Source: Methanobrevibacter sp.
GTDB lineage: Archaea > Methanobacteriota > Methanobacteria > Methanobacteriales > Methanobacteriaceae
DNA: 32,774 bases
Assembly: GCF_017410345.1 (NCBI RefSeq)
Contig: NZ_JAFQQZ010000042.1
Coordinates: forward strand, 1 to 32,774
Direction of reading: 5' to 3'
Below the pieces are notes generated by a model. That model made no database searches. It worked only from the letters and a program-made list of their open reading frames with translations, and was not told where the DNA came from. Every line of letters begins with the position of its first letter. The stretch's first letter is position 1. Shown one piece after another: positions 1-32,774 of this stretch. A program made the position numbers and the translations under genes.

Positions 1-18
1 ATTGTCTTAAAAATAAAA

Positions 19-153
19 TTAATAGCCATACTCTTCATCGGCCAAATCCAAATCATCCGGATTTCTAATCATATACCCGCATTCATGACATTTGTATGTG
101 TTGTAATCGATCTCTTCAAGAGCTTCAGAACCACACCTTGGACATCTTGCCAT
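19..153 (-). CDS. Small zinc-ribbon protein (44 aa)
   Basis: A complete short reading frame encodes a 44-residue protein. It has two Cys-x2-Cys-Gly knuckles, CPRCG near residue 4 and CHECG near residue 22, separated by a short hydrophilic stretch, and ends in an acidic tail (DDLDLADEEYGY). Four cysteines in this spacing are typical of an archaeal zinc ribbon, and a rubredoxin-like iron site is less likely because the aromatic core of rubredoxin is missing. The start is fixed by one of the strongest Shine-Dalgarno sequences in the window, GGAGGGTGAT, five bases before ATG. The gene is divergent from the AIM24-family gene. Function is unknown; such proteins often bind RNA, ribosomes or partner enzymes. 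The reading frame is certain and the role is not. Confidence 0.85.
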   Translation of the reverse strand: MARCPRCGSEALEEIDYNTYKCHECGYMIRNPDDLDLADEEYGY

Positions 154-317
154 TTTTATCACCCTCCTTTAATGAATGATTATCTTATATGCATTGCAGT
201 TTATAAAGATTTCTAAAAAATTCTCTATAAAGATAAGATTTATTATTTAAAAATTTACATATATATTATTAAAGTTAATACTAAATAAAATAAAAATAAT
301 ATTATTAAGGTGAAATA
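154..317. promoter_or_regulatory. Divergent promoter region with repeated TATA-like boxes
   Basis: The sequence TATAAAGAT occurs twice, at 202-210 and 226-234. Read on the minus strand, TTTATAAA at about 201-208 is a good TATA box for the zinc-ribbon gene, predicting a start near 176. On the plus strand the ATATATATTA tract near 258-268 is the likely TATA box of the gene at 318. A plus-strand Shine-Dalgarno, AAGGTGA, lies at 307-313. All of this is inferred from motifs. Confidence 0.5.
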
Positions 318-1013
318 ATGGAATATGAAATACGTGGAGGTTCATTCCCTATTGTAGTTTGCACATTGCAAGAAGGGGAGACCATAAAAAATGAAACCGG
401 CGCAATGTCCTTTATGACTTCTGGAATGAAAATGGAAACCAATACTGGCGGAGGCCTTTTGAAAGGTCTTGGAAGGGCATTATCTGGAGATAGCTTATTC
501 TTAAACTTCTTTACTGCTGAGGCAGATAATCAGCAAATAGGATTTTCAGCACGTACTCCTGGAAAGATCCTACCAATCAAGTTGGATGGGACCAACACAT
601 TCATCGGTCAGAAAAATGCATTCCTTGCTGCAGAAGACAGCGTTGAACTTGACATCTATTTCAAGAATAAGTTAGGAACTGGAATATTCGGTGGAGAAGG
701 ATTCATTCTCCAAAAATTCTCCGGTGAAGGAATGGCATTCATAGAAATCGATGGTGAAGTCATTGAGCATGAATTGGAAGCAGGTGAAACCTTGCTCTTG
801 GACCCTGGACATCTCGCTGCAATGGAAGAATCCGTTGAATTCGAGATTGAAAGAGTCAAAGGGGCTAAGAACATATTGTTCGGTGAAGGACTGTTCTTTG
901 CAAAAGTTACCGGACCTGGAAAAATATGGATTCAAACCATGCCAATCACCAAATTGGCTGAAGCAATGATTCCTTACTTGCCAACAAGCAGTGGCAGTGG
1001 ATTTGACTTCTAA
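318..1013 (+). CDS. TIGR00266 / AIM24-family protein
   Basis: A 231-residue soluble protein of the TIGR00266 (AIM24-like) family. It is rich in short beta strands and glycine turns, including TNTGGGLLKGLGRALSGDSLF around residues 42-62 and TGIFGGEGFILQKFSGEG around 119-136, the typical repeated trefoil-like pattern. No signal peptide or membrane segment is visible, and the usual family length of about 220-260 residues is matched. The yeast member is needed for mitochondrial inner membrane organisation; the function of prokaryotic members is not established. The start is supported by AAGGTGA five bases upstream. It stands alone as a single-gene unit followed by a hairpin terminator. Family assignment is confident; biochemical role is unknown. 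Confidence 0.9.
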   Translation: MEYEIRGGSFPIVVCTLQEGETIKNETGAMSFMTSGMKMETNTGGGLLKGLGRALSGDSLFLNFFTAEADNQQIGFSARTPGKILPIKLDGTNTFIGQKNAFLAAEDSVELDIYFKNKLGTGIFGGEGFILQKFSGEGMAFIEIDGEVIEHELEAGETLLLDPGHLAAMEESVEFEIERVKGAKNILFGEGLFFAKVTGPGKIWIQTMPITKLAEAMIPYLPTSSGSGFDF

Positions 1014-1015
1014 AG

Positions 1016-1045
1016 AAGTTTATTGATCAAATAAACTTTTTTTTA
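1016..1045 (+). terminator. Hairpin plus U-tract terminator of the AIM24-family gene
   Basis: AAGTTTATT at 1016-1024 pairs perfectly with AATAAACTT at 1030-1038 (9 bp, loop GATCA). A T-rich run follows immediately. It starts three bases after the stop codon. Confidence 0.75.
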
Positions 1046-1128
1046 CTTTTTTTATTTAATTTAAATTTAAAAAACTTTTATTAAAAATAGTCTCTTTTAA
1101 CTTATTTTCTCTTTTTACTGGCTTATTT

Positions 1129-2145
1129 TCAATTGATAAAAACATAAACTCCAAGTAGAATTATAAGCAAAATCACATTCAAGACTGTGAATACTCCTAA
1201 ATATCTGATTTTAAAGTCATGGAAATGCCTTACAAGTATCTTATATGAAATAAGATTTGCCATAGATGCTATAAGTGTACCTAATCCACCGATATTGATT
1301 CCAACAATAATTGCCTCATAATTTGTACTGAAACCACTCAATAGTATTGCAGCGGGAACATTTGAAATGACTTGAGATGCTAAAACCCCCCAAAGAACCT
1401 CATTGCCAACTATCCACTTCTTGAACATTATATTGAAAAATGGAATGTTCTCCAGATTTCCAATCAGTATGAAAAGTGCAATGAATGTCAAAAGCAAGAA
1501 GTAGTCAACACCACAGAATACTTTTTTAAGGAAATCATTCCTGTCAATCTCAATCTTGCTCAATTTAGGCAAACTTACCTCATCGCTTGGAATGAAGAAT
1601 GAGACTATAATCAGAAACACTACAGAAACGATTATATAAGGCAATAGAAGCAAGAAGAATGATACAAATGGAATGTGTGATACAGTATACATAACAATAT
1701 TGTGAGGAGCCCCAATAGGAAGAACCATACATCCCACGTTGGCTGCAATTGTCTGCAGGCTGACTGTCAATATAACTAAGTCTATCCTATCAAGCTTCAT
1801 CAAAGCCAAAATGCTGAATGGCACAAAGATAATCAATGAAACATCATTAGTAATGAATATTGAACTGAAAAAACAACTAAAGACTAAAAACAAGACAAGA
1901 GCTCTGGTATTTCTTACCTTCACCAATAGCTTGCGAACCAATATCTCAAAGACAGACAGATTTTTCAGAATCTCTACAAAAACCATTATGACAAAAAGCA
2001 GAATTATTGTTTCCCAATTGATGTAATTGAAGTAATTTCCATTTGGAAAAACGAAAAAGCAGGAAACAATAGCTAAAATGAGAGATATTGAAAAGATTAT
2101 TTCCTCTTTAAAAAAGTTTAAAATTCTATCTGTCAAGTTATTCAT
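1129..2145 (-). CDS. SLC13/ArsB-NhaD-type anion permease
   Basis: A 338-residue membrane protein with about ten hydrophobic segments, of the CitMHS / ArsB / SLC13 ion transporter superfamily. Visible family features are the re-entrant and discontinuous helix signatures FITNDVSLIIFVPF (about residues 97-110) and SNVPAAILLSGF (about 260-271), plus VLPIGAPHNIVMYT near 141-154. It is shorter than typical 400-450 residue members, though both signature repeats are present, so it is probably a complete short form. The substrate cannot be read from the sequence; arsenite, dicarboxylates, citrate or Na+/H+ exchange are all possible, and no ArsR or arsenate reductase gene is adjacent. It is convergent with the AIM24-family gene. 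The superfamily is confident and the substrate is not. Confidence 0.85.
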   Translation of the reverse strand: MNNLTDRILNFFKEEIIFSISLILAIVSCFFVFPNGNYFNYINWETIILLFVIMVFVEILKNLSVFEILVRKLLVKVRNTRALVLFLVFSCFFSSIFITNDVSLIIFVPFSILALMKLDRIDLVILTVSLQTIAANVGCMVLPIGAPHNIVMYTVSHIPFVSFFLLLLPYIIVSVVFLIIVSFFIPSDEVSLPKLSKIEIDRNDFLKKVFCGVDYFLLLTFIALFILIGNLENIPFFNIMFKKWIVGNEVLWGVLASQVISNVPAAILLSGFSTNYEAIIVGINIGGLGTLIASMANLISYKILVRHFHDFKIRYLGVFTVLNVILLIILLGVYVFIN

Positions 2146-2217
2146 AATAATATTTTATTAAATGTGTTATAATAATTTATTTAAAAAAAGTAGAAAAAAT
2201 AAAGTAAAAAATAAGTA

Positions 2218-2257
2218 AATTTCATAATGGTTATTACCAATAAACCAATATGAAATT
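2218..2257 (-). terminator. Long hairpin terminator after the exporter cassette
   Basis: AATTTCATA at 2218-2226 pairs with TATGAAATT at 2249-2257, and the stem continues inward (TGGTT with AACCA) after one mismatch. On the minus strand it overlaps the stop codon of the TfoX-like gene and is followed by a T-rich run. It would end the MarR-exporter transcript. Confidence 0.7.
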
Positions 2258-2573
2258 ATTTTTTTCTTTTCTTGGGAGCAGGAAGCTCATCATACATTGC
2301 CTCAAACAACTCTCCAAGGAACTCCCTATCATCAACATCATCGACTAGGAGCATTTCCTTTGCGCCTTCATAAGGAAATTCCATGTCTGCATCAGGCATC
2401 ATGGCAATGGCAGATTTCACTGGTTTGACCAGAAAACGGTCATCGTAAATGCCTCCTACAATCTTTCCACGATAGTAGATGATGTATTCTCCCATCATTG
2501 CACGATAGGAGATATCATCAAGATCTGAAAGCTGCTCCAATATATATTCCAAATATTCCTTAGTTGAAGACAT
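2256..2573 (-). CDS. TfoX N-terminal domain protein
   Basis: A 105-residue protein matching the TfoX/Sxy N-terminal domain alone. Markers are SYRAMMGEYIIYYRGKIVGG near residues 22-41, RFLVKPV near 46-52, and a predicted alpha/beta fold with a basic tail (PAPKKRKK). In gamma-proteobacteria full-length TfoX controls competence; stand-alone N-terminal domains are common in archaea and firmicutes and have no defined role. It begins 26 bases after the second exporter gene with a good Shine-Dalgarno (GAGG, six bases before ATG), so it is probably the last gene of the marR-exporter operon. That context hints at a small regulatory or accessory role, which is inference. No DNA-binding motif is visible. 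Confidence 0.85.
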   Translation of the reverse strand: MSSTKEYLEYILEQLSDLDDISYRAMMGEYIIYYRGKIVGGIYDDRFLVKPVKSAIAMMPDADMEFPYEGAKEMLLVDDVDDREFLGELFEAMYDELPAPKKRKK

Positions 2574-2599
2574 TTAAATCCTCTTAAAAACCATCCAAT

Positions 2600-3991
2600 C
2601 TAAGTTGGCCTGTCTGTATTGAATTTGTCCTTAGACCTTACACCTACCAAGGAAGCGAATATTGCAAGGATACAAGCCACTGTACAGATACCGCAAATGA
2701 TTTGGGATGATTGAACGACCATTCCCGCATATTTTGTAGCAAGAGGCAGGTTTCCCATAACCCATGCGAATACAAGGGTCAAAAGACCTAAACTCATGGT
2801 CTGACCGATTGTCCTCATGGTTGCCTGTGAAGCGGAAGCTGTTGGAGCGTCCTTTGGAGGAACGGAACTCATAATCGCATTCATGTTTGGTGAAGAGAAG
2901 AGTCCCATACCGATACCCTGCAGGATCATGGCTATCACTACAAGGTAAAGTGGAGTGTCTCCATTCAGGAATGTGAGAATCAAAAGAGCTACAGTTGCAA
3001 TTCCCATACCAAGAGCCGCCAATTTCTGAGGATGTATCCTATCAGATAGTTTTCCAGAGTTTGGAGCCATGATTGCCATGATGATTGGTGTGATGATCAA
3101 GATCATACCAGCCATTTGGGCATTCCATCCCCTTACATATTGGAAGTGATAATTCAATATTGTTGTAACCACCATAACTGCAATATAACTGCATAATGCC
3201 GCAATGTTTGAGGAGGTGAACTTCTTGTTCTTGAATAGGTTCATGTTGAATACAGGAGATTTCTGCCTTAGCTCATAAGCTCCGAATATTACAAGAACGA
3301 TAAGCCCTGCAACGGTCAATATGAGACCAGTGCTTGTTGTCAATGTTGTAAATCCATAGATGAAAGCCAAAATGCCCAGTCCATATAAGATTGATCCGAT
3401 CTTGTCAATCCTATCGTTTTCATAGGTTTTCCATTCACCATCGATCTTCCAAACCATAAGACCTATACATAGAACCAGGAAAGGAATTACAAAGTAGAAC
3501 ATTGATCTCCAACCCAAGTTGTGTACCAGGAATCCGCAAATCACTGGAGACAATGAGGTCGCCAAGTAAACGCCTGTTACTGTAAATCCTAATGCCTTAC
3601 CTCTGTTTTGAGGCTTGACCGCATGAACAACCATTGCCATTGCAGACACATTCAGGAATGCCACACCTGCACCTTGAAGTGCACGGAAGAATATGAATGA
3701 TTCTGTTGAAAATGAAAGCACAGCACCTATTGAAGCGATCAGATAAACGATCACTCCTCCGAGCAAAGACTTCTTGACACCGAACTTACCTGATATCTGC
3801 CCTGCAGGAACTGTGAACAAAGCCACCACAAGGAAGAATATTGTAGGAACCCAGTTTTGAATGACATTGTTCATTGCAAACTCCTGTGCAATGGCTGGAA
3901 CCCCTATAATAATACCATTTGATAAAAATACTGCGAAAAACGATGTAATGAACGACACCGCCACTACAATTGTTTCCAAATCAAATTTCAT
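2600..3991 (-). CDS. MFS drug exporter, DHA2 (EmrB/QacA) type, copy 2
   Basis: A 463-residue multi-pass membrane protein of the major facilitator superfamily, DHA2 drug:H+ antiporter branch. Motif A appears as PAGQISGKFGVKKS (about residues 62-75) and a motif C-like segment as GVYLATSLSPVICGF (about 139-153), followed by a second half with LSDRIHPQKLAALG. Members export hydrophobic drugs, bile acids or similar compounds using the proton gradient. The frame runs further upstream to a TTG, but the ATG used here has GAGGG nine bases ahead and gives a protein of exactly the same length as the neighbouring paralog. The two proteins are strikingly similar along their whole length. Downstream is the TfoX-like gene. 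The substrate is unknown. Confidence 0.92.
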   Translation of the reverse strand: MKFDLETIVVAVSFITSFFAVFLSNGIIIGVPAIAQEFAMNNVIQNWVPTIFFLVVALFTVPAGQISGKFGVKKSLLGGVIVYLIASIGAVLSFSTESFIFFRALQGAGVAFLNVSAMAMVVHAVKPQNRGKALGFTVTGVYLATSLSPVICGFLVHNLGWRSMFYFVIPFLVLCIGLMVWKIDGEWKTYENDRIDKIGSILYGLGILAFIYGFTTLTTSTGLILTVAGLIVLVIFGAYELRQKSPVFNMNLFKNKKFTSSNIAALCSYIAVMVVTTILNYHFQYVRGWNAQMAGMILIITPIIMAIMAPNSGKLSDRIHPQKLAALGMGIATVALLILTFLNGDTPLYLVVIAMILQGIGMGLFSSPNMNAIMSSVPPKDAPTASASQATMRTIGQTMSLGLLTLVFAWVMGNLPLATKYAGMVVQSSQIICGICTVACILAIFASLVGVRSKDKFNTDRPT

Positions 3992-4082
3992 AACAATCCC
4001 TCTTTTAAAACAATTTTTCAATAAATAATTATTATAATTCTCTCCTTAAATAAATAAAAAAATAAAAAATGAAACAAAATGA

Positions 4083-5474
4083 TTAATTTGCCTGTTTTGT
4101 ATTGAACTCATCCTTGGATTTCACACCTACAAGTGAGGCGAATATTGCAATTATACAGATGATTGTACATATTATGCAGACTATCTGAGAGGCCTGAACA
4201 ACCATTCCTGCATACTGGGAAGACAGTTTCAAGCTTCCCATGATCCATGCAAAGACAAGAGTCAATAGACCTAGGCTCATGGTCTGACCGATGGTCCTCA
4301 TTGCAGACTGGGCTGCAGATGCATTCGGAGTCTCCTTTGGAGGAACGGAACTCATGATTGCATTTGTATTCGGACTTGTGAAGAGTCCCATACCTATACC
4401 CTGCAAGACCATTGCAACGACAATAAGCCAGATTGGAGTGTTTGCATCCAGGAATATCAAAATGAACAATGCCACAGTCGCAATGGACATTCCAATGGCC
4501 GCCAATTTCTGAGGATGTATCCTATCAGACAGCTTGCCTGAATTAGGAGCCATGAACGCCATGATGATAGGAGTTACTATCAGGATAAGGCCCGCCATTT
4601 GGGCATTCCATCCCCTTACATATTGGAAGTGATAGTTCAATATTGTAGTAAGTGATGCCACTGCAAGATAGCTGCATAATGCCGCAACATTGGAAGAGGC
4701 AAACTTCGCATTCTTGAATAATCTCATGTTGAATGCAGGGGTGTTCACTCTGGTTTCATAATATGCGAAGACAATGAGGAGAATAAAACCAATTGCCACA
4801 CAGATCTTACCCATTGTTGTCATTAAGCTTGTAAATCCATAGATGAAGAGTAAGATTCCTATACCATAAATGAGATAGCCTAAGGAATCTATCTTATCGT
4901 TTTCATAGGTTTTCCATTCCCCTTCAATCTTTAGAATCATAAGTGCAATGCAGATGAAGAAGAACGGAAGGGTGAAGTAGAACATTGCTCTCCATCCGAA
5001 ATTATATACTAAAAATCCACAAATCACTGGAGACAGGGACCCTGCCAAATAAACCCCTGTTACTGTCAATCCTAAAGCCTGACCTCTATTTTGAGGCCTG
5101 ATGGCCTGTACAACCATAGCCATGGATGCAACATTTGAAAATGCTCCACCTATGCCTTGAATTACTCTAAAGAATAAAAATGATTCAGCGGAAAAGGCCA
5201 AACAGGCCCCTATTGAACCAAGTATGAAAATCAAAACGCCAATTATCAATGATTTCTTAACACCAAACTTACCTGACAACTGTCCTGCAGGAAGTGTGAA
5301 TATGGCTACAACAAGCAGGGAAATGGTGATTATCCAATTCTGAACGACATTGTTCATTCCAAACTCGCTTGCAATTGATGGAACACCAATAACTATACCT
5401 GCAGCCAGAAACACTGCAAAAAATGATGTTAGAAATGATACCAGCACTACAGATGTTTCGCTGTCAAATTTCAT
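4083..5474 (-). CDS. MFS drug exporter, DHA2 (EmrB/QacA) type, copy 1
   Basis: A 463-residue paralog of the next gene, by eye at least two thirds identical, with the same PAGQLSGKFGVKKS motif A, GVYLAGSLSPVICGF motif C and conserved HFQYVRGWNAQMAG segment. It lies 51 bases after the MarR gene and is presumably co-transcribed with it. Two start codons are possible: ATG ending at 5486 has no Shine-Dalgarno, whereas ATG ending at 5474 follows GAGTGAT at the usual spacing and makes the protein equal in length to the paralog, so the latter is chosen. The role is probably proton-driven efflux of a toxic hydrophobic compound sensed by the MarR protein. The pair arose by tandem duplication and has since diverged most in the substrate-facing helices, as far as can be judged by eye. 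Confidence 0.92.
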   Translation of the reverse strand: MKFDSETSVVLVSFLTSFFAVFLAAGIVIGVPSIASEFGMNNVVQNWIITISLLVVAIFTLPAGQLSGKFGVKKSLIIGVLIFILGSIGACLAFSAESFLFFRVIQGIGGAFSNVASMAMVVQAIRPQNRGQALGLTVTGVYLAGSLSPVICGFLVYNFGWRAMFYFTLPFFFICIALMILKIEGEWKTYENDKIDSLGYLIYGIGILLFIYGFTSLMTTMGKICVAIGFILLIVFAYYETRVNTPAFNMRLFKNAKFASSNVAALCSYLAVASLTTILNYHFQYVRGWNAQMAGLILIVTPIIMAFMAPNSGKLSDRIHPQKLAAIGMSIATVALFILIFLDANTPIWLIVVAMVLQGIGMGLFTSPNTNAIMSSVPPKETPNASAAQSAMRTIGQTMSLGLLTLVFAWIMGSLKLSSQYAGMVVQASQIVCIICTIICIIAIFASLVGVKSKDEFNTKQAN

Positions 5475-5525
5475 ATTATCACTCATTAAATAAAAATCAA
5501 TTAAAATAAATCTTTAAATAGCTAA

Positions 5526-5975
5526 TCATAAATCCTCAGTCAATCTCATACCATTGATAGCTATTTCCTTTAATCTTTCAATCAGTTCACTGTCCTCTTC
5601 TGTTATTCCCACTTCCTTTTCCCAATCCTTGGATATCTGTCGGACCTTAGGAACCAATTCGTCCCCTTTTGAAGTGGTCCTTAACATGTATTTCCTTCTG
5701 TTTTCCGGATTGACTTCCCTTTTGATATAACCGTCATCTTCCAGTTTCTTCAATGACTTGGCAATGTTTCCCTTGCTTTGACCGGACATTATAACCAAAT
5801 CGTCCTGGGAGATGCATGGATTGTCATAGATCATCATAATATACCGTACTTCATGGCCCAAGTCAAACTCACTGATTTTTGACTTCAGGTACTTGAAATG
5901 ATTTTTGGACAGATTATGAATCCATGCAATCAAGGGAGAGCTATCCATTATTCCCTGAAAGCTTTCACTTTCCAT
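5526..5975 (-). CDS. MarR-family transcriptional regulator
   Basis: A 149-residue winged-helix protein of the MarR family. The recognition region reads DDLVIMSGQSKGNIAKSLKK (about residues 58-77), followed by the wing LEDDGYIKREVNPENRRKYM with the conserved basic/aspartate-like wing tip, and N- and C-terminal helices for dimerisation. MarR proteins usually repress their own operon and an adjacent exporter and release DNA when a small phenolic or hydrophobic ligand binds. The gene is first in an operon with two DHA2 exporters, the classical arrangement for such control. The start is supported by GGTG eight bases before ATG. Its upstream region carries four GAAAC/GTTTC boxes around a TATA element, described separately as candidate operators. 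Confidence 0.93.
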   Translation of the reverse strand: MESESFQGIMDSSPLIAWIHNLSKNHFKYLKSKISEFDLGHEVRYIMMIYDNPCISQDDLVIMSGQSKGNIAKSLKKLEDDGYIKREVNPENRRKYMLRTTSKGDELVPKVRQISKDWEKEVGITEEDSELIERLKEIAINGMRLTEDL

Positions 5976-6044
5976 AATTACACCATAGCAAATTATTAAA
6001 AAATTTTCTAGATGATTAATTATAAGTAAGTAATCCTATTTAAT

Positions 6045-6086
6045 TGTTTCTTTTGAAACAGTTATAAATGAAACTATTGAAACTGT
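6045..6086. promoter_or_regulatory. Candidate MarR operator boxes around the marR TATA element
   Basis: GTTTC at 6046-6050 and GAAAC at 6055-6059 form the palindrome TGTTTC-TTTT-GAAACA. Two more GAAAC boxes follow at 6070-6074 and 6079-6083, so starts are spaced 9, 15 and 9 bases. ACAGTT (6058-6063) and AACTGT (6081-6086) add an outer inverted repeat. A TATA-like element (ATTTATAAC on the minus strand, about 6061-6069) lies between the two pairs, so bound repressor would block TBP. Sites are seen; the assignment to this MarR is inferred from position. Confidence 0.5.
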
Positions 6087-6257
6087 AAAAAAATGAGAGG
6101 AAAACAATATTATAACAAGTTTAAAACAATTTTACAAAGTTAAAGCAATTTTAAAGTCTTAAAAACTGTTTAATTTATAAATAAGAAAAAATGAATTAAT
6201 ATTGAAGGTTTTTATTGCTTAAATAAAAATATCCCTAAAAAAATCGGAGGCATCATC

Positions 6258-6335
6258 TTGAAACGAGAGGAAAAAGATGTTCTCAGAATATTCCTTGAAG
6301 TAATCAAGATTGTTATCTTGATGCTAAAGGATTAA
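6258..6335 (+). CDS. Possible 25-residue hydrophobic mini-protein, TTG start
   Basis: A short frame begins with TTG seven bases after a perfect GGAGG (6246-6250) and encodes 25 residues. The sequence opens KREEKDVLRIF and continues LEVIKIVILMLKD, a charged N-terminus followed by an aliphatic, probably amphipathic or membrane-associated helix and a charged end. There is no in-frame ATG, and the frame is closed upstream at 6192. A TATA-like element near 6172-6182 would give a leader of about 50 bases. The frame lies between the candidate MarR boxes and two hairpins. It is not a protein I recognise. Strong ribosome site and coherent composition argue for translation; short length and the TTG start argue for caution. 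Confidence 0.4.
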   Translation: MKREEKDVLRIFLEVIKIVILMLKD

Positions 6336-6454
6336 TAATGTAATTTGCCTGTCAAATAAGAAAAAAATTGAAGTTTTTTATATTTTTCCTTTGGTAAGTT
6401 TTTTCCTTCATCTTTAAAAAAATTTAAATACAATTAAACCTATAATAGAAATAA

Positions 6455-6497
6455 GAGAATTTTGATTCTTTCGGTTTCAAAATTGTCTCATTTTTTT
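6455..6497 (+). terminator. Hairpin with U run, possible terminator of a small transcript
   Basis: GAGAATTTTGA at 6455-6465 pairs with TCAAAATTGTCTC at 6477-6489 apart from a two-base bulge, and seven T residues follow at 6491-6497. It could end a transcript carrying the mini-gene or a short RNA starting near 6450 from the TTTAAATA element. Confidence 0.5.
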
Positions 6498-6512
6498 AGG
6501 GAAAATCACTGC

Positions 6513-6558
6513 TAAGAATTCCTTTGGAATTCTTAACTTTGGTTTTAATGCTTTTTTT
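6513..6558 (+). other. Perfect 10-bp hairpin upstream of dtd
   Basis: TAAGAATTCC (6513-6522) and GGAATTCTTA (6526-6535) form a perfect stem with loop TTT, followed by a T run at 6552-6558. It lies 72 bases before the dtd start. It may be a terminator, the end of a small RNA, or a leader element. Confidence 0.45.
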
Positions 6559-6606
6559 AAAATAATTTTTACCAAATATCATTTATAGTAATTTTTTGGA
6601 GATAAT

Positions 6607-7050
6607 ATGAAATTAGTCATTCAAAGGGTAACAAATGCCAGTGTGGAAGTTGAAGGAGAAATCACAGGCCAGATTGAAGAGGGATTGATGGTTTTAGTCG
6701 GCTTTGGCCAGACAGACACAGAAAAGGAAGTTGAATACTTGGCAAGAAAGCTTACAAAGCTTAGAATCTTCCCTGATGAAGAGGGTAGAATGAACCTTTC
6801 AGTAAAGGACATTGGAGGGAAACTTCTTCTTGTTCCTCAATTCACATTATATGGAAAAACCAAAAAGAACAGACCATCATTCCATAAGGCATTGGCTGGC
6901 GAGGAAGCAACTAAATTATTTGACTATTTTGTGGAAAAATGCAGTGAGGATGTTCCTTGTGAAACCGGTGTCTTTGGCGCATCCATGAAAGTGAGCCTAT
7001 TGAACAACGGTCCTGTGACAATACTGCTTGAAAAAGAGTTTGAAGAGTAG
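6607..7050 (+). CDS. dtd: D-aminoacyl-tRNA deacylase, DTD1 type
   Basis: A 147-residue protein of the bacterial/eukaryotic DTD1 family, which removes D-amino acids (and mischarged glycine) from tRNAs. It starts with the conserved MKLVIQRVTNASVEVEGE, has GKLLLVPQFTLYGKTKKNRP at 71-90 and ends with NNGPVTILLE at 133-142; the Gly-cis-Pro chiral filter (G135-P136) is present. The other signature is usually SQFTL; here serine 77 is proline. Length matches the family. ATG follows GGAG at the normal distance. The gene stands alone and is convergent with the next gene. A DTD1 in an archaeon is notable, since archaea mostly use the unrelated DTD2, so horizontal acquisition is plausible. Confidence 0.93.
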   Translation: MKLVIQRVTNASVEVEGEITGQIEEGLMVLVGFGQTDTEKEVEYLARKLTKLRIFPDEEGRMNLSVKDIGGKLLLVPQFTLYGKTKKNRPSFHKALAGEEATKLFDYFVEKCSEDVPCETGVFGASMKVSLLNNGPVTILLEKEFEE

Positions 7051-7086
7051 AATAACAATTTAAAAAAATAAAAATGATAATAAAAT

Positions 7087-7104
7087 AAGGCCATTTTGGA
7101 CCTT
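7087..7104 (-). terminator. Weak hairpin after the secreted hydrolase gene
   Basis: AAGG-CC at 7087-7092 and GG-A-CCTT at 7098-7104 form a stem with one bulged base and loop ATTTT. On the minus strand it is followed by a T-rich stretch. It touches the stop codon of the upstream minus-strand gene. Confidence 0.45.
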
Positions 7105-8345
7105 TAAATTATCTTATTGTATTTCAATAGTGTTTTCATCATCAATAATGATTTTGAAACTGATCCTTTCTTGATTTTTCCGTGAGGACTGATCACTTCA
7201 CAGGTTACGGCAGGAATCTTCTTTAAATTAACCTCATCTTCCATAGCGCCAGGATACTCCACTCCTGCCTTTTTATATATTTTATATTTCACCTTTGCAT
7301 TCTTGGCTATATATTTGGCAATTGTTGCACTTTTTTTAGTAGGCTTATAGCTTCCAAAAACCAAGTCTTTTCCAGGCTTTCCCCCAGGTCTTGTGGCATG
7401 GAAATCACCATAGGCATCGCATTTGAACTTTTTAATCAGTTGAACTGTCTTATAGGAAATGGTTCCCTTTTTATTTGCCTTCTTGTTTAAGTGAACTCCA
7501 TTATAATCCCTTACATTAGCTGCAGTGCCCTTAGGATTCATGAATGGCATGACATAGACAGTACCATTTATAGGATGGCTTTGAAGATACTTTATAAGCT
7601 TCATGGCAGCAACTTGTGAAGGTATCTCATTTCCATGAACGCCAGCTGTAATGAAAACAACTTTTCCATTTCCTCCTTTGAACTTGATTACAGGAGTTCC
7701 TGATTTTGCCAATTTAATGATCTTTTTTACAAGGGTTGAATTTGGAACATTCGCCTTAATCCTTTTATTTTTCAATACATTGGCTCCGGATTTCCATTTG
7801 TAAAGAGTGATTTTATAATAGTTCTTTACAGTATAGATATTTTTGCTGGAAATTCCAGTGGCATTGTATTTGATTGTATATTTTCCGGCATTTAAATTAA
7901 GATAGATATAACTGATTCCACTTGCATTTGTATATCGATTATATGTCTTTCCAGCAACCTTAAAGGTTACTAATGTGTGATTGATAGCTTTTCCTTCCTT
8001 ATTAAGCACCTTAACAGAGAATTTGGCCTTTTTTCCATAAGTTGAACTTATGTTCTTGGTGGATGTGAACTTGTAAGGAACTTTAGAAGAGTCAGCATCA
8101 GATCCATTATTTGTAGCATTGGAAGTGGCTGATTGTGTACTGTCATTGGAATCATCACCGGCAACCAAAGAGTTATCATCATTATTTTCATTGGCTGTAT
8201 CAGAATTGTCCACTGACTGCTCTCCAGTTTGGACTTCAATATCTGTACTGGAATCATCAGCAACAATATCTTCAGCGCTAACTGAAGCCAACAATAAGAA
8301 TAAGCTGATTGCCAATAATGCCAATATCAAAAATTTATTTCTCAT
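7104..8345 (-). CDS. Secreted Ig-like domain plus M14-like (AstE/AspA-type) zinc hydrolase
   Basis: A 413-residue exported protein. Residues 1-24 are a signal peptide (MRNKF then a long Leu/Ile core, ending SVSA). Residues 25-88 form a linker rich in Asp, Ser, Asn and Thr. Residues 89-175 look like one bacterial Ig-like repeat of the kind seen in Methanobrevibacter adhesin-like proteins (GKKAKFSVKV, TNASGISYIYL, GKYTIKY). Residues 185-413 resemble the succinylglutamate desuccinylase/aspartoacylase branch of M14 zinc peptidases: GVHGNE gives H237 and E240, DFH gives H316, and TCE gives the likely catalytic E383. It probably cleaves an amide or peptide bond outside the cell, perhaps in pseudomurein or dietary peptides; the substrate is inference. 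The frame can be extended to a TTG, but the ATG puts the signal peptide at the N-terminus. Confidence 0.85.
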   Translation of the reverse strand: MRNKFLILALLAISLFLLLASVSAEDIVADDSSTDIEVQTGEQSVDNSDTANENNDDNSLVAGDDSNDSTQSATSNATNNGSDADSSKVPYKFTSTKNISSTYGKKAKFSVKVLNKEGKAINHTLVTFKVAGKTYNRYTNASGISYIYLNLNAGKYTIKYNATGISSKNIYTVKNYYKITLYKWKSGANVLKNKRIKANVPNSTLVKKIIKLAKSGTPVIKFKGGNGKVVFITAGVHGNEIPSQVAAMKLIKYLQSHPINGTVYVMPFMNPKGTAANVRDYNGVHLNKKANKKGTISYKTVQLIKKFKCDAYGDFHATRPGGKPGKDLVFGSYKPTKKSATIAKYIAKNAKVKYKIYKKAGVEYPGAMEDEVNLKKIPAVTCEVISPHGKIKKGSVSKSLLMMKTLLKYNKII

Positions 8346-8419
8346 AATAACAGTCCACAATAATCATTATTTCTTCTTTCAATTATCTAAAAAATCATTA
8401 GTCTTAATTTCAATTAAAA

Positions 8420-9490
8420 TTATTTCTTAATCTTATCCATCAATCCAGACTTTCGTGCATAATGGAATAAATATAATTGAGCATATCCTGCATAATCACC
8501 AAAATGCTCTATTCCAAATTCCCTTGTCTTCTCTGCAGAAATCTCTCCATCAAAATACAAATGAGAAACAATCCTTTTAATCCAGACATCAGATGGAAAT
8601 GCCTCTTCAAATCCGAATCCATACAATAGAATGCAGTCCGCTACCTTTGGGCCCACACCAGGCAATCCCAGAATCAAATCAAATGCTTCCTCATAACCCA
8701 TTGAGAATATCTCATCGATATTGATATCATCAATCAGAATCTGGCTTGCCTTTTTCATATAAGGTGCCCTGTAGCCAACGCCACATGCCTTCAAGTTATG
8801 GGTATAGCAATCAATCTCATAGCAATGTCCGTCTTCATCTGCTTCCTCAATTGGGGTTTCATAAAAGTCCAAGAATTGTTTTGGGCTTGGAAATCCATAA
8901 AACATTCCATCATCAAACTCAACCTTTTCTCCCCAATTGGATTTTATCTTGTCAATTGATTTTGTCCATCTTAATATGGAATTGTTTGCAGAACAGATCG
9001 AAGAGATGATGCATTCAAATGGATCCTTTGCAATGAACAATCTCAATCCATTGCAAAAGTCTACAGAAGGAGCTAATTTTTCATCAGACAATAGAAAATC
9101 ATAGAACTTTTCCAAGTCAAAGTCCAGATTATAGATTTTGGTCAATTCATTTTTTATTTCATTTTCGATAATATTGATTTCATGCTTGGAAAAATTGTCA
9201 ATATTTAGTGAAAATTCCTTTTTTTCTACCTTTTTAGGTAGTTGATATAGACAAGTGAAACTATTTAAATCATTTTTATCTTGTGATAGCTTTAAAAGAA
9301 CAGGAAGTTTATTTAAATTAATAGTTTCATCACTAAGTTCATTAATAATTGAAGGAGTATTCAAGTAAATCAATTCACTAAACTGATCATTATCTCCAAC
9401 TGAATTATACCTCCATGGAGCCTGTGAAGTTTGACCTGATTCTTGGGTCAGCTTAAGATTGATTAGTGAATTGAATTTTAAATTTACCAT
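8420..9490 (-). CDS. ogg: 8-oxoguanine DNA glycosylase, OGG1 type
   Basis: A 356-residue base-excision repair enzyme resembling eukaryotic OGG1 more than archaeal AGOG. An N-terminal beta domain (residues 1-125) precedes the helical core. DPFECIISSICSANNSILRW (156-175), the helix-hairpin-helix LPGVGPKVADC (276-286) with catalytic lysine 282, and aspartate 301 in FPSDVWIKR are all present, so excision of 8-oxoguanine opposite C with beta-lyase activity is expected. An insertion before GVGYRAPYM contains H222, C223, C228, H231 and C236, not typical of OGG1. The start is supported by GTGATG just before ATG. It follows hisF by 55 bases on the same strand. Confidence 0.9.
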   Translation of the reverse strand: MVNLKFNSLINLKLTQESGQTSQAPWRYNSVGDNDQFSELIYLNTPSIINELSDETINLNKLPVLLKLSQDKNDLNSFTCLYQLPKKVEKKEFSLNIDNFSKHEINIIENEIKNELTKIYNLDFDLEKFYDFLLSDEKLAPSVDFCNGLRLFIAKDPFECIISSICSANNSILRWTKSIDKIKSNWGEKVEFDDGMFYGFPSPKQFLDFYETPIEEADEDGHCYEIDCYTHNLKACGVGYRAPYMKKASQILIDDINIDEIFSMGYEEAFDLILGLPGVGPKVADCILLYGFGFEEAFPSDVWIKRIVSHLYFDGEISAEKTREFGIEHFGDYAGYAQLYLFHYARKSGLMDKIKK

Positions 9491-9545
9491 GTCATCACAA
9501 AATAAAAACTAATATATGAAAAAATAAAATTTAATAAAAATCATT

Positions 9546-10379
9546 CTAAAAAGTTTCTCTTATTGGAACTCCTTTCTCTTTTAAGAATTTCTTAACAACT
9601 GGAACAGGATATTCATTGAAGTGGAAAATGCTTGCTGCAAGAGCTGCGCTAGCATCGGCTACTTCAAAGGCTTCAAGAATGTGCTGCGGATTTCCCACAC
9701 CTCCAGATGCAATGACTGGAATGTCCACATTGTCGTTTATTGCCTTTGTAAGCACAAGGTCATAGCCGTCCTTTGTTCCATCTCCATCCATGGATGTTAG
9801 AAGAACCTCACCTGCACCTCTATCCTGACATTCCTGAGCCCAGGCAATTGCATCCATGCCTGTAAATTCCCTTCCTCCATAGATGCTGCAGTCAAACCAC
9901 ACTTCACCTTGGTCAGTATCCACAATGGTCTTTCCTTTGGCGGCTTCCCTGTCCTCTTCAACATATCTTCTTTTTGCATCGATTCCAATAACCACCGCTT
10001 GGGAACCTACAACCTTGGAGGCATCTGTGAGAAGCTGTGGATTGTGAATGGCTGCGGTATTTGTAGAGCATTTGTCCGCTCCTGCCTTAAGCATGCGAGT
10101 GTAATCCTCCACCTTTCTTATTCCACCCCCTACACATATCGGAATGAATACGTTTTCAGTCAGTCTTTCTATGACATCAACCATGGTTCCTCTGCGTTCA
10201 TGGGAAGCGGTGATGTCCAGGATTACAATCTCATCCGCTCCGTCTTCATAATATTTGGTGGCAAGCTCGACCGGATTCCCGGCATAGCGGATTTGCTTGA
10301 ATTCTACTCCCTTCACCACTCTTCCTTCTGGAACCTGCAAGTCACAATCTAAACAAGGAATAATTCTTTTGGTAAGCAT
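9546..10379 (-). CDS. hisF: Imidazole glycerol phosphate synthase subunit HisF
   Basis: The cyclase subunit of imidazole glycerol phosphate synthase in histidine biosynthesis, which with HisH converts PRFAR and ammonia into IGP and AICAR. The 277-residue TIM barrel begins [13 protein letters not shown] with catalytic D11 and has the second catalytic aspartate at 134 (IGIDAKRR). Phosphate-binding loops are [10 protein letters not shown] (81-90) and ASGGVGNP near the C-terminus. It is about 20 residues longer than the bacterial enzyme because of an acidic insertion after residue 138. A longer reading frame exists, but GTGAT four bases before this ATG and the conserved N-terminus fix the start. 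No other his gene is nearby. Confidence 0.96.
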
Positions 10380-10600
10380 GATAATCACATATGATAAAAT
10401 AAGATTAATAAAAAACTCATTAATAACTTCAATAATATAATTAAATAATTTCAATTAATTCTATTTATATTCTATTTTATTAATATTTTTAACTAAAAAC
10501 AAGACTAAATTTTTCATTTTAAAGACTGAAATTTGAAAAAAATAGAAAAATTAATTGAAATAAACTAAAATTTTAAAAAAGATAAGAAATAAATTATAGT

Positions 10601-10613
10601 TAGTATATTACTA
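10601..10613 (+). promoter_or_regulatory. TATA box of the tRNA gene
   Basis: TAGTATATTACTA, with TAGTA and TACTA as inverted repeats around TAT, is centred about 35 bases before the mature tRNA 5' end, as expected for an archaeal tRNA promoter with a short 5' leader. Confidence 0.5.
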
Positions 10614-10641
10614 ATTTTGAAAAAATGTTTTTTTTTCTATT

Positions 10642-10717
<76 letters not shown>

Positions 10718-10733
10718 TTTTTACGGCAATGAA

Positions 10734-10901
10734 CTATTCAACTGATTTTAAAATCAATTTGCCATCACCGTAATATATAATATCCAATCCTTTTTCTTCA
10801 CATGCTTCTAATATGTCTTCAAGCTTTTCATATCTTGCAAGCACGCTGGCATCATAAGTGGTCTTATCTATTTTGATTAATTGATAGTCTAATACTTCCA
10901 T
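10734..10901 (-). CDS. Small protein of unknown function (55 aa)
   Basis: A 55-residue acidic protein beginning MEVLDYQLIKIDK, with a central helix (RYEKLEDILEACEEKGLD) and a short C-terminal strand pair (IIYYGDGKLILKSVE). No known motif is recognised. The frame can be extended to residue -20, but the strong GGGGTGAT site lies four bases from this ATG, and the longer version would overlap the preceding gene. It follows the YgjP-like metallopeptidase by 46 bases and may share its transcript. It is convergent with the tRNA. The gene is likely real because of its ribosome site; nothing indicates function. Confidence 0.7.
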   Translation of the reverse strand: MEVLDYQLIKIDKTTYDASVLARYEKLEDILEACEEKGLDIIYYGDGKLILKSVE

Positions 10902-10947
10902 CATATCACCCCATAAATAATATTGTTTTTTAAAAGTTTTTCTACAA

Positions 10948-11643
10948 TCACTGCTCTTCATTCAACAGCTTCTTTATCTCTCTCCAGTTGGGACAGAATC
11001 CATCCATAAGTACCTTGAATCTTGGGCCATGATTGAACTCAATCAAGTGGCACAATTCGTGAATCAGAACATATTCGGTGCAAACCGGTGGCTTTTTAGC
11101 CAATTTCAAGTTTAAGGTAACCCTTTTGTCCTTTCTGCAGTTTCCCCAATTCTTCATGTTTCTGATTTTTACTTCCTTAGGCTCCTTGCCTACAAAATAA
11201 GTGCACTTATCTAGGAAATACTTTAAATTCCTGTTCATCTCTTCCCTATAAAGCTCAAAGAGTATCTTTTCCCTTTGCTTTATAGTGGACCTCTTTGGAA
11301 CAGGAAGATAGATTATATGCTCCTTGCTGTCATAAAATGCCTTTTTTGCATTTTCATTTCCAATCAGTTGAAGCGTGTATGGCTCTCCCCAGAGATAATG
11401 GGTTTCCCCATCCTTATATCTCACTTTAGGTTTAGGTGGATTTTCAAGCATTTTAGCTCTTGTGTCCCTTATCCAATCTGCCCTTGATAGGACAAATTCA
11501 TTTATGGCATCATCTGATAGTCTCATTGGAGAAGAAACCTTGACTGTGCCATCAGGCTTGATGCGGAGGTATAGATTCTTTATATTCTTTCTCTCCAAGA
11601 TTATAGGAATTCCTCCAATTTCAATTTCTTCTCTTACTACCAT
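10948..11643 (-). CDS. YgjP-like (DUF45) zinc metallopeptidase
   Basis: A 231-residue soluble protein of the YgjP/DUF45 (M48-like, minigluzincin-type) family. The zinc site is VLIHELCHLIEFNHGPRF in the C-terminal third, giving HExxH plus a downstream histidine, preceded by the characteristic RNMKNWGNCRKDKRVTLNLK segment. The N-terminal half is a beta-rich domain typical of the family. Bacterial relatives are often next to type I restriction genes, which is not so here. Substrate is unknown. The ATG is chosen because it follows GAGTGAT at the usual distance; a TTG farther upstream is unlikely. A terminator hairpin separates it from the helicase gene. Confidence 0.92.
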   Translation of the reverse strand: MVVREEIEIGGIPIILERKNIKNLYLRIKPDGTVKVSSPMRLSDDAINEFVLSRADWIRDTRAKMLENPPKPKVRYKDGETHYLWGEPYTLQLIGNENAKKAFYDSKEHIIYLPVPKRSTIKQREKILFELYREEMNRNLKYFLDKCTYFVGKEPKEVKIRNMKNWGNCRKDKRVTLNLKLAKKPPVCTEYVLIHELCHLIEFNHGPRFKVLMDGFCPNWREIKKLLNEEQ

Positions 11644-11677
11644 ATTATCACTCACAAATGAGGAAAGATTTTTAATC

Positions 11678-11693
11678 AAGGTTTTTCAACCTT
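11678..11693. repeat. Short member of a hairpin repeat family
   Basis: AAGGTT-TTTC-AACCTT, preceded by TTTAATC. It shares TCAAGGTTTTT with the larger hairpin 40 bases away and with the one at 13896-13936. Confidence 0.5.
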
Positions 11694-11710
11694 AGAAATA
11701 TATGAAAAAA

Positions 11711-11748
11711 TTTTTGGTCAAGGTTTTTGACCGTAGGTCAAAAAGCTT
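11711..11748 (-). terminator. Hairpin terminator of the helicase gene, repeat family member
   Basis: AAGGTTTTTGACC (11720-11732) pairs with GGTCAAAAAGCTT (11736-11748), 13 bp with one mismatch and loop GTA. On the minus strand it lies six bases after the helicase stop and is followed by a T-rich run. The sequence resembles the hairpin after msvR. Confidence 0.65.
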
Positions 11749-11753
11749 GGTGG

Positions 11754-13664
11754 TTAAATAATTCTATCATCATTGATTACAATAGCTTCCTTAAAGAACT
11801 CTGGAATCAATGACTTGTACAATGGACTTTTAAGAAGCATCTGTATGTCAGAATCCAAGATATATGTTACACAGGAGTCGTCTTCAGCTCTCATTCCCCT
11901 TCCGTAAGCCTGCATTAAGGTCATGGCAGTCTTATAGGCATACCAGCGCTGATCCTTTTTCATCCTCATATGAACCTGCTTGTCTCCAAGGTATGGGAAA
12001 GGTATCTTATAGATTACCTGGAATCTGCATTTGTCATAAGGCAAATCAACTCCCTCGCTCATGGATGGGCTAACAAGAACCAATGGATTTTCATCCTCTT
12101 CAAAGAACTTCAATACCCTTTCCCTATTATTGTTTCCATGGGCAATCAACCTGTTGCTGTATAGATTGTTGATGATGTACTGTTGGCACTTATAGCTGTG
12201 GGTATGGATCAATCCCTTTTCCCCTTCATGCCTCTTCAATATCTTCTGAAGTATTTCAATTGATTTCGGAGCGGATTGCTTGACTCTGCTTTTTGACATC
12301 TTTCCAGCCAAATTCAATTCGATAGGCCTTTTTTCAACGGAAAACGGACTGTCAACTTGAATATGATAGACCTCGTTAGGATCCAATCCCAACCATTTTG
12401 AAAACATCTTATGGGAAAGTATGGTTGCACTTAAGAATATCACAACCTCTCCATGCTTGAAGAGATAATCTTCAGCATAATGGTTTACCCTAAGGGGCTT
12501 GAATGACACTCCATTCTCATCAGCATCAATCACCCAGTTACCTGGCTCCTTTTCCAGATTGGTCTTAAGGGATTTCAATTTGGAAATTGTTGAGTTGATT
12601 CTGTCAGCCTTGTTGGTTGGCAGGTCCTTTATGTCAATGTCAGAGTAATGGCCTTGGATTGCATCGATTTCCATTATCCATTCGCCTTTTTCAGCACTTC
12701 TAAGAGTTTGAGGGCTTATGACCTTCTTGATGTCCTTTTCAAGCTGCCTGTTGTATAGGTTGATTTCCATTGTTTTCATCAGCTTATCTTCTATATTGTG
12801 TGCCTCATCAAGAATGAGCAGGCTTCTCTTTCCAAAGTGCTTTACATAATTCAGCTCCAATATTGCGTAATCATAATTCATCAATGTAATCGGTGAATTG
12901 ATTGCATTTGCCTTCTGTTGCCAGTAGTTGCAGTGGTCATTGGTCTGGAAGAACACATCACTGCCGAAAGAGTCCTTGAAAGCCAAGTCTCCAGTTAGTG
13001 TCGGATTCTTGCTTATTCCATAAGGACAGAAGAATTTGGAATTCTTTGGCGCTGTCTTACAGGCACCCATATCACAGGTGACTTCCAATCCATCCTTCAG
13101 GCAGTCAAAGTTTCCTCTACCTTTAACAAGAGGAAAATCAAATTCATCTGCATACTGCTTCTGAAGCTGTTTTGTCATTGTTAGAATATATGCGGATTCA
13201 TACATACGGGCCAATGTGGAAGCGACAGCGGATTTTCCTGTACCTGTACCTGCTTCCAATATGATATACTTATAGCCTTTTGAAATGGCTTCCTCTATGT
13301 CTGCAATGATCTCCAATTGACCTTCTCTAGGCTGTTCGAATGGGAAATTCTCGATTATCTGTTCTGGAATTTCAGGATATTCCTCTTTCAGCCTATCGAT
13401 TACCTCTTGAGGAAGGTCATGCTCTGCAATATCATAAATCTCCGCATTTGGAAAATCAAGGTCTTCGCTGACTGTTACAGGCTTGCGATTTTCATATAGA
13501 TAAAGACCTTTAGTTCCTTTTGATTTTTTACTGGTAGAGGAAAAAGCCTTATTTTTCTTTTCCTTTTTCTGATAAGGTTTTTTAGTTCTATCTGCAACGT
13601 ATTTTCCACATACGCAATTTTTCTTTAGCATCCCGCAATTGGGACAAAATAATGAATCTGACAT
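11754..13664 (-). CDS. XPD/Rad3-like Fe-S DNA helicase with N-terminal zinc ribbon
   Basis: A 636-residue superfamily 2 helicase of the XPD/DinG group. It opens with a zinc ribbon (C7, C10, C17, C19) and a basic linker. Walker A is AGTGTGKS (138-145) and the DEAH box LILDEAHN (283-290). Between them lie C188, C197, C202, C213 and C245, enough for the XPD-type [4Fe-4S] cluster. Motif VI is QAYGRGMRAEDD near the C-terminus. Such enzymes unwind DNA 5' to 3' and act in repair or replication restart. No Shine-Dalgarno is present, but a strong TATA box sits about 26 bases before ATG, suggesting a leaderless mRNA. The zinc ribbon is an addition not found in standard archaeal XPD. Confidence 0.92.
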   Translation of the reverse strand: MSDSLFCPNCGMLKKNCVCGKYVADRTKKPYQKKEKKNKAFSSTSKKSKGTKGLYLYENRKPVTVSEDLDFPNAEIYDIAEHDLPQEVIDRLKEEYPEIPEQIIENFPFEQPREGQLEIIADIEEAISKGYKYIILEAGTGTGKSAVASTLARMYESAYILTMTKQLQKQYADEFDFPLVKGRGNFDCLKDGLEVTCDMGACKTAPKNSKFFCPYGISKNPTLTGDLAFKDSFGSDVFFQTNDHCNYWQQKANAINSPITLMNYDYAILELNYVKHFGKRSLLILDEAHNIEDKLMKTMEINLYNRQLEKDIKKVISPQTLRSAEKGEWIMEIDAIQGHYSDIDIKDLPTNKADRINSTISKLKSLKTNLEKEPGNWVIDADENGVSFKPLRVNHYAEDYLFKHGEVVIFLSATILSHKMFSKWLGLDPNEVYHIQVDSPFSVEKRPIELNLAGKMSKSRVKQSAPKSIEILQKILKRHEGEKGLIHTHSYKCQQYIINNLYSNRLIAHGNNNRERVLKFFEEDENPLVLVSPSMSEGVDLPYDKCRFQVIYKIPFPYLGDKQVHMRMKKDQRWYAYKTAMTLMQAYGRGMRAEDDSCVTYILDSDIQMLLKSPLYKSLIPEFFKEAIVINDDRII

Positions 13665-13684
13665 TACAATTATATTATAAACAA

Positions 13685-13696
13685 GTTATATAAAAA
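13685..13696 (-). promoter_or_regulatory. TATA/BRE of the helicase gene, leaderless transcript likely
   Basis: On the minus strand AAACC followed by TTTTTATATAAC is a strong BRE/TATA pair. Its centre is about 26 bases from the A of the start codon, so transcription would begin at or next to the ATG. Confidence 0.55.
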
Positions 13697-13895
13697 GGTT
13701 TCAGAAAGAGCGATTGAAAGGTAATATTTATTTTAAAAAATTGATATTAACTTGTAAAATCCATTTTAATTGCAATATTATAATCATAATGGAAAAATCA
13801 ATGAAAATAGATAATTAAATGGAATATTTAATGATAAAAAATAGCTAAAAAAAGATAATAGTTAAGAGTGAATTACCCCCAACTAGTGAAAAGAG

Positions 13896-13936
13896 TTTTG
13901 GTCCAGGTTTTCAGGCCGAAGGCTTGGAAAAGCTGG
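13896..13936 (-). terminator. Hairpin terminator of msvR, repeat family member
   Basis: CCAGGTTTTCAGGCC (13903-13917) and GGCTTGGAAAAGCTGG (13921-13936) form a long stem with one mismatch, one bulge and a G-U pair, loop GAA. It begins directly after the msvR stop codon on the minus strand. TTTGGTCCAGGTTTT is shared in variant form with 11711-11748. Confidence 0.6.
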
Positions 13937-13937
13937 T

Positions 13938-14735
13938 TTAGAAAGCAAAAGCTTCTCCATCTGGGGATTCCACTAGGAAATTGCAGCAGTCATCGCCCAT
14001 GGTGAAACATTTCACTTCAGTCACAACGACATCCTTCTTGAGATAGTTTGCAAACAATGCTTCAAAGATACCTGCATCCAAGTAACAGGTTGGTTTTCCT
14101 TTTTTAGGAAGCAAACTGCATTCGAAACATTCATAGGCTGTAATGTTGATGATGTCTCCCAAGACTATTTCGAGTTTGCCTAAACCGTTGTCTTCCCAGA
14201 ATTGAATGATGTTGTCACAGAACTTGTTGATGTCGTCATCGTAAAGCTTTTCATACATTGCCGCACCGATGTTCTTACCGGATTGGTTCAATACAGGGTT
14301 GATGTTAATTCCCTCTTGGATCAAGTTGGATCTTAAAGTGTGGAACAATAGGAAGGAGAACTTGAAGTTGTCAACATCCATAATGTTTTTAACCAGGAAT
14401 TCAGCTTGTCTTTCTTCCAATTCCTTTTCATCTCCGGATTGAACTTCACCTAAGAATTTGGAATTGATGAAGAAGATCTTCTTTCTGTGGTCATTCGCAT
14501 CGAATCTGTAGCTTACGATTCCATCTTCCCTTAATGATTTCAAATGAACGGAAATTGTGGATTTGGATTTTCCGGTGTTCTTAACGATCTCATCAAATTC
14601 CATGTCAGTGTCCTTAAGCATGGAAAGGATGGTTAATTTCACGGGACTTTTAACTACATTTACACCGAGCTCACCTGGAGCCTTGGCAAAGATTTGAATT
14701 GCCTTTGGTTGAATAGTTTTTTCTTCATTTTCCAT
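13938..14735 (-). CDS. msvR: MsvR, methanogen-specific redox regulator (HTH plus V4R)
   Basis: A 265-residue regulator with an ArsR-like winged helix at about 27-90 (recognition helix KSKSTISVHLKSLREDG) and a V4R (4-vinyl reductase) domain at about 140-255. The V4R domain carries C203, C206, C217, C243, C250 and C251, the cysteine-rich pattern expected for a redox switch. This architecture is that of MsvR, which in Methanothermobacter controls an F420H2 oxidase operon and its own gene, losing DNA binding when oxidised. The neighbour fpaA confirms the assignment. Here both genes face the same way with msvR downstream, unlike the divergent order known there. ATG follows GAGGGT. Boxes with TACGAA cores lie about 180-240 bases upstream. 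Confidence 0.93.
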   Translation of the reverse strand: MENEEKTIQPKAIQIFAKAPGELGVNVVKSPVKLTILSMLKDTDMEFDEIVKNTGKSKSTISVHLKSLREDGIVSYRFDANDHRKKIFFINSKFLGEVQSGDEKELEERQAEFLVKNIMDVDNFKFSFLLFHTLRSNLIQEGININPVLNQSGKNIGAAMYEKLYDDDINKFCDNIIQFWEDNGLGKLEIVLGDIINITAYECFECSLLPKKGKPTCYLDAGIFEALFANYLKKDVVVTEVKCFTMGDDCCNFLVESPDGEAFAF

Positions 14736-14917
14736 ATTTAACCCTCAAAAAACTAAAATTTTTTAATAATGTATAACTTTTTATAAGATTTATAAAAAAA
14801 TCCTAAACATAATAAACAAAAAATTGTTTGATAAATATAGTATAAACTTTCTTACATATATACTTGTTCTTATATTTACAAAATGTTTTCAAAATCTTTT
14901 ATTTATTTAGATTTTAG

Positions 14918-14974
14918 TACGAACAGTTTAAGAAAATCATATTAATCATTAGTTTAAAATACGAACATTCGTTA
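14918..14974. promoter_or_regulatory. Candidate MsvR boxes upstream of msvR
   Basis: TACGAAC at 14918-14924 and TACGAACATTCGTTA at 14960-14974, the latter containing the inverted pair ACGAA-CA-TTCGT. The core matches the TTCGTA/TACGAA motif known for MsvR binding. The location upstream of msvR suggests autoregulation, by inference. Confidence 0.6.
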
Positions 14975-15037
14975 TAAAACAACTGAAAATAAGGAAAAAT
15001 ACAAACAAAATTTAAAAAATAACACATGTTAAGAGAG

Positions 15038-15160
15038 TTTTGAAAATTTTAATTTTTTACAAGTAGGGCAATGAATATTTTAAAAATTTTAATTGTTAAA
15101 AAAGTGCAAAATAAATTTTTTAAAAATTTTAATCTTTATAAAAAATGCAAAAATTGAGTA
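15038..15160. repeat. Three imperfect tandem repeats, 40-bp period
   Basis: The anchor AAAATTTTAAT recurs at 15043, 15083 and 15123, exactly 40 bases apart. Copies 2 and 3 also share a TAAAAAATGCAAAA-like segment. It lies downstream of fpaA. Confidence 0.6.
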
Positions 15161-15199
15161 AGATCATTCAAATGAAAAAAAATAAAAAAAAGAAATAAA

Positions 15200-15223
15200 A
15201 GAACTTTAAAAAATTAAAGTTCT
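15200..15223 (-). terminator. Perfect hairpin terminator overlapping the fpaA stop codon
   Basis: AGAACTTTAA (15200-15209) and TTAAAGTTCT (15214-15223) form a 10-bp stem with a four-base loop. The right arm includes the fpaA stop and last codons. On the minus strand a long T-rich run follows. Confidence 0.8.
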
Positions 15224-16440
15224 AATTTTTTAGCTTCTTCAACTAATTTTTGTCCTAACTTGAAGCTTGCATCATCGTCTTCTGCGTCAGGAACATAGTA
15301 GATTTCCTGTTGGTCGAGAACTTCGAATCCGCATTCGGCGAGTTCATTTGCAATGAATTCGACAGCTCCTCCTCTTCCTCCCATGGAACCGAAGGTTACA
15401 GCAGGTCTTTTGAATCCGGTTCTGTTGAAGTGGAGACCTTTCAAGTAGTAGATGATGTCACCAATGCTTGGGAATGGGAAATCGTTGATTGTAGGAATAC
15501 CGAAAGCAACTGCCTTACTGGTCAAGATGCTCTTTACGATTTCACTTCTTTCATCTTCATGCAAGAAGTACATTTCCACATCGTATCCTTCTGCCATGAT
15601 ACCTTCAGCAACTTCGTGAGCCATCTTTTGGGTAGAGTAGTGCATGGTATCGTAAACTATGGTCACCTTGTCTTCTGCTCTCTTACCGGTTGCCCAGTCA
15701 CTGTAAGCGCCGATGATTTTCATTGGGTCGGTCCAGATTTGTCCGTGGGAAGGAGCAATCATCTTGACTTGTTCCAAGAGACCTAATTCAATGATCTCAT
15801 CAAATTTGTTTAGAACCTTTTTACTGAGCGGTACAATCAAGTTACCGTAGAACTTTTGTGCTGCATCCATGAGAACGTATTCTGGAATGTCGGTGTCAAA
15901 TCTTTTGGAGAAGCATAAGTGTTGACCGAATGCATCGTTAGGGAACAATATTCCATCTTCTGCAAGCAAGGTGAACATGCTGTCAGGCCAGTGAAGCAAG
16001 AATGCATCCAAGAATGCAAGTGTCTTGCCACCTAAGTCAAGAGCATCGCCGGTTCCGACGATGTTGAAGTCTGCACCTTCCAATTTAGGATAGTGTCTTA
16101 AGAGTCCGCCTTGAGCAATCTTACTGCAGTAGATAGGCGCATCGAATCTTTTCCATAAGTCGTACAAGACACCACTGTGGTCCTTTTCCACGTGGTTTTG
16201 AACAATGTAGTCGACTTTTATTTCTCTGCCTTCTTGCTCGAATGCATCTTCGATACGAGCCATCATTTCCTCGGTTTTTCCAGGATAAGCGTTATCGATA
16301 ATAGCTACCTTTTCACCAAATACAATGTATGCATTGTAAGTGGTTCCGTCTAAAGTGTATCCGTGGTAAGATCTTAAGTCCCAGTCAAGTACACCAATCC
16401 AGTATACTCCATCACCTATTTTTTCAGCTTTTGCTTTCAT
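15214..16440 (-). CDS. fpaA: F420H2 oxidase (flavodiiron protein FpaA/FprA)
   Basis: A 408-residue flavodiiron protein that reduces O2 to water with electrons from coenzyme F420H2, protecting the strict anaerobe. The N-terminal beta-lactamase-like domain carries the di-iron ligands H83, E85, D87 and H88 (HVEKDH), H150, D169 and H232 (SHG). The C-terminal flavodoxin domain (about 258-408) binds FMN, seen in [14 protein letters not shown] and [11 protein letters not shown]. All catalytic residues are present. The start follows GAGG. No rubredoxin or rubrerythrin gene is adjacent. The promoter is flanked by MsvR-type boxes, so induction by oxygen through MsvR is likely. msvR lies downstream on the same strand. 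Confidence 0.95.
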
Positions 16441-16462
16441 TTTAATTCCTCGATTAATTCTT

Positions 16463-16491
16463 AAGTATTACCGGCTTTGCCAAGTATTACC
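16463..16491 (-). repeat. Direct repeats flanking a mini-hairpin in the fpaA leader
   Basis: AAGTATTACC (16463-16472) is followed directly by GGCTTTGCC (16473-16481), a three-base-pair hairpin, and then again by AAGTATTACC (16482-16491). A third partial copy, AAGTATTA, is at 16513-16520. If transcription starts near 16540, all of it is in the 5' leader of fpaA mRNA. The function is unknown. Confidence 0.6.
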
Positions 16492-16520
16492 TATTTAAGA
16501 TTTTTAAACTAAAAGTATTA

Positions 16521-16599
16521 TTAGTTCGTAAATCCATAAACATTTATTTATATGATTTTCTATATATATAAAGTTTTGGTTTTATAATGTACGAACTAA
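16521..16599 (-). promoter_or_regulatory. fpaA promoter flanked by inverted MsvR-type boxes
   Basis: TTAGTTCGTA at 16521-16530 and its exact inverse TACGAACTAA at 16590-16599 flank a TATA box (CTTTATATATATAG on the minus strand, 16560-16573). The predicted start is near 16540, putting one box just downstream of it and one upstream of the BRE. The box core is the known MsvR motif. Regulation by the neighbouring MsvR is inferred. Confidence 0.7.
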
Positions 16600-16688
16600 T
16601 TTTTTAAAGATTGAAATTGTAGAAATTGAGAAAAAACAAGCAAAAAAGAAAATAAGAAAAAAATAAAAATAAAATAGAAATTTGATAG

Positions 16689-17846
16689 TTAAACTGGAAC
16701 TCCAACCAAGCCGACAACTAAACTGACCACAATTATAATTCCCATGAAGAATGACATGAAAGTCACGATTGGCTTATATGCCACTTCTGGCATGATATAG
16801 GACAATAGGTTCTCAAACAAGTGGCCTCCATCCAATGGTTTCATCGGAAGCAGATTGAAGGTTCCTACAGCAAAGTTAAGGAAGTATATCCAGAAGAACA
16901 GATTGCTTAAAGGCATCAATGCCCATAGCAAAGGAGTGTAGAACTGATTGTCAAATCCTTCTGAAATGATGCTGTTTGTTTGAACCTGAACGCCCATATA
17001 TCCTATGGACTTGTTTTGAGGGTTGGACTTCAATTGGAAGCTGTAAGTTCCCTGATCAGTTTGAATATTGACCGTATCATTTGGCTTTAAAGTCCTTGCG
17101 GTCTCTTCGAAAGAGGTCATGTCGCTTATAGTGGCATTGTTTATAGACTCTATCTTCATTCCTTCAGACAAATGGTCGATTGCATTTCCATCTTCAGTCA
17201 GTCTGTTGATTACAACACCATCGTCCTCAAATACGACAGGCATGACAAATGAGGAAATCGCCAACATGATGACCAATGCAATGGCCGCCAATGTCAGATT
17301 GGCCATGGACCCTGCAACATATATTCTCATTTTAGCAGGTCTGCTTAATTCACTCAATTCCTCTTCATCAGGCTCTACAAAAGCCCCTGGAATAATTGCA
17401 AAGAGGAGTAGGCCAATGGATTTCAGGTTTATCTTCTCAACCCTTGCCAAAATTCCATGGCTGAATTCGTGAACGACCAAAACAGTTGCAAGGGCAATGA
17501 GCCCGCTTAGCAATGGAATGAATATTGGAGAGCCAGGAACTTCCACCCCAGGAACAATCAGGCTGACAGTAGGAGTATCCATTAGGAACTTCAATGAATA
17601 GACCAATGCAACGGCCATGAGAATCATGAATCCGGTAGAGATTGCAATTCCCACATTCATATATCCTCTCCAGAATCTTGGAGCCTTGTTTGCAAGCCTA
17701 TCAATGAATCCTCTCAATCGTTGAGTCTTCCACATCAAAAGAGGGAAACTGACTTCAACTCCATAATCTGTAAGCTTATCCTTAAATACGATTGAAATTG
17801 TCCAAATAATCAGGAAAGCTATTACGTAATACCATATACCGTTCAT
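16689..17846 (-). CDS. Site-2 protease (M50 family) with PDZ domain
   Basis: A 385-residue intramembrane zinc metalloprotease. The active site is HEFSHG (H126, E127, H130) in a transmembrane helix; the third zinc ligand is D339 in PLDGGH near the C-terminus. In between are several membrane helices and a PDZ-like domain around residues 200-285 (GVVINRLTEDGNA, GMKIESINN). The family cleaves single-pass membrane substrates such as anti-sigma factors in bacteria and SREBP in animals; archaeal substrates are unknown. The start is the only reasonable ATG, with a weak GTGTT upstream. It is divergent from the secreted protein gene and not obviously in an operon. Confidence 0.93.
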   Translation of the reverse strand: MNGIWYYVIAFLIIWTISIVFKDKLTDYGVEVSFPLLMWKTQRLRGFIDRLANKAPRFWRGYMNVGIAISTGFMILMAVALVYSLKFLMDTPTVSLIVPGVEVPGSPIFIPLLSGLIALATVLVVHEFSHGILARVEKINLKSIGLLLFAIIPGAFVEPDEEELSELSRPAKMRIYVAGSMANLTLAAIALVIMLAISSFVMPVVFEDDGVVINRLTEDGNAIDHLSEGMKIESINNATISDMTSFEETARTLKPNDTVNIQTDQGTYSFQLKSNPQNKSIGYMGVQVQTNSIISEGFDNQFYTPLLWALMPLSNLFFWIYFLNFAVGTFNLLPMKPLDGGHLFENLLSYIMPEVAYKPIVTFMSFFMGIIIVVSLVVGLVGVPV

Positions 17847-18025
17847 AATAACACATTAATAATTTTTAAAAATTCAATAATTCCTAAACAATATCTCTAA
17901 ATAATTTTGATTTTCATAAATATTTCTTTAATAGATTTTGATAATATTATTAAGTTTTCATAATATAAAAAAGTACTTATTTTAAAAATAAATAAAGTCT
18001 TTTAAATAATGACCTCCATTTGAAA

Positions 18026-18070
18026 ATTAATCTGATTAATGAATTGGAATAAAAAAGAAATTTTTAAAAG
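18026..18070 (+). promoter_or_regulatory. Promoter of the secreted protein gene with upstream palindrome
   Basis: TTTTTAAAAG (18061-18070) is a TATA-like box about 28 bases before the ATG at 18094, predicting a leaderless or nearly leaderless mRNA; no Shine-Dalgarno is present. The perfect palindrome ATTAATC-T-GATTAAT (18026-18040) lies about 20 bases upstream and could be an operator. Confidence 0.45.
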
Positions 18071-18093
18071 CAAAAAGGCTTATAGAATAAAAT

Positions 18094-18762
18094 ATGAATA
18101 AAAAAATTATTTTTTTAACATGTGCAATGGGGATTATGGCACTTCTATGCATAAGTGCATCAAGTGCTGAAACAAGTGATGTGGACACTTCAGATTGGCT
18201 GAACATCACCATAAACAATATAGACTTCCAAATTCCACCTGAGTATGAAGGGGGAAGGAATGAAAGCGATTTTTACCTTAAGGATACTGTATTTGACTTT
18301 GGGCTTGTGACATTGGAAACCGATAAGTCACTTAAAAACAATTATGGCTATGAATCCACCAATGATGAGCTTTATGATGTTGAAGAGATGGAAATCGACG
18401 GACATCATGCCGTTGCATTCTATAGCCATAGAAGCATCTGCAACCATGACGTTACCTATCTCTACTTTGAGTCAAACAAGACATTCTATGCACTCTCCTA
18501 TGATGGAAATGAGGTCAATGATACAATGAAAAAGATTGTTTCATATAGTCCTAAATCAGCATTCAGCAAAGAGAAATTCGATGAGAAATTAAACAAGATG
18601 CAGGATGACTATGTTGAAGAGCAAAGGGAATACGAGGAAGCCTATGCCTATGAGGAAGGATATAGAAACGGATATTCCCAAGGAAGCTTAAGCCACAGAA
18701 ACAATCATGACGATTACTTTGCATACTATCTGTTCTACAGATTGGGGAAAAGAAGTCGTTAA
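18094..18762 (+). CDS. Secreted protein of unknown function (222 aa)
   Basis: Residues 1-25 are a clear signal peptide (MNKKIIFLTCAMG, hydrophobic core, SASSA). The mature part begins with an acidic stretch and a domain containing INNIDFQIPPEYEGG and a YGYESTNDELYDVEEMEIDG segment, predicted mostly beta. Residues 155-195 form a charged, probably coiled-coil helix (EKFDEKLNKMQDDYVEEQRE). The tail is unusually rich in Tyr, Gly, Asn and His (EEGYRNGYSQGSLSHRNNHD) and ends in basic RLGKRSR. No catalytic motif or lipobox is seen. The INxxDFxIPxxY opening resembles small secreted proteins I associate with Methanobrevibacter, but I cannot name the family. A cell-surface role is inferred. Confidence 0.75.
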   Translation: MNKKIIFLTCAMGIMALLCISASSAETSDVDTSDWLNITINNIDFQIPPEYEGGRNESDFYLKDTVFDFGLVTLETDKSLKNNYGYESTNDELYDVEEMEIDGHHAVAFYSHRSICNHDVTYLYFESNKTFYALSYDGNEVNDTMKKIVSYSPKSAFSKEKFDEKLNKMQDDYVEEQREYEEAYAYEEGYRNGYSQGSLSHRNNHDDYFAYYLFYRLGKRSR

Positions 18763-18901
18763 AAATTAAAATCTTGTAAATTTGTAAAAAAGCAATGAAA
18801 TAAGATTAACTAATAAAAAAATAAAATAAAACTAATAAAAAATATGATAAGAATCAATATTCTTATCTAAATTCTTTTTTTAAAACTTTAATGAATTAAA
18901 A

Positions 18902-20140
18902 TTAAAGGCTAGGCCATGCCATATCATTGAAGAAGATCAAGTCAACTTCATCTCCCTTTTCGATTCCTTCATGGTTTTCATCAATGATTATATAGCAATT
19001 TGCTTCAACCATGGACCTTATTATTCCAGAACCTCTGTTCAATACATGATGGACACCATTGTCATCAGCCACTGCACGTATATAATCGGTTCTGCCAAGG
19101 GATGAAGGTATTTTTGCCTGGGATATTCTTTTTATGACCTTATGGGAATAATCAAGTCCTTGCATTTTAAACAAGTAATGCCTTGCAATTATATCAAATT
19201 GACCCATAGCGGCTACAGGCTGACCTGAAAGCATGAAGACCTGAGTTCCATTGACAATACCTGCACCTACAGGCTTTCCAGGCCTCATTGCAACACCATG
19301 GAACAATACTTCACCTAATTCTTCAACTGCTTCGATAACCACATCACCTTTGCTGATTGCGGTTCCGCCTGTTGTGATGACAACATCATATTCCTTGCTT
19401 GCCTTGTCAATGGCTTCCTTGACCGCTTCAAAATCATCTGCCCCATGTTCTATATCAACAATGGCTCCAGCGCTTCTAATCAATGCTGCAATGGTGAATT
19501 GATTGGAATTGATTATCTTAGCCATGTCAAGCTCTGGAGAAGGCTCCACCAATTCATTGCCGGTAATCAGCAATTTCACTCTTGGCTTCCTATATACTTC
19601 AACTTCACTGTGACCTGCTGAAGCAATCAAGCCCATTTCCTGAGGCCTGATTAAAACGTTTGCACATAATATCTCATCTCCTTCTGCAATGTCTTCAGCC
19701 TTTGGAGAAATGTTTTCGCCAGGAGTTACCTGTGAATGGATTTCAAGATTGTCTCCATCCTCATAAGTGAATTCCTTCATCAAAACGGCATTAGCGCCAT
19801 TTGGAATCGGGGCACCGGTAGCTATTACAATAGCTTCGCCATTGGATAATGTCTTATCTGAAAAATCCCCTGCTCCAATTCTATCAATGATCCTTAATTC
19901 CTTTATGACATTATTTGAAGCACCGAAAGTGTCTTCCGCTATCACGGCATATCCATCCATAGCTGATTTGTCAAATGGAGGGGAATTGTGATAGGAGGAA
20001 ATGGAATGAGCCAAAACTCTGCCTTGAGAATCTCTTACATGTATCCTTTCAGTATCCATCAACTTCTGATTCCCATCAATTTTAGCCAACGCATCTTCCA
20101 ATGGGATTAAATTTGATATAAATTTCATATTATCGTCCAT
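18902..20140 (-). CDS. moeA: Molybdopterin molybdenumtransferase MoeA
   Basis: A 412-residue enzyme of molybdenum (or tungsten) cofactor synthesis, inserting the metal into adenylylated molybdopterin. The family signatures PPFDKSAMDGYAV (54-66) and TTGGTAISKGD (middle, MoCF-binding domain) are intact, and the C-terminal beta domain is present. In methanogens the cofactor serves formylmethanofuran dehydrogenase and formate dehydrogenase. Two close ATGs are possible (ending at 20140 and 20128); neither has a good Shine-Dalgarno, and the upstream one is used here, so the first four residues are uncertain. No other moa/moe gene is nearby. Confidence 0.95.
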   Translation of the reverse strand: MDDNMKFISNLIPLEDALAKIDGNQKLMDTERIHVRDSQGRVLAHSISSYHNSPPFDKSAMDGYAVIAEDTFGASNNVIKELRIIDRIGAGDFSDKTLSNGEAIVIATGAPIPNGANAVLMKEFTYEDGDNLEIHSQVTPGENISPKAEDIAEGDEILCANVLIRPQEMGLIASAGHSEVEVYRKPRVKLLITGNELVEPSPELDMAKIINSNQFTIAALIRSAGAIVDIEHGADDFEAVKEAIDKASKEYDVVITTGGTAISKGDVVIEAVEELGEVLFHGVAMRPGKPVGAGIVNGTQVFMLSGQPVAAMGQFDIIARHYLFKMQGLDYSHKVIKRISQAKIPSSLGRTDYIRAVADDNGVHHVLNRGSGIIRSMVEANCYIIIDENHEGIEKGDEVDLIFFNDMAWPSL

Positions 20141-20191
20141 AAAAATAAATTATAAAATAAAAATAATTAATTAAAAAAATAAAAAATTATA

Positions 20192-20217
20192 ATTAGATTT
20201 AGATAGAATAATCTAAT
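20192..20217 (-). terminator. Hairpin terminator of the ileS-purL operon
   Basis: ATTAGATT (20192-20199) and AATCTAAT (20210-20217) are perfectly complementary with a 10-base loop. On the minus strand, TATAATTTTTTATTTTTTT follows. Confidence 0.6.
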
Positions 20218-20250
20218 GAAATTATAATTTAAAACTCAGAATCTATTTGA

Positions 20251-22461
20251 TTAAGCCATATACTTTTCAATGACACCATGATAAGCATCATCCAAATCAG
20301 CTACAGCCAAATCTACAATATTTTCATTCTCTTTATTGATAACTAATGAATCTCCTTTGACTTCACCGATAATCGCAGCATCAACATCAATTGCACTGAT
20401 TATTTCATCTGCCTTATCTGTACTTGCAGTTATGATGAATCTAGCATGAGATTCTGAGAACAGTAAGTTATTGTCGCTGATTCCCTCTTCAGCTGGAATC
20501 TTGCTGATGTCCACTTCACAGCCTATTTTGCTGCTTAAAGCCATTTCAGATAATGCAATGGCTATTCCACCAGCGGAAACATCGTGAACAGCGGTTATTC
20601 CAAGTTCTTCTTCTCCTTCAAGGTATTTGGTGTAATCAGCATCGTTTTCAATCAAGTCAAGGATAGTGTTTGCAGATGCCAATTCATCATCGATTCTGAT
20701 TTTAGGAGCATCTCCCTGTTCCAATCCATGAACCGCTCTGTGATATTCGGAACCTCCAAGCTCATCATAGGTTTTACCGATGATTATGATCTTATCCCCC
20801 TCTTCCTTGAATGGAAGTGTTCTGATGCTTGAGAGCTTTTCAACACCAATGACACCTACAGCAGGTGTTGGGTTGATTTTGATTCCTTCGGTTTCATTGT
20901 AGAAACTTACATTACCACTGATTACAGGAGCTTCGAATTTAGCTGCTATGTCAGACATTCCTCTGATGCACTCCTTGAACTGCCAGAGGATTTCAGGGGT
21001 TTCAGGATTACCGAAGTTAAGGCAGTCTACGATTGCATAAGGCTTTGCACCCATTGAAACCACATTACGAATGGCTTCAGCCACACTTCCTGCTCCACCG
21101 TCATATGGGGAGAGTTTTGTGTGGATTGTATTTGAATCTGCAGTCAATGCAACTGCTGTTTCGCCGTCAATTTGCAATACTGCCGCATCATCTCCAGGCT
21201 TTACAACGGTTCTGGTTTGAACCTCATGGTCGTATTGCTTGTAAACCCATTCCTTGCTTGCAACGTTAGGGGAAGACAATATCTTGATTAATGAGTCATC
21301 TATTGGCCCGTCTTCAACTTCAAGCAAATCAGTTGGCTTTGCAGGTTCCCTCATTTCCCTATTGAGTGAAGGAGGATCTGCCAAGAGAATGGTTGGAACA
21401 TCACATAATGTCTGAAGTTCCTCTTCCGCATCGAAGTCTTTGACAACCATATGGTTTCCATCGGTAACTTCACCGATTACTGCAGAAGGAATTTCATGCT
21501 TGTCACAAATGGTTTGAGCCAATTCGACATCCTTAGGATTGATTACAAAGATCATACGTTCCTGTGATTCTGAAAGCATGATTTCATAAGGGGTCATTCC
21601 CTCTTCACGAAGAGGAATGGCATTAAGATCCACTACCGCACCGTTTCCAGACTTGTCTACAAGTTCTGATACGCAACAGGTGAGGCCACCTCCACCTAAA
21701 TCCTTTACACCGGAACAGTCAATCTTTTCGAGGATTTCAAGTGAAGCTTCAAGCACTCTCTTTTTGGTGAATGGGTCTGCAACCTGCACAGCAGGACGGT
21801 CTTCCTTTTCAGAATCGGAAGTCAATTCCTCAGATGCGAAGGTCACTCCATGAATTCCATCCCTACCGGTGGTTCCACCCATAAGCAGGAAAACATCACC
21901 GACATTTGGAGCAATGGCTAATACGATTTCATCCTTTTTCACAAGCCCTGCACACAATACGTTTACAAGAGGGTTTGTTCTGAATGATTCGTCAAATTCA
22001 ATCTCACCGGCAACGGTAGGAACTCCTACCCTGTTACCATAGTCGGAGATTCCCTCTACAACATGCTCAAAGAGGTATCTTGATTTCTGGTCTTCAAGAG
22101 GACCGAAACGTAAGCTGTCAAGAAGAGCTATTGGCATTGCACCCATAGAGATAATGTCCCTTAGGATTCCTCCAATACCGGTTCCCGCTCCACCGTAAGG
22201 TTCAATGGCTGAAGGGTGATTATGACTTTCCATACCTACAGCAAGAGCATACTCGTCTGTGATGGATACAAGCCCTGCATCATCTCCAGGACCTAGAATA
22301 ATGTTTTCTCCTTCAGTAGGGAACATCTTTAAAATCGGCCTACTACTTTTATATGAACAGTGCTCAGAGAACATTACATCCAACATTCCCTCTTCCAATT
22401 CGTTCATTTCTCTTCCAAGAATTCCTTCAATATATTTTACTTCAGAATCTGTTAAAGTCAT
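20251..22461 (-). CDS. purL: Phosphoribosylformylglycinamidine synthase subunit PurL
   Basis: A 736-residue small-type PurL, the ATP-dependent amidotransferase core of purine synthesis that converts FGAR to FGAM with PurQ and PurS. The catalytic histidine region [10 protein letters not shown] (33-42), the ATP and magnesium site [18 protein letters not shown], and [11 protein letters not shown] are intact, and the C-terminal half is the expected internal repeat. The start, 8 bases after the ileS stop, has a GGTG site five bases before ATG, so purL is translated from an ileS-purL message. purQ and purS are not in this window. A slightly acidic, otherwise ordinary protein. Confidence 0.96.
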
Positions 22462-22469
22462 TTAAACAC

Positions 22470-25400
22470 CTAGCCAAGCTTTACAACAGAAATAATTACT
22501 TTGTGATTTTCAATTTCCCATTCCTTAGAGTATTCTACAGAAATGTCATCATCTGCATTCTCTTCGCTTCCTTTAAGGGTACAGACTTCACAAGCCTCTC
22601 CATCAAAGATTACAATTGATTTGGCTCTGACTTCCTCACTTATCAAATCAGATTGCTTTTCCAAAAGCTCCTTGAATTCGCCATCGGTATTAACCATTAC
22701 ACCGATATTGGCCTCAACATCCAAGTCCATGTCCTTTCTCATGTCCTGGATTCTTCTGATAAGTTCACGTGCCATAGCTTCAGATAAGATCTCCGGAGTG
22801 ATTTTGGTATTTACAAATACGTTTCCTCCAGCAAATTCCGCACTTACAACATCATCAGGAAGCTCGGTTTCATAAAGGACATCATCAACTGATAGTTCAA
22901 TTTCCTTCAAGTTGCCTTCTCTGTCCTCTCCCCTTACAATATATTTGCCGGTAGAGTCCAAGCTATCCTTGATTGAATTGCCAATGCCATCCGCTTTAGC
23001 CTGTGCGAAGAATTTTTGTACTATGCCCATGTCTCCCTTAAGCCTTGGACCTAAGGTCTTGAGATTAGGCTTTGCGATAAATGTAAGGTTTTCAAATTCG
23101 CTTGCAGTCAAGAGTTCCTTGGTATTTGATTGGTCCTTGATTACATCTTCAAGATAAGTGACGCTTTCCAATATCTCATCATCTTGGGACACTACTGTAA
23201 TGTCACTTACAGGCCATCTCAATTTGTATCTTGCAACATCTCTTGCCCTTGCAGCCGCTTCGATTACATCTCTCACATTATCCATCTTTGCTTCAAGCTC
23301 CTCATCGATTAAAGCCTCATCATACATCCAATCGTCCATATGAATACTTTCAGTCGCTTCCTCATCCAAGTTTTTAACAAGGTTCTCATATATCTCTTCA
23401 GATAAGTGAGGAGTGATTGGAGCCATTAAATGGATCAAGGTATTGAGTGTAGTGTAAAGTGAATAGTATGCCCCTAACTTGTCTGGGTCATCGCTTTCAA
23501 CCCAAGTTCTTCCTCTAATCAATCTTACATACCATCTGCTTAAGTCTTCAAGAATGAAATTGTTGATGGCTCTTGTAGCCAAATGGAAGTGAACGTCATT
23601 TATGGCTTCACCAACCTCTTTTGCAAGTGAGTTCACACGGGACAAGATCCATTTGTCTTCATTCCTTAGGCTTATGTTTGCGTCAGGACCATCTACAATG
23701 CAGTTTGCAGGGTCGAATTCGTCAAGAGACATATAGGTAGTTGAGAACACATATACGTTCCAAAGGATATTGAACATCTTCTTGACGTTGTTCAATTCAT
23801 CCCATACGAATTTAAGGTCATCCCATGGCTTGCAAGCCCATAAAAGGTAGAATCTAAGCACATCTGCACCGTATTTTTCAATTACTTCCTCAGGCTGTAC
23901 CACATTACCTAAGGATTTGCTCATCTTCTTACCCTCTTCGTCCAATACGAATCCGTGCATCAGGACCTTATTGTATGGAGCCTGGTCCAAAGCAATTACA
24001 CCAGTACCTAATTGGGAGTAGAACCATCCTCTGGTTTGGTCGTGTCCTTCACAGATAAAGTCGTAAGGATACCATTCATTGAACATTTCCTCTTCACGAG
24101 GGTAGTATAAGGCTGCCCAACCTGCAACTCCTGAGTCAATCCATACGTCCAATACATCAGGAATACGTTTCATTGAGCCGCCGCAATCACATTTAATCAA
24201 CACGTCATCAACATAAGGTCTGTGAACCAATTCCTCATCGCTTGCAGTGATTTCATTGATTGATTCCTTTTTAAGCTCTTCCACAGAGCCGATTACCTTG
24301 ATTTCACCACAGTCAGGACAGATCCAAATAGGTATTGGAATACCCCAGTATCTTTGTCTTGAAATGGTCCAGTCCTTAGCATTGGCCACCCAATCATGGA
24401 ATCTTCCTTCACCAGCCCATTTAGGGACCCATTCAACTCTGTCAATTTCAGATAGCATCTTTTCCTTGATTTCAGGCACCTTAATGAACCATTGTTCGGT
24501 AGCCAAGTAAATGATAGGGGTTTTGCATCTCCAACAGACCCCGTATCTGTGGGAAATTGTATCATGCTTGAACATCAGGTCTTGAGCAATCAAGTCTGCA
24601 ATGATTGTATCGTTCAAGTCTTTGGTGAATCCATCAGCATATACACCACCATCTTCAGTGAAGCATCCTGCCTCATCTACAGGGCAGTGAATAGGAAGGC
24701 CTATTTCCTGACCTATTTCAAAGTCCTCAGGACCGTGTCCAGGAGCGGTATGTACAAAACCTGTACCTTCTCCCAATTCAACATGGTCTCCATGGAAAGT
24801 GCTGTGGATTAAACTGTTTTCAGCTTCAAGTTCCATTTGTTTTGGCACTTGCTGCGCCAATGGATAAACATAAGATAAGCCTAAAAGCTCTGAGCCTTTT
24901 ACGGTTTTGATGATTTCATACATCACTTCCTTCTCTTCCTCTATGATGTATTTTTTCTCTTTGGATTCCTCATCATCCGGATTGTATTTAGGATTAGGCA
25001 ACTTGTTTTTGTGAATCACTTCAATCGGGCCTAAAACGGTTTCCAAAAGCTCACTGGCTATGATTATGATTTCGTCACCTATACCATTTAATCTTTCATC
25101 CACCTTAACGAAGGAATAGTCGAAATCCTCATTCAAACAAATGGCCAAGTTTCCAGGAAGTGTCCATGGGGTGGTGGTCCATACCAGGAAGGATTGTTTC
25201 AAGTCTGCATAGTCTCCTTCTGTAATCAATTTTTCCTTCAATGGGAAACGTACGTAAATGGATGGGTCTTCCCCTTCGGTATAATCAATCTCAGCTGCAG
25301 CAAGTGCAGTCTGACAGTGAGGACACCAGCTGATTACCCTTTGGTCACGGGTAAGCAAGTTCTTTTCATGGGTCTTCTTCAATGTCCACCAAGCTGATTC

Positions 25401-25874
25401 CATATATTTAGGATCCAAGGTCATGTAAGGGTTGTCCCAATCCATCCAGACTCCCAAGCTTTTGAACTGTTCGGTCATTGCAACCTTATTCTCCATTGCA
25501 AATTCCTTACATTGCTTAATGAAGTTGTCAATGCCGTATTTCTCTTCAATTTCCTGTTTGGACTCGATTCCCAACAATTGCTCCACCTTATGTTCAATAG
25601 GCAATCCGTGGGTATCCCATCCAGCCTGTCTTCTTAAGCTGAATCCATTCATGGACTTGTAACGCAACAAGGTATCCTTGATGACCTTATTCCAGGTAGT
25701 ACCTAAATGGATCTTTCCACTACAATATGGTGGCCCATCTAAAAAAGAGTATTGGGGACCATTTGCTCTGAGCTCATTGGTTTTTGAGTAGATATCCTCA
25801 TCTTCCCAAAAGCCTTGAACCTTTGCTTCTATTTTCTTAAAGTCGTATGATTTTTCTGCCTCTTTCAATGGCAT
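22470..25874 (-). CDS. ileS: Isoleucyl-tRNA synthetase
   Basis: A 1134-residue class I synthetase that charges tRNA-Ile. The HIGH motif reads H-L-G-T (56-59) within [12 protein letters not shown], the KMSKS motif is intact near residues 650-654 ([10 protein letters not shown]), and cysteine pairs suited to zinc occur at SWCPHCQ, WICPDCG and IKCDCGG. An editing domain lies between, with [11 protein letters not shown] as the CP1 signature. The C-terminal part is the anticodon-binding region, long as in archaeal and eukaryotic type enzymes. A longer frame exists but GGGAG seven bases before this ATG and the conserved [11 protein letters not shown] start decide it. It is first in an operon with purL. 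Confidence 0.96.
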
Positions 25875-26169
25875 GTTAATTCTCCCAATAAATGTGATTT
25901 TATTTAATATTTGTAATTTCAATTAAATTGAAACAGAATATATAATATATATTATTATGATTTATATTTCTTATTTTAAATGTAAATAAAGTTTATTATT
26001 ATTTATATATAAAAAGATAATAATTATAAAAAAATTATAATATGATTATAATATAATAGGCATGTTGAAAAATTAATATGAGCTTGTAAAATTGATTTTA
26101 AATCGTTAAAAATCATTTAAAGATAAAAATATTTATTAATCATGAAGTTAAATAATAAATAAGACAAAT
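25875..26169. promoter_or_regulatory. Divergent promoter region between ileS and the DUF192 gene
   Basis: An AT-rich spacer of 295 bases. A long AT tract near 25937-25955 is the best TATA candidate for ileS on the minus strand, and ATATTTATTA near 26129-26138 for the plus-strand gene. TTTATATATAAA-like sequence near 26004-26013 is another candidate. No T-box or other leader structure is recognised. Confidence 0.35.
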
Positions 26170-26568
26170 ATGAGAATTATAAGTAAAAATAAAGAATCTT
26201 ATAAGGAAAAGAATTTAAAAACATTATGCATAAAAAATTCCAATGAGAAAATAGGAAAAATCCGATTGGCAAATACATTCATCACCAGATTTAGAGGATT
26301 GATGCTTAAGGAAAAATGTGAATATCCATTGCTCTTTGAAATTCCTCAAAAGATAAAAATCAAAGAAAGATCATCTATTCATAGTCTATTTATGAGATTT
26401 GAATTAACTGTCGTCTTTATTGATGAAGATGATACAGTCTTTGAAATAGCTGATTTGAAGCCCTGGAGATATCATGTTCCTAAAAAATCGGCTAAATATA
26501 TAGTGGAATTTGAAAAAAATAGATTTCATAGGGAATTGAGAATAGGTGATGAGGTAGAAATAAGATAG
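26170..26568 (+). CDS. DUF192-family protein
   Basis: A 132-residue protein of the DUF192 family. The markers are FITRFRGLML (about 37-46), SIHSLFMRFELTVVFIDEDD (about 68-87) and LKPWRYHVPKKSAKYIVEF. The family usually has a hydrophobic N-terminus; here the first 20 residues are lysine-rich and hydrophilic instead, so this version is cytoplasmic. The family function is not established. The start is an ATG without Shine-Dalgarno, with a possible TATA box about 35 bases upstream, so translation may be leaderless or nearly so. Codon composition is more AT-rich than neighbours. Its last nine codons form the first unit of a tandem repeat running into the downstream spacer. Confidence 0.85.
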   Translation: MRIISKNKESYKEKNLKTLCIKNSNEKIGKIRLANTFITRFRGLMLKEKCEYPLLFEIPQKIKIKERSSIHSLFMRFELTVVFIDEDDTVFEIADLKPWRYHVPKKSAKYIVEFEKNRFHRELRIGDEVEIR

Positions 26569-26697
26569 AATTTTTAAAAAATAGGTGATGAAAAAGAAAT
26601 AAAAAAATCTTTGTTTAAAAATAGGTAAAGAAAAAGAAATAAATAATTTTTGTTTAAAAAAAGTTATGAAAAAGAAATGAAAAAATTATTGTTTTAA
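26541..26697. repeat. Four imperfect tandem repeats of about 40 bp spanning two gene ends
   Basis: Units beginning AATAGGTGATGA start near 26541, 26580, 26620 and 26659. The first is the last nine codons and stop of the DUF192 gene, and the last reaches the stop codon of the convergent dmrX gene. Later units share GAAAAAGAAAT. It is probably a tandem duplication of the coding end. The T- and A-rich composition could terminate both transcripts. Confidence 0.65.
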
Positions 26698-27390
26698 GTT
26701 TAATTTTTCGAGAACTTGCTGTGGATTTTCGAAAATCTCGATTCCTTCCATCTTTTGAAGCTTTTGAGTGTTTTCAATGTCTATTTCCCTCATATGCAAA
26801 GTAATGATTTTTCCTGTGGATACAGCATCATATGGACAGATGTCCTTGCATGATCCGCAACCGATGCACTTTAAGAGATCAATTTCCTCATGAGGAGTGA
26901 TTGCACCGTTTGGACAGGCCAATGCCGCTTCACATTCATCGCATTTTTGACATTTGGTCTTTTCAAGCTTTGATGGCAATATGGTATCCACATCACCAGG
27001 TTCAATGTCTACAGGAACCATGAGGGTTCTCACCCTTCCCTTGCCGGCTTGAGCTACAGCATTTGTGACAAGGGTGTCTGAAATTCCATGAACTATCTTA
27101 GCCACAGTGTTTGCAGTTGTAGGAGATACGATAAGCAGGTCATACTTTCCAAGTGAAAGCCTTCCGGTTATTGGAAAACTGAACTTTTGATTGGAATCGG
27201 TTGCAAGTTCATTATACCTTCCACCGGTTACAGCAACCACCCTATCATAAAGGCCGTACATTTTCAATACCTCTTCAGAAGCCTGTGACAAGAATACGGT
27301 CAAGTCATGATATGCAGCCAATTCTTCCATAGCTTCAACACTTTCCTTAAGCAAATGTCCTGCACCGGTAAAAGCCCATCCTATTTTCAT
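26686..27390 (-). CDS. dmrX: Iron-sulfur flavoprotein, dihydromethanopterin reductase (DmrX-like)
   Basis: A 234-residue flavoprotein with a PF02441-type flavin domain (residues 1-130: [30 protein letters not shown]) followed by two ferredoxin-like clusters ([14 protein letters not shown] and [12 protein letters not shown]). This order matches archaeal iron-sulfur dihydromethanopterin reductase DmrX, which reduces dihydromethanopterin to tetrahydromethanopterin in the last step of C1 carrier synthesis. The frame extends further, but GGAGAT before this ATG and the conserved start decide it. An unspecified archaeoflavoprotein is the alternative. The gene is convergent with the DUF192 gene; glyA, whose product uses H4MPT, lies just upstream. 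Confidence 0.8.
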
Positions 27391-27465
27391 AAAACATCTC
27401 CACAATAAAAAAATTAATATAATTTATATTTTCACATATTCTTCAAAATTTTTACAAAAAATAGT

Positions 27466-27500
27466 AAAAAAATAAAAAAAAATTCACTCCGAAGAGTGAA
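27466..27500 (-). terminator. glyA terminator with UUCG tetraloop
   Basis: On the minus strand TTCACTC-TTCG-GAGTGAA (27483-27500) is a perfect 7-bp stem closed by the stable cUUCGg tetraloop, followed at once by a run of T. It lies about 20 bases after the glyA stop. Confidence 0.85.
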
Positions 27501-27519
27501 AAATAATTTGGAAAGACAC

Positions 27520-28800
27520 TTAGATGTGTTCGATGAATTTGTATCCTTCCTCTTCATTGAAAGCGTAGTGAATGGTTCTGTACTGACTCATGAATTCAGT
27601 TACTTCATCCTTGATGTCTACATTGTCACCTTCAGCAACTCTCCAGATGAATTCAGCCACTTCTTCCATTTCCTTCTCTTTCATTCCTCTTCTGGTGATT
27701 TCCTGAGTACCGATTCTGATACCTGATGGGTCGTCACTGTCATTTACATTGTCACCAGGAATGAGGTTCTTGTTAAGAATGATGTTGTTTAACTCCAATT
27801 CCTTAGCCAATATTGTAGCCCTTTTGACATCTCTGACATCCATAGCCACTTGGTGGGATTCGGTGTATCCTAAGTCTTCACACATTACATTGAATCCTTG
27901 TTCTGCAAGTGCGCCTGCCAATGCCTTAGCGTTTTTGATGATCTGTTTAGCATAATCTTCACCAAACTCTAGCATTTCTGCAGTTGCAATACCTAAACCA
28001 GCTAAGTGGTGCAAGTGGTGATTGCTCACTACACCTGGGAAAACAGCGTTGTCAATCAAGTCCTTGTTTTCTTCCTGAGATAATATGATTCCACCTTGTG
28101 GACCTGGGAAGGTCTTGTGGGTACTACCCATCAAGACTTCAGCTCCTTCTTTCAAAGGGTCTTGGAATTGCTTACCTGCAATCAATCCAAGAACGTGAGC
28201 ACCATCGTACATGATGGTTGCCCCTACTTCGTTAGCCGCATCAACAACTTCAGATACAGGGTGTGGGAATAGGAATAAGCTTCCTCCAAAGAGAATGATC
28301 TTTGGCTTTTCAGCTAAGATCATCTTGTTCAATGCATCAACATCAATGTTCATGACTTCTGGGTTGAAAGGATGTTCCAAGGTTTTCAATCCTCTGATAC
28401 CTGCTGCACTTACATTTGCATGGCTGATGTGTCCTCCGTAAGGGATGTTCATGGCAATCATCTTGTCTCCAGCTTTTGCAAAACCGAAGAAAGCAGCGAG
28501 GTTGGCGGTTACACCTGATACAGGCTGGACATTTGCATATGTACAGTCGTAAACCTTGCAGGATAACTGTTTTGTAATGTCCTCAATTTGGTCAATGTAG
28601 GTACATCCTTGGTATAATCTTTCGTAAGCTTGTCCTTCTGCATATCTGTGAGCTAAATCAGAAACCATTGCAGTTGTAACGTCATTACTTGTTGTATTTT
28701 CACTTGCAATGAGGTTGATGCTGTCTCTCATCCAGTCATTATGAACTCTCATTAAGTCATTGATCTTATTCATGTCTTCTTCATATTGATACATAATCAT
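27520..28800 (-). CDS. glyA: Serine hydroxymethyltransferase
   Basis: A 426-residue PLP enzyme interconverting serine and glycine, with the methylene group carried by tetrahydromethanopterin in methanogens rather than folate. The PLP lysine is K229 in [13 protein letters not shown]; other landmarks are [10 protein letters not shown] near 28-36, [13 protein letters not shown] near 53-65 and the aspartate of MYDGAHVLG that contacts the PLP ring. The start is at an ATG three codons before a second (ending 28794); GGTG lies between 2 and 8 bases from them, so the first two residues are uncertain. It is a single-gene unit with its own terminator. Confidence 0.96.
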
Positions 28801-29172
28801 AACACCTATATTTTCTTAAAAATCATTAAATATCAGATTAAAATTATAAGTTTAATCATTTGATTAGAATAAATAAAAAATTTTAAAAGTTTATAAAAAT
28901 CAGAGCCAAAATTGAAAAAATCTAAAAATCTAAAAAATATAATCTTATAAAATTCTTATTAATATATAATATAATTTTTTAATTAAATAAAACTTTTTAT
29001 TAATATTATAATAATTTTTTATTATTTTTAGATTACCTTAGAATATTTTTGGAAAAATAGATTTTGAAATTAAAATTAAAAAAATTAAATTTTAAAAAAA
29101 GTTAATAAATATACGAACAATTAAAAAATGCTTAAAAAAAAAGAAAAAGAAAAAGAGAATAAATCTCTTAAT
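28801..29172. other. 372-bp spacer between hdrA and glyA
   Basis: AT-rich spacer with the hdrA terminator (29130-29169), the glyA promoter (no single TATA box stands out) and one TACGAAC-containing site at 29112-29118. TTAATCATTTGAT at 28852-28864 also occurs in the hdrA leader. No reading frame or RNA gene is seen. Confidence 0.5.
29130..29169 (-). terminator. Hairpin plus U-tract terminator of hdrA
   Basis: AAGAGA (29153-29158) and TCTCTT (29164-29169) make a 6-bp stem, followed on the minus strand by a long T-rich run (29130-29152). Confidence 0.65.
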
Positions 29173-31155
29173 CTATTTTGCAACATCTTCGAGAGCTGCT
29201 GCAATTTGTGCCATAATTTGTTCGGTTTTGAAGTGGTTTTGGTTCATAGCACCAGATGGACATGCACCTACACAGGTACCACATCCTTTACATAATGCAA
29301 CGTTAATAGCTGCGTGTTTGTCTGCGCCTTCACCTTCAATACTTACAGCACCGAATGGACATAATTCTACACATACTTCACATGCACCACATACGGTGGT
29401 ATCAGTGTCAGCAGTAATAGGTTCGATTTCTACTTCACCTTTAGCCATTGGGATGGATGCTCTTGATGCTGCTGCAGATCCTTGTGCAACTGCGTCAGGA
29501 ATATCCTTAGGACCTTGTGCTACACCAGCAATGTATACACCGTCAGTTAAGGTGTCAACAGGTCTGAGTTTTGGGTGAGCTTCCATGTAGAATCCGTCGG
29601 TAGTTCTGGATAAACCTAAGGTTTGTCTTAGTTCGTTGGAACCTTTTGGAGGTTCTAATCCAACAGATAATACAACTAAGTCGTAGGTGTATTCAGTTAC
29701 TTTTCCGAGTAAGGTGTCTTCTGCTCTTACGGTTAAGGTTAAGTCATCGTTTTCGAGGATTTCTGCAGGACGTCCTCTGATGAATTCAATACCGTATTTT
29801 TCTTGGGAAGTTTTGTAGAACTCTTCGAATCCTTTACCGAATGAACGGATATCCATGTAGTAACAGGTTACTTCAGTGTCAGGTTCGTGGTCAATACATA
29901 ATTGAGCGTTTTTCATGGAGTACATACAACATACTCTTGAACAGTAGGATTTACCGATTTGTTCGTCTCTTGAACCGACACAGTGGACGAATGCAACACG
30001 TTTAGGTTCTTTACCGTCAGATGGTTTTTGTACGTGACCACCGGTAGGACCGGATGCGTTGATCATTCTTTCAATTTCCATAGCGGTAATTACGTTAGTG
30101 TATCTACCGTAACCGTATTCGTATTTTTCAGTTGGGTCATATGGGTCGTAACCGGTTGCTGCAATGATGGTACCAACATGGAGTTCGATTTCTTCTGGTT
30201 CCATGTCACGGTCGATTGCTTCAGGACCACATACGGTTTCACAAAGACCACAGTCGATACAGTAGTTTTTGTCGATAGTTGCACAGAGAGGTACTGCTTG
30301 AGGGAATGGGATGTAAGCTGCTCTTACCATACCTACACCTTCGTCGTAGTAGTTAGGTATTTCGATAGGACAGACTTCTTGACATTGTCCACATCCGGTA
30401 CAGTCTTCTTCTTTAACGTATCTAGGTTTTTTCTCAACTTTTACAGTGAAGTTACCGATGTAACCGTCTACTTCTTTTACTTCTGCGTAAGTAATCAATT
30501 CAATGTTTTCGTGTTTGGAAGTGTCTACCATCTTAGGTGCGAGAATACACATGGAACAGTCTAAGGTAGGGAAGGTTTTGTCCAATTGACCCATTCTTCC
30601 ACCGATAGTTGGGTTTCTTTCTACCATGTAGGTTTTGAATCCCATATCAGCTAAGTCTAATGCAGATTGGATACCTGCTACTCCACCACCAATAACGAGA
30701 CATTTTTTGTCTACTGCTACTTTGGAAGCTTCGAGAGGTTCTAATAATCTTGCTTTTGCAACAGCCATACGTGTTAAGTCTTTTGCTTTTGCGGTTGCTT
30801 CAGCAGGTTGGGTCATGTGTACCCAAGAGTCTTGTTCCCTTAAGTTAGCAAACTCAAATAAGAACTTGTTTAATCCAGCTTCTTCTACACATCTTCTGAA
30901 GGTAGGTTCGTGAAGTCTTGGAGAACATGCTGCTACTACGATTCTGTTTAAGTTGTGTTCTTTGATGTCATCTTGAATAAGACTTTGACCTGGGTCAGAA
31001 CACATGTACTTGTAATCTTTTGCAATTACTACGTTAGGTAAAGTTTTTGCGTATTCTGCTACTTCAGGACAGTTTACGACTCCACCAACGTTTACACCAC
31101 AGTGGCAAACATATACTCCCACTCTAATTTCTTCATTATTAATTTCTTCTGCCAT
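29173..31155 (-). CDS. hdrA: CoB-CoM heterodisulfide reductase subunit HdrA
   Basis: A 660-residue flavin and iron-sulfur subunit of the heterodisulfide reductase complex, the site of electron bifurcation in methanogenesis. It has an N-terminal cysteine region (C17, C19, C52), an FAD fold (GGGVAGIQ, 156-163) and [19 protein letters not shown] (185-203), then two ferredoxin clusters (C252-C262 and C299-C309) and two more near residues 590-640 ([24 protein letters not shown]). No selenocysteine signal; cysteines are encoded. The start follows AAGGTGAT. hdrBC is not adjacent, as usual in this order. Codon use is strongly selected, fitting a highly expressed gene. Confidence 0.97.
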
Positions 31156-31163
31156 TAAATCAC

Positions 31164-31266
31164 CTTGTACAAGTAAAATGATTAATCATTTGATCTAATT
31201 TTTTAATATATTATATATATAAAATATTAGATAGTTTAATTTTTCTAAAAAGTGAGTATATAAAGG
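31164..31266 (-). promoter_or_regulatory. hdrA promoter and palindromic leader
   Basis: On the minus strand AACCTTTATATACTC (TATA at about 31256-31264) is a strong BRE/TATA pair; the predicted start is near 31234, giving a leader of about 80 bases. In the leader is the perfect 16-bp palindrome AAATGATTAATCATTT (31176-31191) and, overlapping the Shine-Dalgarno (31159-31166), the palindrome CTTGTACAAG (31164-31173). Confidence 0.6.
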
Positions 31267-31717
31267 TTTCTATAAATAAGTAGGAGTAAAGTATATATAT
31301 GAGAAAATTTTAAATTGATTAAAATAGGATAAATCAATAAAACAGAACAAATAATTTATATTTCAATTAAATATGTTTAATTAATAGTTATTTTTTAATA
31401 TAAATTAATTATTTCTCTTTAATTTGAAAAATAAAATATATTTTGATACACCTAAATTTTTGAAAAAATTCAATCAAAATCTTAAAGAAAGGTGGAAAAG
31501 CCTTTAAATATTGAAAAATTTCTGAACAGAGATACGTCTTTAAATCTATGTAAACCTAATTTAGATAGATAATAATTATTATTAAGATAAAATAAGAATA
31601 ATTTAGTCATATTAAATAAAAATAAATATAAATAGAACATATTTAAATATTTAAATTAATTAAAAGAATAATTGAGATAGTGTAACCTTTTATGCAACAC
31701 CCAAAAAACAGGAATTC

Positions 31718-31736
31718 CACTCATTTTAAATGAATG
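31718..31736 (-). terminator. Weak hairpin after the AEC permease gene
   Basis: CACTCATTT (31718-31726) and AAATGAATG (31728-31736) are complementary apart from one wobble pair. No strong T run follows, so the role is uncertain. Confidence 0.35.
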
Positions 31737-31766
31737 AAAAATAGATTAAAATTCCTAAAAAGTTCG

Positions 31767-32672
31767 TTAAAGGATAAACATTAGGAATATAGGAATTGTG
31801 ACAAGGCTGAATACAGTAGATGTGAATATGCAATCTGAAGTGAGCTCCCAGTCAAGCTTATAGGTTATTGCCAATACCAATCCTATCATGGCTGATGACA
31901 TGGCAGCTTCAATAAATCCGATTGTATGCTCAAATCCTGTGATGTTAAGCAAACCCAATACCCCTAAGCCGATTAAGGGATAGATGACCAATTTTATCAT
32001 AGATGCCAATCCCGCTTCCTTGAAATGATTCCTCAATCCATCCATCTTCAATGACAGCCCTAAAGAAATCATGATGAGTGGAATGGTGGCTCCAGCCAAA
32101 TAATCGACCACTGTAGTTCCCAGTGAAGTGATTGGGATGTTGAATACGTTAAATGCTATTCCTAAAATTATGGACCACAATGGCAGAAATGTCAAGATCT
32201 TCCTTATTGCCACCTTAAATTCCCCATCAAAAATCAATATTAGGATGAAACTTAATATAACGAAGATTATTGAAGTTGAAATGTCACAGAACACCGCCCT
32301 TATCATACCTTCATTTCCAAAGATTCCTTGGGTGATCGGATAACCTAAAAATCCAGTATTTCCCAAGACCACAACTATGACAATGCTCCAGATTTTCCTC
32401 TTGTCCCAGCCTAAAAAATAAAGTAGCGAATAAGTCAATATCCCTACAATTAAACTAGTAATTAACATATGAACTGTTAAAATGCTTAATCTTGGAAGCA
32501 AGGAAACGTCAGCAGTATACAAAGCACTAAAGATCATGCACGGTAGAGATATATTGATTACTATATTATTCAATGTTTCAACATCTTCTTCTTTCAAAAG
32601 GCCTATCTTTTTGGATAAGGCACCTATTAAAATCATTGCAATGATTGAAAGAATGATAATTCTGTAATCCAT
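31767..32672 (-). CDS. AEC-family (auxin efflux carrier type) permease
   Basis: A 301-residue membrane protein with ten hydrophobic segments of the AEC family, in two similar halves. Markers are LNNIVINISLPCMIFSAL (about 34-51), VVVLGNTGFLGYPITQGIFG (about 100-119) and ATIPLIMISLGLSLKMDGL (about 194-212), the TGFLGYP and SLG motifs being characteristic. Prokaryotic members export or import malate, malonate and similar organic anions; the substrate here is not determinable. The ATG is followed by a normal membrane-helix N-terminus, with a weak Shine-Dalgarno TTGAT. The gene stands alone and shares no obvious operon. Confidence 0.9.
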   Translation of the reverse strand: MDYRIIILSIIAMILIGALSKKIGLLKEEDVETLNNIVINISLPCMIFSALYTADVSLLPRLSILTVHMLITSLIVGILTYSLLYFLGWDKRKIWSIVIVVVLGNTGFLGYPITQGIFGNEGMIRAVFCDISTSIIFVILSFILILIFDGEFKVAIRKILTFLPLWSIILGIAFNVFNIPITSLGTTVVDYLAGATIPLIMISLGLSLKMDGLRNHFKEAGLASMIKLVIYPLIGLGVLGLLNITGFEHTIGFIEAAMSSAMIGLVLAITYKLDWELTSDCIFTSTVFSLVTIPIFLMFIL

Positions 32673-32774
32673 ATAATCAACTAAACCAAATTAATATTTT
32701 AAAAAGAAAAATTTTTTATTAAAGTTTAATTTATAGAAATTAATTAAAATAGTTTTTGTAAAAATAGAAAAAAT

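Follow-up and report, generated by a model that had tools for sequence, protein, structure and literature searches.

The peptide gene, its site and its relatives

The stretch of DNA analysed here (the window) comprises 32,774 nucleotides of a Methanobrevibacter sp. contig (NZ_JAFQQZ010000042.1), and between two genes that Pfam assigns to a MarR regulator and a D-Tyr-tRNA deacylase (dtd) it carries the small cassette whose features are collected in Table 1. An earlier note, made from the letters alone, had picked out in this interval a 25-codon frame opening with TTG seven bases downstream of a GGAGG; both are confirmed, and the frame, which stops at 6335, reads (M)KREEKDVLRIFLEVIKIVILMLKD. Nine open reading frames of at least 20 amino acids overlap positions 6000–6700 of the window, and in DNA this rich in A+T the frame by itself is therefore no more than chance would give; it is raised above chance by its conservation in relatives. 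The tblastn search that the note had proposed, run over 149 genomes, found copies 80% identical in G004 and 58% identical in G007 (G000 is the window's own genome, other G numbers are relatives and C numbers are contigs), both of which occupy the same site between MarR and dtd as in the window. More distant matches include several copies in G011, and the weakest matches are chance. A second copy of the cassette lies in the window's own genome on contig C45. A 25-residue protein would be missed by gene finders, as the note had said.

Table 1. Features of the cassette in the window (positions are those of the window)
Feature	Positions	Strand	Basis or remark
Three CAAT[AT]T repeats, at 6105, 6127 and 6146	6105–6151	+	22 and 19 apart; ahead of promoter 1
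TATA box TTTATAAA, predicted promoter 1 of the peptide mRNA	6174–6181	+	Position of the best TATA-like octamer
Predicted peptide mRNA, about 213 nt	6200–6412	+	Ends from TATA distance and conserved 5'/3' end pairing
End pairing, 5' strands: P1 TGAAGG (6203–6208), P2 TTGCT (6215–6219)	6203–6219	+	Covariation, 31 loci
Predicted leader target TCCCTAAAAAAAT of the antisense RNA	6232–6244	+	Perfect 13-bp complement at 6490–6502
Shine-Dalgarno GGAGG	6246–6250	+	Sequence
25-aa peptide gene, TTG start, predicted toxin	6258–6335	+	ORF list, tblastn, profile, codon-position changes
End pairing, 3' strands: P2 GGTAA (6393–6397), P1 CCTTCA (6405–6410)	6393–6410	+	Covariation
TATA-like box TTTAAATA, putative promoter 2, of the antisense RNA	6423–6430	+	Conserved alignment block; kept in stand-alone copies
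Predicted antisense sRNA, about 110 nt, predicted antitoxin	6449–6558	+	R2 match 6420–6554; fold
5' hairpin of the sRNA	6455–6489	+	Loop side (about 6468–6480) pairs with the start-codon region (about 6258–6270)
Antisense segment ATTTTTTTAGGGA	6490–6502	+	Faces TCCCTAAAAAAAT; duplex computation
sRNA terminator hairpin TAAGAATTC–GAATTCTTA and T run (6552–6558)	6513–6558	+	Fold; same design in relatives' sRNAs

A profile built from 25 family peptides and searched over 151 genomes of the phylum (cut-off E ≤ 0.01) gave 32 matches, confined to two genera of one family, Methanobrevibacter (g1) and a second genus (g5). The 31 matches without an inner stop, 25 that had served to build the profile and six new ones, come from 21 genomes and form the test set used throughout; the excluded match, G017:C266, has a stop inside. 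G083:C76, one of nine matches above E 0.01, is chance-like, and G014:C224 was examined as a candidate and rejected. At least 37 loci in all, one of them frameshifted, were found in the two genera. The 31 peptides are 24–26 or 39–40 residues long, follow leaders of 52–70 nt, begin with ATG (23 loci), TTG (7) or GTG (1), and share an E-x-x-K-I core in which E is present in 30, K in 25 and I in all 31. Changes among them fall on codon positions 1, 2 and 3 in the proportions 41.6, 10.4 and 48.0%, a distribution that would be expected for a protein held to hydrophobic residues. That the frame is untranslated and the locus yields two regulatory RNAs only could be argued from the non-ATG starts of eight loci and from the presence of GGAG or GAGG within the last 18 nt of the leader in only 18 of the 31, but the scarcity of changes at second relative to third codon positions and the near-invariant E and I speak so clearly against it that we give this reading next to no weight. 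Taken together, the tblastn matches, the profile matches and the codon-position pattern bear out the reality of the 25-codon frame and rule out a chance open reading frame.

The note had also described the product as a membrane or amphipathic protein. The amphipathic part stands: in 19 of the 31 peptides, that of the window included, the helical moment is higher (p ≤ 0.05) than when the same residues are permuted, and the mean hydrophobicity of the last 22 residues is positive in all 31. Insertion into a membrane is a guess, because the helix carries charged residues. All 31, at 24–40 aa, have the form expected of type I toxins, small (<60 aa) and hydrophobic or amphipathic. Pfam, NCBIfam and PADLOC recognized no family at E ≤ 10 in the four family peptides tried, such profiles being weak on proteins this short; of 377 pattern stretches in viral contigs, none could be confirmed with E ≤ 1e-3, a cut-off that is difficult to reach with a query of 25 aa; and the window locus had no match in a plasmid collection.

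Beside the MarR gene lies a palindrome (TGTTTC-TTTT-GAAACA, 6045–6060), likely the MarR operator, and the peptide's own TATA box is 114 bases beyond it. Among 14 genomes examined at this site, the MarR-dtd interval is filled in three (the window's, G004 and G007), and eight (G002, G003, G008, G009, G010, G011, G015 and G016) have a clean short gap there; three others were left uncounted, namely G018, where the contig ends, G012, where dtd is not adjacent, and G017, which is 57% identical. The arms TGTTTC/GAAACA are conserved with or without the cassette. Control of the peptide by the MarR regulator of the neighboring exporters, as the note had suggested, is unsupported, because operator, MarR and dtd are intact in the eight relatives in which the interval is empty, and we set it aside. 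The note would have taken a frame absent from relatives that keep the flanking genes as evidence against a real protein. Such absence is what the eight empty sites display, yet the peptide is under selection at the protein level; a test of this kind would mislead here, since the cassette is patchy in the manner of toxin-antitoxin loci. Other copies lie between other genes, and some sites are kept across species, as in the gap between the ferritin and lactate/malate dehydrogenase genes, which holds a locus in G015, G008 and G016.

Predicted promoters and pairing of the mRNA ends

Across copies the layout on one strand is a TATA box, a 5' end beginning TTGAAGG, a linker, a Shine-Dalgarno sequence, the peptide and a T-rich 3' region ending in CCTTCA, followed by a second TATA-like box, a hairpin, a linker-complementary segment and a terminator hairpin of the TAAGAATTC/GAATTCTTA type. 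The best TATA-like octamer starts 26 to 29 bases upstream of the 5' stem in 28 of the 31 loci. When the matrix learnt from this first promoter was applied to the sRNA, in DNA that is very rich in A+T, the TATA score was not above that of shuffles, and in the window the scan picked another octamer as best. Upstream of promoter 1 the hexamer CAAT[AT]T occurs 75 times in the 31 regions as against 9.3 ± 3.0 in shuffles, and arrays of it are found in many relatives, mostly with a phase of 19 bp; we read the array as a putative upstream element. A strict three-copy form of the pattern is common in genus g5 and occurs 120 times in G011, against 2 in the backwards control, and 0 times in the window's genome; four of the G011 arrays (L208, L209, L210 and L211) precede genes that we read as unrelated. 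Because the repeats are present elsewhere in other genomes, they are not specific to the cassette.

The first 26 nt of the predicted peptide mRNA pair with its 3' region as two helices around a T-rich internal loop. The outer helix is found as TGAAGG/CCTTCA, TGGAGG/CCTCCA, TGTAGG/CCTGCA and GGTAGG/CCTACC, and the second as TTGCT/GGTAA, CTTGCC/GGCAAG, GCCACC/GGTGGC and ACCATCTC/GAGATGGT. Over the 31 loci the mean energy of this end pairing is −15.3 kcal/mol versus −11.2 (sd 0.54) for permuted partners, a value equalled in 0 of 20,000 permutations; a single locus, G017_C235, is without it, and the window's own end pairing taken alone is not above shuffles (13 of 100 were as good). Activation by 3' processing, in the manner of hok, is unsupported, because the predicted accessibility of the Shine-Dalgarno sequence shows no consistent change when the 3' end is removed. 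A motif of the GTTGAATG type stands soon after the stop codon (about 6350–6365 in the window) in members of both genera, and the pairings found leave it unexplained.

The antisense unit

Behind every peptide of the test set lies a candidate antisense segment. In the window its predicted duplex with the leader extends beyond the 13 bp of Table 1 to cover the Shine-Dalgarno sequence and the start codon; at −32.6 kcal/mol (−35.6 with five codons included) it is the best among the 31 sRNA regions, and 0 of 200 shuffles equal it. As a test of specificity, each mRNA was matched in turn against the 31 downstream regions, and the best duplex was computed for every combination. The cognate duplex ranks first in 27 of the 31 loci, as would be expected of an antitoxin RNA that pairs specifically with its own toxin mRNA, and among the top two in 30 (G004_C175, G007_C150 and G012_C28 rank second); G011_1115k, at rank 15 of 31, has no cognate preference, and its segment is no better than chance. 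Cognate duplexes average −26.7 kcal/mol versus −15.8 (sd 0.61, minimum −18.5) for permuted partners, with 0 of 20,000 permutations equal; two controls, in which the downstream region was reverse-complemented (−13.5) or replaced by the upstream region (−15.4, 29 loci), do not improve on permuted partners. The preference persists when one locus per genomic site is kept (cognate first in 16 of 17), among loci that were found through the peptide or the 3' UTR and are unmatched by the sRNA model R2 (16 of 16), and within genomes that hold two or more loci (cognate best for 14 of 16). Individual loci differ in strength. When the first 19 were compared with 200 dinucleotide shuffles, 11 had no shuffle equal and two had one; the remaining six are weak (4 to 20 of 200 equal), the copy on contig C45 of the window's own genome being the weakest. 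The longest uninterrupted leader-sRNA helix ranges from 10 to 27 bp over the 31 loci, the maximum occurring in G012_C10, and chance may account for the shortest. We also considered, and set aside, that the paired segments are terminal inverted repeats of a mobile element, since they vary between copies, match within each copy and lie inside the leader.

The predicted sRNA folds with a z-score of −4.1, and 0 of 200 shuffles fold as well. The terminator-like hairpins that the note had seen downstream of the frame are indeed present, and their owner is this second, antisense unit, which the note had overlooked and on which an understanding of the locus turns; covariation in the terminator hairpin is weak (4 of 16 pairs changed on both sides). 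Two RNA models, R1 for the mRNA 3' region and R2 for the sRNA, were each built from 11 loci (that of the window among those for R2), and searches with them turned up further members. Of 138 genomes of the family, 11 contain R2 matches at E ≤ 0.01, and each of these 11 belongs to the genus of the window. Rfam at gathering scores has nothing at the locus, a tRNA being its sole match in the window. A scan of named genomes with one form of the terminator hairpin found 17 contigs, of which seven are Methanobrevibacter and match known loci; in the other ten both models give weak matches only, none of them adjacent.

Complementarity alone cannot separate an RNA that acts in trans from a cis switch, that is, one long transcript whose downstream segment folds back over the Shine-Dalgarno sequence with no separate sRNA. 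The 31 test loci, with both halves on one strand and in one order, and the second TATA box, with its non-significant score, would both suit such a switch, but two sets of observations stand against it. First, in a third peptide group (six of the 138 genomes: G004, G005, G008, G009, G012 and G016) the sRNA unit, which has a TATATA box and a GAATTC-TTTT-GAATTC hairpin of its own, is found upstream of the peptide, and the duplex computed with this upstream unit is −31.9 to −37.5 kcal/mol versus −13.3 to −19.2 for the downstream side. Because they are close copies (five have identical peptides), these six loci represent few independent events. The G005 peptide of this type is frameshifted and its sRNA is present, though the draft assembly may err by one base. 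Second, six copies of the sRNA stand without a working peptide (L028, L031, L032, L037, L038 and L041). L028 (G012:C5) is nearly identical to the G004 sRNA, the match beginning at the TATA box; it precedes dtd, and a type I restriction-modification island (L207; HsdM, specificity and restriction subunits by Pfam) lies between MarR and L028, in the place of the peptide gene. L041, alone in G011, has antisense letters identical to those of the complete locus G011_991k. L038 follows a complete locus as a second copy in tandem, and in L037 a deletion seems to have brought the 5' and 3' ends of the mRNA together. The swapped order and the lone copies show the unit behaving as a separate gene and are strong signs of a probably separate antitoxin transcript, to be weighed against the non-significant TATA score; we consider a cis switch very improbable and have set it aside. 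The window's own genome also has a third sRNA-like hairpin, a partial one (G000:C45:23469–23513), which is without a clear TATA box or peptide and may be only a similar terminator.

A predicted type I toxin-antitoxin system and its relation to known ones

The conserved peptide, the cognate antisense segment that covaries with its target, the movable sRNA unit, the pairing of the mRNA ends and the patchy presence of the cassette lead us to predict, with good confidence, that this is a type I toxin-antitoxin locus in an archaeon; it would work like a type I system, and its membership in the class is likely. Promoter 1 would give a short mRNA, closed by the pairing of its 5' and 3' ends, for a 25-residue amphipathic helix. 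This peptide, if made, might enter the cytoplasmic membrane and arrest growth or slow it. Promoter 2, which lies downstream of it on the same strand, would give the sRNA of about 110 nt, most likely made constantly, whose hairpin loop and linker would pair with the start codon, Shine-Dalgarno sequence and leader of its one mRNA and so keep ribosomes from entering. The duplex between leader and sRNA may then be cut by RNase III. An RNase III domain protein is found in 14 of 19 genomes of the genus, that of the window included (G000:C1:14083–14355); most archaea are not known to have RNase III, and its presence here is unusual. Passages of one paper state that the enzyme is needed for antisense duplexes in several bacterial type I pairs (PMC4147584). 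The message would be freed if the cassette were lost, or if stress reduced the sRNA or increased the mRNA, and an amphipathic helix with a charged face could then enter the membrane; the nearest picture, as far as passages of its description go, is TisB (PMC8309996).

The peptide might instead be a non-toxic small membrane protein, such as a modulator of a transporter or of stress, that is kept low by a dedicated antisense RNA. Toxicity is a prediction, the loci are chromosomal, and some, like those in the ferritin-dehydrogenase gap, are kept at one site across several species, all of which would fit such a protein. Against it stand the patchy presence with conserved flanks, the differing neighbors at different sites, and the five divergent copies in one genome, four of them with private antisense; moreover, retention of the sRNA where the peptide is deleted, decayed or frameshifted fits an addictive or toxic product better. 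We judge the non-toxic reading unlikely and favor a toxin-antitoxin pair.

No archaeal type I system was found reported in the titles, abstract openings and passages of open-licence PMC literature that were searched. We propose, with fair confidence, that these loci, at least 37 of them, form the first type I toxin-antitoxin family in Archaea, with new E-x-x-K-I peptides, an mRNA closed at its ends by two helices, and an antisense unit that is a free module, perhaps made workable by RNase III. If so, this module can lie downstream, upstream, in duplicate, or alone as a possible anti-addiction copy, and RNA-controlled toxins either cross the line between domains or arose twice. The loci would then offer small switches for growth arrest that can be tested in rumen methane producers, and their two-gene logic, with a private antisense for each copy and lone sRNA copies, would open addiction and anti-addiction to direct tests in an archaeon.

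Passages of a 2025 paper give type I systems as known only in Proteobacteria, Firmicutes and Tenericutes and add the cyanobacterial msoT1/msoA1 (PMC12390103). Like that pair, the present family is a type I claim outside the classical phyla; the likeness is one of description, and Microcystis is a bacterium. Both hok and aapA1 toxin mRNAs are closed by pairing of their 5' and 3' ends, as computed here for the archaeal family; unlike in hok/sok and aapA/IsoA, the peptide gene and the antitoxin unit do not overlap, and unlike in hok-type systems, predicted loss of the 3' end brings no consistent opening of the Shine-Dalgarno sequence. TisB is described in a passage as an amphiphilic helix of 29 aa whose four charged side chains lie along a narrow strip (PMC8309996), and IstR-1 as having 21 nt complementary to the tisB 5' UTR (PMC4147584). 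The archaeal helix of 24–40 aa with its charged face, by description, and the uninterrupted sRNA-leader helix of 10–27 bp resemble this E. coli type I pair, but tisB and istR-1 are divergent and IstR-1 binds at a standby site far from the Shine-Dalgarno sequence, whereas here, in another domain of life, both units lie on one strand and the duplex would cover the Shine-Dalgarno sequence and start codon. In zorO/orzO, shoB/ohsC and dinQ/agrB, according to passages of the same paper, the antitoxin gene adjoins the toxin gene without overlapping it and pairs in the leader, the genes are divergent, and the initiation site stays clear of the antitoxin (PMC4147584). The archaeal loci share the adjacent, non-overlapping antitoxin and the pairing in the leader, and differ in being tandem on one strand; on our best reading this same-strand layout and the peptide family are both new for type I systems.
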